In this document: positions 1 through 50,528 of the stretch, one piece after another
Numbering within the stretch: the stretch's first letter is position 1
Layout: the number at the start of each line of letters is the position of its first letter
Origin: a virus
IMG/VR virus record: IMGVR_UViG_3300025117_000087
Location: 1 to 50,528 of that record
Direction: 5' to 3' (one strand)
DNA length: 50,528 nucleotides
Translations under genes and position numbers: made by a program
Notes under the pieces: generated by a model
The model's input: the letters and a program-made list of their open reading frames with translations, nothing else
Database searches by the model: none
Told to the model about the DNA's origin: nothing

Positions 1-186
1 TACATCGGTTGTGAACAACAAGGGAAAAATCATGTTCCTGGAGGATTTGATATGTCTGGAAATCCTGTTTTTTATAGCGATAATTCCACTTATTATTATA
101 TAGCAGGTGTAATTTTATTGTTAATTTGTTTTTGGATATTATATAAAATGATAGTAAAAAAGGTTGATGTGAATCAAAAATTATGA
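1..186 (+). CDS. C-terminal part of small lipoprotein-like membrane protein (5' truncated by window edge)
   Basis: An open frame runs from the first base to a TGA at 184-186 and encodes 61 residues without a start. It begins with YIGCEQQ, which resembles the end of a lipoprotein signal (Cys preceded by I-G), followed by a polar stretch. A single hydrophobic segment (about residues 31-46, YIAGVILLLICFWILY) and a short lysine-rich tail come next. Its stop overlaps the start of the S24 gene (ATGA at 183-186), so the two are translationally coupled. The last 38 bases of the window start a signal-peptide-like frame that would fit as its missing N-terminus if one base lies between the two window ends. 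The function is unknown; a small envelope protein made by the lysogen (for example superinfection exclusion) is only a guess. Confidence 0.6.
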   Translation, partial: YIGCEQQGKNHVPGGFDMSGNPVFYSDNSTYYYIAGVILLLICFWILYKMIVKKVDVNQKL

Positions 187-800
187 AAGATTTTTCAAAA
201 TTAATAGACGCGGATCTACTCTCTCTCGCTCGTCAGCACTTTGTAAATTTTTCGATTGGCTTTAAATATTCAGGCTCGCTCCTCGACAAAATTTACCTGG
301 AATGTGAACGGCGGGATCCGGGAATTTACCAGCAAGCAATTGATGAAGCGTTGCCTATTATTGAGAAATTCGAACAATGGAAATTTGAACTCAGCCATGC
401 TGTAAAATATGACCTGGCAATCCACGAGCCTGAGCAGGTTTATTTAAAGTCAAAAAAGATAGACAAGGGTACCACCGAATTTGATGACATCAAAGATTAC
501 AAGTTGTTCAACGAGATTATTCATAAACACTGCATCCCTTTCTACGTTCACGGCGACAGCATGTCAGGTGCCGGTATCCATAACGGAGATGTGTTGATAG
601 TTGACAAACGCGATAAATCTTTTCATAATAAAATTGTAGTTGCTAAAATTTGGGATAGTTTTTTTGTTAAAAGATTTTTTCAAAATAACGGCACAGTAAA
701 ACTTCATTCCGAAAATTCCGAATATCAGGATATCGAGGTAACTGAGGACATGGGGATGGAAATAGTCGGAGTTGCCAAAAGAATTGTAAAGGACCTTTGA
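183..800 (+). CDS. S24-family (LexA/UmuD-like) peptidase-domain protein
   Basis: 205 aa. The C-terminal half shows the S24 serine-lysine signature: VHGDSM with candidate nucleophile Ser126, then GIHNGDVLIVD, then the block IVVAKIWDSFFVKRF with candidate general base Lys163. In this family the dyad carries out RecA-stimulated self-cleavage of repressors or UmuD-like proteins. The N-terminal 115 residues are helical-looking and charged, with no convincing helix-turn-helix. I see no Ala-Gly or Cys-Gly cleavage dipeptide in the expected place upstream of Ser126. It sits in the + strand lysogeny operon between a small membrane gene and a secreted nuclease, while the probable DNA-binding repressor (50078) is a separate protein without a peptidase domain. 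It may act in SOS sensing or as a partner of that repressor; this is inference. Confidence 0.75.
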   Translation: MKDFSKLIDADLLSLARQHFVNFSIGFKYSGSLLDKIYLECERRDPGIYQQAIDEALPIIEKFEQWKFELSHAVKYDLAIHEPEQVYLKSKKIDKGTTEFDDIKDYKLFNEIIHKHCIPFYVHGDSMSGAGIHNGDVLIVDKRDKSFHNKIVVAKIWDSFFVKRFFQNNGTVKLHSENSEYQDIEVTEDMGMEIVGVAKRIVKDL

Positions 801-801
801 T

Positions 802-1251
802 ATGAAGTTTTCATTGCTTATAATTTTAATTGCCATTTATTCGTGTTCAACACCCAGTGAATGCAACTGTCCGGATAATCCGCTCATTGATTATAATACC
901 GAAGTGCTTGTTGAACGCGTGATAGATGGAGATACTTTTACGATTATGGTTCAAGATGATGAATTCAGTATCCGTGTACTTGGAATAGATTGTTTTGAAA
1001 CAAAGCATAATGACCGGTTAAAAGACCAGGCAGAGAAGGCAGGAATTAGTGAAGATTCAGCTTATAGCCTGGGACAAATCGCAAAGAAGCTGGCAGATTC
1101 GTTGTTATCTGGAAACAAGGTTATTATCAAACGCGATGAAGATGAAGATAATTTTGATACTTATAATCGGCTTTTGAGATGGGTAATAATTAATAATTTG
1201 AAATTGGATTCGATAATGCTCACCAGAAATTTAGCATTGAAATTAGACTAA
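802..1251 (+). CDS. Lipoprotein thermonuclease-like protein (SNase fold)
   Basis: 149 aa. Residues 1-14 are a lipoprotein signal ending IAIYS before Cys15. The rest matches the staphylococcal nuclease family: VERVIDGDTF (37-46), IRVLGIDCFE with Arg58, Asp63 and Glu66 at catalytic positions, and YNR with Arg123 at the second catalytic arginine. The family cuts DNA and RNA with Ca2+. A lipidated form would face the periplasm or outer membrane. It starts one base after the S24 gene stop and is co-oriented with repressor and integrase, so it is probably expressed in the lysogen as a cargo gene. Degrading incoming foreign DNA at the envelope is an attractive but untested role. Confidence 0.8.
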   Translation: MKFSLLIILIAIYSCSTPSECNCPDNPLIDYNTEVLVERVIDGDTFTIMVQDDEFSIRVLGIDCFETKHNDRLKDQAEKAGISEDSAYSLGQIAKKLADSLLSGNKVIIKRDEDEDNFDTYNRLLRWVIINNLKLDSIMLTRNLALKLD

Positions 1252-1317
1252 AAACTACAGTTTCCTTCCTGAATCCTTACTCAAGAATATTTTATTATTT
1301 GATATTTAAGAAGTTAG

Positions 1318-1341
1318 TCGGCGTGGCCGGATTTGAACCGG
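1318..1341 (-). other. Attachment-site core: 3' fragment of a tRNA gene
   Basis: On the - strand this segment reads as the last part of a tRNA: four bases of the T-stem 5' side (CCGG), the T-loop TTCAAAT, the T-stem 3' side CCGGC, an acceptor strand CACGCCG and discriminator A. The match to tRNA structure ends at 1341: base 1342 gives a T where pairing with C65 needs G, and there is no anticodon or D arm beyond. A 3' tRNA fragment 140 bases from a tyrosine integrase gene is the usual form of a phage attP (or attL/attR) core. The implied host tRNA has an acceptor 5' strand CGGCGTG; its amino acid cannot be told. Confidence 0.75.
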
Positions 1342-1343
1342 AA

Positions 1344-1392
1344 ATATGAATATCACTTCATTGTATTAATAACTTAATACTAACATTCATAT
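1344..1392. repeat. Nested inverted repeats beside the attachment core
   Basis: Outer arms ATATGAAT (1344-1351) and ATTCATAT (1385-1392) enclose inner arms GTATTAA (1363-1369) and TTAATAC (1374-1380). Both pairs are perfect. The element begins three bases from the tRNA-derived core, so it may be a recombinase or accessory-factor binding structure, or an AT-rich cruciform. There is no T-run that would make it a terminator. Confidence 0.55.
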
Positions 1393-1406
1393 ATATTCTT
1401 TATTTG

Positions 1407-1459
1407 TTGACATTTTTGTTATTTTTGTGTGATGTTATTATTATGTTATTAATGTTATT
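1407..1459 (+). promoter_or_regulatory. Candidate integrase promoter region with four TGTTATT repeats
   Basis: TTGACA at 1407-1412 could be a -35 element; the -10 at the right spacing (1430-1436) is weak. Four direct copies of TGTTATT lie at 1417-1423, 1433-1439, 1444-1450 and 1453-1459, just upstream of the integrase start at 1482. They could be arm-type integrase or excisionase sites, or operators. The same 7-mer core (TTGTTAT) recurs in an inverted arrangement at 49701-49739. Confidence 0.4.
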
Positions 1460-1481
1460 TCCTTACTTAAAGTTTACTTGA

Positions 1482-2528
1482 ATGAAATCTGCTGTATCGA
1501 AATCAAAACATGTTATTCTCAGACGTAAAGAAATAAAATCGGGATTTTCATTGTACCTTGATATTAATTTTGGTGGTCAGCAATGGTACGAATTTTTAAA
1601 AATCTATATTTCAAAAAGAGGAAATACACCTGAAGATAAATTTAGTCTGCAATTAGCAGAAAGAATCAAGGCAAAACGGATAATACATTTACAATCGGCA
1701 TATCTGAATGAGCCTGACCTGGTCAATCAGAATATTAATTTTATTGTTTATTTCGAACAATTGACAATTAAAAAAAAACGCAAAGCCTGGAACAATACAT
1801 TGTCTCATCTCAAAAAATTTTCAAATAAGATGCCGCTTTTAAAAAACATTAATCCTAAGTGGCTCGATAATTTTAAAAATTATTTATTAGAAAGAATGGC
1901 TGTAAATTCTGTCGCAACTTATTTTGAATGTATAAATGCTGCATTCAATCAAGCCGTCAGGGATGATTTGATTCTTTTTAATCCATGCATGAAAATTGAC
2001 AGGCCTAAGAAAAAAAGTGTAATTAAAATTTATTTAACTGTTGATGAACTCAAATTGCTCGATACTACAGAATGTAAGAATCCGGAAACTAAACGCGCAT
2101 TTTTATTCTCATGTTTTACAGGCCTGAGAAATGGGGATATAAGAAGATTAAAATATAAAAACATTGAAAATGGTAATATCGTATTTAGACAAGGCAAAAC
2201 GAAGGCTGTCGAATATATACCACTATCGAACCAGGCAAAAAAATATTTAAATAACTCACAAAATCCTAACGAATTAATATTCAAACTTATAAGTGATAAA
2301 AGAACTTCTTACCATTTGAGAGACTGGATGCAAGAAGCGGGGATAAACAAGCATGTTACATTCCATTCTGCACGTCATACTTTTGCTACGTTGGCTTTGA
2401 CTTATGGAGTTGATTTATATACCGTAAGCAAACTGCTGGGACATGCTGACATTAAAACTACTCAAGTTTATGCTAAAATTATAGATGAGAAAAAGAAAAA
2501 AGCAGTAGAACAATTGCCGGAATTTTAA
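1482..2528 (+). CDS. int: Tyrosine-family site-specific integrase
   Basis: 348 aa, normal size for a phage tyrosine recombinase. The N-terminal ~75 residues form an arm-binding type domain, residues ~85-170 a SAM-like core-binding domain, and ~180-348 the catalytic domain. The catalytic set is visible: Arg216 in TGLRNGD, His295 and Arg298 in HSARHTF, His321 in LLGHAD, and nucleophile Tyr330 in QVYAKI. It catalyses integration and excision between attP and a host tRNA gene, and the tRNA-like core lies just upstream at 1318-1341. It is the last gene of the + strand lysogeny operon. Its stop overlaps the stop of the convergent tape-measure gene by four bases and no terminator separates them. Confidence 0.95.
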   Translation: MKSAVSKSKHVILRRKEIKSGFSLYLDINFGGQQWYEFLKIYISKRGNTPEDKFSLQLAERIKAKRIIHLQSAYLNEPDLVNQNINFIVYFEQLTIKKKRKAWNNTLSHLKKFSNKMPLLKNINPKWLDNFKNYLLERMAVNSVATYFECINAAFNQAVRDDLILFNPCMKIDRPKKKSVIKIYLTVDELKLLDTTECKNPETKRAFLFSCFTGLRNGDIRRLKYKNIENGNIVFRQGKTKAVEYIPLSNQAKKYLNNSQNPNELIFKLISDKRTSYHLRDWMQEAGINKHVTFHSARHTFATLALTYGVDLYTVSKLLGHADIKTTQVYAKIIDEKKKKAVEQLPEF

Positions 2529-5500
2529 GTCCTGTTTCTTTGCTCTGCTCTTCTGGCTGCACGGTTGTTGGCGTTGTAAATAGTCTCATCACCAACGATA
2601 ATTTTTATATTCCGGACAGCATCTTCGACTGATTGAAGGGCACCCAATATCTCATTAGAAGTTTTAATTGAAGTTTCGCTTTTTATAATATTGACCGGGG
2701 ACTTGCTCATTTTTGAGCTATCTGCAATTTCAATGGCATTAGCTAAAATATCCCTGAACATATTTGTATTTAAAACAATTTCCGGATTATATACGCTGTC
2801 CCCGATGAGTGCCAATTCAGGTTCATTAATAAAACCGCTGCCACCTGCATACGATTTTAACTTTATTTCATAATGTAAATTTTTCTGATTGAATTCTTCC
2901 GGCGTGATACCGCCTGCAAAATAAACTTTTTTTAGTTTTTCGTTCTCAGAGTAATTCTTCGCAAAATCAATTATATTTTCATATTTAAATTCAGTTCCTT
3001 CAAATAATGGATGTAGTTCATCTATAGATTCAATCAACGTTCCAATACTATTTATTAAATGTTTAATCGGCGTTTCAAAGCGATATTCTTCAGGCACAAG
3101 ATTGGACATTAATCCAAGCACATCCCCTATGACCTGGCTTACAAGTAATCGTATGTCCGGATCACGAACAAGCCATTCTGCATTCTTGCCAGGTATAACC
3201 CGGGAAGCATCACCTACAACGGTCATTGTTGGACCTTCAAATTTTGCGCCGGTTGCTAATGATTGAACTCCACTTTCAGCTACAGCCAAAGCGGTATAAA
3301 GTGCAGCAGCCAAACCTGCAAACGTTAAAAATCCAACAAGAGACTTGCTCGCTAATTCTTTGCCTAAAATTTCAACAAGTAAAATCGGAACCAAAGCCCT
3401 TAACCCTTTTAATGCTGCCAGAACGAATTCTTTAGTTCCACCTTTTGTGTCTGCTATTACTTGACCGATAGACGCCCCAAAACTGGTGGCGATTTGTGCG
3501 GCATTTTCTTCAAATACCTGTGATAAGTTTTCAAAAGTTATTCCCAAATCCGTAATATTGCCTTCGGCATCAACGGTAAATTTTACCATCGAAGCTATCA
3601 TTTCGTCTATGACGGTATCGAGAGCAGGCTGTAAATTCTTGATGAATTCAACCTGCTTTGCTAATAATTCTTCTCTCTTTTTTTGCTCTTTTTCTAAATT
3701 TTTGGTTCGTTTTTGCTCAGACTTGTCATATTCCTGCTCTGCTTTTGTAAGATATTTTTCGTCAACTTCTAATAGCTTGGCAGCAGAAAGAGATTTTTGG
3801 TTCTCAATTTGCTCATTGATATTTTCGATTATTGCCTGTTTTTCTTTTTGAGTCAGGTCTTCATTTTTGGTTATTGCTTCTTTTTCACGGTTGAGAGCTG
3901 TTAGCTTTTCAGTAAGGGAACGCTCTATTTGTGTTTTTTGTAATAAAAATTCATCTTCAATCTGGGATTCCAACAAATCAAGCAAACTGGCTTTTAATTT
4001 GTCGGCAGCATCTTGCTTGAGCTTGTTTATTCGTTCTTGCTTGTCTTTAGCTTTTTTGATTTCATCCTCAGGTGGAGGCTCCTCGATTGTTTCTTCATCC
4101 AAACCTGTAGGTGTCGTAACTTTTATTTCACCTTTTATTGTACCAAGCTTCTTTTCGATTACTTGCTTTATCGCATCAACTTTTTCAGATAAATTTTTAG
4201 CCTGGGTGGGACCTATTAATTTCCCGATTGTACCTTCGAGCGATAAAGCTCCTAATATTTTGTTGTAAGCAAGCTCAAGTTCATTTATGTTTTTCGCGTT
4301 TGTTATTTCATCTATATATTTTTTGTAGAATTTTTTGGCTGCATCCACACTTACAGTCTCACCATCAAATGCACTTTTGAAAAAGTTAACTATGCTGGTT
4401 GCAGCACCCGATAAAAATTTGTCGTTCAATAAATTAATACTGAATCCTTCCGCAGCGGTTTGGAAAAATGTTTCGCGGGCATCTATGACTTCTGCAGCTA
4501 TCCTGGTTTCAATGTTTTTTTGCAGTTCACCGGAATATTTCAGATACTGCTCTCGCAAATTGAATATTTGGTTCGTAGTATTGAAAGCAGAATTTTTTAA
4601 CAAGTCCAATTCACTCCTAAAATCTTTCGTACTGCCTATTACATCGGGATAAATTGATTTTAACTGACCCTGAACTTCCTTGAATCTGTTTTGCTCATCG
4701 GCTGTTAATTTTGACTTGCTGCCAAGTTCTTCGTATTCCCTTATTAATTTAGCTTGCAGGCTGTCCTGTTTCTCAGCTTCGCTCGATACCTTACCCATTG
4801 CATCCCTGACATCATTCGCAACCTCAGCATAGCCTTTTGAGGCATCTACGGCATCGGGATATTGCTGTGTGAGTTTATTTAAGATGCTCCAATATCTATC
4901 GGAATGCTGTCCTGTTTTCTCTTCCGAAGCTCCCAGCTTTTCAAATTCGTCAACCAAAGTAGTATTTGACTGAGCAAGTTTTATTTTCGCTGCGGTCAAA
5001 TCAATTTGCTTTTGTTTCAGGTCCTCAGCAGCCTTTGCATCTTCTAATTGTGTTTTTGCAGCATCGGCTGACGATTGATTTAATGTTTTCAAAACGCCGA
5101 TTAAAGTAATTGCACCGGCAATCGCTAGAAAGAATGGATTAGTTAATAAAGCTTTCGACAAGGCTCCAAACGATGTGGATGTAGCACCCAGGGCAGGCGC
5201 TAATTTAGTAGCCAGTGAAGATGCGAAATTTTTAATTGTATTTGTAGGAAGAATCTGTCCAAGTCCGCCAAGTCCTACCATCGTAGGCCCCATTTTTTCC
5301 AATACACTTAAAGCAACCGTTCCGGATTGTCCTAATAATTTAAATCCGGATTGAAAAATTCCACTTATTTTTTTCATAATAAGGGATGATTGGTTGGCAA
5401 TTCCCTGGCTGGCGACCTCAAAAGCCTGAGCCGCTACATTATTTTCAATGTCTGCCAAAACACCACTGTAAAAGTCTTTAGTCCTGGCAAAATTATCACC

Positions 5501-6541
5501 TGTTAGTTGAAGTATAGCGTTTGCAGCCTCGATTCTTCCGGTTGCTTCAGGTAAAGTTTGACCTGCCTTGGCAGCAACCTTCCTTATTTCCTCGAGAGTG
5601 TTAATCAAACCGCCACCCGCAGCCGGTGATTTCTTTAACATTACCTGGAATTCTTCAAGAGACCTGCCCTGGTCTTTCAAAGCTTTATTTAATCCCGGAG
5701 CACCCTTTTGAATGAGAACTAAAGCGGCACGAATTTGTGTGGCAGCCTGAGCCGTGGGAGTTCCCATCGTAGTCATTGCTGCAATCGCAGACGACATTTC
5801 CTCGAAGCTTACTTTCGTAGCGGCAGCCATAGGAAGCCAAGTAGAAGTTGTGGCTGCCAGTTCTTCGAATGTAGTTTTACCCAGTTTTATTGCTGAAAAA
5901 GTGGCATTAGAGAACAAATTGATTTTTTCAACACCGACACCATAAGCATTAAGAGCCGATGAATAATAATCAACTGCAGTGGTAGTGTCGGCTAATCCTG
6001 TTAAAGCGTCCTGCGAGGCTACTTTAACAAACTTCATGACCTCTTCGTTCGTTTTTCCGATGCCTGCGGATACTGCCTGGTAAGCGGCTTCAGCTAAAGC
6101 TGCTGAACTATCGGTAGATTCTTTGGATAATTCTCCTATTAGTCCGTAAAATTCATTAAAATCACGGCCGCTGCCAACTAAAATAGAGCCAATATTACGA
6201 ACTTGTTTGTCAAATTCAATGTATGGACCCGAGAAAACTGATAACGATGATGTGAGAGTATTTACTGCCGTAGAAATTTGATTGAAAGCAAATGCTGACC
6301 TTAATTTGTCGCCTTTTTTGACTAAATTATCAACAACTTTAGGCATATTTCCAAGTTCGGTATTTGTTTTTCGAACTTCGTCATCAATTTTTGAAAATTC
6401 TGCCTGGAGTTTATTGACATCGAGCAGCTTGATATCGCGTCCCATATCTCCAAGTGAGCTTTTGATAGCAAGGAGAATGACATTGAGCTTCTTAACATCA
6501 ATGTCGGGTGTTAATTTTAATTTGATATTTAGTTCAGGCAA
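2525..6541 (-). CDS. Tail tape measure protein
   Basis: 1338 aa, the largest gene. Residues ~80-360 match the TP901-type tape-measure core (pattern around ELSKESTDSSAALAEAAYQA and NAYGVGVEKI). A hydrophobic segment follows at ~465-490, then long charged coiled coil (~780-960), another hydrophobic region (~1045-1090) and a C-terminal domain. It sets tail length and is threaded through the tail tube. About 1.5 angstrom per residue suggests a tail near 200 nm, and no sheath gene is seen, so a non-contractile tail is likely. No ATG precedes the conserved N-terminus; the frame opens with a TTG at 6541 overlapping the end of the frameshifted chaperone frame, so coupled translation is likely. It ends the leftward late operon, whereas in most siphophages the hub and fibre genes follow it. 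Confidence 0.92.
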   Translation of the reverse strand: MPELNIKLKLTPDIDVKKLNVILLAIKSSLGDMGRDIKLLDVNKLQAEFSKIDDEVRKTNTELGNMPKVVDNLVKKGDKLRSAFAFNQISTAVNTLTSSLSVFSGPYIEFDKQVRNIGSILVGSGRDFNEFYGLIGELSKESTDSSAALAEAAYQAVSAGIGKTNEEVMKFVKVASQDALTGLADTTTAVDYYSSALNAYGVGVEKINLFSNATFSAIKLGKTTFEELAATTSTWLPMAAATKVSFEEMSSAIAAMTTMGTPTAQAATQIRAALVLIQKGAPGLNKALKDQGRSLEEFQVMLKKSPAAGGGLINTLEEIRKVAAKAGQTLPEATGRIEAANAILQLTGDNFARTKDFYSGVLADIENNVAAQAFEVASQGIANQSSLIMKKISGIFQSGFKLLGQSGTVALSVLEKMGPTMVGLGGLGQILPTNTIKNFASSLATKLAPALGATSTSFGALSKALLTNPFFLAIAGAITLIGVLKTLNQSSADAAKTQLEDAKAAEDLKQKQIDLTAAKIKLAQSNTTLVDEFEKLGASEEKTGQHSDRYWSILNKLTQQYPDAVDASKGYAEVANDVRDAMGKVSSEAEKQDSLQAKLIREYEELGSKSKLTADEQNRFKEVQGQLKSIYPDVIGSTKDFRSELDLLKNSAFNTTNQIFNLREQYLKYSGELQKNIETRIAAEVIDARETFFQTAAEGFSINLLNDKFLSGAATSIVNFFKSAFDGETVSVDAAKKFYKKYIDEITNAKNINELELAYNKILGALSLEGTIGKLIGPTQAKNLSEKVDAIKQVIEKKLGTIKGEIKVTTPTGLDEETIEEPPPEDEIKKAKDKQERINKLKQDAADKLKASLLDLLESQIEDEFLLQKTQIERSLTEKLTALNREKEAITKNEDLTQKEKQAIIENINEQIENQKSLSAAKLLEVDEKYLTKAEQEYDKSEQKRTKNLEKEQKKREELLAKQVEFIKNLQPALDTVIDEMIASMVKFTVDAEGNITDLGITFENLSQVFEENAAQIATSFGASIGQVIADTKGGTKEFVLAALKGLRALVPILLVEILGKELASKSLVGFLTFAGLAAALYTALAVAESGVQSLATGAKFEGPTMTVVGDASRVIPGKNAEWLVRDPDIRLLVSQVIGDVLGLMSNLVPEEYRFETPIKHLINSIGTLIESIDELHPLFEGTEFKYENIIDFAKNYSENEKLKKVYFAGGITPEEFNQKNLHYEIKLKSYAGGSGFINEPELALIGDSVYNPEIVLNTNMFRDILANAIEIADSSKMSKSPVNIIKSETSIKTSNEILGALQSVEDAVRNIKIIVGDETIYNANNRAARRAEQRNRT

Positions 6542-6746
6542 CTAATGGACCTTGTAAAAGTTGATATTCAATTAATTCTATAAACTCATAAACCGGATAT
6601 TGCAATATTTCTCTCCGGCTAACCTTCTCAACATTGGCAGCAATGAATATTAAGTTATATGTATAGGCTTCACGCAATTTATTATCGAAATATTTATTGC
6701 TGTAAAATTCTTTTCTTAAGTCTTCCCAACTGGCGTAGAGTTTAAC
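6534..6746 (-). CDS. Tail assembly chaperone T-like extension, -1 frame of the upstream gene
   Basis: Between the stop of the 6716 gene and the tape measure start, the -1 frame stays open for about 68 codons and encodes a normal-looking sequence (begins LYASWEDLRKEFYSNK, ends EYQLLQGPLVA, stop at 6534-6536). It has no start codon of its own. This is the layout of lambda G/GT and related tail chaperones, where a fraction of ribosomes shifts -1 near the end of G and makes a fusion. A candidate slip site G_TTA_AAC is at 6740-6746, nine codons before the 0-frame stop. The frame and gene order are seen; the frameshift itself is inferred from family practice. Confidence 0.75.
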   Translation of the reverse strand, partial: VKLYASWEDLRKEFYSNKYFDNKLREAYTYNLIFIAANVEKVSRREILQYPVYEFIELIEYQLLQGPLVA

Positions 6747-7291
6747 TGGACCGCCGCGTCTATCAGCATTTTTGCGATTTTTGGGTCTTCCTTTGTTAAT
6801 TTCGTCAACACGCTGGTTATATCTCCTAATCGCTCTATCGAAGCGAGTGACAACGTGTTTGTATTGTAAAAAAAATCGGACTTACACCTCATCAGTTTTT
6901 CAAATTCAACCTTCCCCCTGATTTTATCGAGCAGGGAAAATGAGGATACTTTTGTAGAATTATAAGGCTCGTATTCATCTTCAGCAGTTTGTTTGCAGAG
7001 TATTGCCGCGTAAAAATGCCTTTCGGTTTCGCGGGCTGCAGCAATTGAAACTTCCATGTCTGTTTGAGGAATATTTTTCAACTGTTCCTGGTGCAATTCG
7101 ATGAACTTCATCGCCTGGAATATCCGGGCTGGAGTGAGTATATCGAATTTGTAAATATAAACATCCGTACTGCCGTCTTTATTTTTAACTTTAAAAACTT
7201 CTTCCACTCCGTCAGAGAGCTCGTCCGGATTAACAGTTTCGGTTTCCGGAATATCAGGATTATCCGAATCAATTATTACTTCATCATTCAT
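6716..7291 (-). CDS. Tail assembly chaperone, G-like
   Basis: 191 aa. It has an acidic, proline-containing N-terminus (residues 1-35), then a mostly helical domain with no recognised motif. Assignment rests on size, on its place directly upstream of the tape measure, and on the open -1 frame that overlaps its last codons and continues to the tape measure start. Tail chaperones of this type coat the tape measure until the tube polymerises and are not in the finished virion. The 0-frame protein ends VGKT at 6716. Confidence 0.65.
   Translation of the reverse strand: MNDEVIIDSDNPDIPETETVNPDELSDGVEEVFKVKNKDGSTDVYIYKFDILTPARIFQAMKFIELHQEQLKNIPQTDMEVSIAAARETERHFYAAILCKQTAEDEYEPYNSTKVSSFSLLDKIRGKVEFEKLMRCKSDFFYNTNTLSLASIERLGDITSVLTKLTKEDPKIAKMLIDAAVQLNSTPVGKT
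6740..6746 (-). promoter_or_regulatory. Candidate -1 ribosomal frameshift site (GTTAAAC)
   Basis: In the reading frame of the upstream chaperone gene the codons are CAG TTA AAC TCT. The heptamer G_TTA_AAC allows A-site re-pairing from AAC to AAA, and the same heptamer is a known slippery site in nidoviruses. The -1 frame is open from here to the tape measure start. No other X_XXY_YYZ heptamer is visible in the overlap. Confidence 0.5.
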
Positions 7292-7324
7292 ATAAAAAAA
7301 CTCCTAATTGTTTGTTGTAAAATA

Positions 7325-7816
7325 TTACCATAAAGAATGTTGATTTATTACTTTTTGCCATTTTGCAGACTCGACAAAATCAATCGAGACTGTACGCTGT
7401 ATCGAAATCACCAGCGCCGGCTGAGTTTCGTCATAAGTAATTTCGAGATTGACATCTGTCAGGTCTATTGTCAGGGCTGTAGCCGGATTGCTCGTATCTA
7501 TAAAAATGACGTCTGTAGATTTCAGAGGACTTCGCAAAGAAAAAGAACAGCCATTTATATTTTTGTTGATTATCCGCTCGAAAGTTTCACGCATATCGCC
7601 ATAGTTGCTTTGAATTATCCGTGCCTGAACTTCGATTTTGTAAGCAACAGGAGTCTTGCCTCCTTCGTCATTATCACGCAGAATAGGCTTTATGACTAAA
7701 ACCGAATTATCTTCTAAGTATTGAAAAGAATGCCATTCAGCATCGTAATACAAAAGGGCTTCATCTATCGGGATGTGCTTGAATTCGGTAACATTATTAT
7801 AAAGATGGTTTGCCAT
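7325..7816 (-). CDS. Hypothetical tail protein
   Basis: 163 aa with no family recognised. It is rich in beta-type alternation (VLVIKPILRD, KIEVQARIIQ, VNLEITYDET, LVISIQRTVS), as expected of a beta-sandwich or barrel structural protein. It lies between a hub-like protein and the tail chaperones, so a tail tube, tail terminator or completion role is possible. The ATG at 7816 is three bases past the stop of the upstream gene. Confidence 0.6.
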   Translation of the reverse strand: MANHLYNNVTEFKHIPIDEALLYYDAEWHSFQYLEDNSVLVIKPILRDNDEGGKTPVAYKIEVQARIIQSNYGDMRETFERIINKNINGCSFSLRSPLKSTDVIFIDTSNPATALTIDLTDVNLEITYDETQPALVISIQRTVSIDFVESAKWQKVINQHSLW

Positions 7817-7819
7817 ATT

Positions 7820-8206
7820 CTAATCCGGATTCTTTTGCAATAAAGTCATTTTAATTTCCTGCAAATTTTTATTCCCCTCGATATCTTCAAACGGGATATC
7901 GCCTGCCTCTTTCAAGTCAACAACAACTTCGGATGTCCAGTTATCAAGGCTGTACTTCCAGGCTGAAGCTGTAAAGAAATTTTCGATATATGTTTTTTTG
8001 CTTGCCTGGTATAGCTCATTAGCACTGATGATAACGAGAGCATTGTTCGATTTCACAGCCAGTTTGTGTTGAAAAAGAATGCTACGCAAAGTGCTGCCCT
8101 GGATAGATTCTCTCGTTTTGTATTTTTTAAAATAAAGAGTTTTGAAAGAATCCGCAGATTCTGTCAGCCACTTGTCATTGCTATATTTTAAATAAAGTGT
8201 AACCAT
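7820..8206 (-). CDS. Hypothetical tail-module protein
   Basis: 128 aa, no family recognised. It has mixed alpha/beta character with a lysine-rich N-terminal half and an acidic stretch near residues 95-110. The ATG at 8206 shares its A with the stop of the upstream hub-like gene, indicating translational coupling, and the next gene starts three bases on. Position suggests a virion or assembly role in the tail. Confidence 0.55.
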   Translation of the reverse strand: MVTLYLKYSNDKWLTESADSFKTLYFKKYKTRESIQGSTLRSILFQHKLAVKSNNALVIISANELYQASKKTYIENFFTASAWKYSLDNWTSEVVVDLKEAGDIPFEDIEGNKNLQEIKMTLLQKNPD

Positions 8207-10578
8207 CAGGGTGCCTCGAATAAAGAGCTATCTTTAATTTCAATCTTAAATTTATTCGTATCAATTACATTCCCAAATTCAAAGAAGTAATGTTCTGTCA
8301 CCGAATAAGTGTCGAAATAAGCATTGCTCCAATTATCATTACCAGCGCCCGGGTCTCTTAGGAACAACCTGTCCCCATAAGTCAATGAATATGATGACGG
8401 CAAAGAAACAATACCGTTAATTTGCACCTGAATTTGTTCGTTATCAACAAAATCCGATAGAGCAACACCACAGAAATGATTATAGTGAGCCTCGATTGGC
8501 AGCATTCTTTCAACCTTGCCATCGCTTCGCATAATTAAAAGATTGCCTGTCTTGCCGCTGCCTTCCGTGGTTTTTGTGTCGTAAACATTATCGCTTACAA
8601 ATTCAGATTCTGTGGTTTCGGGTATGTTTATTTCTATATTAATTGGGGTTGTTGTCTGAAAATTAAAGCGGCTCGAGCTATGGAGTGTGATTGATGTTGT
8701 TTTATCTTTATAATTTCTTTTGATTTTTACAACGGTATAATTATTGCCGTCAATTATAATCGTAGAACCCAGTATAAGATTATTCCAATGAGAAGTTGAG
8801 CCATCAGAATTAGGGGAGAAACCCATCAGGAACGGCACATTCAATTCATATTCATTGTCAAAAAACGGCTTGTTAAAATCAACTAATCCTCCGTTTAAAT
8901 ATTCCGAGATACTATTTATATTGTATTCCGTGTCATTTACTTTTATCTGCCATAATCCAACGGGAGCCATATAAGTCGTAGCAGGCTCTCCGTCAATATC
9001 GCCCATCGGGTCGCACCCCATATATAACCCTAAATGAGGGTCTGGCGTAATAGCCAGTCCCATGTTGCTCATTAAAGCTCCGTCCCGATAAGTCAGAATG
9101 TTGTGCGGAATAAAATAATTAGTATTAGAAAAAACTATAGGATTACCATATAGTCCTCTTAATTCATACTTCATCCACCCCAAATAATCCCTGTAATACC
9201 TCCTCAAAATCGGGGTGATTGTCAATAGCAGCGAATCGCCTTCAGGCGCTGCCTCCCCTGTGTGATAACCCCAATCTTTTATAATCCCTGATTTTTGATA
9301 TGAAGCTTCGTAAGTATATATGCCATACTCATTAATAATTGACCATTCCCAGCCCGAAGAAGGAATATTATCTATTTTATACTTTTCAAAATTCAAATCG
9401 TAGAAAGCCCGTCCTATCCACTTGTTTTTTTTCTCTTTTACTATACCAGATTTTAATTTCAGGCTTGCTTTATCAACATCTTTAATATAAACCTGGGAGC
9501 CGGCAACTGCCCCGCGATTAACGAATTTTATTTTTATTGTTGAAGTATCCGAAAAATACATATTCAGATACATCCCAAAATTAGCAGCCAATAAGTATAA
9601 AAAATCTGTAAATGTTTTCACTTTTGGATTGTTGATCCACAAATCATTTTGTGCCTTATCAGCATCAGTACCGTCGGCATCCAGTTCTATTAATTGCCAG
9701 GAAACATAAAAACTTGTAGCAGAGCTTACAGAGCCGAATTGCATTGTCTTAATTGAATTGTCGTCACTTCTTGTAATGCGATTAGTATTAGCATCTATAA
9801 GCCACCAGGGACGGTTCTCAGTGTCTTTTTTAGGCACCCACCTTGCAGGTCCAAATTTGCCGTCAATATTCGTGTTGTCAATTTCGATTGTATAAGTACC
9901 CAGTCCCTTTGACGTCAACATTGCCTCGACAATATCTGTTAATTTAATGAGCAATGAATTTAAGTTTACCATCTTATAATATCTCGTGATATAAAGATGT
10001 GTATCATTTGTAGTCTCTAAATAAGCGTCAGGATTGACGATGTTGGCATTCTTCCAGGTTGTATCGGCTATTAAAGTCGAAACTATTTCTTTAAAATCGC
10101 ATTCGTCAAAGGAAGCTTCTGAAAATGGCTGTGCTTTTATATCCCATCTTCGTACCGGTGTTGGTGCTGTTCCCCACTCACTGTCTTTCCACTCCAAATC
10201 TTCGGCTTTAAAATCCGGCAGAATAACACCTGAAAAAACTTTATTTGCAACGCTTATTCCCTGGCTGGCAGCGTCCAGGAATAACCCACAATAACGAAAC
10301 ACGGCAGGGTCGGTATAAGTATCGAGTACGAAGCTCAACGCTCCGGCATCCTCGTCAGTGACTACGGCAGCTTCATTCATTTCAAAAGACAGTGTGTCTT
10401 CCTGCAATACATTTGAATCAGATTCAAAGCCTTCCTCAGTGTCTTTGACATCGAAGATATTACATTCGGAATAAGGGCCGGTAAATAATTCATCATGTGT
10501 CTCAGCAACAACGAACGTTTTTTTAACGGCTCCGTAGCCATCTTCGTAATATGTTATTTCCTGCTTGTAAGCTGCCAT
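8206..10578 (-). CDS. Large tail hub/baseplate-like protein
   Basis: About 790 aa from the ATG at 10578. The frame extends upstream to a GTG at 10605, but that codon lies inside a terminator hairpin (10588-10618), so the ATG (MAAYKQEITYYEDGYG) is the better start. Much of the sequence is beta-rich and aromatic. Residues ~30-180 resemble distal-tail/hub N-terminal domains and the last ~150 residues look like a separate beta domain (MRSDGKVERMLPIEAHYNHF). It lies between the tail tube and the chaperones, so a Dit/Tal-type tail tip protein is likely. I cannot identify an enzymatic motif. Confidence 0.6.
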   Translation of the reverse strand: MAAYKQEITYYEDGYGAVKKTFVVAETHDELFTGPYSECNIFDVKDTEEGFESDSNVLQEDTLSFEMNEAAVVTDEDAGALSFVLDTYTDPAVFRYCGLFLDAASQGISVANKVFSGVILPDFKAEDLEWKDSEWGTAPTPVRRWDIKAQPFSEASFDECDFKEIVSTLIADTTWKNANIVNPDAYLETTNDTHLYITRYYKMVNLNSLLIKLTDIVEAMLTSKGLGTYTIEIDNTNIDGKFGPARWVPKKDTENRPWWLIDANTNRITRSDDNSIKTMQFGSVSSATSFYVSWQLIELDADGTDADKAQNDLWINNPKVKTFTDFLYLLAANFGMYLNMYFSDTSTIKIKFVNRGAVAGSQVYIKDVDKASLKLKSGIVKEKKNKWIGRAFYDLNFEKYKIDNIPSSGWEWSIINEYGIYTYEASYQKSGIIKDWGYHTGEAAPEGDSLLLTITPILRRYYRDYLGWMKYELRGLYGNPIVFSNTNYFIPHNILTYRDGALMSNMGLAITPDPHLGLYMGCDPMGDIDGEPATTYMAPVGLWQIKVNDTEYNINSISEYLNGGLVDFNKPFFDNEYELNVPFLMGFSPNSDGSTSHWNNLILGSTIIIDGNNYTVVKIKRNYKDKTTSITLHSSSRFNFQTTTPINIEINIPETTESEFVSDNVYDTKTTEGSGKTGNLLIMRSDGKVERMLPIEAHYNHFCGVALSDFVDNEQIQVQINGIVSLPSSYSLTYGDRLFLRDPGAGNDNWSNAYFDTYSVTEHYFFEFGNVIDTNKFKIEIKDSSLFEAP

Positions 10579-10587
10579 GTTTTTTAT

Positions 10588-10618
10588 AAAAAAGGCAGGC
10601 AGCACTCACTACCTGCCT
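10588..10618 (-). terminator. Rho-independent terminator after the tail tube gene
   Basis: On the - strand AGGCAGG and CCTGCCT form a 7-bp stem (10612-10618 with 10593-10599) around a 12-base loop, followed by five Ts. It sits between the tail tube gene stop (10648) and the hub gene start (10578). Partial termination here would give more tube protein than hub protein, which fits virion stoichiometry. Confidence 0.75.
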
Positions 10619-10647
10619 ATGGTTAAACTACAACAATTAGGTTATGA

Positions 10648-11310
10648 TTAAGACAAAGCCGTTCTTACGATTTTTCCTGTAATCAAATTTGTATAATCAC
10701 CGGTTACCAGTGCCTTGATAGTAATAGCAGTACGCCCGATAGGTGTGATTGTCGCGCCTTGCATCGCTGTGTTATATGCTGAGAACAAAGCAGTGGATGT
10801 AAACGCAACACCACCTTTGACAGTAACATTGAATGTTACGATGTCTTCTCCGATATCTTCCTGAAAGTCTCCGGATATATAACCGATAAGATGTTCGAAG
10901 CCAACGATAGCGCCATCGGAAGCCCTACGGCCTATCCCCTTGCAGGCAGCTACGCAATTATCTGCATCCTGTAGCCAGCTTATGAAGGTATCGGCATCGG
11001 TTTTGCCCATTGAAATTTCACCGCTAATTTCGTCGGCATTGTCGCCGGCTGCAGCTTCGGAGCCGTCCACCGCATTAATTGTTTTAGAGCTTTTGGCAAC
11101 ACGCAGGTCAACGCCGGTAGTGGATCGCTTCGTTAAATATTCAGTTTCTTTTCTCGCATTGGCATATTTCGCTTTTTCTGTTCCGGATACAAACAAAAAA
11201 CTCAAAGCAGTACCAAAGGCAGTGATATCATTTCCGCTCAATGTAACGGGCAGCATTTTTAAAAAACCGCCGCCGGCCACAAGTATATCGCCAGGATAAG
11301 AATCAGCCAT
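10648..11310 (-). CDS. Major tail (tube) protein-like
   Basis: 220 aa, a typical size for a siphophage tube subunit. The beta-rich sequence alternates small residues, with an acidic loop (AAAGDNADEISGEISMGKTD) and a long hairpin-like region (GFEHLIGYISGDFQEDIG) that resemble tail-tube folds. It is followed directly by a terminator at 10588-10618 that would separate it from less abundant proteins, fitting a high-copy subunit. Its place upstream of the hub rather than just before the chaperones is unusual. The alternative is another abundant beta-barrel virion protein. Confidence 0.6.
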   Translation of the reverse strand: MADSYPGDILVAGGGFLKMLPVTLSGNDITAFGTALSFLFVSGTEKAKYANARKETEYLTKRSTTGVDLRVAKSSKTINAVDGSEAAAGDNADEISGEISMGKTDADTFISWLQDADNCVAACKGIGRRASDGAIVGFEHLIGYISGDFQEDIGEDIVTFNVTVKGGVAFTSTALFSAYNTAMQGATITPIGRTAITIKALVTGDYTNLITGKIVRTALS

Positions 11311-11311
11311 A

Positions 11312-11608
11312 TCAATTCTCCTTTTCTATATTGTGAATAATAATTTCGTTAATTTCATTAACAGTTATTTCTGAATTTGGAAATTCATTTTTGAGCAGAT
11401 GAAGAATGTAATTTGCAGCTTCATCGCCTGTATAATCCGGATTGACTGAAAGATTCCAGGTTGCAAGCTTTTCAGGCTTCTTTGGCACATTGAAATCTTT
11501 TGATTTTTCGTAGCCGTCGAATCCAAAAATGTTGACTTTGATTAACGTCTCGAGCTTTTTAGGCTCGATGTTTTCGACTTCGTAATAAATGTATTTTTTT
11601 GTCTCCAT
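11312..11608 (-). CDS. Hypothetical protein in tail module
   Basis: 98 aa from the ATG at 11608 (METKKYIYY). The frame can be read from 11623 but the ATG lies two bases after the upstream stop and is the natural start. Charged, no recognised domain; the sequence around KPEKLATWNLSVNPDYTGDE is beta-like and the C-terminus is glutamate and asparagine-rich. It precedes the tail tube gene by one base, so it is co-translated with it. Confidence 0.55.
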   Translation of the reverse strand: METKKYIYYEVENIEPKKLETLIKVNIFGFDGYEKSKDFNVPKKPEKLATWNLSVNPDYTGDEAANYILHLLKNEFPNSEITVNEINEIIIHNIEKEN

Positions 11609-11610
11609 AA

Positions 11611-12468
11611 TTAATCGCTCCATTTGTTTTTAAACCACTTTACAATTATGTCTTTTAAATATATTGTGCCTGCATAATTGTCCGCAACAGCATTATCTCG
11701 ATATATCAAACCTCTCACAATGTTACTTATCCCCTCTGAAGCATTATTTATAGTCAAACTAACTCCTGGTGTTATATATATATTTTGAGCTAAAGACACA
11801 GCTACCTGGTCGTAGACTATTGTACCATATGCTCCGTTCATTGAATTATTACTATGATATGCCCTTGCTTGTATTCCCATTTTTACATTGTCAGGGGGAG
11901 TGGGAACAGTTGATGAAGTAAAAATAACAAAACTAACAGTTACTTGTCCTGCATTCCAATCTTTATTCAATTCAAATTGGAACTGCAATAATTCTGTTCC
12001 AGAAGGTACATTGCTAAATTGATAACCTGACCAGTCTTCATATGGACTGACCGCATGACTTATCGTTCCGAAATTAGCAGGGAATGGTAGAGTAGGTGAT
12101 AATTCAAAATTCACTCCATTGTTATTGTTGACTATTTTCCAACGCCGCGCAAAGTCATCAATTACTATTCCTTCTGGTTGATTATCTGCATCTTTATGTA
12201 CTACTATCTTATCATTAACCGCATCTAATGAAGTTGTTACATCTAATCCGTCAATATCGAGATAAGCGCCATTTGAATCTTTATTCAAGCCCCAGTTTGC
12301 TTTCATCCGGAGCAAAGCACTAATCAATTCGTTGATGTCGTCGAATGTAAAATCAATGGTATCCGAATCAGCGAATATCAGTTTCAGCAATCCGTACAGG
12401 TCGAAATCCGTAAGTTCGAGTTCCTTCCAGTATTGTTTACCCAATATTAATGCTTGAAACTTCGTCAT
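11611..12468 (-). CDS. Tail appendage-like protein
   Basis: 285 aa. Residues 1-65 are helical (short linker and LLKLIFAD region), residues ~70-110 contain a DGLDVTTSLDAVNDKIVVHK segment like tail-fibre shaft linkers, and the rest is a beta-rich, asparagine-rich domain (QFQFELNKDWNAGQVTVSFV) like carbohydrate-binding or fibre modules. It belongs to the run of appendage genes between 11.6 and 17.2 kb. Its ATG overlaps the stop of a tiny membrane frame upstream. Receptor binding is possible but not shown. Confidence 0.55.
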   Translation of the reverse strand: MTKFQALILGKQYWKELELTDFDLYGLLKLIFADSDTIDFTFDDINELISALLRMKANWGLNKDSNGAYLDIDGLDVTTSLDAVNDKIVVHKDADNQPEGIVIDDFARRWKIVNNNNGVNFELSPTLPFPANFGTISHAVSPYEDWSGYQFSNVPSGTELLQFQFELNKDWNAGQVTVSFVIFTSSTVPTPPDNVKMGIQARAYHSNNSMNGAYGTIVYDQVAVSLAQNIYITPGVSLTINNASEGISNIVRGLIYRDNAVADNYAGTIYLKDIIVKWFKNKWSD

Positions 12469-12569
12469 CTTTTCTTAAATTTTATTCCTTTTTTAAATTG
12501 AATTACAGCACAGACAAAACTGCCTATCATACTTACTACTACTACTAAAAAAGCTATTATATCCCACAC
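12465..12569 (-). CDS. Tiny single-span membrane protein
   Basis: 34 aa from a GTG at 12569, with no ATG available. The sequence MWDIIAFLVVVVSMIGSF is one transmembrane segment and is followed by a basic tail (KKGIKFKKR), giving an N-out/C-in topology typical of small holin-like or regulatory membrane peptides. Its TGA overlaps the next ATG (ATGA), supporting expression. The start is uncertain. It is isolated from the main lysis cassette at 18-20.6 kb. Confidence 0.45.
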   Translation of the reverse strand: MWDIIAFLVVVVSMIGSFVCAVIQFKKGIKFKKR

Positions 12570-12603
12570 TTCAATTCGAGTTAATATTTAACAGTTATCT
12601 CCG

Positions 12604-13665
12604 TCATACAATTACATTGCGTTCAGAAAAAGTTCTTATACTGGCTACATTAATTCCATTTATCTGTTTTATGCTCCCGAGTGAAAATTCAGATATATTC
12701 TTAACTTCAGCTATAGTCCCTCCGCCGACCGACCAGCTGTATCCGATTGCAAATACATCAAAGTTGGTTGAACCGATTTTTTGTTCAGCATACCTATCAG
12801 CATCTAATCCTACCCAACAACCCATAGCGTAATAATTATAATAATAACTATCATAAGTATCGCCTTTCTCCCGAATTGCGATAGGATAAGGGCTTGTTGA
12901 ACTATTCCTTAAATACAGGAATACTCCATTATTTCCCCTTAAAACATCTGACTGAAAATTCATATCCTGATAACTGCCGGTAACAGAGACACTGTAATCT
13001 TTCCGATTAGTCCAACCGAAGATATTGTCTTTCATATACCCAATTAATCTAAATGTCATTTCAGTATAGGCTTGTGTATAGGCTTCAAATATTTCGTTTG
13101 CATCAACATTAATTACGTGATGAGTAGTTTCTACCGTCATTAACGTCCGGGTTGCAAGACTTGTACCGTCAGTGGAACCATTGCGACGCAGCCCGCCTAT
13201 AATACCTGAAGTATAATTATTATAAATCATAACAAATGCAGCAATAGCTGTATCAGTGCCGGTATATGAACTAATATCCTTGTCTTGCCAAACATTATTG
13301 GAAGTATTAGACAGATTGATTGCATTATCAAAAAATACAGCCTCAGATGTTTCCAAATAGCCAAGCAAATAGCACTTTACCGTTGATGCCGGCAGGTATA
13401 TTTCAAATATATCCGAACTGTCAACGCCAATCCACACGTATTTATGATAGCCGTTAGGACCTGTACTTCCCTGGACAACATCTACATAATCGTCAGTCGA
13501 GCCATTTTTGCGAATCCTAAAATTCTTGTCTGTGGTTGTCGTATTGATAATCTCGAGGAACACGCCGGAAGTATTGCCTGCATTGACATAGCTCGTTACA
13601 TCAATATCTTCATACTGATTGTAATTAGCTGGAACAAGCTCTACCGGTGTTACTTTTGTTGGCAT
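12604..13665 (-). CDS. Tail appendage protein with three beta-sandwich repeats
   Basis: 353 aa. Three related ~85-residue units are visible at about 22-105, 125-212 and 222-312. Each has the order [D/Y-x-S-Y], a hydrophobic strand, a glycine/asparagine turn (RKNGSTDD, RRNGSTDG, REKGDTYD), a VWIGVDSSDIFE / VINVDANEIFE / CWVGLDADRYAE segment and a final strand ending LLGYL, LIGYM or AIGYS. Repeated jelly-roll-like units are common in receptor-binding or decoration proteins. The last ~35 residues (IAEVKNISEF...) are a separate tail. Tandem duplication within the gene is the simplest origin. Confidence 0.65.
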   Translation of the reverse strand: MPTKVTPVELVPANYNQYEDIDVTSYVNAGNTSGVFLEIINTTTTDKNFRIRKNGSTDDYVDVVQGSTGPNGYHKYVWIGVDSSDIFEIYLPASTVKCYLLGYLETSEAVFFDNAINLSNTSNNVWQDKDISSYTGTDTAIAAFVMIYNNYTSGIIGGLRRNGSTDGTSLATRTLMTVETTHHVINVDANEIFEAYTQAYTEMTFRLIGYMKDNIFGWTNRKDYSVSVTGSYQDMNFQSDVLRGNNGVFLYLRNSSTSPYPIAIREKGDTYDSYYYNYYAMGCWVGLDADRYAEQKIGSTNFDVFAIGYSWSVGGGTIAEVKNISEFSLGSIKQINGINVASIRTFSERNVIV

Positions 13666-14087
13666 TATTTAAACAGTTCCTTTTGTTGCTCTTTAATTAA
13701 ATCTTTCAATTCGGTTATCCTGGATTTTGTTTTGCCTTCTTCAATTTCATCAAAATAGTTTTTAAGCCTCAAATCTTTTTCTGTCTGTTTTTCATTCTCA
13801 TCATAGAGCTTCTCATCTAATAATGAATGAATATGTCCGCTAAGCTTATCGAATAAAATTAAACTTTCATCCACCGTAGCCTGCTTGTCAAATATTTTTT
13901 TAGTTAATCCATATTTCTCACAATCAAATTCCTTAGATAAACCTTTTCTCCAGAAATTATAGAAACAATTCGACAAGTCGTCATCTGCGTTGCATAGCTC
14001 AGCTTCAATATCTTTCCTCAAATCCTTGTAAGGAACTCTATCATCATAGTTTCTTACATCATTAAATTTATATTGCTTGTCTGTCAT
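13665..14087 (-). CDS. Hypothetical helical protein between tail appendage genes
   Basis: 140 aa, hydrophilic and helical, with several cysteines in the N-terminal half (ELCNADDDLSNCFYNF) and a lysine/glutamate-rich C-terminus that could form coiled coil. It starts one base after the fibre gene upstream and its stop overlaps the next ATG. Its position between fibre genes would suit an assembly chaperone, but no family is recognised. Confidence 0.55.
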   Translation of the reverse strand: MTDKQYKFNDVRNYDDRVPYKDLRKDIEAELCNADDDLSNCFYNFWRKGLSKEFDCEKYGLTKKIFDKQATVDESLILFDKLSGHIHSLLDEKLYDENEKQTEKDLRLKNYFDEIEEGKTKSRITELKDLIKEQQKELFK

Positions 14088-14088
14088 A

Positions 14089-15654
14089 TTATGTCCCCAA
14101 ATGAGTAGCTAACAATAGATTAGGAATCAACTCCATGACATCTGCACTAAGAGCAATACCTATCGGCGTTATTACGCTGTCAACGGCAGGTGGGGCTCCT
14201 AATGTTTGAGTCAATGTTCCTGCCGTTTCGGATACATATATCAAACCTCCAACTGTCCAGTTCCAGGTACTGTTATATATCTTACCAGAAAAAGCCACAT
14301 ACTTAGAGCCGGTACTTGCCTCAAGAGATATACCTACTCTCCTCATAGTTGCAACGCCGGAAGCGTCAGCATTGTCGTAATTGCCGTCTGAAGCAAGCGA
14401 GACAGGAGTGAAAGCAGCCGAATTGCCTGTGTCTATAGTTACTTGTTCGTATTCACACTGACTCCAATCGTAATTCGAGACCGGCAATCTTTTCTTATTA
14501 TGCTGAGAGGCTGCCAATAATAAATTTGGCAATGTCAACCTGATAATTTTGGCAGGATTTAAATAACAGGTAACGAACATTATCTGTCCGTCAGTAGCGA
14601 ATTCATTTACAGAATTTTCTCCCGAAGCTAAGACACAATAATAAACCTCATCGGTCATTACATCTATGAATACAATCGTTCCGGGACTTGTATTAAGCAA
14701 GCAAATTACAAACTTGCCAAAGGTAAACATACCGTAGCATATTGTAGTAGTAAGATTTAATCGTTTAATAGTAATAGCCAAATTCGACTTAGCAATATCG
14801 AGATACACTCCAAGATTTGTTTCAATGCCAACTATTATTCTATCTGGCAATAAAGCAAAATCGTCAGTTGCTGCATTGTAGCCAGAGGCAAAAGCTTGCG
14901 AAGTAAAAGTCAAGTCAGTTGGATTTACATCAGCAATCCAACCAGGATTTGAACTGCCGGTTACAAATATCGAGGTACCGTCAAAATCGGCTGCATGCCC
15001 CATATTAAGCCCCGTAAGCGTAGCCGATGTTACCCTGCTCCAATCACTAATTAAAAACTTAACAGCAATCGTCGGCGAAGCATTAGTAAATACAAACAGA
15101 TGAGTGTCAGTAACACACATTGAACCCCAGCCTGAGGTTCCTTGCGTAGTATCTGAAATAACGTCAGGACTGGTGACAGTCATCGGGTCTGTCAAGTAAT
15201 TAATTTCAGACACAGTAACTCTATTGGCATGGTTAAAAATAGCATATACTTTATCTTTTGATGGAATATAAACTATTTTAAAAGCTTCATAATGGAAACC
15301 ATCGTCGGCAAAGGTTATATAATCATAAGTCGAAAGTGCGGTATAAGGATTTTTCCATCTTATGAATTTTGATGTCGTTGCAGTAACGTTTGTTATACCT
15401 ACAACCCAGCCATTTGGCAATCTTAACAAACTGTGAATATTAGATAAACCTGTTGCGAGTGTTACCGTTTCTTTGTCAGGCAATCTAAATGTTAAATCCA
15501 AAGATTCTGATAAAAGACGATTAGTACCTCGAGAATCCGAAATGACAGATTCGTTGGTAGAGCCGACAATAGCGTTGCCATCTTTATCGGTTACGCTTGT
15601 CTGGTTTAACGGCTGAATTTTGCCGTCAATATATCCTGCTCCGACTATACTCAT
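14089..15654 (-). CDS. Tail fibre with beta-propeller-like body
   Basis: 521 aa. After a short virion-anchoring leader (MSIVGAGYIDGKIQPLNQTS) come recurring segments of the type strand-turn-strand with aromatic motifs (LLRLPNGWVVGI, KVYAIFNHANRV, TDTHLFVFTNAS, GTSIFVTGSS), suggesting a beta-propeller around residues 65-385. The last ~120 residues are a separate domain (GKIYNSTWNWTVGGLIYVSE, then SVITPIGIALSAD) of a kind seen at the ends of fibres and capsid-decorating proteins. Its likely job is host recognition. The leader resembles that of the next upstream gene (both have a short GK-I-P sequence), suggesting the same attachment point. Confidence 0.6.
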   Translation of the reverse strand: MSIVGAGYIDGKIQPLNQTSVTDKDGNAIVGSTNESVISDSRGTNRLLSESLDLTFRLPDKETVTLATGLSNIHSLLRLPNGWVVGITNVTATTSKFIRWKNPYTALSTYDYITFADDGFHYEAFKIVYIPSKDKVYAIFNHANRVTVSEINYLTDPMTVTSPDVISDTTQGTSGWGSMCVTDTHLFVFTNASPTIAVKFLISDWSRVTSATLTGLNMGHAADFDGTSIFVTGSSNPGWIADVNPTDLTFTSQAFASGYNAATDDFALLPDRIIVGIETNLGVYLDIAKSNLAITIKRLNLTTTICYGMFTFGKFVICLLNTSPGTIVFIDVMTDEVYYCVLASGENSVNEFATDGQIMFVTCYLNPAKIIRLTLPNLLLAASQHNKKRLPVSNYDWSQCEYEQVTIDTGNSAAFTPVSLASDGNYDNADASGVATMRRVGISLEASTGSKYVAFSGKIYNSTWNWTVGGLIYVSETAGTLTQTLGAPPAVDSVITPIGIALSADVMELIPNLLLATHLGT

Positions 15655-16362
15655 TTATCCTTCCACTGCTAACACTAAAGTTGCCTTCGTTGCCGGTGCA
15701 AACGTAGTTGTCGTAATCAGAAATCCAATAGTATCACCGGCAGTAAAATCATAGTTAGTAGTTCCATAGGCTACGCTCGCATTGTCTTTCGTCGTAGGGC
15801 TGGCTGCAATTTGTAAATCCAAACCTGTGGGAGTCAATCCGACGCCATTTTTGTGAGGCTCTGCGTCGAGCGTACCTGCCGTGCGTGCATCAGACAATTT
15901 AATCGAAGCACCAACCATATAGCCATCGAATGGAGCCACTACATCCATACCCAAAACGCCGGTTAATTGATTTTGACCGTCGAAATAAACATCGTCAACG
16001 AATACATATCGTTTCCGGATTGCAGCTGCCGTATCAAGTATATTCTTACTTAGAATAACCCAGTTAGTTCCAACTGTAGCGTGGTCGCCTGCAGGTGAGG
16101 AATCAATTTTACAAATTGCAACATCACCAACTTCGACATCAATACCGGAAGCACCTCCGATTTTACCTGCTACGGATACGGCATATATATCACCCTCGTC
16201 GGCAGCAGGATAATTTGGGTTTGCTGAACAATCAATATTCTCAACTACATTATCACCAAGCCCGCCGCCAAGAGGATTACCACCTGCATCACCAATCGTA
16301 TCACCTGAAGGTACCGGCACTATTTTGCCGTTTAAAAAACATGCTATTACTCTTTGTGCCAT
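15655..16362 (-). CDS. Tail appendage protein, paralogue of the neighbouring 16372 gene
   Basis: 235 aa. The N-terminal leader (MAQRVIACFLNGKIVPVPSG) is like that of the 14089 fibre. Residues ~45-115 form a small domain with GDIYAVSVAGKIGG. The C-terminal ~115 residues match the 16372 product: both have FDGQNQ or LDGQNQ, VAPxDxYxVGxS, xRTAGTxD, QI-AS and DFxAGD in order. The pair looks like duplicated beta-sandwich modules for adsorption. Starts with ATG at 16362, nine bases after the upstream stop. Confidence 0.6.
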   Translation of the reverse strand: MAQRVIACFLNGKIVPVPSGDTIGDAGGNPLGGGLGDNVVENIDCSANPNYPAADEGDIYAVSVAGKIGGASGIDVEVGDVAICKIDSSPAGDHATVGTNWVILSKNILDTAAAIRKRYVFVDDVYFDGQNQLTGVLGMDVVAPFDGYMVGASIKLSDARTAGTLDAEPHKNGVGLTPTGLDLQIAASPTTKDNASVAYGTTNYDFTAGDTIGFLITTTTFAPATKATLVLAVEG

Positions 16363-16371
16363 ATCAATCTC

Positions 16372-16860
16372 CTAAACAGTTATATCATTTTTAATTATCA
16401 AAAATAAAGTACCGAAATTTGAGAGCGGAATGAAGCTGCTCGATGTTGCTTTAACCTGTATTTTGTCTCCTGCTGCAAAATCAAATCCTGTCGTTTTGTG
16501 AGCTATCGTAATTGTTCTATCGAGCGGATAGCTCGCATTAATCTGAATATTCAAATCGGTTTCAACCAATGCAACATCATTTTTATAAACAGTAAAATCA
16601 ATAGTGCCTGCTGTTCTCTGCTCTTTCAATGCTACGCTATGCCCTACCAGGTAACAATCGTAAGGAGCAACAGCTTCCAAAACCTTTGAGGCAGTAATTT
16701 GATTCTGTCCATCGAGCCAAAATTCACTATCAAATACATTGTCAACTTTTTTGTCAAGGTTGGTTTGGAGTGTAGCACCGCCCTGAATCTCAATTATATG
16801 AGCTTCTATATCACCATCAATGGTATCATTGTCAATATCTGCATCTATATAATTGCTCAT
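16372..16860 (-). CDS. Tail appendage protein, paralogue of the 15655 gene
   Basis: 162 aa. The N-terminal ~45 residues are helical and asparagine/aspartate-rich, then the C-terminal module aligns with the C-terminal half of the adjacent 15655 product (LDGQNQITA, VAPYDCYLVG, EQRTAGTIDF, LNIQINAS, FDFAAGDKI). The ATG at 16860 overlaps the stop of the upstream gene by four bases. Likely a virion surface or adsorption protein; no enzymatic motif. Confidence 0.6.
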   Translation of the reverse strand: MSNYIDADIDNDTIDGDIEAHIIEIQGGATLQTNLDKKVDNVFDSEFWLDGQNQITASKVLEAVAPYDCYLVGHSVALKEQRTAGTIDFTVYKNDVALVETDLNIQINASYPLDRTITIAHKTTGFDFAAGDKIQVKATSSSFIPLSNFGTLFLIIKNDITV

Positions 16861-17192
16861 GTGCTTACCGAATCTAATACTACAATATTATCACCGCCGA
16901 TTATCAATCTTTCCACTCCTCCGTCAGTTTCAACTACATCCCATTTAAACGTTCCAAGCGTTTCATCATCTGCTATATCAACATAATAGCATAAAGTTGA
17001 ATAACCTTTTGTTGCATAAGTAGATGTGTCTTTTGAAAAAGAAAATAAAAATATTAATGCATTTGTTTCTTTATCCCTGACTTGTCCAACATAAGTACAA
17101 TTAGTAATATCCTTATATCTTCGATAGTATCTTTCAAATCTCACACCCCGATGAACAGTTAAATTCTTTTTCCATCTTATTATCCGTGCCAT
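16857..17192 (-). CDS. Small beta-sandwich appendage/baseplate-type protein
   Basis: 111 aa from ATG at 17192 (MARIIRWKKN); the frame can be extended to 17207 but this ATG touches the upstream stop. The pattern (short basic strand, RGVRFERYY, CTYVGQVRDKETN, LIFLFSFSKD, then GTFKWDVVETDGGVERLIIGG and a final VVLD) resembles the N-terminal domain of phage baseplate-upper or minor tail proteins. It heads the appendage cluster. Structural role inferred. Confidence 0.55.
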   Translation of the reverse strand: MARIIRWKKNLTVHRGVRFERYYRRYKDITNCTYVGQVRDKETNALIFLFSFSKDTSTYATKGYSTLCYYVDIADDETLGTFKWDVVETDGGVERLIIGGDNIVVLDSVST

Positions 17193-17761
17193 CACTTCAC
17201 CATCCACGTTATAAGTCCAACTCCTAACGCTCCAACAATTCCACCAATCCAGAAGGTATTGTACCAGGGCGGCTGTATGGTCTCAGTCTTAATCATTTCT
17301 TTGATTTTAACGTCAACCGGCTTCGGCTCGTATTTTATATTTGCAATTAAATCATTCGAAGGGAATTGATATGATAAGGACATTGACATCTTCGCTTCTT
17401 TTTTGTCAACGACTGTATCCTTTGTAACCTCAAAGGATGTGACAAAATACAAATTTGACCCCAGGATATTTGCCGGCAAAGATGTCAAGCCATGATAAAC
17501 ACTATCCCAAAGCCGGTTGAAATATATTTTAAAACTATCGGATTCAATTATTTGTTTGTCAATATAAATTGGAATATATTTTGGAATAATTTTTTCTACA
17601 ATTTCGATGGAATCAGAAGGCACTGGGACTTTAACAATCCTGTCTTTATACTCTGTTTTTTGTGTTATTTTAGGCAAAAAAAACCAGTGGTCTATCGCTC
17701 CTCCAATAAAGAGAAGTGCGAAAACAGATATAATGAGTAATATTTTATAAGTTTTTTTCAT
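17192..17761 (-). CDS. Two-span membrane protein next to the phage tRNA
   Basis: 189 aa. The N-terminal segment KILLIISVFALLFIGGAI and the C-terminal TFWIGGIVGALGVGLITWMV are transmembrane; the ~135 residues between are hydrophilic and proline/lysine-containing (IIPKYIPIYIDKQ) and would span the periplasm. Such a layout between lysis and tail genes suggests a spanin-like or other envelope-bridging role, but I do not recognise a family with certainty. Its ATG (17761-17759) begins only two bases after the tRNA discriminator base at 17763, so tRNA processing would cut at the start codon. Confidence 0.6.
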   Translation of the reverse strand: MKKTYKILLIISVFALLFIGGAIDHWFFLPKITQKTEYKDRIVKVPVPSDSIEIVEKIIPKYIPIYIDKQIIESDSFKIYFNRLWDSVYHGLTSLPANILGSNLYFVTSFEVTKDTVVDKKEAKMSMSLSYQFPSNDLIANIKYEPKPVDVKIKEMIKTETIQPPWYNTFWIGGIVGALGVGLITWMVK

Positions 17762-17762
17762 G

Positions 17763-17835
17763 TAGCAAGGGCAGGATTCGAACCTGCAACCTATTGGTTA
17801 TGAGCCAAGCGAGCTAACCGTTGCTCTACCTTGCG
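17763..17835 (-). tRNA. tRNA-Met(CAT) with initiator-type features
   Basis: 73 nt fold into a full cloverleaf: acceptor CGCAAGG/CCTTGCT, D-stem GAGC/GCTC, anticodon loop CTCATAA (anticodon CAT), T-stem GCAGG/CCTGC with loop TTCGAAT, discriminator A, no encoded CCA. Two marks of bacterial initiator tRNAs are present: pair 1-72 is unpaired (C1 x U72) and the D-stem has A11-U24. The anticodon arm resembles tRNA-fMet (GGCTCATAACC), although only two G-C pairs precede the loop instead of three, and 27-43 is C x U. It is embedded in the leftward late operon. It may support initiation on phage messages or replace a cleaved host tRNA. Confidence 0.85.
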
Positions 17836-17841
17836 ATATGT

Positions 17842-17862
17842 TTTGGACATTTTTTGTCCAAA
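17842..17862 (-). other. Stem-loop immediately 5' of the tRNA
   Basis: TTTGGACA (17842-17849) and TGTCCAAA (17855-17862) form a perfect 8-bp stem with a five-base loop, ending seven bases from the tRNA 5' end. It could be an RNA-processing signal for releasing the tRNA from the polycistronic transcript. It lacks a following T-run on the - strand, so it is not a standard terminator. Confidence 0.55.
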
Positions 17863-17887
17863 CAATTTCTTACCAAATTTTTTCTTT

Positions 17888-17925
17888 CAAAAATCAGTGC
17901 CTGAAGGTGCCTGACAGGCACTGAT
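17888..17925 (-). terminator. Strong hairpin terminator at the end of the lysis cassette
   Basis: An 11-bp perfect stem, ATCAGTGCCTG (17893-17903) with CAGGCACTGAT (17915-17925), with an 11-base loop, followed on the - strand by TTTTTG. It lies 38 bases after the stop of the small membrane gene at 17964 and upstream of the tRNA. It would end or attenuate the capsid-lysis transcript before the tRNA and tail appendage genes. Confidence 0.75.
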
Positions 17926-17963
17926 ATATTGTCTCACCAAATAGGAGGAATTATGAAAAAACA

Positions 17964-18083
17964 TTATTTCTTTTCTCTCTCTTTTTTATCCTGATTGTTC
18001 TTACGGATAATTGCAAAGACAATCAGTAAACCAAGCCCAAGGAATATGACCTGCCATGCCCAAGTCGGTAAACCTTCATTCAT
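17964..18083 (-). CDS. Tiny single-span membrane protein
   Basis: 39 aa. One hydrophobic helix (WQVIFLGLGLLIVFAII) is followed by a highly charged tail (RKNNQDKKEREKK). The ATG at 18083 overlaps the upstream stop (ATGA), which supports it as a real coupled gene despite its size. It lies at the end of a cassette with at least four other membrane proteins. Topology and place suit a small holin, antiholin or lysis modulator. Confidence 0.6.
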   Translation of the reverse strand: MNEGLPTWAWQVIFLGLGLLIVFAIIRKNNQDKKEREKK

Positions 18084-18295
18084 AAGACACCTGCAATTTC
18101 TTTTGTTAAATTCGTTTTTCGTTTATACAACAATATCATAACCGCAAAAAAACACATACCCAGTATTGACAGTGCCAATTTGATGGTTTCATATAGCAGA
18201 TACTCCTGAGTAGGATTCTCAGGCAAGTGCTGTATAAACGCAACAATTAGCCATACCTGTATGGCTGCTATAATTAAGAATAAAATTGTTTTCAT
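18080..18295 (-). CDS. Small two-span membrane protein, holin-like
   Basis: 71 aa from the ATG at 18295 (MKTILFLII); the frame extends upstream to 18343 but that adds an unlikely 16-residue leader. Two transmembrane segments (ILFLIIAAIQVWLIVAFI and IKLALSILGMCFFAVMILL) flank a short acidic loop, and the tail is basic. Size and topology match class II holins, and it lies in the lysis cassette with a lysin at 19057. Holin function is inferred. Confidence 0.6.
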   Translation of the reverse strand: MKTILFLIIAAIQVWLIVAFIQHLPENPTQEYLLYETIKLALSILGMCFFAVMILLYKRKTNLTKEIAGVL

Positions 18296-18365
18296 AGTTT
18301 TGCTCAAATTATTTTTAATAAAATAAATCCACAAACAAAACACACTGTAAAAATCAATATTTCCA

Positions 18366-18515
18366 TTAAAAATCTTTTGAATTAATTAATCTGATTAATT
18401 TTTCAACCGGAATCCATTCACCAAATTTATTAACAAAGAATTTGTCGCCACCGAGTTTGGCTCGCTCCTTCATTTCATTCTTAATACGTTCAACAAATTC
18501 TTTGTGAGTTTCCAT
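18366..18515 (-). CDS. Small hypothetical protein
   Basis: 49 aa (begins METHKEFVERIKNEMKERAK), helical and strongly charged, with a middle GGDKFFVNKFGEWIPVEKL segment. Its ATG at 18515 overlaps the last base of the preceding stop codon. No family recognised; the tight coupling in a chain of tiny genes is the main support for expression. Confidence 0.5.
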   Translation of the reverse strand: METHKEFVERIKNEMKERAKLGGDKFFVNKFGEWIPVEKLIRLINSKDF

Positions 18516-18733
18516 TAAGTTGCCTCAACCCCAGCTTTATTGAAATATCTCACTGAGCGAAGAATTAAATCATCGTTATAATTCTTTGCAAGGAAATCGC
18601 GCATGTTGTCGCACAAATCAATCAGTCCGCGTTCCGGATTCTCCAATATCTCGCTGTGACACATCGGCTCGCCGTTATTGCCGCAGATAACAAAGTGTTT
18701 GCCAGCTTCGGTTGTTTTGATTTTAAGTATCAT
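18515..18733 (-). CDS. Small hypothetical protein with YegP-like hairpin
   Basis: 72 aa. The N-terminal 30 residues (ILKIKTTEAGKHFVICGNNG then EPMCHSE) follow the strand-turn-strand pattern of the DUF1508/YegP repeat (aromatic strand, NGE turn, SE). The C-terminal half is helical with acidic and arginine residues. Function unknown. ATG at 18733 is two bases after the upstream stop, so it belongs to the coupled chain of small genes between lysin and holin-like genes. Confidence 0.5.
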   Translation of the reverse strand: MILKIKTTEAGKHFVICGNNGEPMCHSEILENPERGLIDLCDNMRDFLAKNYNDDLILRSVRYFNKAGVEAT

Positions 18734-18735
18734 AA

Positions 18736-18912
18736 CTATTCCTTAATTTCAATTATATCTTCTTGTGACAAAATACATTCTTCAACCCGACCGCTGCTTT
18801 CTATGATTAAATGCACATCTATTGAATCATGAATAACATCAACTATCTTCCATGCAGTATTCACCAGAATAATTACATCTTTATTGGTTAGATGTTTAGC
18901 TTTTTTAGTCAT
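18736..18912 (-). CDS. Small hypothetical protein
   Basis: 58 aa (MTKKAKHLTNKDVIILVNTA at the start, ending EDIIEIKE). The beta-strand-like middle (WKIVDVIHD, VHLIIESSGR) suggests a compact barrel similar to small SH3-type phage proteins, but no family is certain. The ATG overlaps the upstream TGA (ATGA at 18909-18912) and the next gene follows after two bases. Confidence 0.5.
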   Translation of the reverse strand: MTKKAKHLTNKDVIILVNTAWKIVDVIHDSIDVHLIIESSGRVEECILSQEDIIEIKE

Positions 18913-19076
18913 TGATGTACAGCAATGTATGTTATGAATTCTGTTTTATCTTTACACTTATGTAAACCAATCAAATCATTCCGTACTAACTCACCGCAGT
19001 TGCACCAGGTGTAATGGTAACAGTCTGCGGTGTAAATAAATACATACTTCGTTTTGTCAGGTTGTTTTGACTTCAT
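18909..19076 (-). CDS. Small cysteine- and tyrosine-rich protein
   Basis: 55 aa starting at the ATG at 19076 inside the end of the lysin gene. Contains four cysteines with spacing CYHYTWCNCG...HKC, which could bind a metal or form a zinc-knuckle. Overlaps both neighbours (20 bases with the lysin, four with the next gene), consistent with coupled translation. No family recognised. Confidence 0.5.
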   Translation of the reverse strand: MKSKQPDKTKYVFIYTADCYHYTWCNCGELVRNDLIGLHKCKDKTEFITYIAVHQ

Positions 19077-19668
19077 ACCCCACTATCCCATAAACTGCTA
19101 ATCTGCCGATAGAATCAAAGATGCTCCGGTACTTATAGCCGTTCCCACCTCCATTCCTGGCAGTCTGATTTTTAAATTTCTTAATCGGAACGGAAGTATT
19201 AAATCCAATCGTTTTGACTATCACTCCGTTCCTGGCATCAACAATGGTTTCAAAATGTCCTGAAGATGTTCCTCTTATATTCCAAATTAAATGGTCTAAA
19301 AATTTAGGTATAAATGCTACTTTATGTCCCCGTTTTTTTGCGTCATTATAAGTTGTAATTGCCAGTGCTGTAATCTTTAATGGTACTTCAGACTTTGGCA
19401 AGCCGAGATTTTTTACAGATTTTATCTGCAATGAAACTGGTCCGGAAGTACAATAAGCACACTTCGGACATACGTTTCTGCCGAGTACTGCTTCATTGTA
19501 ACCAACAATATGCACTCCGTCATTGTGTCCGGTTAGTTCTACTTTGCCAACTTCACCGAGCAACAATTTGTAGAATTCATCCAGGACAACCTGACGTGCC
19601 GGTACTACATATTTACCAGCAGCGAAGCAATTTGTTGCGAGAAACAATATGATAAGTATTATTTTCAA
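19057..19668 (-). CDS. Endolysin with CHAP-like/amidase peptidase fold
   Basis: 203 aa. Residues 1-16 are a signal peptide (IILIILFLATNCFA). The rest follows phage cysteine endolysins: a GHNDGVHIVGYNEAVLG start, CPKCAYCTSG supplying a candidate nucleophile near Cys70-Cys73, an ALAITTYNDAKKRG helix, and SSGHFETIVDARNG with candidate His138 followed by GFNTS and NGGGNGYKYRS. Such enzymes cleave peptidoglycan amide bonds. A secreted form would accumulate in the periplasm and need release or activation by membrane depolarisation. It is in a cassette with three membrane proteins upstream and holin-like genes downstream. Confidence 0.7.
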   Translation of the reverse strand: MKIILIILFLATNCFAAGKYVVPARQVVLDEFYKLLLGEVGKVELTGHNDGVHIVGYNEAVLGRNVCPKCAYCTSGPVSLQIKSVKNLGLPKSEVPLKITALAITTYNDAKKRGHKVAFIPKFLDHLIWNIRGTSSGHFETIVDARNGVIVKTIGFNTSVPIKKFKNQTARNGGGNGYKYRSIFDSIGRLAVYGIVGYEVKTT

Positions 19669-20030
19669 TTAGATAAACCAGCTATTATATTTTGACTTTG
19701 ATATATTCCAAGAATGACAAGCCCAATGAGCAGGCACACACCTTTGAATATATCGCCCTGCAGTTTTAGTGCTGCTATCCGCTCTTCTTTGTCCATCTCG
19801 CCATCAGTGCCCTTCATTAAATCTTTAGTATGCCTGAAATGTGTCATAAGCATTGACCCCCATTGTGTTGAGATGACAGCAAGTGCCAGCATAAGTGTGA
19901 CAAATTTTATAATTTGCCAGTCAGTTTTATTTGGATAAAGCCATATCAGCATTATCGTGAAAATTATAACTGCAACAAAATTTTTAGTTATAAATCCCCA
20001 AATATTTTTTACTTCATTAGTAATATTCAT
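19665..20030 (-). CDS. Three-span membrane protein, holin candidate
   Basis: About 121 aa from the ATG at 20030 (MNITNEVKNIWGF), which has an AAGGGATG purine run upstream; an earlier ATG at 20060 would overlap the preceding gene. Three hydrophobic segments are visible (FVAVIIFTIMLIWLY, IIKFVTLMLALAVIST, IFKGVCLLIGLVILGIY) with a charged loop between the second and third (RHTKDLMKGTDGEMDKEER). Size and topology fit a class I holin. Its stop overlaps the lysin start, the classical holin-endolysin pair. Confidence 0.6.
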   Translation of the reverse strand: MNITNEVKNIWGFITKNFVAVIIFTIMLIWLYPNKTDWQIIKFVTLMLALAVISTQWGSMLMTHFRHTKDLMKGTDGEMDKEERIAALKLQGDIFKGVCLLIGLVILGIYQSQNIIAGLSN

Positions 20031-20040
20031 AATCATCCCT

Positions 20041-20364
20041 TCATTTATATTTGCCTTCAATATGAGCTTTCAAATGGTCATTATGAAGTTTGTACAAATC
20101 CTTAATTAAATCATTAATATCTTTTATTTCTTTGCTCATTTCGTATTCAGTGTTAGTTACTTGCTGAACTAATAACGCCTGTTTTAATGTTATCTGCGAT
20201 ATTGTATTTGTATATTCAATTGCCTTTTCAACGGCAGCACTAATCATTTTCGCTTGACTATCTAAATTGCTTTTTTGATATTTTTTATAAGCTATATAAC
20301 CGGCAATAATCGTAATCAATAAGATACAAGTCTGTACCCAGTCGCCTATATTCATCTTAATCAT
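20041..20364 (-). CDS. Membrane-anchored coiled-coil protein of the lysis cassette
   Basis: 107 aa. One N-terminal transmembrane segment (WVQTCILLITIIAGYIAYKK) is followed by ~80 residues of heptad-like helix (EKAIEYTNTISQITLKQALL...). The shape is that of an inner-membrane spanin subunit or of the XhlA-like accessory proteins. The ATG overlaps the stop of the upstream gene by four bases. No Rz1-type lipoprotein partner is embedded or adjacent that I can see. Confidence 0.5.
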   Translation of the reverse strand: MIKMNIGDWVQTCILLITIIAGYIAYKKYQKSNLDSQAKMISAAVEKAIEYTNTISQITLKQALLVQQVTNTEYEMSKEIKDINDLIKDLYKLHNDHLKAHIEGKYK

Positions 20365-20648
20365 TTTTCCATTAATTCTATTATTTGATAGTTGGTAACC
20401 AGTACAGCCACAATACTCGCAATCCCGATAACAATTCCACTTACGATTCCAATAACTTTTAAAGTCGTCATCCTGTCTTCTTTTTTACCTTCATATCTTA
20501 ACTTGCAAGTTGTCTGAATACCTTCCATTGATTTAATAATATTATCCATTTTAAGAAACAATTTGTCAAATAATTTATCATGGTCATCTAATTTCCTCCT
20601 AACCAACATCTCGCTTTGCTCCCATGTCTTACCGTACTCATCTCCCAC
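20361..20648 (-). CDS. XhlA/haemolysin-like membrane protein
   Basis: 95 aa with the reverse layout of its neighbour: an N-terminal helical, coiled-coil region (VRRKLDDHDKLFDKLFLKMD), a basic patch, and a C-terminal transmembrane segment (VIGIVSGIVIGIASIVAVLV). This order is typical of XhlA-type lysis accessories that associate with holins. It is the first gene of the lysis cassette, 40 bases after the gp37-like connector gene. Confidence 0.55.
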   Translation of the reverse strand: MGDEYGKTWEQSEMLVRRKLDDHDKLFDKLFLKMDNIIKSMEGIQTTCKLRYEGKKEDRMTTLKVIGIVSGIVIGIASIVAVLVTNYQIIELMEK

Positions 20649-20688
20649 AATCCATTCCTCTTGTTAATGTTTTTTCACATCTAAAATT

Positions 20689-21108
20689 TTAACCTGTCCA
20701 TGATTCCGGATAAACCTTTTTCTTGCTCACTCTAAGCACTGCCATGAAATAACCTTTCTCTGACTTGACCGGCACTGCTCCATCTGTAATTAAATTATAC
20801 TGATTACGATATACCAGGTCAATAACCTTGTCGAGCATTTCTAAAATTCCATCGTGCGAGCTGCGGTCCCGGGAAAACAAAATCAGATGAAAGAAAATTT
20901 CAGGATAATATACTCTACCCTGCGGCTTTCCATATTCCCTGCCTGCATAGCTTACGAATATCGCTCCCTTCGCATTCTTGCCAGCTTTTAATGCAACATC
21001 TTCTTCTTTCTCATTCCCGGCAAACAACTCAGCAGAGATAAGCACATCGTTCAAATGAGCCTGGAGAATATCAACTAATTCCTGTTCGTATTGCAAAGCC
21101 AACGACAT
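20689..21108 (-). CDS. Mu gp37-like protein (DUF1834), head-tail joining
   Basis: 139 aa. Resembles the DUF1834/gp37 family of Mu-like phages in length, in the N-terminal YEQELVDILQAHL helix, and in the block RVYYPEIFFHLILFSRDR followed by a helix with HDGILEMLDKVIDLV. In Mu the gene follows gp36 and its product is a neck or tail-terminator-type protein. Here it also follows directly: its ATG overlaps the stop of the gp36-like gene at 21108. Confidence 0.65.
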   Translation of the reverse strand: MSLALQYEQELVDILQAHLNDVLISAELFAGNEKEEDVALKAGKNAKGAIFVSYAGREYGKPQGRVYYPEIFFHLILFSRDRSSHDGILEMLDKVIDLVYRNQYNLITDGAVPVKSEKGYFMAVLRVSKKKVYPESWTG

Positions 21109-21551
21109 CAGTACTGCTCCATAACAGTCGGACTAAAAACCTGTTCAACCGTTGATGTTAGTACTTTCGGAGTGAAATTGCTCTTAATCGAAACACCGGA
21201 AAGCAGGCTCACTCCCTTTTTCAAGGCAAATTCTACAGCCCGCTCGAGAAATTTTATTGCTTCTTCATACCTGCTTATTATATCTTTTGGAATCTTATCG
21301 TCATACCTGTTCCGGTATAATTTATAGAGAGCAATGTCAACCGAGCAAAGCTTGATTATGGTTGGAACGGTAGTCAACGGCACATCGAATGCCTGGAGCA
21401 GGTAAGTATCTATCAGGCTGTCAGCATCGGCAATCAGGACATCCAGCAAAGTAGTATTGATGGTACCCGTGCTTTTGTTATCGGATACATCTTTGATGAT
21501 TTCGTTATCATACCTGGCTGTTATATCGCTCGCTGTGCTGTATGCCATCAA
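21108..21551 (-). CDS. Mu gp36-like head-tail connector (DUF1320)
   Basis: 147 aa; the second Met (21548) is an alternative start. The family pattern is clear: YSTASDITARYDN at the N-terminus, LLDVLIADADSLIDTYLLQAFDVPL, then IIKLCSVDIALYKLYRNR. DUF1320 proteins form the adaptor ring beneath the portal. The gene start overlaps the end of the glycosyltransferase gene by 44 bases, so that gene looks wedged between capsid decoration and connector genes. Confidence 0.8.
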   Translation of the reverse strand: MMAYSTASDITARYDNEIIKDVSDNKSTGTINTTLLDVLIADADSLIDTYLLQAFDVPLTTVPTIIKLCSVDIALYKLYRNRYDDKIPKDIISRYEEAIKFLERAVEFALKKGVSLLSGVSIKSNFTPKVLTSTVEQVFSPTVMEQY

Positions 21552-22257
21552 AATACCCTAACTGTTTAATTGCCTCAATAGTTTTATTTAATTTTTGTTT
21601 CAGATAAGGATTGTCCTTGTAATCATGCTGCAAATCGTAAGACAGATAATCCAAATTCCTCAACATCTTTTTCAGCATATCGTCGTCGGATACATTATAG
21701 CCGGTGTGCTTTATAATTATATCCGAGAACAATCCACTATAACCGGCAGCCTGAATCGAAGGAAGAATATTCTCATGAACACGGTAGATATATTTGAAAT
21801 TCTTTTTATTCCGGTAGAGCCGGCTTTGAGAATTTACCCAGAGCCAACCCATTTCAGGCTTATCGTCGTTACCTCGATGAGAAACAACCGTACAATTAAC
21901 ATATCCGTATTCATTGCCAAGCTCAAAGACAGATTGAAAGTCAGAATCAATCCACTGAATCACATCGTCGGCATCGAGGTATAAAATCCATTCTCTCGAT
22001 GCCAACAACTTGCAGGCATTTTTTGCATCGGAAAACGAAAATGTGTCGAACGGTTTCGTCTTGTATTTCCAAAGAGCATTTACCGAATTTTTATTTCGAT
22101 AATTAACAACCGGCAAATTCATCCCGAATTCGCCCGAAGGCTGTGTCATCAACTTTATCCGCTCGATATTACCAGGCAGCGGCTCGTCACAATACTTCAG
22201 CTTATCCGAATCATCTTCGGAATAGATTGTGCAAACCGACAAAGGCAATTGCTGCAT
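21508..22257 (-). CDS. Glycosyltransferase family 2-like protein in the head operon
   Basis: 249 aa. Motifs of the GT-A fold are present: a nucleotide-binding N-terminal strand (LPLSVCTIYSEDD), FSDAKNACKLLASREWILYL, a DxD-type metal site LDADD (Asp95-Asp97), and a later SQSRLYRNKKNFKYIYRVHE block as in GT2 enzymes that glycosylate surfaces. It would transfer a sugar from a nucleotide donor. It is cotranscribed with, and overlaps, capsid genes, so phage head proteins are plausible substrates; modification of host surface glycans in lysogens is less likely from a late operon. The substrate is unknown. Confidence 0.7.
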   Translation of the reverse strand: MQQLPLSVCTIYSEDDSDKLKYCDEPLPGNIERIKLMTQPSGEFGMNLPVVNYRNKNSVNALWKYKTKPFDTFSFSDAKNACKLLASREWILYLDADDVIQWIDSDFQSVFELGNEYGYVNCTVVSHRGNDDKPEMGWLWVNSQSRLYRNKKNFKYIYRVHENILPSIQAAGYSGLFSDIIIKHTGYNVSDDDMLKKMLRNLDYLSYDLQHDYKDNPYLKQKLNKTIEAIKQLGYFDGIQHSERYNSQV

Positions 22258-22601
22258 TAGATTATCTTGACAAGCACCACACCGTTAAGTGCACCTGTCT
22301 CAAGCGCAACTGCCACACGCCTGCCCGTACCAATAACAGGTACAGCCTTGCCGCCGGTACCGCATTGCAGCTGGTCATTTTCAGTCAATGCAGCTCCAGC
22401 GATTACGTGCGCCGTTCCATTTATTTGAACGGTCATATCGTTCCCAGTAGTTGTAATGTCGAGCATATTTATGCCGGCAACATCATCACCGGAAGTACCG
22501 GCTGCACCTGTAGCATCAACAAATAGCTGCTTGTCGACAGGAGCTGGAGCATCGGTTATAGTAATGGTTTTGCCTCCATGTTCAGGCTTTATAACACCCA
22601 T
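22257..22601 (-). CDS. Capsid decoration protein-like (DUF2190-type)
   Basis: 114 aa, small and glycine/alanine-rich, with beta pattern and the block NDQLQCGTGGKAVPVIGTGRRVAVALETG that resembles DUF2190-type decoration proteins. It lies one gene downstream of the major capsid protein, the usual place. Its stop shares a base with the glycosyltransferase start, which makes it a natural candidate substrate of that enzyme. Confidence 0.6.
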   Translation of the reverse strand: MGVIKPEHGGKTITITDAPAPVDKQLFVDATGAAGTSGDDVAGINMLDITTTGNDMTVQINGTAHVIAGAALTENDQLQCGTGGKAVPVIGTGRRVAVALETGALNGVVLVKII

Positions 22602-22653
22602 GACTTATTCCTTTTTTATGAATTAATAAATAATTTTATTTCAAAATCAATTC

Positions 22654-22836
22654 TTATTTACCTGGCTTAACAACCGGCACAGGTTTTGACACGAATGCCG
22701 GCTTTGGCTTTTCAACTTTCGGTATTGGCTTTACATATTCCCGAATTGAGTTATATTCATGTTCAGTCAATTCGATTATATCGCCAATATTATGTTGAAA
22801 TACAGGCCCAACAATCCTATATTTTGACTTTTCCAT
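22654..22836 (-). CDS. Small proline/lysine-rich protein after the capsid gene
   Basis: 60 aa. The N-terminal half (KYRIVGPVFQHNIGDIIELT) looks like a small SH3-type barrel seen in minor head proteins; the C-terminal 25 residues are PK/PV repeats (KPIPKVEKPKPAFVSKPVPV) and probably unstructured. It starts one base after the capsid gene stop. Likely a head-associated protein. Confidence 0.55.
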   Translation of the reverse strand: MEKSKYRIVGPVFQHNIGDIIELTEHEYNSIREYVKPIPKVEKPKPAFVSKPVPVVKPGK

Positions 22837-22837
22837 G

Positions 22838-23773
22838 TTATGCCTGTGTATTTGAGATTAAATAACCGGCTGTTTCCAAAGTCAATTTGGAAAGGAATTG
22901 CTGAGTGCATCTGACCGCAGTCAATTTCGGGTCATTGTCCGGATTACGTTCGTCAACAACAGGGAAATTTTCACGCGAGAATGTATAGCCGAAAGACGGG
23001 CGCCCTCTTTTTTGTGTCTCGCCCGCTCCCAGAACTGGAACCCACGCCATTATAAAATTATCATTCCACAATTTTGTAACGGTTCCTGCCAGGTCATACC
23101 AACCGGCGCCAATCACCACTTTCTGAAATCCAAACTGCTTTGCAAATAATTCTTCAGTGATAACACCCCAATTATTTGTTCCGAATATTAGATTTTTAAG
23201 TTTTGGATGAGCTTTTACAAGCGACCATGTATCTATTCCCATGGCTGCAACTGTTGGAAATTGACCGACAGCCGCAAATATAGCATCCTTACCTGTGGTA
23301 ATGTTGGCTTCAGGGTCTGAATTTGTAGTATCAGACCAGCAGCCAGTGGTTGTGAGTGCAACTTTATTTGTAAAGTTGCCGGCGGTCTGAACCAAATCGG
23401 CAATTTTCTTTTCCTTGCTCAACTCGATGATACCCATAACAGTCTCAACTGCATCTTCTTTCAAATCAAAATCCAAAGCAGCGTCAATTTCATTGTAATC
23501 GAGTATCTCGGAAATCGAATGTTCGTCGAGCTCGGCTTCTACATACGAAAAGTCACCTGGCATTACTTTGTTGTCCTCTGCTCTTAATGCCCTTTCGGTT
23601 TCATACCACTTAAACTTATCCTTATGCCAAACACGGTATTTGAACTTTTTGGATTTCGTTGAAACGATAGGCAATAATTCTGTCCCGATGAACGCTGAAT
23701 TTAAATAAGCAAGTGCTGCCTCGCTTAATATAGGGTTGTACCCCTGCAGGTTTTCAATTCTATCAACAGCCAT
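22838..23773 (-). CDS. Major capsid protein
   Basis: 311 aa. Order and sequence fit a HK97-fold major capsid protein of the Mu-like type: AALAYLNSAFIGTELLPIVS near the N-terminus, YVEAELDEHSISEILDYNEI, a helix-rich spine, LVKAHPKLKNLIFGT, and the C-terminal P-loop region with WNDNFIMAWVPV and FGYTFSREN. It follows the protease-scaffold gene, sharing an overlapping start/stop at 23773, and precedes decoration and connector genes. Confidence 0.85.
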   Translation of the reverse strand: MAVDRIENLQGYNPILSEAALAYLNSAFIGTELLPIVSTKSKKFKYRVWHKDKFKWYETERALRAEDNKVMPGDFSYVEAELDEHSISEILDYNEIDAALDFDLKEDAVETVMGIIELSKEKKIADLVQTAGNFTNKVALTTTGCWSDTTNSDPEANITTGKDAIFAAVGQFPTVAAMGIDTWSLVKAHPKLKNLIFGTNNWGVITEELFAKQFGFQKVVIGAGWYDLAGTVTKLWNDNFIMAWVPVLGAGETQKRGRPSFGYTFSRENFPVVDERNPDNDPKLTAVRCTQQFLSKLTLETAGYLISNTQA

Positions 23774-25041
23774 TATGCACCTCCATTCAGCTTGGTTTTT
23801 TCAATGTCAAGCTGCTGCTTGAACGTATGATTGTTCTTTGCAGCCTCTTGTTTTACAAAAGCATGGAACTCGAGTTTACGAGGACCTGTCCCTTCGGCAT
23901 CCGCCATCGTAAAGCCGGTGGCTGATGGCACAATTGCTTTATCTTTCACGGCTATTTCCTCGCCGAATTTTACAACCGGCTCGCGTGCATTGAGAATGGA
24001 CTGGTAATTCCTGTATGCCGAGTCGTTGTTTTCACGCAACTCGACAAGCAAGCTGACAATAGCGTCATTCTCATTTTCTTTTGGCATTAGCTTGCCTTCC
24101 GATTTGAGCTTCTCGCAGAAAGACTTTTCCTCGTTCACATAATTTGTGTGATTGAGTTTTTGATTATCGTCTTTTAGCTTTGCAAGCTCCGCTTCCTGAG
24201 CTTTGAATTTTGCATCAAGCTCAGAAAATTTTGAAGTCGAATCCTTCTGCTGTACTTCGAGGGCTTTGAACTTTTCGGTAAGTTCAACTTCTCTTTTCTG
24301 CACGGCTTCGAGGTCCTTCTTCAGTGTCGCATTCTCGACTTCGAGAGTCATGTCAACCTCTTGATTATTTAGAGAATCATTAATTTTACTTTCTTCATTT
24401 TGATTTTGAATTATATTTTTAGCTTTTTCATCGTGATTGAAATTTGTATAGAGCATGGACTCGTCAGGTAAAGCATTAAAGCAAAGTATGGCGTCCTGCT
24501 CTGACATTAATCCTTGTTTAGTTGCTTCAGTAAGTTTCTTTTTGAGGCGGGCACTCTTGTTCGCTCCGATATTGGTAATGGAAATTTCTTTAAGAATCCA
24601 TTGTTGAATTATTGTATAAGTATTATCCCAAGAATAAGTTTTGTTGACAAGATTGGTAGGAAGCGGATTGCCTTCAAGTTTTAATTGTGGGAATATTCCA
24701 ATGGAACATGATATTATAATGCCAACATCAACTAATTTTTTAACGATTATACTTCGCTCATCTTCCTCATGAAACCAGATGTCAGCAAAGATTTTCCCGC
24801 CTTCGACAAATAAATTTTCACATCTTCCAATCGGATATGACCAGTACGTATCGTGCGCCCAGTAAACAAGAGGATTGGAAAGGTACTCGGTAAAATCACC
24901 GCCGGCAGTCAGGAGTTGCCAGGCATTTACATTAATACTTTCGTCGGATATTTGAAAGCGATAAAGTTCACGCGGCTCTTCGACAGAATCATCTGCGAAT
25001 TTTTTTACAAAAGTGCCTATGTTTTTGCTGTAATCAGGCAT
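23773..25041 (-). CDS. Prohead protease fused to a scaffolding domain
   Basis: 422 aa. Residues ~1-180 match the U35-type prohead protease: NPLVYWAHD with candidate His, PIGRCENL, a FADIWFHEED strand, and ISCSIGIFPQ with candidate Ser, followed by ITNIGANKSARLKK. Residues ~230-310 are an almost pure coiled coil (ATLKKDLEAVQKREVELTEK) and form the scaffold, with a short C-terminal capsid-binding region. It directs procapsid assembly and then matures it by proteolysis. It is the first gene of the leftward late operon, just beside the repeat-rich divergent region. Confidence 0.82.
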   Translation of the reverse strand: MPDYSKNIGTFVKKFADDSVEEPRELYRFQISDESINVNAWQLLTAGGDFTEYLSNPLVYWAHDTYWSYPIGRCENLFVEGGKIFADIWFHEEDERSIIVKKLVDVGIIISCSIGIFPQLKLEGNPLPTNLVNKTYSWDNTYTIIQQWILKEISITNIGANKSARLKKKLTEATKQGLMSEQDAILCFNALPDESMLYTNFNHDEKAKNIIQNQNEESKINDSLNNQEVDMTLEVENATLKKDLEAVQKREVELTEKFKALEVQQKDSTSKFSELDAKFKAQEAELAKLKDDNQKLNHTNYVNEEKSFCEKLKSEGKLMPKENENDAIVSLLVELRENNDSAYRNYQSILNAREPVVKFGEEIAVKDKAIVPSATGFTMADAEGTGPRKLEFHAFVKQEAAKNNHTFKQQLDIEKTKLNGGA

Positions 25042-25105
25042 TCGATATCCTTAATTAAAATTATTACAACAAAATTAGATGATTAGATAGTTCACTTTTT
25101 AAGTC

Positions 25106-25177
25106 ATATGATAAGTGATATGACATGTAATATGACTTGTCATATGACAAGTGATATGACTTGTTAAATGACCCTGA
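25106..25177. repeat. Tandem array of a 12-base repeat (ATATGAC-type)
   Basis: Six abutting 12-mers: ATATGATAAGTG, ATATGACATGTA, ATATGACTTGTC, ATATGACAAGTG, ATATGACTTGTT and a decayed AAATGACCCTGA, starting at 25106, 25118, 25130, 25142, 25154 and 25166. The second to fifth keep ATATGAC exactly. The array sits between the divergent late operons and 120 bases from the ParB-methyltransferase start. Likely a protein-binding array; see findings. Confidence 0.9.
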
Positions 25178-25200
25178 ATATTTGTGATATTTGCGTTGTT

Positions 25201-25299
25201 TTTAAACAAGATTTAAACAAGATTTAAACAAGATTTAAACAAGATTTAAAAGAAATTTAAAAGAAATTTAAAAGAAATTTAAAAGAAATTTAAAAGAAA
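25201..25299. repeat. Tandem array of an 11-base A-tract repeat running into a start codon
   Basis: Nine abutting 11-mers: four perfect TTTAAACAAGA (25201, 25212, 25223, 25234) followed by five perfect TTTAAAAGAAA (25245, 25256, 25267, 25278, 25289). The last A of the ninth copy is the A of the ATG at 25299. The period is close to one helical turn, so the AAA tracts are phased and the DNA is expected to be bent. The last copies also supply the purine-rich leader (AAAAGAAA) of the gene. Confidence 0.95.
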
Positions 25300-26702
25300 T
25301 GACAACGTTAGAATCGCTTAGAAAAAAAATAAAAGCCATTCCAATAAGAATGTTAGACACAATTGGAGTGCCTGATTTTGAAAAGAATATTTTTAATAAT
25401 TATAAAATATTTCCAATTGAATTGTTAGTCAAAGCCGATTGGAATTATAATACGGATGATGAATTCCAAAGTGAAAGACTTAGAAATAATTTAAAGAAAA
25501 GGGGACAGATAGAAAATATACATGTAAGAGAACTTGAAACCGGCTACTACGAAGTTATCAACGGTAATCACCGGCTCGATGAACTCACACTTCTTGCAAA
25601 AAGTTTTGTCCTGGCTTATGACCATGGAAAAATATCCTTATCCGAAGCACAAAGAATTACTATCGAAACGAACGAAACTGATTTTAAGCCAGACGATAAT
25701 AAGCTTTCTGCGATTCTAAATTCATTAGTCCTGGAATATGGAGAGGAAGATTTAAAAATAACAATTCCATTCACTGACGATGAATTCAGCGAACTTCTTA
25801 ATTTGACAATTGAGCCTCTCGACGTCGAATTAAATGAAGTTGATGAAGATGATTTCCAGGAAGAACCTCCGGAAGTTCCCAAAACCATAGCCGGAGATTT
25901 GTACGAACTTAACGGACACAGGCTGCTTTGTGGTGATTCCACAAAAGAAAACGACATTATAAAACTAATGGAGGGGAAAACTGCATCCCTGCTTTTTACC
26001 GACCCGCCGTATAATATTAATTATGCAGAATTTAATTTAAAGCGTTCAGATACCGGTAAAAACTGGACTGATTGCTCAGGCTGGCACGATAAGATGAGTG
26101 ATGCGGATTATCAGCTTTTCCTTTTTGATTTTTTAAAATTAGCGAAACAATCGTTAGGTGAATGGTCGCATTATTATATTTGGCATGCCTCTATTTATTA
26201 CAGAGAATTACTCAATGCTCTCGAGCTCAATGACATTCCTTATGACAAAGTACCAATACAATGGGTTAAACAAGTTGCTACATTAAGCTGGGTACATTAT
26301 AAACGAAAATCGGAACCTTGTATATTTGCCGGCAAGGGGGCTGTTAATGGAATGGGGGACGGTGCCAGATGGTTTGGTCCAAACAATGAAATTAATATCT
26401 GGGAAATAAACCGGGACCACAACGTTAATTATATTCATCCTACTCAAAAACCTGTGGCTCTGGCTGCTCGTGCGATTAACAACAGTTCGCAAAAGGATGA
26501 AATTGTATTGGATATGTTTCTTGGTTCAGGCTCAACTCTTATCGCCGCAGATGAACTTGACAGAATTTGTTTCGGAATGGAACTTGAACCTAAGTTTTGC
26601 GACGTTATTGTAAAAAGATACATCAAATATTGTGAAGATAAAAACAAAGAATGTGTCGTAATGCTTAACGGAAAAAATATCAATAAATCATATTTCGATT
26701 AA
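25299..26702 (+). CDS. ParB-domain / DNA N4- or N6-methyltransferase fusion
   Basis: 467 aa. Residues ~35-140 are a ParB/Srx-type domain (ELLVKADWN, GQIENIHVRELETGYYEVIN, NGNHRLDEL at 88-96). Residues ~195-455 are an amino-methyltransferase of the DNA_methylase N4/N6 class: DPPYN catalytic motif at 235-239, late motif I FLGSGST near residue 408, and target-recognition material between. Order DPPY then FxGSG is the beta class. It would modify phage DNA and protect it from host restriction. Fusions of this type recur next to terminase genes in Mu-like phages and may link DNA modification to packaging. It opens the rightward late operon, two bases before the small terminase. Confidence 0.85.
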   Translation: MTTLESLRKKIKAIPIRMLDTIGVPDFEKNIFNNYKIFPIELLVKADWNYNTDDEFQSERLRNNLKKRGQIENIHVRELETGYYEVINGNHRLDELTLLAKSFVLAYDHGKISLSEAQRITIETNETDFKPDDNKLSAILNSLVLEYGEEDLKITIPFTDDEFSELLNLTIEPLDVELNEVDEDDFQEEPPEVPKTIAGDLYELNGHRLLCGDSTKENDIIKLMEGKTASLLFTDPPYNINYAEFNLKRSDTGKNWTDCSGWHDKMSDADYQLFLFDFLKLAKQSLGEWSHYYIWHASIYYRELLNALELNDIPYDKVPIQWVKQVATLSWVHYKRKSEPCIFAGKGAVNGMGDGARWFGPNNEINIWEINRDHNVNYIHPTQKPVALAARAINNSSQKDEIVLDMFLGSGSTLIAADELDRICFGMELEPKFCDVIVKRYIKYCEDKNKECVVMLNGKNINKSYFD

Positions 26703-26703
26703 T

Positions 26704-27243
26704 ATGTCAAAAAAAGCATCGGAATGTAAAATTAAACTTATTAAACCGGAATGGGAAATCCAGCCCGGAGAATCCTGGCCGGCATGGGGTTCTTTTAAAG
26801 AATATAGAGACCTTGGCAGTGAGCGTACAATGGCAAAAGCTGCACAATTAATAAACAAGAAGCTGCCGACAATAGTTTCTTTCTCGGTCAGATATCGTTG
26901 GACTGACCGCATACGTGCATGGGAACGATACTTAGATGAAAAAAGAATAATAGCTACAGTAAAAGCCGTCGAGGAAATGAATCAAAAAGCTGCAAAAAGA
27001 GCAAGTGCAGCAGGAGACGCTTTGATGACGGTTATTATTGAATATATAAAAAAATATAAAGAAGGTAAAATTGATTTTGAAAGGTTAGCTAAAAAGCCAG
27101 GTATATTTTTAGAAAAACTTTTTAGGGCAGCCGAGAAACTGGCGACTGTTACTGACATTGAGAGAAAAGCCAGGGGAGAACCGACTGAAATAACAAAACA
27201 AACAAGCAGCATCGAAGTAAAATTACCCGAAGAAATGGAATGA
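26704..27243 (+). CDS. Terminase small subunit-like DNA-binding protein
   Basis: 179 aa directly before the large terminase, with a four-base start/stop overlap. Residues ~38-75 form a helix-turn-helix like those of small terminases (AKAAQLINKKLPTIVSFSVR followed by YRWTDRIRAWERYLDE). The middle is long helix and the C-terminus is polar. It should recognise the packaging site and recruit the large subunit. The assignment rests on motif plus position. Confidence 0.7.
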   Translation: MSKKASECKIKLIKPEWEIQPGESWPAWGSFKEYRDLGSERTMAKAAQLINKKLPTIVSFSVRYRWTDRIRAWERYLDEKRIIATVKAVEEMNQKAAKRASAAGDALMTVIIEYIKKYKEGKIDFERLAKKPGIFLEKLFRAAEKLATVTDIERKARGEPTEITKQTSSIEVKLPEEME

Positions 27244-27269
27244 TATTAACAATAATCATTGGAATAATA

Positions 27270-28517
27270 ATGCAAATCACATTCCATCCTGAAATTTTCA
27301 ATGATGTCTTTATGCCTACATATAAAGACCATTCGAGAAATTTAATTTTGTGGGGTGGAGCGGGTTCGGGTAAGAGTGTATGGGCAGCACAAAAATGGCT
27401 TGTCAGATTTACAAAAGAACACAATCATAGGATTATGCTGGTCCGTAAAGTTGGTAGGACTATTCGCAATTCGCAGTATCAATTAATTAAAGATTTGGTT
27501 GGCATGTACGGGCTGCAGGACTTGTTCAGGTTTAAGGAATCTGAAATAACCATCATCGGTCCTAACAATAATTATTTCATCCCTGTCGGAGTAGATGACC
27601 CTGAGAAGCTAAAAAGTATCGCCGGTATCACCGGCTCGTGGATTGAAGAGACTACAGAATTGAGTAAGAGAGAATTCCTTCAGATTAATCTTCGCGTGCG
27701 AGGAATCACTGAATATTACAAACAAAATATTTTAACATTCAATCCAATTGATGCTTATCATTGGATTAAAGAATATTTCTTTGATTCGGAAAAGCCTAAT
27801 GTGTCGAAGCTGCATACCACTTACTTAGACAATAAATTTATTGATGCTGAATATAAAAACGAGTTGGAAGCATTAGAAGAATTAGACAAGACTTTTTATA
27901 AAATATATACTCTCGGTGAGTGGGCTACACCTACGAATCTAATATTCAGGAATTGGCGTATCGGTGGGTCTGTCGGCGGCGAGACAATATACGGATTGGA
28001 TTTCGGATTCAACAATCCAACAGCATTAGTTCAATGTATTTTCAATCCGACTGAATTATATACAAAAGAATTAATCTATCAAACCAAGCTGACCAATGCT
28101 GAATTAATAGACTTATTGAAAATTTATATTCCGAACAAAAACTCTTATATCTTTGCCGATGCTGCCGAACCTCAGCGTATCGAGGAAATCAGAAGAGCCG
28201 GATTTAACATACTCGCTGCGGATAAAAGCGTGTCGGATGGAATTGACTTCCTGAAAAGATTAACCTGGTATATTGATATTAATTCAATCAACGGCCAGAA
28301 CGAATTAAAAAATTACAAGTACAAGGAAGACAGGAACGGCACAATCACAGAAGAACCGGTTAAATTTAGAGACCATTTTATTGATGCTGTCCGGTATGCC
28401 GTTTACTCGTTCGCTAAAAAATATTTTATGTTCTCGGGTCCAAAACGTTCAGCAAACAGCAGCCATAAAGAACGCAAACAAAGAAGCAGATTATCATCAG
28501 AATTAGCAGGTTACTAA
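27270..28517 (+). CDS. terL: Terminase large subunit (packaging ATPase/nuclease)
   Basis: 415 aa from the ATG at 27270 (MQITFHPEIF); an ATG at 27240 that overlaps the upstream stop would add ten hydrophobic residues (MILTIIIGII). Walker A GGAGSGKS at residues ~29-36, Walker B region GSWIEETTE, then an RNase H-like nuclease with acidic positions in YGLDFGFNNP, FADAAEP and FRDHFIDAVRY. PBSX/XtmB-like. It powers DNA translocation and cuts the concatemer. Genes for portal and MuF follow in order. Confidence 0.93.
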   Translation: MQITFHPEIFNDVFMPTYKDHSRNLILWGGAGSGKSVWAAQKWLVRFTKEHNHRIMLVRKVGRTIRNSQYQLIKDLVGMYGLQDLFRFKESEITIIGPNNNYFIPVGVDDPEKLKSIAGITGSWIEETTELSKREFLQINLRVRGITEYYKQNILTFNPIDAYHWIKEYFFDSEKPNVSKLHTTYLDNKFIDAEYKNELEALEELDKTFYKIYTLGEWATPTNLIFRNWRIGGSVGGETIYGLDFGFNNPTALVQCIFNPTELYTKELIYQTKLTNAELIDLLKIYIPNKNSYIFADAAEPQRIEEIRRAGFNILAADKSVSDGIDFLKRLTWYIDINSINGQNELKNYKYKEDRNGTITEEPVKFRDHFIDAVRYAVYSFAKKYFMFSGPKRSANSSHKERKQRSRLSSELAGY

Positions 28518-28518
28518 T

Positions 28519-30099
28519 ATGGAAAAAACAAGAAAATTATCTAACGTAAAAAAGCCGCAAACGAATGGTAAAAACCTGAAGAACCAGGAAGCCGTCAGCG
28601 CTGTAAACAGACAGTCGTTAACCAACGAAATGGTAACCAGGCAAACCTCCAATAACTGGTTCGGAGGCTGGTTCGCTCTTGAAAATCTATTCCCGAATCC
28701 GGACCCGGTACTCAAAAAGATGGGTAAAACAGTCGAAGCATACAGCGAAGTATTGAACGATACCCATCTGTACGGCGATGTCAAGGCTCGGAAGTCCGGC
28801 ACGCTTTCTTTGGAGTGGGATATCGAACAGGGTAAATCGTCAGCAACGGAACGAAAGGAAATCCGGAAATATTTTTATGACCTGCCGGTCAAGGACCTGA
28901 CGAATCAGATTATAGATGCACAGCTTTTTGGCTATCAAATATTCGAATTGATTTGGAAAAATGAAACCAAGTACTGGCTGCCGGCAATGATTGAAAAGCC
29001 GCGTGAGTGGTTTCACTTCGATAATAACAATCAACTAAGATTCAAATCAAAAACCAACAAATTGGAAGGAGAGCTGTGCCCTCCTGAAAAATTTATCATA
29101 GCAACACACGAAGCCACGTACAACAATCCGTATGGAGTGCCGCTTCTATCCAAGTGTTATTGGAATACTTTTTTCAGAAAGAACACATTAAAATTTTGGG
29201 CTACGTTCACCGAAAAATATGGTATGCCCTGGTTCCTTGCTCAATATATGCAAAGTATGGACACGGATGTAGTCGAAGATTTTATGGAAGACCTGATTAA
29301 GATGGTTCAGGATGGTGTGATACTCTATCCCGAATGGTTGAAGGAATCAAAATTTGAAACGCCTGGTATGCGGTTGAGTTCCGAAATCTACGATTCGCTG
29401 AGAGAGAGATGTGCTGCTGAGAATAGCGTTGTCATTCTTGGACACACAGCAAGTTCAACAGCCACTCCCGGACGGCTTGGACAAGAGCAGGCAGCAGAGA
29501 AAGCAAAGGAATATGTCATCAACGAAGATAAAAGGTTAGTCGAGGAAACATTCAATGTGTTGATTAAACGAATCCATCAATTCAATTTTTCCGGTTCGGA
29601 GATGCCATACTTCAAGTTCTACGAAGAGACGGACATTAAAAAAGATTTGGCTGAAAGAGACAAGGTATTGACTGAGTTGGGCGTGGTATTCAATCCGGAA
29701 TACATCGAGGACACTTATAATATTGACCAGGAATATTTCACAATGGGTAAACCGGCGATTGCATCTACCGAAGCAGAGCCTCAAATGAGTGAGCGGAATA
29801 TAATCCAGCTTAAAGAAAAAGGTGGGAAACTTATTAAAAAATCTTTAAATAATTTAAAGAAAATAGATAAGTTTAAAGAACATCTTCAAAATTCAAAAGA
29901 ATATGAAGATATAAAAGAAGCAATGCTGGAACCAATCTTTGAGCTTATCGAAAATGGAAAAGATTATAAAGAAATGCTAAATGACTTGTATAAATTATAT
30001 CCTGACCTTCCAACTGAAGATTTGGAAGATTTCTTAATGAGGATGATGCACACGGCAGACATGGCAGGTTTTAATTTAGCTGAAAGCGAAAAAGAATAA
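28519..30099 (+). CDS. Portal protein, DUF935 (Mu gp29-like)
   Basis: 526 aa. DUF935 features: DTHLYGDVKARKSGTLSLEW, LFGYQIFELIWKNE, NNPYGVPLLSKCYWNTFFRK, FATFTEKYGMPWF-type block (WATFTEKYGMPWFLAQ) and a C-terminal helical extension from residue ~430 that looks like the gp29 tail facing the capsid interior. It forms the dodecameric DNA channel at the capsid vertex. Starts one base after the terminase stop. Confidence 0.9.
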   Translation: MEKTRKLSNVKKPQTNGKNLKNQEAVSAVNRQSLTNEMVTRQTSNNWFGGWFALENLFPNPDPVLKKMGKTVEAYSEVLNDTHLYGDVKARKSGTLSLEWDIEQGKSSATERKEIRKYFYDLPVKDLTNQIIDAQLFGYQIFELIWKNETKYWLPAMIEKPREWFHFDNNNQLRFKSKTNKLEGELCPPEKFIIATHEATYNNPYGVPLLSKCYWNTFFRKNTLKFWATFTEKYGMPWFLAQYMQSMDTDVVEDFMEDLIKMVQDGVILYPEWLKESKFETPGMRLSSEIYDSLRERCAAENSVVILGHTASSTATPGRLGQEQAAEKAKEYVINEDKRLVEETFNVLIKRIHQFNFSGSEMPYFKFYEETDIKKDLAERDKVLTELGVVFNPEYIEDTYNIDQEYFTMGKPAIASTEAEPQMSERNIIQLKEKGGKLIKKSLNNLKKIDKFKEHLQNSKEYEDIKEAMLEPIFELIENGKDYKEMLNDLYKLYPDLPTEDLEDFLMRMMHTADMAGFNLAESEKE

Positions 30100-30788
30100 T
30101 GGCACTAACAGAAAAAGAATTAATATTCGCATTCGGATTGCCTTCGGAAGATGCTGTGAAGTATCTTCAGAAGAAGGGAATCCGCGTATCAAAGGACTGG
30201 AAGGATACATTAAAAAAAATCAAAGACGATGTATTCCTTATCACCGGCGTTACGAATATTAAGAACCTGCAATACGTCCGGGACCTGATTCTGAAAGCTC
30301 TCAACGAAGGATTGCCTTTGAAAGAATTTAAAGAAAAGATAAAAGACTTGCTCAAGCTTCCTGACTGGCACGCAAAACTCGTGCTTACTCAGAACATTTC
30401 CAATTCATATAACGCTGGCAGATTAAAACTGCAGCTTGAGGACTGGCAGGATTTCCCTTACCTCAGGCCAGTCGTAATCATGGACAAAAAGACAACGGCA
30501 ATTTGCAGGTTTCTTTACTTATCAAATTTGGTTATTAAGATTAATGACCCGAACCTGAAGTATGCATACTCGCCACGGCACTTTCACTGCCGTACAATCT
30601 GGGTTGTAATTAGCGAGACGCAAAGAAAGAGAATGGGTTTGAAGGTTGTCAATATCAAAGATATTCCTAAGAAGTATTGGAATGACCCGCACTTTCAAAG
30701 GCTGCCAAATCTACCGCTGAGCAAAAATGATTTTGAAGACTTGCCGGCAGAGCTTGTCAAACAAATCAAACCGAGGCGGAGGGCATGA
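30099..30788 (+). CDS. MuF-domain minor head protein (Mu gp30-like)
   Basis: 229 aa. The C-terminal MuF domain has its markers: LVLTQNISNSYNAGRLKLQL, MDKKTTAICRFL and PRHFHCRTIWVVI with the Cys and the HCR element. The N-terminal ~90 residues are helical. MuF proteins are packaged in a few copies and may help DNA ejection. No extra toxin or effector domain is fused, unlike many MuF proteins. ATG at 30099 overlaps the portal stop. Confidence 0.85.
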   Translation: MALTEKELIFAFGLPSEDAVKYLQKKGIRVSKDWKDTLKKIKDDVFLITGVTNIKNLQYVRDLILKALNEGLPLKEFKEKIKDLLKLPDWHAKLVLTQNISNSYNAGRLKLQLEDWQDFPYLRPVVIMDKKTTAICRFLYLSNLVIKINDPNLKYAYSPRHFHCRTIWVVISETQRKRMGLKVVNIKDIPKKYWNDPHFQRLPNLPLSKNDFEDLPAELVKQIKPRRRA

Positions 30789-31273
30789 TGGATATTAAGG
30801 TTAATGAATTCATACATGATTTAAATTTTATTCTCCAGGATTACTTCAATGCTTTGACATCAGGCAGCACTAACCGGAGCTTCTTAGTTGCAATCGCAAA
30901 GATAATGGACAATGCTGTCGCCAGGCAATTCCAAACAGAAGGCAGGTACCTGGGGGGACGCGGTGGAAAAAGTTTCGGTTACAAGTGGTTTGACCTGGCT
31001 CCCTCAACGATAGCTGAACGAATCAGAAAGAAGTTTTATCCTATCAGGATTTTAAGGCGTCGAGCCGGCGATGCAGGTTTGTCTGGTTCAATTCATTCTA
31101 ACATCGGAGCGGATTATGTGGAAACTGGTACGAATATTTTTTACGCTCCATACTTACATTTCGGTACGGATAAGATGCCGCCGCGTCCGATATTCCCATC
31201 GGAACTGCCTCCTGAGGTTATAGAAGATATAGAAGAAAGTTTTGTTAGGATATTTAATAGGGTGGTGAGGTAA
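30785..31273 (+). CDS. Phage virion morphogenesis protein (Mu gpG / gp10-like)
   Basis: 162 aa; second Met at 30788 is an alternative start. Contains the family run MDNAVARQFQTEGRYLGGRG, WFDLAPSTIAERIRK, LRRRAGDAGLSGSIHS and YAPYLHFGTDKMPPRPIF. The G-type protein acts at the head-tail junction or in tail completion. It ends the rightward late operon; the next gene is convergent. Confidence 0.85.
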   Translation: MMDIKVNEFIHDLNFILQDYFNALTSGSTNRSFLVAIAKIMDNAVARQFQTEGRYLGGRGGKSFGYKWFDLAPSTIAERIRKKFYPIRILRRRAGDAGLSGSIHSNIGADYVETGTNIFYAPYLHFGTDKMPPRPIFPSELPPEVIEDIEESFVRIFNRVVR

Positions 31274-31292
31274 TTATATTGTGTTTAAATGT

Positions 31293-31640
31293 TTATTGTG
31301 AATCTTCCCAAATCAAATAAGACTTATACCAATCAGCCATGCGACGCATGATTCCTGCGAGCCCGTCCGCTGCCTCTTGGGTGGCTTCTGTGCCGCTTTC
31401 AATCCAAATAGCCCCTAACACTATGTATTCGGGTGGATAATCTAATGTCGAACCTGTATTGAAGACGAGCTTGCATTTTAAAATATCAGCTTCCATTTCC
31501 TCTTCGCTCGAATAATCGGGCAATTCAAAATGAAAACATTCAGCCAGTATGACAGGCTGACGGGTGTGTAAAATAAAAACCCGCCCATCCGATTGGTCGG
31601 CGAGTGGGTTTTCGCATAATAAAAATTTTGATATTTTCAT
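31293..31640 (-). CDS. Conserved-looking hypothetical protein at the end of the early strand
   Basis: 115 aa from the ATG at 31640 (MKISKFLLCENPLADQ); a TTG upstream is possible. Segments such as RVFILHTRQPVILAECFHFE and GLAGIMRRMADWYKSYLIWE are well-formed and recall small proteins of Bacteroidetes mobile elements, but I cannot name a function. It forms a pair with the 31656 gene behind a consensus promoter at 32209-32237. A strong hairpin lies inside its first codons (31571-31612). Confidence 0.6.
   Translation of the reverse strand: MKISKFLLCENPLADQSDGRVFILHTRQPVILAECFHFELPDYSSEEEMEADILKCKLVFNTGSTLDYPPEYIVLGAIWIESGTEATQEAADGLAGIMRRMADWYKSYLIWEDSQ
31571..31612. terminator. Bidirectional hairpin inside a gene, possible terminator of the + strand head operon
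   Basis: AAAACCCGC (31576-31584) pairs with GTGGGTTTT (31604-31612), nine pairs with one G-T. On the + strand the stem ends in TTTT and on the - strand in TTTTTATTTT. It lies ~300 bases beyond the end of the rightward head operon and within codons 11-23 of the oppositely oriented gene. It could stop rightward transcripts or attenuate the leftward gene; coding explains it in part. Confidence 0.45.
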
Positions 31641-31655
31641 TTTTTTTAACAATAA

Positions 31656-32138
31656 TTATTTTAAAGCTTCTTTTAGTAGCTGGTAGTCATCGCAATATTC
31701 TTTCAATTTGTAATATACCCACCCCTCTTTATACCCTTTGGCTGCTGCTTCTGCTTTGTAGCCGCCAACTATACTTTTTAAAAAATTTAATTTTTCTAAT
31801 TTCGCATGTTCTTCAACTGCTTTTCTATGCTCTCTTTTTGTCTCCAATAAGCCCCATTGTCCAGCAAGGACATCTAACTCGTCAACTTCAAAAAAGAAGG
31901 TTCTCCCCATTGTTTTTTTTCGCATACCCGCTGCTTTGTAAAAGCCCGAATGATGCCATTCTGGCTCACGGCCATATATGACTGTATGGGCTTCGACCAA
32001 TTCTTTTGCTGATATTTTTTGTTTTAATTTTTTTGACAGCAGTTTGGCTGCTTCGCCTGCGGTTAATTTGCCTTCTTCTTTCGCTTCTGCATGTCTCTCT
32101 GAAGTGTAGAGCCCTGTTGATTCTATTGATAGTGCCAT
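31656..32138 (-). CDS. Hypothetical protein behind its own promoter
   Basis: 160 aa. N-terminal ~50 residues have a repressor-like helical rhythm (LTAGEAAKLLSKKLKQKISA); the middle has a distinctive YGREPEWHHSGFYKAAG block with two histidines, then MGRTFFFEVDELDVL; the C-terminal ~50 residues are alanine/lysine-rich helix. No family recognised. It is the first gene after a TTGACA-17-TATATT promoter and is followed after three bases or so by the 31293 gene. Position at the end of the early strand suggests an accessory or host-interaction cassette. Confidence 0.6.
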   Translation of the reverse strand: MALSIESTGLYTSERHAEAKEEGKLTAGEAAKLLSKKLKQKISAKELVEAHTVIYGREPEWHHSGFYKAAGMRKKTMGRTFFFEVDELDVLAGQWGLLETKREHRKAVEEHAKLEKLNFLKSIVGGYKAEAAAKGYKEGWVYYKLKEYCDDYQLLKEALK

Positions 32139-32208
32139 TTTTTTCTCCTGCCTGTTTTTTTCGAGCTGGCTCTGCTCGTTTTTTAAAATTGAAATTAATT
32201 ACAGATGC

Positions 32209-32237
32209 AATATAATACATTTGAAACAGCTTGTCAA
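32209..32237 (-). promoter_or_regulatory. Consensus sigma-70-type promoter for the two-gene cassette
   Basis: On the - strand TTGACA (32237-32232) is followed after exactly 17 bases by TATATT (32214-32209). Downstream sequence reads GCATCTGTAA, nearly identical to that of the main early promoter at 49989-50017. The first downstream gene starts at 32138. The intergenic stretch 32139-32334 holds this promoter and otherwise AT-rich sequence. Confidence 0.7.
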
Positions 32238-32334
32238 GTCTTTTTTTTGATTTTTTAAAAATAGTTTGTAAGTCGCTAAAAAACAAACAAAAAAATTCCC
32301 GATTATCTTTTTCCATATCTCAAATATAACAATT

Positions 32335-32805
32335 TTAACTTTCACTCCCACCATTTTTCTTACTCAAAGAATATGCCTGAAGTTGTAGCTTCGCCAGGTT
32401 AATCATTGTGTTGATACTGCGATTGATAGCGTCAGCCTGTTTGATGAACGAACCATCGTTCTTTAATTTATCAATCGAATCCCTTACTGTCTCGGTAAGT
32501 GGTGTAAGATTCTTCGATATAATATTATCATAGATAACGACCTCGGTATTGTTATTTTTAACAGGCACAGCCAATTCTGATTTTGAATCATCAGCCTTCG
32601 CAGGCAGCTTTATTTTTGAATTGTCAACCGGCAGGAATTCGTCAATTACTGACTGCCATTGCTCTGCTGTTTTACGGTAAATTTTTCTATCGGTAGAAAC
32701 GATAATAAAATCGTCTCCGTTCAGCACATCAATTATCCGGTGCTGATGGGCATTCCAAAGGAATATTTTTCCCTTCATCTTTTCCAATTGGTTTAAGATA
32801 CTCAT
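32335..32805 (-). CDS. Hypothetical phage protein
   Basis: 156 aa from the ATG at 32805, preceded by AAGGAG at eight bases, an unusually clear ribosome-binding site. The first 77 bases overlap the end of the HNH gene in another frame. The N-terminal half is beta-like (GKIFLWNAHQHRIIDVL, DDFIIVSTDRKIYRK), the middle polar, and the C-terminus helical (DAINRSINTMINLAKLQLQA) as in small phage proteins found near late-regulation genes. No function assigned. Confidence 0.6.
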   Translation of the reverse strand: MSILNQLEKMKGKIFLWNAHQHRIIDVLNGDDFIIVSTDRKIYRKTAEQWQSVIDEFLPVDNSKIKLPAKADDSKSELAVPVKNNNTEVVIYDNIISKNLTPLTETVRDSIDKLKNDGSFIKQADAINRSINTMINLAKLQLQAYSLSKKNGGSES

Positions 32806-33616
32806 CAATCATTCTCCTTAATTCGTTTTGTAGTTTTTTTAATTCAATAATTTCCGGGTGCTTTTTAATTTCATTTCTTAAATTTTTATCATTATGTGTA
32901 AGCCTGGCGGCAAGATAATTATCACTTTCATAATTCCTATTCCTTTTTATATTTTCTGACATCGGGATAAGCTCGAGATTGCTAAGCCTGCAATTCATCT
33001 GGTTGCCGTCCTTAAATGTGATTACCGTTTTAGGTGGAATGGCACCATGCTTCTTTTCCCACAAATAACGATGCACCGGTACCCATCTACCCATTTCCAA
33101 CCGGATATATTTATAAATAGCACCTGCCCTCTTATCCATTCGATAACTAATACAACCATTATATTTTGTGTTTTGTGGTAAGTGTCCCTTTTTAAATTCA
33201 GTTGCCGGACTAATATGTGTCCCTTTCGGTGCTACATACCCACGATTACCATTTCCAAAATGATGTAGTTTTGAATTTTCAGGATTACCTTTCAATCCAA
33301 TTTTATTTACTTTGTTTTTTACCTGGTACTTGGTAATTTTTAACCACTCAGCACATTCATTCGCTGTCAAGTTTCCATAATTCCGTTTTAACCATTCTAA
33401 TTCTTCTTCTGTCCAATTATGACACCGTGATTGAATCCTTTTTTTGTTATGTTCTAATCTTTCTTCTTTAGTTAATTTTATTTTAAATCTTTTTAATGCA
33501 GATTGAACCTGTACAAAAGAAAGTTCCATTTCCTTAGCGAGCCCTTTTATACTCATTCGATGATAATTTTCTTTTAGAAAATTAATATCATCTTCCATCC
33601 ATTTATGCCTCTTCAC
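32729..33616 (-). CDS. HNH homing endonuclease with two Myb/SANT-like HTH units
   Basis: 295 aa. Residues ~3-45 and ~66-105 are related helix-turn-helix units (WMEDDINFLKENYHRMSIKG; NWTEEELEWLKRNYGNLTAN). Residues ~150-225 are an HNH_3-type nuclease: YKYIRLEMGRWVPVHRYLWE, then VITFKDGNQMNCRLSNLELI with the N-x-N-L pattern. The family makes site-specific cuts that spread its own gene. It overlaps both neighbours, the Mor-like gene start region (14 bases) and the next gene (77 bases), as expected for a free-standing selfish insertion. Confidence 0.8.
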   Translation of the reverse strand: MKRHKWMEDDINFLKENYHRMSIKGLAKEMELSFVQVQSALKRFKIKLTKEERLEHNKKRIQSRCHNWTEEELEWLKRNYGNLTANECAEWLKITKYQVKNKVNKIGLKGNPENSKLHHFGNGNRGYVAPKGTHISPATEFKKGHLPQNTKYNGCISYRMDKRAGAIYKYIRLEMGRWVPVHRYLWEKKHGAIPPKTVITFKDGNQMNCRLSNLELIPMSENIKRNRNYESDNYLAARLTHNDKNLRNEIKKHPEIIELKKLQNELRRMIDEYLKPIGKDEGKNIPLECPSAPDN

Positions 33617-33893
33617 AATTTAACTCCCTTAACAGTTTTCGCATATAATTTTTAGACAGACCTAATTCTCTGGCTATTTGCTTTTGACTTTTACAATCCA
33701 GTTCTTCTTTAATATAATCTTTAATCACTCGCTTAAAACCATAAATCTTTTTTATATATAAATCGTTCACATCGTTTTCAACTAGGATTTTCACAGCATC
33801 CATGCCCAGAATTTCAGACAATAAGGCTTCATCCTGATTCAGGTCCCTTAATTCAATTCTTCCAAGCAGTTTGTTTAAAACTTCTTTTTTCAT
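33603..33893 (-). CDS. Mor/C-like transcription activator
   Basis: 96 aa. Residues 18-55 follow the Mor pattern (DEALLSEILGMDAVKILVEN then a DLYIKK segment, with the Y-I element), and residues ~68-92 are a helix-turn-helix (QKQIARELGLSKNYMRKLLR). In Mu, Mor switches on the middle promoter and the related C protein switches on late genes. Here it is made near the end of the leftward operon and is the best candidate for activating the divergent late operons. Confidence 0.65.
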   Translation of the reverse strand: MKKEVLNKLLGRIELRDLNQDEALLSEILGMDAVKILVENDVNDLYIKKIYGFKRVIKDYIKEELDCKSQKQIARELGLSKNYMRKLLRELNCEEA

Positions 33894-33915
33894 ACAACCC
33901 CTTAAAATTTATAGT

Positions 33916-34368
33916 TCATAACTGTTTTATTCTTAACGCAGACAACGGATTAACACCCCACTTGCCTCGATGTGATGGCATATAAGCTGCTTCCTCTTTT
34001 ATCAATCTTACTATCCTGGTTCTTTTAATTCCACTCTCTACCTTTTTTAATTTTTCTACAGTTTCAACCTCGATATCAACCATATATTCCGAAACATCTT
34101 CACTTGCTTTTATCTTCCAATCCAAAAGATTTATATTTTCAAACAAATGCTTCACATAAAGTTTTTGGATGATGATAACAGTCCATGTTATTTTACTCAA
34201 TTCGTCTTCAGGCAAAGGCTCTAAGCCCAAAACAGCACGCTGCTCTATCAATAATTCGCGTCTATTATAAGTTTTTACGCCCTGGTGAGTCGCCTGCCAG
34301 GTCTCTGTACACAATTCGAACATCATATCCCAATTTCTTGTTTTCCAAGCTGCAAGCCATCTATTCAA
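33916..34368 (-). CDS. Hypothetical protein with NTF2-like start
   Basis: 150 aa from a TTG at 34368. The frame stays open upstream (IIEGYGDVYDVLNRWLAAWK) into the end of the VRR-NUC gene with no ATG, so the true start is uncertain and may be a rare codon around 34368-34400. NRWLAAWKTRNWDMMFELCT resembles the first helices of SnoaL/NTF2-like proteins; later parts are beta-rich. It lies between VRR-NUC and the Mor-like gene. Confidence 0.5.
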   Translation of the reverse strand: MNRWLAAWKTRNWDMMFELCTETWQATHQGVKTYNRRELLIEQRAVLGLEPLPEDELSKITWTVIIIQKLYVKHLFENINLLDWKIKASEDVSEYMVDIEVETVEKLKKVESGIKRTRIVRLIKEEAAYMPSHRGKWGVNPLSALRIKQL

Positions 34369-34397
34369 AACATCATAAACATCACCGTAACCTTCAA

Positions 34398-34673
34398 TTA
34401 TATTATCTGCTCCTCTCTCATTGCGTTCATAAAATCCTCAATATCGTAAATTACCCAAGCCTTCCCGCCGGCTTTTCTGATTTCCTTAATATTGTAATCC
34501 TGGAGAGCCCTCAACTTGTCTCTTCCACTCTTAATTTCAAATCCATAAAATTTACCCTCAAAGCAGGCGACAATATCAGGCACTCCATCCTTATTCGCAC
34601 GTACAACTTTTACAGAATAAGCTCCAATCTCTTTAAGATACTTTAATATTTTGCTTTGAAGTTTGTTTACCAT
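34398..34673 (-). CDS. VRR-NUC domain nuclease
   Basis: 91 aa, the whole being one domain: LQSKILKYLKEIGAYSVKVV, DGVPDIVACFEGKFYGFEIKS with the PD...ExK acidic/lysine centre, and AGGKAWVIYDIEDF at the end. VRR-NUC proteins are PD-(D/E)XK nucleases; phage versions can cut branched DNA. In many phages this gene directly neighbours an SNF2-type helicase; here an HNH gene separates the two. Confidence 0.85.
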   Translation of the reverse strand: MVNKLQSKILKYLKEIGAYSVKVVRANKDGVPDIVACFEGKFYGFEIKSGRDKLRALQDYNIKEIRKAGGKAWVIYDIEDFMNAMREEQII

Positions 34674-35294
34674 TTATTTCCCCATTTCAACTGCTTCGTC
34701 AACAGATTTGTTGTAAATAAAAATTCTTTCGTATAATTTGTTATAATTAATTTCAAACATCTTAACTAAATCTATTAATTTTATTCTGTTTTTTTTATAT
34801 TCAACATATATAGTGTTGGTTTTATTTTTAGATTGCTCAATCAATGGTATCCATTTACAATTTGCAGATTCATAGTTTCCTTTTGGATCAATTCTTTCAA
34901 TTGAAAGCCCATCTTTATAATCTTTTCCCATATCTTTAAAAAAATTTTCATAATCAAGCCACTCATCACACATAATAATACCCTTAGCGCCATAATCTCG
35001 ATAAGAAATATGTCTTTTATTATAACACCTTGTTTTTATGCCAATATAAATTTTATACAATCGTGTTTTTGCCATTCCGTGAGTAGTAAGCTTTTTATTT
35101 CTTATACATATACAGTTGCTCCTTCCTTTTGTTCTTAAATGTTTTATTGATATTGTTCTCGTCCTGCCACAATCACACTTACACTCAAACAATCTTGTTG
35201 TTTCGCTATTTTTATAAATTCTTTTAGGTAATTCTTGTATTACTACCAAACTCCCATATTTATCCCCCGGTTTAATTATAACTTTTTTTGGCAC
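34674..35294 (-). CDS. HNH/AP2-like homing endonuclease
   Basis: 206 aa. N-terminal part has a zinc-type pair (FECKCDCGRTRTIS and NCICIRNKK), then HGMAKTRLYKIYIGIKTRCY, YGAKGIIMCDEWLDYENFFK, and LSIERIDPKGNYESANCKWI with the aspartate/asparagine residues of this phage HNH family, and a C-terminal helical DNA-binding segment. Its start overlaps the helicase end by 23 bases and its stop abuts the VRR-NUC start, consistent with invasion between two genes that are usually adjacent. Confidence 0.8.
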   Translation of the reverse strand: MPKKVIIKPGDKYGSLVVIQELPKRIYKNSETTRLFECKCDCGRTRTISIKHLRTKGRSNCICIRNKKLTTHGMAKTRLYKIYIGIKTRCYNKRHISYRDYGAKGIIMCDEWLDYENFFKDMGKDYKDGLSIERIDPKGNYESANCKWIPLIEQSKNKTNTIYVEYKKNRIKLIDLVKMFEINYNKLYERIFIYNKSVDEAVEMGK

Positions 35295-36525
35295 TACAAT
35301 TTTCCTTTAAATAATGTTTTTGAAAATAATAAGTTGTGTAGCTACGTTTTTTTAATACCACATCGTAAATTTTCTTCTCAATGCCATCTTTTGAAAAAAG
35401 CCAATGTACTAATGGCGTCTTTTCTCTTTCTAATGCCTGCAATCTTGCTCGGCTTTGCCAATACATCGTTGCAGAAAAATCAATATTGTAAAAAATCAAT
35501 ACATCTGCAGACGATAAATTAATTCCCATCGAGCCGGATTGAATTTGACTTATGAATATTTTCCCCGGGTCCCTATTAAATGCTTCAGGACTATCAGTCC
35601 AATTTTTTAATTCTCTTTTTAAAATATCACCTTCTGCAACATATTTATAAAAGATTGCAATTTTTTTCCCCTGGTAATGCTGTTTTATATATTCAACCTT
35701 TGAGCAATCTAATATTTTATAATTCCCATCTTCTAATTTAATGCTTCCTGACCAAATTTGATGAATTTTATTTTGCAATTTCACTGAAGTATCACATACA
35801 ATTTCGTTGCCATCTTTAAATAAATAATACCGGTTCATTAAAAGTAATTTAATTAAGAGCCTCAACTTGTCGTCAACATCCACAAATATTATCTCCTCTT
35901 TAATGTCTTTTTGTTGGAATCCGGCTTCTTCCTGAGTGTATCGAACAAAATATTTTTCAAGGACATTCATAATTCTATCCTTGTAAGCTCTCGTATAATC
36001 CCTGATTCGATGACTACTGATTACTCGCTCTTTAATGTCAACAAATTGATGTGCCCACTTATAAAAATTCGACCATTCCCAAGGAGAGTGCATAGATATC
36101 CAAAACTGAAAATAAAGCTGAGTATAAGTTTCCGGAGATGGCGTTCCGGATAGCAATATCAAATAACTATAACCGATTATATTTTTCAACAATTGCGTCC
36201 GCTTCGACGGCTTCGGAAATGCACCAGTAGAATGAGCCTCGTCCACGATCACCAGGTCATATTCCGGCCCGTACTTGTCGAGCTGCTCATAATTAATCAC
36301 AGTCAATCTGAATTTAAAACCTTCCCTTTGATAATCGTTTTGAATTGAATTGATAGCCTTCTTTTTCGTAACACACAGCACTTTTTTTGCTCCAATAAGC
36401 TCCGCGGTTTTCATAGCAATTAAAGTTTTGCCAACCCGCATTTCCATGGCGAGATAGACAATCTTCAATTCCTTGAGAATCTTAAAAGCTTTTTCAGCCA
36501 ATTCTATTTGATATGAACGAAGCAT
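35272..36525 (-). CDS. SNF2/DEAD-type superfamily 2 helicase
   Basis: 417 aa. Walker A is MEMRVGKT (residues 27-34), motif II VDEAH (94-98), motif III LLSGTPSP, and C-terminal motifs FISQIQSGSMGINLSSADVL and QSRARLQALEREK (motifs V and VI). It is a minimal phage form without extra domains and would remodel or unwind DNA in replication or recombination. It overlaps the upstream gene by one base. Confidence 0.88.
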   Translation of the reverse strand: MLRSYQIELAEKAFKILKELKIVYLAMEMRVGKTLIAMKTAELIGAKKVLCVTKKKAINSIQNDYQREGFKFRLTVINYEQLDKYGPEYDLVIVDEAHSTGAFPKPSKRTQLLKNIIGYSYLILLSGTPSPETYTQLYFQFWISMHSPWEWSNFYKWAHQFVDIKERVISSHRIRDYTRAYKDRIMNVLEKYFVRYTQEEAGFQQKDIKEEIIFVDVDDKLRLLIKLLLMNRYYLFKDGNEIVCDTSVKLQNKIHQIWSGSIKLEDGNYKILDCSKVEYIKQHYQGKKIAIFYKYVAEGDILKRELKNWTDSPEAFNRDPGKIFISQIQSGSMGINLSSADVLIFYNIDFSATMYWQSRARLQALEREKTPLVHWLFSKDGIEKKIYDVVLKKRSYTTYYFQKHYLKENCSAKKSYN

Positions 36526-36896
36526 TATTTAAAATTTGTCATATAATTAATACAAATCGAGTCATATTCTTCTAACGTGCCATCCGTCATCGGTTTTACA
36601 GGAATGTCGAGCGTATGAGCCAACTTTATTTCCTCTCTCATTCCCGGACTTATCTTGTCGCCATACAAGCGTACTTCATCAATAAACCTCTTTTTGAATA
36701 AAGCGATATCATTCTTTATGCCTCGCTCTCTCTCTTCCGGTTCGTTATCGTTCAGAGCATGGCAGTCAACAAAATAATGAGCGAACGGAACCACGTCCGG
36801 CTCCTCTAGGTTTATTTTCCGGATAATCTGAATCACCTTATCCAAATTTCCTTCAACATCCCCGCCAAGAGGATGAGCGATATAAACAATTTTCAC
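36525..36896 (-). CDS. Nucleoside 2-deoxyribosyltransferase-like protein
   Basis: 123 aa. The start MKIVYIAHPLGGDVEGNLDK, the VPFAHYFVDCHALND segment, ERERGIKNDIALFKK and ISPGMREEIKLAH match small phage proteins with the 2-deoxyribosyltransferase/DUF4406 fold, which exchange bases on deoxynucleosides or have lost activity. A role in nucleotide supply or base modification is possible. Overlaps both neighbours by one to four bases. Confidence 0.7.
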   Translation of the reverse strand: MKIVYIAHPLGGDVEGNLDKVIQIIRKINLEEPDVVPFAHYFVDCHALNDNEPEERERGIKNDIALFKKRFIDEVRLYGDKISPGMREEIKLAHTLDIPVKPMTDGTLEEYDSICINYMTNFK

Positions 36897-37501
36897 AAGT
36901 ATATCCCTTCATTAATTTTAACTTCGTTTTGCTCACTATAACCATCTTTCATAAATCTTCCTGGAAACATTTTTTTGAACTGATGAAGCTTTTTAAGTTC
37001 CTCACCCTTAATTTTCCTTTCGTATATCTCTAATATCTCAGCTTCGGAATACCGGACGCCATCATCAAACTCGATAATTTGATTATCGCTGTCCCACTTA
37101 AATTTTTGCACCAACAAACCGGATTCCCAACAACTATAACTTTTAACTTCCTTATAATTCAGTTTGCTCTCCAACTCACTTATCTTTTTCTCAACCTCAA
37201 CCAGTTCAGCAGCAGCATCCTCAAACTTAAATTTTTCAACCATCTCTTTGAGCCGCTCTTTTTCCTCGATGAGCTTCCGCAACTCCTCAATGTTGATTTT
37301 TTTTCCTTTTTCCAATTCTTCCTTACTTATATTTTCCTTCAACTCAAAAGTTGCAAGCAAGGATCTATTTTCTTCACCGGAAGTTGCAAGTAAGGAGGTG
37401 ATTTTTGTTTTTAGCCTTCTCACTTGCAACTTTGACTCGTCGTCATTTTTCAACTCCAATTCAGCAATTTGCTGTTCATATTGTGATTTTAGTGTTGTCA
37501 T
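36893..37501 (-). CDS. Coiled-coil protein next to the putative origin
   Basis: 202 aa. Residues 1-115 are lysine/glutamate-rich helix with heptads (VEKFKFEDAAAELVEVEKKI); SLLAT occurs twice (about 36 and 47). The C-terminal ~90 residues form a globular part (CWESGLLVQKFKWDSDNQII) with FDDGVRYSEAEILEIYERK and FKKMFPGRFM. No family recognised. It is the first gene downstream of the repeat-rich 37541-37806 region, so a replication-accessory role is possible. Confidence 0.55.
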   Translation of the reverse strand: MTTLKSQYEQQIAELELKNDDESKLQVRRLKTKITSLLATSGEENRSLLATFELKENISKEELEKGKKINIEELRKLIEEKERLKEMVEKFKFEDAAAELVEVEKKISELESKLNYKEVKSYSCWESGLLVQKFKWDSDNQIIEFDDGVRYSEAEILEIYERKIKGEELKKLHQFKKMFPGRFMKDGYSEQNEVKINEGIYL

Positions 37502-37540
37502 TTTATATTTAACTTTTTATTTATCAAAGACATTAAATAT

Positions 37541-37806
37541 TGTTACAAGTGTTACAAATCCGTTACAACAGGTGTAACGCTCTAATTATTTATTATATCA
37601 AACACATACAAATTTTGTTACAATGTTGCACCAAAATTTCCCTATACTCTTTTCCTGTTCTCTATCCTTACTTACATGTCCTTGCTTACATGTGTCCTTT
37701 TCTCTATTTTGTTTATTTATTTATATATATAAGTTGTAACAATATGTAACGTATTTGATTTTTTAGGCAGTTAGTTTGTAACTTTTGTCTGTAACATATT
37801 GTAACA
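37541..37806. repeat. Mirrored clusters of TGTTACAA-type repeats, candidate replication origin
   Basis: This gene-free stretch (37502-37820) holds about ten copies of a 7-8 base motif. Left cluster, forward: 37541-37548, 37550-37557, 37561-37568 (C first), 37616-37623, a variant at 37624-37630 and one reversed copy at 37573-37579. Right cluster, mostly the reverse complement TTGTAACA: 37734-37741, 37745-37751, 37776-37782, 37790-37796 and 37799-37806. Between them lies ~100 bases of pyrimidine-rich then AT-rich DNA with a duplicated CTTACATGT. It adjoins the primase-helicase gene. Confidence 0.75.
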
Positions 37807-37820
37807 GCCTGTAATGTTTG

Positions 37821-40019
37821 TTAAAATTTGCTTTCTTCTTTATACAAAGATTCCTGTTTTTCATCGGCTTTTTTTACTACATAGACGCGTTTTATTTTAT
37901 CATTGAATCGTCTTACCACTTGTTTAAATCCCATATTCTTTAATATCTGCCCTAATTTAGTATAACTTAGCCTGATTGATGTTTCTTTTTGAATTGCATC
38001 GTAAATTTCGGTAGCTGTCATATATTGATACATATTAACCGTAACAATCTTATCGATGTCATAAGAATTGTTTGTTTCAATTTTAGGAGCATCAAACAAT
38101 TTTTGTATAATTTCTTCTTCCGGCGTTATAAGTTGATATTTAATGTTGCTCAAAGAAATGTTGTCTATGTCGCTCCCGGAAAACCAATATTTCCATCCGT
38201 CGTTCAGATAGCTTAATGCTTGAGCATAAAGCTGGTCAACATTAATAGTCTTGCTCAAATTAATTTTATTTGTTTCAACCACAAGGAATCTTCTATTGCC
38301 GGTCAGGTCTCCCAGGAACATAGCCTTGTTAACCGAGCCTATAAAACTGGCACGTCGCGGATGCGTAACGCTTCGCTTTTGGTAAGGTTTGCGTACACGG
38401 ATTCTGTCAATTGACATTAAAGATTTAAGGTGCCCAATTTCGTCACGGTTGACACTCTCCAGCTCATCGAGATTGATGATGAATGATTCGCAAAAATCAA
38501 TTTTAGAGTCTTTGTCGTTCGGATTAATTTGACTTATGGAATAATACTTCTGAAGTTGCTCAGGTATGAGGCGTCCGATTATAGTTGTTTTACCGATACC
38601 CTGAGAGCCGGAAAAAACTATACAGTTATGATTGAGTCCTCTTTCGGTTGCACACGCCACTACACCGATAATCCATTTAGTAAAGTAAGTAGTCCATAGA
38701 ACTTTTTGTTCATCAGGCACTTCAATCAAATTAATGTATTGTTGGATGTAATCCTCACCATCCCACCCGGGAAGATTGTTAAAGTAATCCTTGAAAGGAT
38801 GATAATCTCTTACGAAGTCAGAGTTTAAAACATATTCGAATTTGTTGTGTGTAAATTTGTAATTCATTTTGTGAAATTTTGTAAGCAGGCTGTCAACAAA
38901 CCTGTCGTCAATTTCCTGCCACCGCTCACTCGTATCTTTGTTCATAATTTCGACATGCGAAGTAACAATATTGTAACGAAGCTGATAATAATTATCGAGG
39001 TATTCCTCGATGATGTCTATTTCACATTTCTTTTTATAATTAAACAAGTTCGATTCTTTCCCATGACCATCTTTTTCGTTATCACTGCCTCCATTATTCC
39101 CATTCGACTTCTTTATACCCAAAACAGACTGATGTTTTTCCAGGACTTTGGTTATATCGCATCCATGATATTTGGCAAGCCAGATAACCGAGGCAATCGT
39201 CGGACGTTTTGAGCGGTGCTGGATGCGGTACTTCGTTCCTTTCTGGTCATCCGGAGACCAGTTATCAATGAGCCGTATAGCCGTTGGCTCGTCAAAAGTA
39301 TTGCCGATACCGGATACTACCTTACCCCAATCAATGTAATCCATTTGTGTGGGAATGTGTTTTAACAGTTCCGCTGCCTGCTCTTCGGTTATAGGGTCAT
39401 TCTTTTTTGAAGGTTTAAAATCATCCTCAGCATTAACGCTGCTTACAATTTTATTAAGGTCCGCCAGGTTTAATTGTCTGTAATTAATTATAACTTCGGC
39501 TTTTGTGTTTCCGAAGAACATCCTGTCTATATTTTTACAGCTCCGGTCAGCATCGTATTTCTCAATAAAAGCTGCTGAGATTTGACTGTACTTGGCAGCA
39601 TCGGTAATTATTTCCGGAAGCAGGAAAACGATACGGAACTTATTATGCTGGTCCGTGTGCGAAGGGGAGGTGTAGAGCAACAGGGCGTTTTCCTGCAGCC
39701 ACGTGTCTTCTATTGCGTCTTGGAAGGCAAAATAACCTTCAGACAGTCTTTTCTTAACCTTGTCGTATTTTTTAGTAACCTGGCTGTAAACTTTAAGTTC
39801 ATTGTCAATATCTATGGGGAGAAGCTGGGCTTTCTCGATGTCAATAGTTTGAGGCTTGCCTGAGCCGGCAGCTTGTTTCAGGACACCCTGGGAGAAAGCA
39901 AAGCCGCTTTTAATATGTTTCGCAAGTTCGTCAGTCGTAAATTTTACATTTTTCCATCCGCGAGAGCGCGGGTCGCCTTTATCAATAATATTCTTGTTAA
40001 TGCTTAATTCAAAATCCAT
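37821..40019 (-). CDS. VirE-type primase-helicase (BT4734-like N-terminus, PriCT_2, SF3-like ATPase)
   Basis: 732 aa. Residues ~1-190 resemble the BT4734-like primase domain (DIEKAQLLPIDIDNE, ALLLYTSPSHTDQHNKFRIV); ~215-300 are PriCT_2-like (LLKHIPTQMDYIDWGKVVSG, WSPDDQKG); ~390-640 are the VirE ATPase with Walker A FSGSQGIGKTT near residue 470, FIINLDELE as motif B, and TGNRRFLVVE; the last ~80 residues are a winged-helix-like tail (YTKLGQILKNMGFKQVVRRF). It would open the origin, prime and unwind DNA. The repeat region lies just past its 3' end. Confidence 0.87.
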   Translation of the reverse strand: MDFELSINKNIIDKGDPRSRGWKNVKFTTDELAKHIKSGFAFSQGVLKQAAGSGKPQTIDIEKAQLLPIDIDNELKVYSQVTKKYDKVKKRLSEGYFAFQDAIEDTWLQENALLLYTSPSHTDQHNKFRIVFLLPEIITDAAKYSQISAAFIEKYDADRSCKNIDRMFFGNTKAEVIINYRQLNLADLNKIVSSVNAEDDFKPSKKNDPITEEQAAELLKHIPTQMDYIDWGKVVSGIGNTFDEPTAIRLIDNWSPDDQKGTKYRIQHRSKRPTIASVIWLAKYHGCDITKVLEKHQSVLGIKKSNGNNGGSDNEKDGHGKESNLFNYKKKCEIDIIEEYLDNYYQLRYNIVTSHVEIMNKDTSERWQEIDDRFVDSLLTKFHKMNYKFTHNKFEYVLNSDFVRDYHPFKDYFNNLPGWDGEDYIQQYINLIEVPDEQKVLWTTYFTKWIIGVVACATERGLNHNCIVFSGSQGIGKTTIIGRLIPEQLQKYYSISQINPNDKDSKIDFCESFIINLDELESVNRDEIGHLKSLMSIDRIRVRKPYQKRSVTHPRRASFIGSVNKAMFLGDLTGNRRFLVVETNKINLSKTINVDQLYAQALSYLNDGWKYWFSGSDIDNISLSNIKYQLITPEEEIIQKLFDAPKIETNNSYDIDKIVTVNMYQYMTATEIYDAIQKETSIRLSYTKLGQILKNMGFKQVVRRFNDKIKRVYVVKKADEKQESLYKEESKF

Positions 40020-40034
40020 ATACCAGCCGGACCC

Positions 40035-40223
40035 CTAATTAAAATTTGGAAAAATAGCTATCACACCTTTTTTAATTTTTCTTATCATCCCCACAAATTT
40101 TCCGAGCGATTTCGCTTTTTCTTCAGTAAGTTCTTTTTTATTAAACAAATCAATAAATTCTTCAGCTTCATCTTTACTGAAGCTGTAAAAGAATGCCTTG
40201 TTTGTGCCTTTAATTTCGCTCAT
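40035..40223 (-). CDS. Small hypothetical protein before the primase
   Basis: 62 aa, charged helical N-terminus (FSKDEAEEFIDLFNKKELTE) and a basic, hydrophobic end (GMIRKIKKGVIAIFPNF). ATG at 40223. Upstream at 40224-40264 lies AT-rich sequence with a TTGACTTTTA identical to the first ten bases of the early promoter but without a good -10. No family recognised. Confidence 0.5.
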   Translation of the reverse strand: MSEIKGTNKAFFYSFSKDEAEEFIDLFNKKELTEEKAKSLGKFVGMIRKIKKGVIAIFPNFN

Positions 40224-40260
40224 AATTTAATGTCTAACCTAACACTATTTATATTAAAAG

Positions 40261-40452
40261 TCAAGGGATTATTGTTGTTTTTTCCTTGTTCTCATGTATA
40301 TAATGAATATATAACTCTTGAAACGAGTAATATGTACTATTTCCTTTAAACCAAGCCTTTTTACGAGTTGAATAATGCCAGCCAGTATCTAAAATCCACA
40401 AAACAAAATCTTCAATTTCTTTATTGTGCGATATGCTTGTTTCCATTGTCAT
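40261..40452 (-). CDS. Small hypothetical protein
   Basis: 63 aa, aromatic-rich (IEDFVLWILDTGWHYSTRKK then AWFKGNSTYYSFQELYIHYI). The pattern of short strands and W/Y residues suggests a small folded domain. No family recognised. It lies in the run of small genes between the DnaQ-like exonuclease and the primase. Confidence 0.5.
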   Translation of the reverse strand: MTMETSISHNKEIEDFVLWILDTGWHYSTRKKAWFKGNSTYYSFQELYIHYIHENKEKTTIIP

Positions 40453-40473
40453 TATACTAATTTAATTGAAAAT

Positions 40474-40719
40474 TTAATTTGTAATTATTTGCTCTTCTAA
40501 CATCTTATTCGTCAGATTTTTTAATGAGCGAATAAAATTGTAATGTGCATAAGGATAATCGTTCCCGTCACATTTTTTCCAATAAATATATCTGTCATCA
40601 TCAAATTTTATCATAATATCACAAGCAAGTTGCCTGGCAAAAGAATAAAATCCGCGTCTATTGTTATTGAGTTTCAACCAATTATAACAAGCTTGTTTTA
40701 TATAATGATGATATTTCAT
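40474..40719 (-). CDS. Small hypothetical protein
   Basis: 81 aa, basic and aromatic (MKYHHYIKQACYNWLKLNNN at the start, CDGNDYPYAHYNFIRSLKNL near the end). The ATG is two bases from the upstream DnaQ-like gene stop, so it is coupled to it. No family recognised. Confidence 0.5.
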   Translation of the reverse strand: MKYHHYIKQACYNWLKLNNNRRGFYSFARQLACDIMIKFDDDRYIYWKKCDGNDYPYAHYNFIRSLKNLTNKMLEEQIITN

Positions 40720-40721
40720 TC

Positions 40722-41411
40722 TTAAATACTTTCAATCAATTCTTTGGCTTTCTTAAAATTAATGTCGCTCGACAGGAATTCATTCAATACCACATCGCCA
40801 TTAAATACCATATAACCAAGTTGAGTTAACTTTGACGAATCGTTTTTGACGATAAATTTATTGACAAACAACTTGATAAGCTGCCTTGTCGCGCGGATAT
40901 CGCTTAGGGCATCGTGTGCTGATATTCCTATTCCGTAATGCTCGCACACAGTTATTAACTTGTAGTTAGGTAAATTTATAGTATTACAATAGTTCAAAAA
41001 ATAAATGAAATAAAGCGGGTCAACAAACCTGTATGAAAAGTAAGAACCGAAATAAACGTCCTGGTTCTTGATAAAAAATTGCTTTAAGAAGTCCATGTCG
41101 AATTTAACGTTGAAACCGGCAGGAATGAATTTGTCATTTTTATCGTACCGGTCAATGTATTTTGATAGTTTGGCAATAAGCTGGTTATAAATAATATCAG
41201 GACCCGGGAACTCCCTGAGCATTTCCAAAGTATAGCCGTGGACATCGAGTGCCTCCTGTGATATGTTCTGAAAATCAAACGGCTTAATTTTAAATTCAAA
41301 TTCATCAACAACCTGGTTATCAATTTCGATAATGCAGGCAAGTTGTATGATGTCGTTTTTTACCGGATCTAAACCCGTGGTTTCCGTATCGAAATAAATT
41401 ACTTTTGACAT
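40722..41411 (-). CDS. DnaQ-like 3'-5' exonuclease
   Basis: 229 aa. All three exonuclease motifs are present: Exo I FDTETTGLDP (Asp8, Glu10), Exo II AGFNVKFDMDF, and Exo III ISAHDALSDIRAT with the catalytic His and Asp of the DEDDh type. No polymerase gene is seen in the window, so it may proofread with the host polymerase or process DNA ends. Its ATG lies within the end of the upstream gene. Confidence 0.88.
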   Translation of the reverse strand: MSKVIYFDTETTGLDPVKNDIIQLACIIEIDNQVVDEFEFKIKPFDFQNISQEALDVHGYTLEMLREFPGPDIIYNQLIAKLSKYIDRYDKNDKFIPAGFNVKFDMDFLKQFFIKNQDVYFGSYFSYRFVDPLYFIYFLNYCNTINLPNYKLITVCEHYGIGISAHDALSDIRATRQLIKLFVNKFIVKNDSSKLTQLGYMVFNGDVVLNEFLSSDINFKKAKELIESI

Positions 41412-41638
41412 TTTGGTAACTCCGATGTATCTTCAAACATATTAATTTGTATAATTTTTTCCTTTTCAATTATGATAGATTCGAGCGTTTTTTTAACAGC
41501 CGTCATACAATCAATTTCATAATCAGCCTCTTCACGCGTCATCCTGCCTTTTTGGATAAAGCCAGGATAAACTGAATAACGAAGAGCCAGTTCACGTTTA
41601 ACACAGTTTAGTTGTTTGTCTATATAAATATTCGACAT
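41399..41638 (-). CDS. Small hypothetical protein coupled to the DnaQ-like gene
   Basis: 79 aa, helical, with YSVYPGFIQKGRMTREEADY resembling the small phage proteins that regulate or accompany exonucleases. Ends FEDTSELPKCQK and overlaps the DnaQ-like start by 13 bases. No function assigned. Confidence 0.5.
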   Translation of the reverse strand: MSNIYIDKQLNCVKRELALRYSVYPGFIQKGRMTREEADYEIDCMTAVKKTLESIIIEKEKIIQINMFEDTSELPKCQK

Positions 41639-41649
41639 TGAATTTCCTA

Positions 41650-42369
41650 TTATTCTTCAGATAAATTGTCGTTTAATTTTTCATTCTTACATCTATATTC
41701 TTCAGTATTATAGTTTTCAACGATATCACAATCTTCAACATCATCATCTTCAGCATCATCATTGATTTCGGTATAGTCGTCGTCTTCGACTTCATCATTA
41801 TCTTCATCGTTAAAAGTTTCATCTTCGATAATATCATCTTCGACAATAACGTCGCCATCATCCTCTTTAGGCTGGTCATCTCCAAAGAATTTTTTAATCC
41901 TGGCAGCTTCCGAAGAAGGTGCTGTTAATTCAGCCATCTGTTGTGTGGACTTGAATGTCTTTTTTTTCATAGTAATTTCTCCTAAATTGTTGTTAGATAA
42001 AATTTGAATTTTAGATTCAAGAACTTTAATGTGTTCTTTAAATTCTTTGAGTATTGGAACTAAAATATCGAGCATCGCTTCTTCTTTGGTATTGAAAATT
42101 GTATTTCCGTCTTTCATTACGGGCCAATTCCTGCCGTGTATTGGAGCATGGTCATAAAGTTTGCGGCAATTAAGTCTTAATCCGTTAGTCCATCTCGATT
42201 TACAATCTTGTACAAAAAAAGCCAATGTAATATCTATAAGAAAATAATTGTCATCAATGATTGTCTCGATGATAGGGTTAAGGCAAACTCCATGTTCATT
42301 ATATTCAAATGTTCGCAGCATATTATTAATTATTATTTGTGTAACATTGTTTGACTTTTTCCATAGCAA
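41650..42369 (-). CDS. Two-part protein with very acidic tail and internal start
   Basis: 239 aa. Residues 1-130 form a folded region (EYNEHGVCLNPIIETIIDDN, HAPIHGRNWPVMKDGNTIFN). From Met134 on there is a basic patch (MKKKTFKSTQQMAEL) and then about 75 residues dominated by aspartate and glutamate. The internal ATG at 41970 is preceded by AGGAG at seven bases, a clear ribosome-binding site, so a separate ~106-residue acidic protein is probably also made. The acidic tail resembles DNA mimics or chaperone tails. Function unknown. Confidence 0.55.
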   Translation of the reverse strand: MLWKKSNNVTQIIINNMLRTFEYNEHGVCLNPIIETIIDDNYFLIDITLAFFVQDCKSRWTNGLRLNCRKLYDHAPIHGRNWPVMKDGNTIFNTKEEAMLDILVPILKEFKEHIKVLESKIQILSNNNLGEITMKKKTFKSTQQMAELTAPSSEAARIKKFFGDDQPKEDDGDVIVEDDIIEDETFNDEDNDEVEDDDYTEINDDAEDDDVEDCDIVENYNTEEYRCKNEKLNDNLSEE

Positions 42370-42589
42370 CTCTAATTATTAATGCATCGCCAGGCTCTTT
42401 GACAACCGGCGATACTATTGTGTGCCCTTTTACCTTGACTGCAGCTCGCCACTTGCCTGAGTCAGTTTGTTGGATGCCTGAGTAATGTACATCATCCTTA
42501 AGGCAATCTCTATCAGTCAAAATCCGGGCGATAGCATTGTAAAGTTTGTCTCTTGGAATTTTTTTTAATTTTTGGATTATTTTTTCCAT
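42326..42589 (-). CDS. Small protein with AP2-like segment
   Basis: 87 aa. A helical N-terminus (IIQKLKKIPRDKLYNAIARI) is followed by YSGIQQTDSGKWRAAVKVKG, a three-strand pattern like the AP2 DNA-binding fold, and a C-terminal helix. It overlaps both neighbours by 44-77 bases. DNA binding is plausible but weakly supported. Confidence 0.5.
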   Translation of the reverse strand: MEKIIQKLKKIPRDKLYNAIARILTDRDCLKDDVHYSGIQQTDSGKWRAAVKVKGHTIVSPVVKEPGDALIIRVAMEKVKQCYTNNN

Positions 42590-42776
42590 CTTTCAAAATT
42601 TCTCTTATAAAAACTTTTAACTTCTTAATTTGATATTCATTTAATGCAATCGTAATTCCATCGGCAATATCATCATCCCAGGATTTGAGTAGTAAGAACT
42701 TACCATCATCATCTTTCGCAATATCCAACTTTAATACTTGCGCTGGATCAAAACATGATTTAATAGTATAGCTCAT
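42513..42776 (-). CDS. Small hypothetical protein
   Basis: 87 aa. N-terminal strands (IKSCFDPAQVLKLDIAKDDD, KFLLLKSWDDDIADG) then a helix (LNEYQIKKLKVFIREILKD) and a basic tail; looks like a compact single-strand-binding or regulatory fold, but no family is recognised. It overlaps the methyltransferase end by 17 bases and the next gene by 77. Confidence 0.5.
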   Translation of the reverse strand: MSYTIKSCFDPAQVLKLDIAKDDDGKFLLLKSWDDDIADGITIALNEYQIKKLKVFIREILKDGKNNPKIKKNSKRQTLQCYRPDFD

Positions 42777-43620
42777 ATTTATTCCTGTAAACCGATTCCA
42801 AATATTTTAATAATTCTTCAATTGATTTTACTTCAATAGCTTCAATTTCAACTTCATTGTCAATTTTATTGTTAATAAATTTATCAAATTCAATAATTGT
42901 TCTATAAATCATTTCTGCAAGAATAGGTTTGACTGCATTTCCAAGTCCTCTGATGCGCTCCATAGGATTGGAAAACCCATTATCAATTCGTACAATCCTG
43001 GGGTAAACTTCACTCCAAAATTCGCCGCCAGATATTCCGGCAAGTTCGTTGCTTGATAAAGTTTGCATTTTTGCTTTCTCCAGTAAGATTTCGCTAAATT
43101 TTTTATCGAATATTTCCATCTTCTTGCATCCGATGCTGTCGGAGTTGGCAGCCACAATGAAGATTCTCCACCTTCTATCCGGAAATCCAAATTGTCGAGC
43201 GGAAATACGTCTGTGCCATCCCACGTAGCCGAGTGAGGTAAGCTGTCGTCTAATTGTACTGAGTCCTTTTGTTCTGATGTTTGCAACATTTTCTATAAAT
43301 ACATATTTAGGTTTTTTAATAGTAATAATATTCAAATAATAATCCCATAGTCCTGATTCTATTCCCAACAATCCCAATCCATTAGGTTTTGCTTGCGATA
43401 TATCCTGGCAAGGAAACCCACCAGAAAGAATATCCGTGTCAGGCAATTCACAAGGATTAATTCTTTTAATATCTTCATAAATCAATGTACCAGGGAATCG
43501 TTTCTTTAAAATATATCTAAAATAAGGTTCTTTCTCGACAAAGTATTTTGTTTTAATCCCAGCATCGTCTGCTCCCTTATCCATACCTCCAATGCCTGAA
43601 AATAATGAACCGTTTGTCAT
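42760..43620 (-). CDS. DNA cytosine-5 methyltransferase
   Basis: 286 aa. Motif I GSLFSGIGGMD (residues 4-14), motif IV SGGFPCQDIS with catalytic Cys71, motif VI VFIENVANI (Glu110), motif VIII RRISARQFGFPDRRWRI and the late motif GFSNPMERIRGLGNAVKPI (IX/X). The target-recognition region is short, as in phage enzymes. No cognate endonuclease is adjacent, so it is a solitary enzyme that likely protects phage DNA from restriction. It overlaps the glucosaminidase gene end. Confidence 0.92.
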   Translation of the reverse strand: MTNGSLFSGIGGMDKGADDAGIKTKYFVEKEPYFRYILKKRFPGTLIYEDIKRINPCELPDTDILSGGFPCQDISQAKPNGLGLLGIESGLWDYYLNIITIKKPKYVFIENVANIRTKGLSTIRRQLTSLGYVGWHRRISARQFGFPDRRWRIFIVAANSDSIGCKKMEIFDKKFSEILLEKAKMQTLSSNELAGISGGEFWSEVYPRIVRIDNGFSNPMERIRGLGNAVKPILAEMIYRTIIEFDKFINNKIDNEVEIEAIEVKSIEELLKYLESVYRNKYELYY

Positions 43621-44108
43621 TCTAATATTTTTCTGATATTTTTAGTAATTTTAATACTTTTCAATCTCTTAATATAATTCTCATCAACAGCGTAATTCCT
43701 TTTTAACAAATAGGAATAATAATCGCCCTTGATTACCTGGCAGTTTTGCCACAACTTATAATCACAAATTGAATATATCCAATGATAGAACACTGCGTAG
43801 CCATGGTATGTATCTTTTAGGGCATAGCACGGCCGGCCGTTTGCTTTTTTCATGGCAAACAAATTGTTTCCGATGACAGCTAAATTAGATTTGAGGTGCC
43901 CGCTCTCATATATTGCCTGTTTAAACACGATGAGAGGATGCTGTATGCCGGTTGCTTTAATCGCAAGAGCTACATTATGCTTTGTCAAAGGTAGACGTTT
44001 AAATGTCTGAATAATATCACAATGCTTGTACTTCCAATACTCACCGATTGTATAAGGAGTTTGAGCAGACAAGCTGTAAGTAATTATGAACATTAAAATA
44101 TATTTCAT
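43617..44108 (-). CDS. Secreted glucosaminidase-type lysin (GH73-like)
   Basis: 163 aa. Residues 1-15 form a signal peptide (MKYILMFIITYSLSA). The body follows the GH73/FlgJ pattern: NVALAIKATGIQHPLIVFKQ, AIYESGHLKSNLA with candidate Glu68, GNNLFAMKKANGRP, and YHGYAVFYHWIYSICDYKLW. The enzyme cleaves between sugars in peptidoglycan. It is in the early replication operon and away from the late lysis cassette, so a job in DNA entry, wall remodelling or slow lysis is conceivable. Its stop overlaps the methyltransferase start. Confidence 0.8.
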   Translation of the reverse strand: MKYILMFIITYSLSAQTPYTIGEYWKYKHCDIIQTFKRLPLTKHNVALAIKATGIQHPLIVFKQAIYESGHLKSNLAVIGNNLFAMKKANGRPCYALKDTYHGYAVFYHWIYSICDYKLWQNCQVIKGDYYSYLLKRNYAVDENYIKRLKSIKITKNIRKILE

Positions 44109-44291
44109 TTAGCCCCTTTCATTTTCAATTATATATCTAATAACCCTCATTCTTAATGTATGTCTTGAATGGTGAATAATTATATAGTCCAAACTGCTTT
44201 GTAGTCGTTCTTTAGTATCATCTTTATAAACTTGATACCATGATGTTTTTTTAATTTTTCTTATTTCTCGTACTTTTATTTTGTTTTTCAT
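44109..44291 (-). CDS. Small basic hypothetical protein
   Basis: 60 aa, strongly basic (MKNKIKVREIRKIKKTSWYQ) with a helical, arginine/histidine-rich end (HHSRHTLRMRVIRYII). It overlaps the upstream small gene by 41 bases and directly abuts the glucosaminidase. Could bind nucleic acid; no family recognised. Confidence 0.45.
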   Translation of the reverse strand: MKNKIKVREIRKIKKTSWYQVYKDDTKERLQSSLDYIIIHHSRHTLRMRVIRYIIENERG

Positions 44292-44430
44292 TTATAATTC
44301 GATATGCATTAATTAAATCAAATAAATTTGTTTTGTATTCCGGTTTATCGTTAAATTTCACTGACCTGGCTAAAATCAAATACTTGTCATCCGCTTTTGG
44401 AAATAGTTCATTTTGTTTATATTTAGCCAT
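44251..44430 (-). CDS. Small hypothetical protein
   Basis: 59 aa from the ATG at 44430 (MAKYKQNELFPKADDKYLIL), ending in a basic KQNKSTRNKKN tail. The start lies 20 bases after a terminator-like hairpin, so read-through or a weak promoter is needed. Length and composition fit a real small phage gene; no family recognised. Confidence 0.45.
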   Translation of the reverse strand: MAKYKQNELFPKADDKYLILARSVKFNDKPEYKTNLFDLINAYRIINEKQNKSTRNKKN

Positions 44431-44450
44431 AAAAATTTTATTCTTAAAAA

Positions 44451-44508
44451 ATCCGGGCAGTCTTAACGTCTAAATTGCGAGGGAATAACAATTACACTCC
44501 GCCCGGAT
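44451..44508 (-). terminator. Terminator-like hairpin with a long loop
   Basis: ATCCGGGC (44451-44458) and GCCCGGAT (44501-44508) pair perfectly and are followed on the - strand by six Ts. The loop is 42 bases, long for a simple terminator, so a structured small RNA or attenuator is also possible. It begins ten bases after the stop of the 44519 gene. Confidence 0.6.
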
Positions 44509-44518
44509 ATATCATGAG

Positions 44519-44716
44519 TTACTTCTTTCCTCTTAACAGTTCATTGTATTTTTCCAGTTCAATCGGCTTTTTCAAATTGTAAACGTCATGTTTCCGGCTG
44601 CTTCCTTTTCTACCGAAAGCCGTAATCATCTCAACATCCTTAATGATTTTTATTGTTGGCTCCAGCCTGCCTTTGTTAATCAACTTGACCATCTTTTTGA
44701 AATCGCTTTTAGACAT
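44519..44716 (-). CDS. Small basic hypothetical protein
   Basis: 65 aa, lysine-rich (MSKSDFKKMVKLINKGRLEP then GRKGSSRKHDVYNLKKPIEL). Sits between two hairpins (44733-44777 upstream, 44451-44508 downstream) and so is a one-gene transcript segment with potential post-transcriptional control. No family recognised. Confidence 0.5.
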   Translation of the reverse strand: MSKSDFKKMVKLINKGRLEPTIKIIKDVEMITAFGRKGSSRKHDVYNLKKPIELEKYNELLRGKK

Positions 44717-44732
44717 AACAATTCCTTTAATT

Positions 44733-44777
44733 TACCGGCACAGCCTGCAACATATAAGAGGAGCAACCGTGCCGGTA
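44733..44777 (-). other. Leader hairpin between the SSB gene and the 44519 gene
   Basis: TACCGGCAC (44733-44741) and GTGCCGGTA (44769-44777) form a perfect nine-base stem with a 27-base loop, 16 bases before the next ATG and 15 bases after the SSB stop. No T-run follows on the - strand. An mRNA stability or processing element that protects the SSB message is a reasonable guess. Confidence 0.55.
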
Positions 44778-44792
44778 GTGGATTATTAATAA

Positions 44793-45482
44793 TTAAAACG
44801 GTTGAGTGTCCTCGTTTACCTCGGGGCCAACAACATCTTCTTCCTTAACTTCGTGCTTTGTGCCTTTCGAGGAGCCATTGCCATTGAGAATTTTCTCGAT
44901 TTTCATAACTTCGTCTATGAGCCACTTCATCCGCGCCTTTTTGTTGTAAAGTTTATTGCCTTTAGCATCAAACAATTCGTCTCCGTTTTCATCTTTGAGC
45001 GGGGTGATTGGAGGAAGTTCCTCAGGTTTATATTTCCAGCTTAATTTATTATCATTATGATAAACGACAAGTTTTGTAGTTGGAGTTTTTGCCTTGCTAT
45101 CAAGCCATGGCAGGATTTTGATTAAGCCTATCTTGGAATCTTCTATAGATGCGAGTGCGTTTACAAACCCTTGTATCAGCATCCCGTCATAAAAAGTTGA
45201 CCAGGCATATTGGCGCCCGCTATTATCGGTAAAAGTGATATTCCAGACCTTGCCAAATGTGGTTTCGATGACTTTAATTGATTTTAAGTGGCCTGTGAAA
45301 CTGTCGAGCCGGATGTCAACGACAGGTATGCCTTCTTTGTTTAGATATTCATGTAATTTTCCGATTTGGGCTATGTCTGAATAATCATCGAGCCTATCCT
45401 TCCGTATTGTAACGACGATTTTCCCGTCCTTAGTTTTGAAGTAGAGCGAGTGTGATTCTTGTTGAAAGCCAGTATTATCCAT
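44793..45482 (-). CDS. Single-stranded DNA-binding protein, divergent
   Basis: 229 aa. The C-terminus is an acidic tail ending EDTQPF, the hallmark of bacterial and phage SSBs that recruits partners through the final Pro-Phe. The middle is beta-rich with KVWNITFTDNSGRQYAWSTF and GLIKILPWLDSKAKTPTTKL, as expected of an OB fold, and a poly-charged linker follows. It is longer than cellular SSB. It follows the exonuclease and coiled-coil genes, completing a recombination module. Confidence 0.75.
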   Translation of the reverse strand: MDNTGFQQESHSLYFKTKDGKIVVTIRKDRLDDYSDIAQIGKLHEYLNKEGIPVVDIRLDSFTGHLKSIKVIETTFGKVWNITFTDNSGRQYAWSTFYDGMLIQGFVNALASIEDSKIGLIKILPWLDSKAKTPTTKLVVYHNDNKLSWKYKPEELPPITPLKDENGDELFDAKGNKLYNKKARMKWLIDEVMKIEKILNGNGSSKGTKHEVKEEDVVGPEVNEDTQPF

Positions 45483-45526
45483 TGTAATGTTTCCTTAATT
45501 AATGTTTTTAAATAGTGAATTAAAAA

Positions 45527-46159
45527 TTATCTTAAAACGAGCTGCTCTTCCTGGTAAATATGAACGCCAGGGATTTCTCTTATACCGGCAGCAACGGCAG
45601 CAGAGATTTTTCTTTCGTCCGGAACGAGATATTCACGTGGAATAAGTATAGCATCCGTGATTTCAAATTTCCATATCTTCCTGAGTGATTTTGAGCGGTC
45701 CTGCTCGAGTTCCTTTTCCCTCATTCTGATGCAGAGCATATCAATACTCGGTAATGGTGAATGAACACCATCGGTTTTTTGAGCTTCTTCGGCTTGCTTT
45801 TTCTGAGCTTCTTCGATTTGCTTTTTTTGTTCTTCTAATTTTCGAAGCTCTTCCTGTCTTTGCCTTTCAAGTTCGAGCTCAAAGTTCTTGATTTGTTCGC
45901 GGACGGTCTTGATGGCTTCGTTTAATTCTTTGGTAAGATTTTTTGCGAAGTCATCAATTTCACGTTTCTGGTCAACCAAAGGTTTGGTTAAGTCTTTTCT
46001 GCGGTCCTCGATAAATTTTTCAATTTTCGAGGCATCTTTGGCGAGTGTCTTGGCAAAGTCGAGTGATTCTCTCGAATTAACGACAATGTTTTTACACTTG
46101 GCTGCCATCGTGGCAATTTGTTGTTTCGCTTCCTCGAAGCGAACAATTTCATTCGTCAT
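45527..46159 (-). CDS. Coiled-coil protein of the recombination module
   Basis: 210 aa from ATG at 46159 (MTNEIVRFEEAKQQI), one base after the exonuclease stop; the frame extends to 46231 but that would overlap the exonuclease. Residues 30-135 are almost uninterrupted heptads (KELNEAIKTVREQIKNFELE). The C-terminal ~60 residues form a small domain (IWKFEITDAILIPREYLVPD, AAGIREIPGVHIYQEE) that recurs in phage proteins next to exonucleases and SSB. No annealing-protein motif of the RecT, Erf or Sak type is seen; this gene occupies the place of one. Confidence 0.65.
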   Translation of the reverse strand: MTNEIVRFEEAKQQIATMAAKCKNIVVNSRESLDFAKTLAKDASKIEKFIEDRRKDLTKPLVDQKREIDDFAKNLTKELNEAIKTVREQIKNFELELERQRQEELRKLEEQKKQIEEAQKKQAEEAQKTDGVHSPLPSIDMLCIRMREKELEQDRSKSLRKIWKFEITDAILIPREYLVPDERKISAAVAAGIREIPGVHIYQEEQLVLR

Positions 46160-46160
46160 A

Positions 46161-47321
46161 TCAAACTCCCGTTTTGTGTAGTTTATTATAGAGAAACTCA
46201 CCGGCAGGCACAAACCTGCAGTTCGATGCAAGGTTGCCGTCGCCGTTGAATTTCCCGTTAATTATTAAAAGATTGTTTGGCTTTTCGTAGTCCACGTAGA
46301 ACTCACCCAGCAGGAATGGAATCTTGTAAGCAAGTTTTGAATCCGACTGCTCCTTAATACTGTAAGTTGGTTCAATCTCCCAGTCGTTCGGAGCTACGTT
46401 GAATAAACGCTCAGGTTTGATTCCAAGCGAATACTCACAGATTAGCTTGTACATATGAAGTTGAATTGTATAATCGTCAAAAAAGCCGCTTTTCCCTGAC
46501 TTAAAATCAACGAGTGCCAGGACACGCTCTTCTTTGATGGATTCTTTAGGCTCACCTTTTTTCTCTCCTGATTTATACAGTTCGCCATGGAATCCTTTTA
46601 TCCGGATTGTCATATAAGCAATCAAGTCCATTGCGCCGGCAAATGCATATTTCCCATCGTCATATACTCCGACGATTTCTACAGCGAGCGGGTCAACATC
46701 ATAATCGAGTACAAACTGCATCATCGAAGCCATGTCCTTTGCTGTCTGCCATGTCCAGTCCGACGTATCGAAATCAATCTTTTTCTCATCAACGAACAAA
46801 GCAATCCTGGAAGGTATTGTGTCGAAATCGAAAAAACGGGAGGCTTTATCATTTCCGGATTGGAAGTAGTCTGTAATGAGATGATGTAGGAATGTACCAT
46901 ACCTGGCTTTCTCTCTCATCATTTGATGGTAGCCTTTCATTCCAAGGTCACCGATTAGTTTTTGCTTGCCATAGCTCATCGGCATGGTTTTGTCAATGAT
47001 TGTGGTAACTGAAGGATAGAATTTGACAAAGTCATTAGTTCGGAATGGAGCGGCGAGTGCTTCTGCTTCCGGATCATTTATCTTTTTTTCAGGCTCGACC
47101 AGTTTAAAATAAAATCTCATGTTCCTTTGTTGGAAACGATAGAGCATTGGCACTTTGATTTTATCTTTGTACTTGGGATTAACCCACTCCGGCCTGATTA
47201 CCTCGATTAAATCATCCTGAGGCGCGGATTCTTTTATGATTTCAGACAATTCGGTATTGACCTTCTCGAACAGGTCTGAAAATTTAGTTATTATTTTTGC
47301 TGTGTTAGGGTTAGGTTTCAT
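46161..47321 (-). CDS. PD-(D/E)XK exonuclease (RecB/Cas4/YqaJ-like)
   Basis: 386 aa. Nuclease core: GTFLHHLITDYF (motif with His), DVDPLAVEIVGVYDDGKYAF (Glu), AGAMDLIAYM (Asp), LALVDFKSGKSGFFDD with the D-x-K pair, and YTIQLHMYKLICEY (QxxxY). It would digest DNA ends to give 3' overhangs for annealing or strand invasion. It overlaps the upstream gene by four bases and is followed by the coiled-coil and SSB genes. Confidence 0.85.
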   Translation of the reverse strand: MKPNPNTAKIITKFSDLFEKVNTELSEIIKESAPQDDLIEVIRPEWVNPKYKDKIKVPMLYRFQQRNMRFYFKLVEPEKKINDPEAEALAAPFRTNDFVKFYPSVTTIIDKTMPMSYGKQKLIGDLGMKGYHQMMREKARYGTFLHHLITDYFQSGNDKASRFFDFDTIPSRIALFVDEKKIDFDTSDWTWQTAKDMASMMQFVLDYDVDPLAVEIVGVYDDGKYAFAGAMDLIAYMTIRIKGFHGELYKSGEKKGEPKESIKEERVLALVDFKSGKSGFFDDYTIQLHMYKLICEYSLGIKPERLFNVAPNDWEIEPTYSIKEQSDSKLAYKIPFLLGEFYVDYEKPNNLLIINGKFNGDGNLASNCRFVPAGEFLYNKLHKTGV

Positions 47322-47620
47322 ATTATTTCTTCCTCTATATTTGTTGGTAGAACTACGTCGCGAGATGTATCAATATCAGATACAAATTCTAATTCCGGTT
47401 TTGCCTGGCTGAAAATTCCCTTACATTCAAGATTAAAATCCTTGAATTTTTCGTCTAAATACTGAGCTTCGTCAGGATGTAACTGGTCCGTAAACAATTC
47501 ACGGAAAGATGACCTGGCAAATTCCAAAAAATTCAATCCGGCTTTGAACTTTGAATAGTTGTCAAAGGCGTTGATTGGATTAGACCAGTTGATGTTCAAA
47601 GTAATTATGTCGTTGCTCAT
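47318..47620 (-). CDS. Hypothetical protein upstream of the exonuclease
   Basis: 100 aa with an N-terminal amphipathic strand region (IITLNINWSNPINAFDNYSK), a helical middle, and an acidic end (LPTNIEEEII). Overlaps the exonuclease by four bases and its own upstream neighbour by four. No family recognised. Confidence 0.5.
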   Translation of the reverse strand: MSNDIITLNINWSNPINAFDNYSKFKAGLNFLEFARSSFRELFTDQLHPDEAQYLDEKFKDFNLECKGIFSQAKPELEFVSDIDTSRDVVLPTNIEEEII

Positions 47621-47868
47621 AGCTTGCCTCTTTCGTCGAGTAAGTTTGCGATGACTTTGTTATTGTCGAAGATAGCCTGGTTGAGAATTTCGTCTGCGCT
47701 GTTTTGAGTTGCCTCCTTGATTTCTTTGAAAGTATCCAGGCAGTCGTGGTTCATAAAATCTATCTCCAGTTCGGACCGGATAAATGAGTCTCTCTGAACA
47801 TCATCCAGGAAGCGGTTGACTTCAACCTTCTTGATGATTAATTCATTTAATTCTTCTTTTGTAGCCAT
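47617..47868 (-). CDS. Hypothetical helical protein
   Basis: 83 aa, acidic and helical (EELNELIIKKVEVNRFLDDV, DTFKEIKEATQNSADEILNQ). First gene after the ParB-like gene and a terminator-like hairpin. No family recognised. Confidence 0.5.
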   Translation of the reverse strand: MATKEELNELIIKKVEVNRFLDDVQRDSFIRSELEIDFMNHDCLDTFKEIKEATQNSADEILNQAIFDNNKVIANLLDERGKL

Positions 47869-47906
47869 CAGATTATTCCTTATTTTTGTGAAACAATTAA
47901 TATTGT

Positions 47907-47946
47907 GCCTCTGCCTGTTTGTTGATTGTGAAGGCAGAGGCTTTTT
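47907..47946 (+). terminator. Hairpin with T-run on the opposite (+) strand
   Basis: GCCTCTGCCT (47907-47916) pairs with AGGCAGAGGC (47932-47941), ten perfect pairs with a 15-base loop, followed by TTTTTAT on the + strand. Local genes run the other way, so its T-run would stop antisense transcripts; on the - strand it still follows the ParB-like gene stop (47985) by 44 bases and may act as a 3' stability element. Confidence 0.65.
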
Positions 47947-47984
47947 ATTTAATTTTTATCTATTAAATCTTCTAATTTGCCAAT

Positions 47985-48890
47985 TCATAGCCTGCATTTG
48001 TAATCCGTTTCGTATTTGGAAAAAACATGTTGGAGCTCGCTTAAAAATTCTTCGTAGTCATTTTTAATGTAACTCGTCTTAGGTTCGGCTTTGGGTGAAG
48101 GCTCAAGTTTAACTTCCGAGAGTTTTGTATCTTCAAACGGATGTACGGGAGGTATTTTTTTACCTATATTTGAAACGTTCATCTGAGTTTCTTGTCCCGT
48201 TTTCGGGTGAATGAACGTACGGGTAAAATTGCTTTCATCATTCATATTAATATTAGAATTATTTTTGTTGGGATTCATACCCGGAATGCTCCAATTCCGT
48301 GGTTTATTTTCATCAGAATCGTTACTCAGGCATTTTATATCGGAGTTAGGAAGATTTTGAACGGAATTGGAATTATTTTTGTTAGGGTTCATACTCAGAA
48401 TATTCTGAGTATGAAATTCGTTTTTTTGAGGAACTCTATTAGAATTAACGGATTGCATAAATTCAAAATCTTTTCTAAGATTTGATACAAAATGTTGACT
48501 TACCCGGCATGTTTCCGCAATTTTACCGTCGCTCCATTGCACCCATTCCATATCATTTAATAATTTTTCAACAGCATTTTTCTTGTCTCCGTTTGTCCGG
48601 CGCAGTCCATGCGAAGAATTGGCACCTACTGCATAAAGTATGGCGTCCCGTTTTGTGCCTTCAATAATTTCGCAGTCAATTTCTTTAGACCCAAGTTTTC
48701 TTACCGCATAATACCTGTGGAATCCGTCTGCCAGCCAGTAAATTTCATCGGCATTGAAAACGGTAACGGGTGGGAATATTGCTCCCGACACCATTAATTC
48801 ATGGTATTCTTCGACTATCCTAAAGTCAAGTACTGCTCTTGCCTGGATACCACCGTCAACTCTAATGCTGTTTAGTTCTAATTTTATCAT
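47985..48890 (-). CDS. ParB-like N-terminal domain protein with central palindrome
   Basis: 301 aa. Residues 1-115 match the phage ParB-N type: LNSIRVDGGIQARAVLDFRI, ADGFHRYYAVRKLG (the GxxR-type nucleotide-binding motif), and ANSSHGLRRTNGDKKNAVEK. Residues ~116-150 are a helix-turn-helix (GKIAETCRVSQHFVSNLRKD). The rest is asparagine/serine-rich and unfolded-looking with a repeated MNPNKNNSN. There is no ParA partner. Phage ParB-like proteins may partition, regulate or cleave DNA; here regulation or DNA organisation near the early promoter is most likely. Its coding sequence contains the palindrome at 48388-48415. Confidence 0.78.
   Translation of the reverse strand: MIKLELNSIRVDGGIQARAVLDFRIVEEYHELMVSGAIFPPVTVFNADEIYWLADGFHRYYAVRKLGSKEIDCEIIEGTKRDAILYAVGANSSHGLRRTNGDKKNAVEKLLNDMEWVQWSDGKIAETCRVSQHFVSNLRKDFEFMQSVNSNRVPQKNEFHTQNILSMNPNKNNSNSVQNLPNSDIKCLSNDSDENKPRNWSIPGMNPNKNNSNINMNDESNFTRTFIHPKTGQETQMNVSNIGKKIPPVHPFEDTKLSEVKLEPSPKAEPKTSYIKNDYEEFLSELQHVFSKYETDYKCRL
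48388..48415. repeat. 28-bp perfect palindrome inside the parB-like gene
   Basis: The left arm TTCATACTCAGAAT (48388-48401) is the exact reverse complement of the right arm ATTCTGAGTATGAA (48402-48415), with no spacer and no mismatch. Its left arm is the end of a 32-base segment (48370-48401) that is 28/32 identical to 48256-48287. A candidate binding site for the ParB-like protein it lies in. Confidence 0.9.
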
Positions 48891-49251
48891 TATGCTTCCT
48901 GTTTGTACTTAATTTTTTTATTCTGCTTTCAGCCTCTATGTCAATCTCTTCCTGCGAAGCGAACCGGATTTTTGTCAGGTAATCGTTAATATCATCAGTA
49001 TTGAAATAGATATTTTTACCTTCCCTGAAGTAAGGCACGATGCCGTTCTTAGCCCACTGCCTTATGGTATGCACGGATTTACAGGCATAGCCGGCGGCTT
49101 CTTCGACTGACATTACAGGCTTAATGCTTTTTGCTCTTTTCAACAATTCGATTTCATATTCCAAATGCTTCATTTTTGCATTGGTAACATTCCTGACAAT
49201 GCCTTCCAGCATCAGTTCGAGAGCTTCACGGTTGATGAGTTCCGGCATCAC
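48862..49251 (-). CDS. HTH (excisionase/MerR-type) DNA-binding protein
   Basis: 129 aa (second Met at 49248 possible). Residues ~48-95 are an HTH_17 domain: MSVEEAAGYACKSVHTIRQW then AKNGIVPYFREGKNIYFNTDDINDYL. The N-terminal 45 residues are helical and the C-terminal 30 are charged. Such proteins bind att sites as excision factors or act as regulators. As the likely excisionase it would be made from the early operon opposite to the integrase. Confidence 0.7.
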   Translation of the reverse strand: MMPELINREALELMLEGIVRNVTNAKMKHLEYEIELLKRAKSIKPVMSVEEAAGYACKSVHTIRQWAKNGIVPYFREGKNIYFNTDDINDYLTKIRFASQEEIDIEAESRIKKLSTNRKHNDKIRTKQH

Positions 49252-49454
49252 AGCAAATTCCTCACGCCTGGTACCGAAAAATCCTTATAACCATTATCAT
49301 ACATATCCAGGAACTCTCTCATTCCATATTTCCGGGTAGTATTTATTTTAGGACCGGCGCTGAGCTCGAGGCAGGTAATCCTGACAGGTACAGGATTTTT
49401 TGCATCATTAATTATTTCCGATTTTACGGACCGCTCGTTTTTTTTGTTTTTCAT
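49248..49454 (-). CDS. Small hypothetical protein
   Basis: 68 aa, basic start (MKNKKNERSVKSEIINDAKN) and a region KINTTRKYGMREFLDMYDNG. Overlaps the HTH gene start by four bases and lies one base from the upstream gene. No family recognised. Confidence 0.45.
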   Translation of the reverse strand: MKNKKNERSVKSEIINDAKNPVPVRITCLELSAGPKINTTRKYGMREFLDMYDNGYKDFSVPGVRNLL

Positions 49455-49455
49455 T

Positions 49456-49671
49456 TTAAACTACCTGTATTTTTTCGAGAAGTTTTATAACCAGCGTACC
49501 CGCGTCGCATCCAAGCTGTTTGCATATTGTTTCGATTTTATTATTCAGGTCGGGAGTAATCTCGCGTGTGATACGCAGCTTTGGCATTTGTACCGGCGCA
49601 AAATCTGCCTTTGTCAATTCAACAACAATGCCGTTTGTCGTTTTGTTTGTACTCAAATTTTGTTCTTTCAT
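49456..49671 (-). CDS. Small ribbon-helix-helix-like protein
   Basis: 71 aa. The segment LRITREITPDLNNKIETICK followed by QLGCDAGTLVIKLLEKIQ fits a strand-helix-helix pattern of RHH regulators. Immediately upstream (49701-49739) are three copies of TTGTTAT, two of them inverted, where such a small dimer could bind its own promoter. DNA binding inferred. Confidence 0.5.
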   Translation of the reverse strand: MKEQNLSTNKTTNGIVVELTKADFAPVQMPKLRITREITPDLNNKIETICKQLGCDAGTLVIKLLEKIQVV

Positions 49672-49700
49672 TTGTAATTAAAATTTGTTTTTATCAAAAA

Positions 49701-49739
49701 TTGTTATTATATTTGTAAATCATAACAAAGTATTGTTAT
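49701..49739. promoter_or_regulatory. Three TTGTTAT sites upstream of the RHH-like gene
   Basis: TTGTTAT at 49701-49707 and 49733-49739, and its reverse complement ATAACAA at 49722-49728. The outer copy overlaps the stop of the 49736 gene. The inverted pair has a 14-base gap. A similar TGTTATT cluster lies before the integrase (1417-1459), suggesting one regulator for both. Confidence 0.45.
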
Positions 49740-49930
49740 GATTCGTTCAATTGAAAGTCAGGTTCCGACGCTAAAGCTCGTTTGCAGAGGTATTGTACAG
49801 CCATAGGAAACGAACGTTCAGTTATGTCTGCAAATTTTTCTATTGTCTCGATAAAGTCAGGGTCGAGTGTTAGAGTACGTGAAACCTTACGTTCAATCAG
49901 TTGTTCGGTATTTGTTTGTTCGTTATTCAT
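49736..49930 (-). CDS. Small RHH-like regulator, first gene of the early operon
   Basis: 64 aa. KVSRTLTLDPDFIETIEKFA followed by DITERSFPMAVQYLCKRAL gives the strand-helix-helix layout of Arc/MetJ-type proteins. It is the first gene of the leftward operon, with a 5' leader of about 50 bases containing the operator-like inverted repeat. A Cro-like role is possible. Stop at 49736. Confidence 0.55.
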   Translation of the reverse strand: MNNEQTNTEQLIERKVSRTLTLDPDFIETIEKFADITERSFPMAVQYLCKRALASEPDFQLNES

Positions 49931-49958
49931 ATGTAAATTTTTAAATATTTAACAATAC

Positions 49959-49976
49959 ATTGCAACGTTTTGCAAT
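49959..49976. promoter_or_regulatory. Candidate repressor operator, 7-bp inverted repeat
   Basis: ATTGCAA and TTGCAAT flank a four-base CGTT spacer, a perfect inverted repeat of 18 bases. It lies just after the predicted start of the leftward early transcript (around 49982), where bound repressor would block it. No second perfect copy is visible nearby. Confidence 0.65.
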
Positions 49977-49988
49977 TTTTACAAATGC

Positions 49989-50017
49989 AATATAACATAT
50001 ATTTGCGTAAAAGTCAA
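49989..50017 (-). promoter_or_regulatory. Main leftward early promoter
   Basis: On the - strand TTGACT (50017-50012), a 17-base spacer and TATATT (49994-49989), followed by GCATTTGTAA. The first 50 bases downstream contain the inverted-repeat operator, and the first gene starts at 49930. Shares TATATTGCAT[C/T]TGTAA with the promoter at 32209. Confidence 0.7.
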
Positions 50018-50062
50018 GAAAAAAAACATAATTATTTATGATTTTTAAAAATAATTTACAAC

Positions 50063-50070
50063 TATATTTG
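50063..50070 (+). promoter_or_regulatory. Repressor promoter -10/-7 region
   Basis: TATATTTG at 50063-50070 fits both a -10 hexamer and the Bacteroidetes TAnnTTTG box and ends seven bases before the repressor ATG at 50078. If active, transcription starts at or next to the ATG and the message would be leaderless. No strong -35 is seen. Confidence 0.45.
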
Positions 50071-50077
50071 TTTTAAT

Positions 50078-50467
50078 ATGCTTACAAGTGGAGAAAGATT
50101 TAAAGAGTTTTTGAAATCAATAAATTTGACACAAAAATCTTTAGCTGATTATTTAGAATGTTATCAACAGGACATATCAAAGATGATTAATGGGCAAATT
50201 AGATTTGAACCTTATGCTCAGAAATTATATGATTTGGGATTAAGTTTGGATTGGCTCTTTACTGGCGATGGCGAGATGTTTGCAAGCAATGAAGCCGGTG
50301 AGTTTCAAAAAGAAAAGATTCGGAAAGTAGCTCAATTGCAGAAGAAACAAATTGAATTGGATAAAGAAATGAACGAAGTATTAAGTCAACCTATTTTGAA
50401 AGCTGCCGCCGGGCGGCTCTCCGAAGATATTAAAAATAAATTGAAAAACAAGAAAAAAGATAATTAA
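50078..50467 (+). CDS. XRE-family phage repressor
   Basis: 129 aa. Residues ~5-60 are a Cro/cI HTH: FKEFLKSINLTQKSLADYLE, CYQQDISKMINGQIRFEPYA, then SLDWLFTGDGEMF as in Bacteroidota repressors. The rest is a lysine/glutamate-rich coiled coil for dimerisation. There is no peptidase domain; an S24-domain protein is encoded separately at 183. It is divergent from the early operon across a 147-base region with promoter and operator, the classic switch layout. It is probably the lysogeny repressor. Confidence 0.85.
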   Translation: MLTSGERFKEFLKSINLTQKSLADYLECYQQDISKMINGQIRFEPYAQKLYDLGLSLDWLFTGDGEMFASNEAGEFQKEKIRKVAQLQKKQIELDKEMNEVLSQPILKAAAGRLSEDIKNKLKNKKKDN

Positions 50468-50490
50468 ATTTGTAGATTTTGGGACAGAAC

Positions 50491-50528
50491 ATGAAGATAT
50501 TAAAAATTATTTTAACATTGATATTAGG
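50491..50528 (+). CDS. Start of a signal-peptide-bearing gene, cut by the window end
   Basis: ATG at 50491 opens MKILKIILTLILG, a basic then hydrophobic signal-peptide start, and runs off the window. It follows the repressor by 23 bases on the same strand. The window begins with YIGCEQQ in an open frame; with one extra base between the ends the two join into a plausible lipoprotein of about 75 residues, so both fragments may be one gene. Confidence 0.5.
   Translation, partial: MKILKIILTLIL

Follow-up and report, generated by a model that had tools for sequence, protein, structure and literature searches.

The viral DNA analyzed here, a stretch of 50,528 nucleotides that we call the window, contains a gap of 319 bp (37502–37820) between the stop of a gene for a primase-helicase (37821–40019, minus strand) and the start of a gene for a coiled-coil-like protein (36893–37501, minus strand), both of which are read leftward. 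The entire gap is our candidate replication origin. It is the largest gene-free stretch of the early region according to the list of open reading frames, the next one being about 227 bp long (44292–44518). Ten exact copies of GTTACA or its reverse complement TGTAAC lie within 37542–37805, out of 25 across the entire 50.5 kb, and 0.62 copies would be expected in the gap, where 20,000 dinucleotide shuffles never yielded more than five. TGTTACAA is found exactly five times in the gap and not at all in the rest of the window. When all 400-bp windows were compared, the array was the top repeated-hexamer cluster, with a -log10 P of 14.6 (7.5 for the runner-up). A weight matrix built from the ten exact copies added two copies with one mismatch each, GTTGCA at 37625 and ATTACA at 37810, which a preliminary description of this DNA had overlooked when it counted about ten repeats in the gap.

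The copies form two halves of opposed orientation, as that description had claimed; the exact ones number four forward and one reverse in the left half and five reverse in the right. The left half opens with three outer copies on the plus strand (37542–37547, 37551–37556, and 37562–37567), followed by a lone reversed copy (37573–37578, minus strand), the counterpart of the single reversed copy that relatives have at ~44 bp from their inner pair. With GTTGCA included, the inner left side becomes a tandem pair on the plus strand (37617–37622 and 37625–37630, 8 bp apart), and this pair faces an inner right pair on the minus strand (37735–37740 and 37745–37750, 10 bp apart) across a spacer of ~102 bp (37633–37734). 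The outer copies of the right half, all on the minus strand, are located at 37777–37782, 37790–37795, 37800–37805, and, for the degenerate ATTACA, 37810–37815. Counted in gene direction from the stop of the primase-helicase, the array reads 5+ (degenerate), 15+, 25+, 38+, 70+, and 80+, then the spacer, then 190- (degenerate), 198-, 242+, 253-, 264-, and 273-; the first exact copy is therefore 15 bp past the stop. The single reversed copy that relatives have in the 5′ half of the array is absent from that half in the window.

The spacer is pyrimidine-rich and then AT-rich on the plus strand, in agreement with the preliminary description, and the 40-bp stretches of its AT part (about 37701–37740) are among the least stable 0.1–1.3% of the window. 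In gene direction, TTATATATATAAATAAATAAA, which is part of this easily melted DNA, comes first and is followed by a purine-rich stretch. The GC skew over 5 kb was -0.29 to the left of the gap vs. -0.07 to the right, with no sign change, and it tracks gene orientation. A search of Rfam gave no credible match, no terminal repeats were found in the record, a direct search of phages and viral contigs for the array or its DNA gave no match, and neither did a single-protein scan of viral contigs.

The adjoining gene does encode a primase-helicase, as first described, and its helicase domain is VapE-like (PF05272, 7.6e-39). The protein consists of a primase-like N-terminus, a VapE-like SF3-type helicase at residues 418–616, and a C-terminal winged helix modeled at residues 652–717 (37869–38066, minus strand); we propose that it is the initiator. 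Its best match was PriRep1 on dsDNA (7pds), both by sequence (E 1.5e-20) and by fold (E 5.2e-20), which places the helicase in the SaPI PriRep/Rep family. Signals for PriCT-2, HTH_33, and DUF3874 were weak and below the Pfam cut-offs. AlphaFold, run on the whole protein and on the C-terminal 99 residues, predicted the winged helix at about 652–717 with a pLDDT of about 76–92 for the block, and gave low confidence for the N-terminal 208 residues. The modeled winged helix aligns with many winged-helix DNA-binding proteins (VIA-align Z up to 7.1, a level that common folds reach), and no single close solved relative of it was found, the best Foldseek E being 0.05.

The preliminary description had made conservation of the repeats in close relatives a test of its reading. 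Because the conserved feature turned out to be the architecture and not TGTTACAA, and because the nearest relative ends short of the origin, we recast this test for distant loci, in many of which the architecture recurred with another repeat sequence. The strongest repeated-hexamer cluster was located in each of 44 non-redundant distant loci with a VapE-type helicase. In 25 of the 44, this top cluster fell within the 400 bp from -70 to +330 of the stop of the VapE-helicase gene (3.3 expected; maximum of 14 in 200,000 simulations). A score of at least 7 was reached at the stop in 23 of 44 loci; elsewhere, it was reached by 9 of the 864 windows and 4 of the 134 non-coding stretches that were compared. 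A cluster was present at the stop for 16 of 24 fused primase-helicases vs. 7 of 20 shorter proteins. The hexamer varies among loci (GTTACA, GGAACA, GTGGTA, GTGATA, GACTAC, ACTTAT, GTAGTA in locus L007, and others). In about half of the VapE-type loci, most stand-alone helicases among them, the stop had no such cluster.

Once the pattern was known, a second set of about ten further distant loci was scanned, and a cluster at the stop was found only in L115, L120/L121, and L122, with a sign order that is not canonical, so that the rule is common but not universal. Among named elements, the cluster directly follows the gene in the streptococcal satellites Javan285 and Javan724, Lactobacillus phiJB, and Paenibacillus phage Rosalind, and it is absent from this place in Javan21, P12024L, Leuconostoc CHA, BF1-2, and PM116P4. 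Displaced clusters behind another gene were seen in L054, L031, Lactococcus phage 1358 (L106), and Flavobacterium phage mumin6-1 (L102); in the last of these (3644–4650), a nuclease gene annotated with PF10544 stands between the VapE gene and a cluster of nine GGTAAC copies, which gives the impression of an insertion that has separated initiator and origin. The cluster is far from the gene for stand-alone helicases of the phi38:2 type. Strong clusters, possibly origins, were also noted 2.5–6.8 kb away in VapE loci that have none at the stop (L012 12–345, L013 2448–2794, and L028 1263–1592), the one in L012 being a mirrored set of 13 ACATAC copies. In Cellulophaga phage phi18:1 (L005), gp26 is a helicase gene and is followed by a cluster of TGACCA iterons; the virE genes gp23 and gp26 of this phage have been termed virulence-related (PMC11946311).

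The positive loci share a geometry. Like-oriented neighbors are mostly 7–11 bp apart, frequent distances between opposite ones are about 24 and 41–53 bp, and tandem inner pairs stand on both sides of the spacer in 13 loci. In 19 of 22 loci, the copies flanking the largest central gap had opposite orientations (p 4e-4), and the spacer, with a median length of 90 bp, had an AT content of 72%, compared with 60% in its locus (Wilcoxon p 5e-5), both p-values being somewhat optimistic because the loci are mutually related. Other non-coding stretches were only 2 points higher in AT than their own locus. The orientation asymmetry summed over loci was 108, vs. 57 ± 9 for random signs. The most regular locus, L078, is a near-perfect mirror, with copies at 6+, 17+, 41-, 84+, and 92+ before the spacer and at 176-, 184-, 228+, 261-, and 269- after it. 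Exceptions are L030 (all copies direct), L050 and L060 (other polarity), and L080 (palindromic motif). A universal motif polarity was dropped, since L050 and L060 read the opposite way and L030 is all direct, and the purine/pyrimidine tract of the spacer was not significant as a family feature across loci.

An annotated origin of the same plan is known from Streptococcus thermophilus phage Sfi21, whose record (NC_000872, misc_feature) describes an "origin of replication, 302 bp non-coding region, phage inhibitory sequence" beginning at the stop of the D5/SF3 gene. When this phage was used as a positive control with the scan unchanged, nine copies of AGTAAC/GTTACT came out as the top cluster (score 11.3–12.1) in the 13.7 kb that were scanned, and opposed inner pairs (63/71 and 146/154, each 8 bp apart) faced each other across TATATTTATAAATAAATAAAT...TATATATAGAGAGAGA. 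The window resembles Sfi21 in having a non-coding region of ~300 bp just after a helicase gene of the D5/SF3 kind, opposed tandem inner pairs, and, between them, an AT-rich spacer, which in Sfi21 has the form ATAAATAAAT...GAGAGA. Sfi21 differs in that its helicase is of the DUF5906/Pox_D5 type without a VapE hit, its primase is on a separate gene, and its outer copies have another sign order. The recurrence of one layout with different repeats after the corresponding gene of numerous distant phages, together with the annotated origin of Sfi21, makes the gap very probably the place where replication starts and supports the iteron-origin reading that the preliminary description had put forward.

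The rep-ori of SaPIs and PICIs is reportedly the subject of work by Ubeda et al. from 2007 and 2012. In SaPIs, the origin is reported to follow rep immediately and to be recognized by the C-terminus of the Rep protein, and Rep appears to bind as two hexamers (PMC7581432). PICI origins always consist of two sets of iterons around an AT-rich region, the rep-ori cassette supports plasmid replication, and this organization was stated to be absent from other known bacterial replicons (PMC6092414). These reports on the place of the origin, its reading by the C-terminus, and the layout of the iterons support an analogy with the gap (PMC7581432, PMC6092414), which is likewise immediately 3′ of the gene for an initiator of the same helicase family (7pds), one whose C-terminal domain is modeled as a winged helix. 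The element of the window is of a known kind, a probable iteron origin 3′ of a primase-helicase gene. The iteron sequence is different, however, and SaPIs and PICIs are small satellites that depend on the structural genes of a helper, whereas genes for terminase, portal, and major head proteins are present in the 50.5-kb record itself. Because it encodes these head and packaging proteins, the record is not a PICI.

The alpha protein of phage P4, which also unites a primase, an SF3-type helicase, and a C-terminal winged helix in one polypeptide, binds iterons at two elements, ori and crr, that are far apart and not mirrored around one spacer. The window protein is predicted to have this combination of domains, and the window has a single cluster of the motif in place of two distant elements. 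P4 alpha has been discussed alongside the crenarchaeal plasmid pRN1, and it differs further in having a Toprim primase of the bacterial type (PMC4234260).

It might be argued that the repeats are operators, through which a repressor or the initiator controls the leftward genes from 36893 on, and that replication starts elsewhere. The gap does lie ahead of the start of a gene, and the iteron at 37617 is overlapped by a promoter-like -35/TATAAT pair (37621–37592, minus strand), although such matches are no commoner here than in shuffles. Initiators often regulate their own region as well. Across loci, however, the array stays at the end of the helicase gene and the next gene varies, twelve copies, arranged as two opposed sets with AT-rich DNA between them, exceed what an operator needs, and the Sfi21 annotated origin is built to the same plan, so that we regard control of the leftward genes as a very unlikely explanation of the array.

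The functional element could also be a single-stranded stem-loop, with repeats that matter mainly by pairing with each other. Precedent exists in pRN1, the essential origin of which is a single stem-loop of ~100 nt without iterons, downstream of a gene for a protein with primase, SF3 helicase, and winged helix (PMC4234260), a gene order that the window shares. Folding of the gap strand was indeed more favorable than that of shuffled versions (z -2.9, and between -1.5 and -5.6 for relatives), but the opposed iterons account for this, since opposed repeats necessarily fold. In contrast to pRN1, the gap has ten exact iterons; tandem copies 7–11 bp apart on one strand serve no stem, and initiators of the SaPI type reportedly recognize their iterons as double-stranded DNA. 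A stem-loop of the pRN1 kind is accordingly very unlikely to be what counts in the gap. That the repeats are a centromere-like partition site for a protein such as the 47985–48890 product, which matches the ParB-like family phrog_1033 (3.3e-20), is extremely unlikely, because that gene is 10 kb distant, phage ParB-like domains often do not belong to partition proteins, and in many loci the array comes right after the helicase gene and has a motif that tracks the helicase C-terminus. A DNA methyltransferase with a ParB-like domain is also encoded in the window (25299–26702, plus strand), where it adjoins packaging genes.

With regard to the protein that reads the array, the preliminary description had left a choice between the tail of the primase and the 36893 product. 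Motif similarity was correlated with C-terminal similarity across loci (Mantel 0.33, p<2e-4), and the partial correlation at constant helicase similarity was 0.195 (p 0.013); the reverse partial correlation was not significant (p 0.13). This modest evidence, together with the winged-helix model, points to the tail, and the C-terminal winged helix of the primase-helicase is predicted to be the most likely iteron reader. The choice of the 36893 product, on the other hand, was not borne out: it had no relative in the phage collection, no similar gene was seen at the same place in other loci, and the genes downstream of the array in those loci are mostly unrelated to each other. We consider the 36893 protein to be probably a bystander. 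Its coding sequence contains two direct copies and one inverted copy of AAGTTGCAAGYAAGGA (37348–37432), a possible hairpin.

The nearest relative, L006, from an Ignavibacteriaceae MAG, is 60% identical over helicase residues 322–602 and ends before the origin. Its missing 3′ end and origin were sought elsewhere in its assembly and not found; GTTACA pairs in that assembly were in modest excess (13 vs. 8 for a reversed-pattern control). Early genes of L006 are 47–63% identical to those of the window, which suggests an Ignavibacteria-like host, and the host is probably a member of Ignavibacteriota or Bacteroidota, another difference from the SaPIs and PICIs. L006, the closest in helicase, has a Prim-Pol N-terminus instead (L006 7020–7900), and the primase N-terminus of the window protein (residues 1–300; 39120–40019) is 46–53% identical to proteins with different helicases (L066–L069). 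Judging from these few cases, the primase seems to be exchanged, while helicase, winged helix, and origin seem to move together. Three loci with the same primase N-terminus and a non-VapE helicase have clusters after the stop (L067, GTACAC at about +325; L068, CAATCA at +13; L069, AGTGAC at +9), and the D5_N-type L066 has no repeat cluster after the stop of the matching gene.

We think it very probable that the gap is the replication origin of this phage, with the GTTACA array read by the C-terminal winged helix of the primase-helicase itself and two opposed rings opening the AT-rich spacer. Judging from homology and the model, the winged helix would bind the GTTACA copies, and each of the two halves of opposite polarity would nucleate one helicase ring, the number of rings being suggested by the layout, so that the rings stand opposite one another with the ~102-bp spacer between them. 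They would then strain and open the AT-rich element, the predicted melting site on grounds of stability, and load on the separated strands. The N-terminal primase domain may lay the first primers, and two forks would presumably diverge.

A broader proposal, which we put forward tentatively and which falls somewhat short of an even chance, is that phages and satellites with SF3 helicases share one origin grammar from Streptococcus to Ignavibacteria. It would run from outer copies through a single reversed copy, ~45 bp, and a tandem inner pair to an AT-rich spacer of ~90 bp, followed by the mirror image, and would position two helicase rings head to head; the iteron of 6–8 bp and its winged helix would change together, and the N-terminal primase would be swapped freely. 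In the literature searched, most subscription papers being outside its reach, we found no description of a mirrored spacing that recurs across phyla with interchangeable repeats.

The finding offers a rule by which the origins of many uncultured phages can be located from sequence, namely a mirrored hexamer array directly after the gene for a VapE/D5-type helicase. The loci surveyed and Sfi21 indicate that this organization is widespread in ordinary tailed phages, contrary to what has been stated for other bacterial replicons (PMC6092414). The recurring geometry makes the head-to-head loading of two SF3 rings on one origin testable, and the varying motif provides a natural set of pairs for the specificity between initiators and origins.
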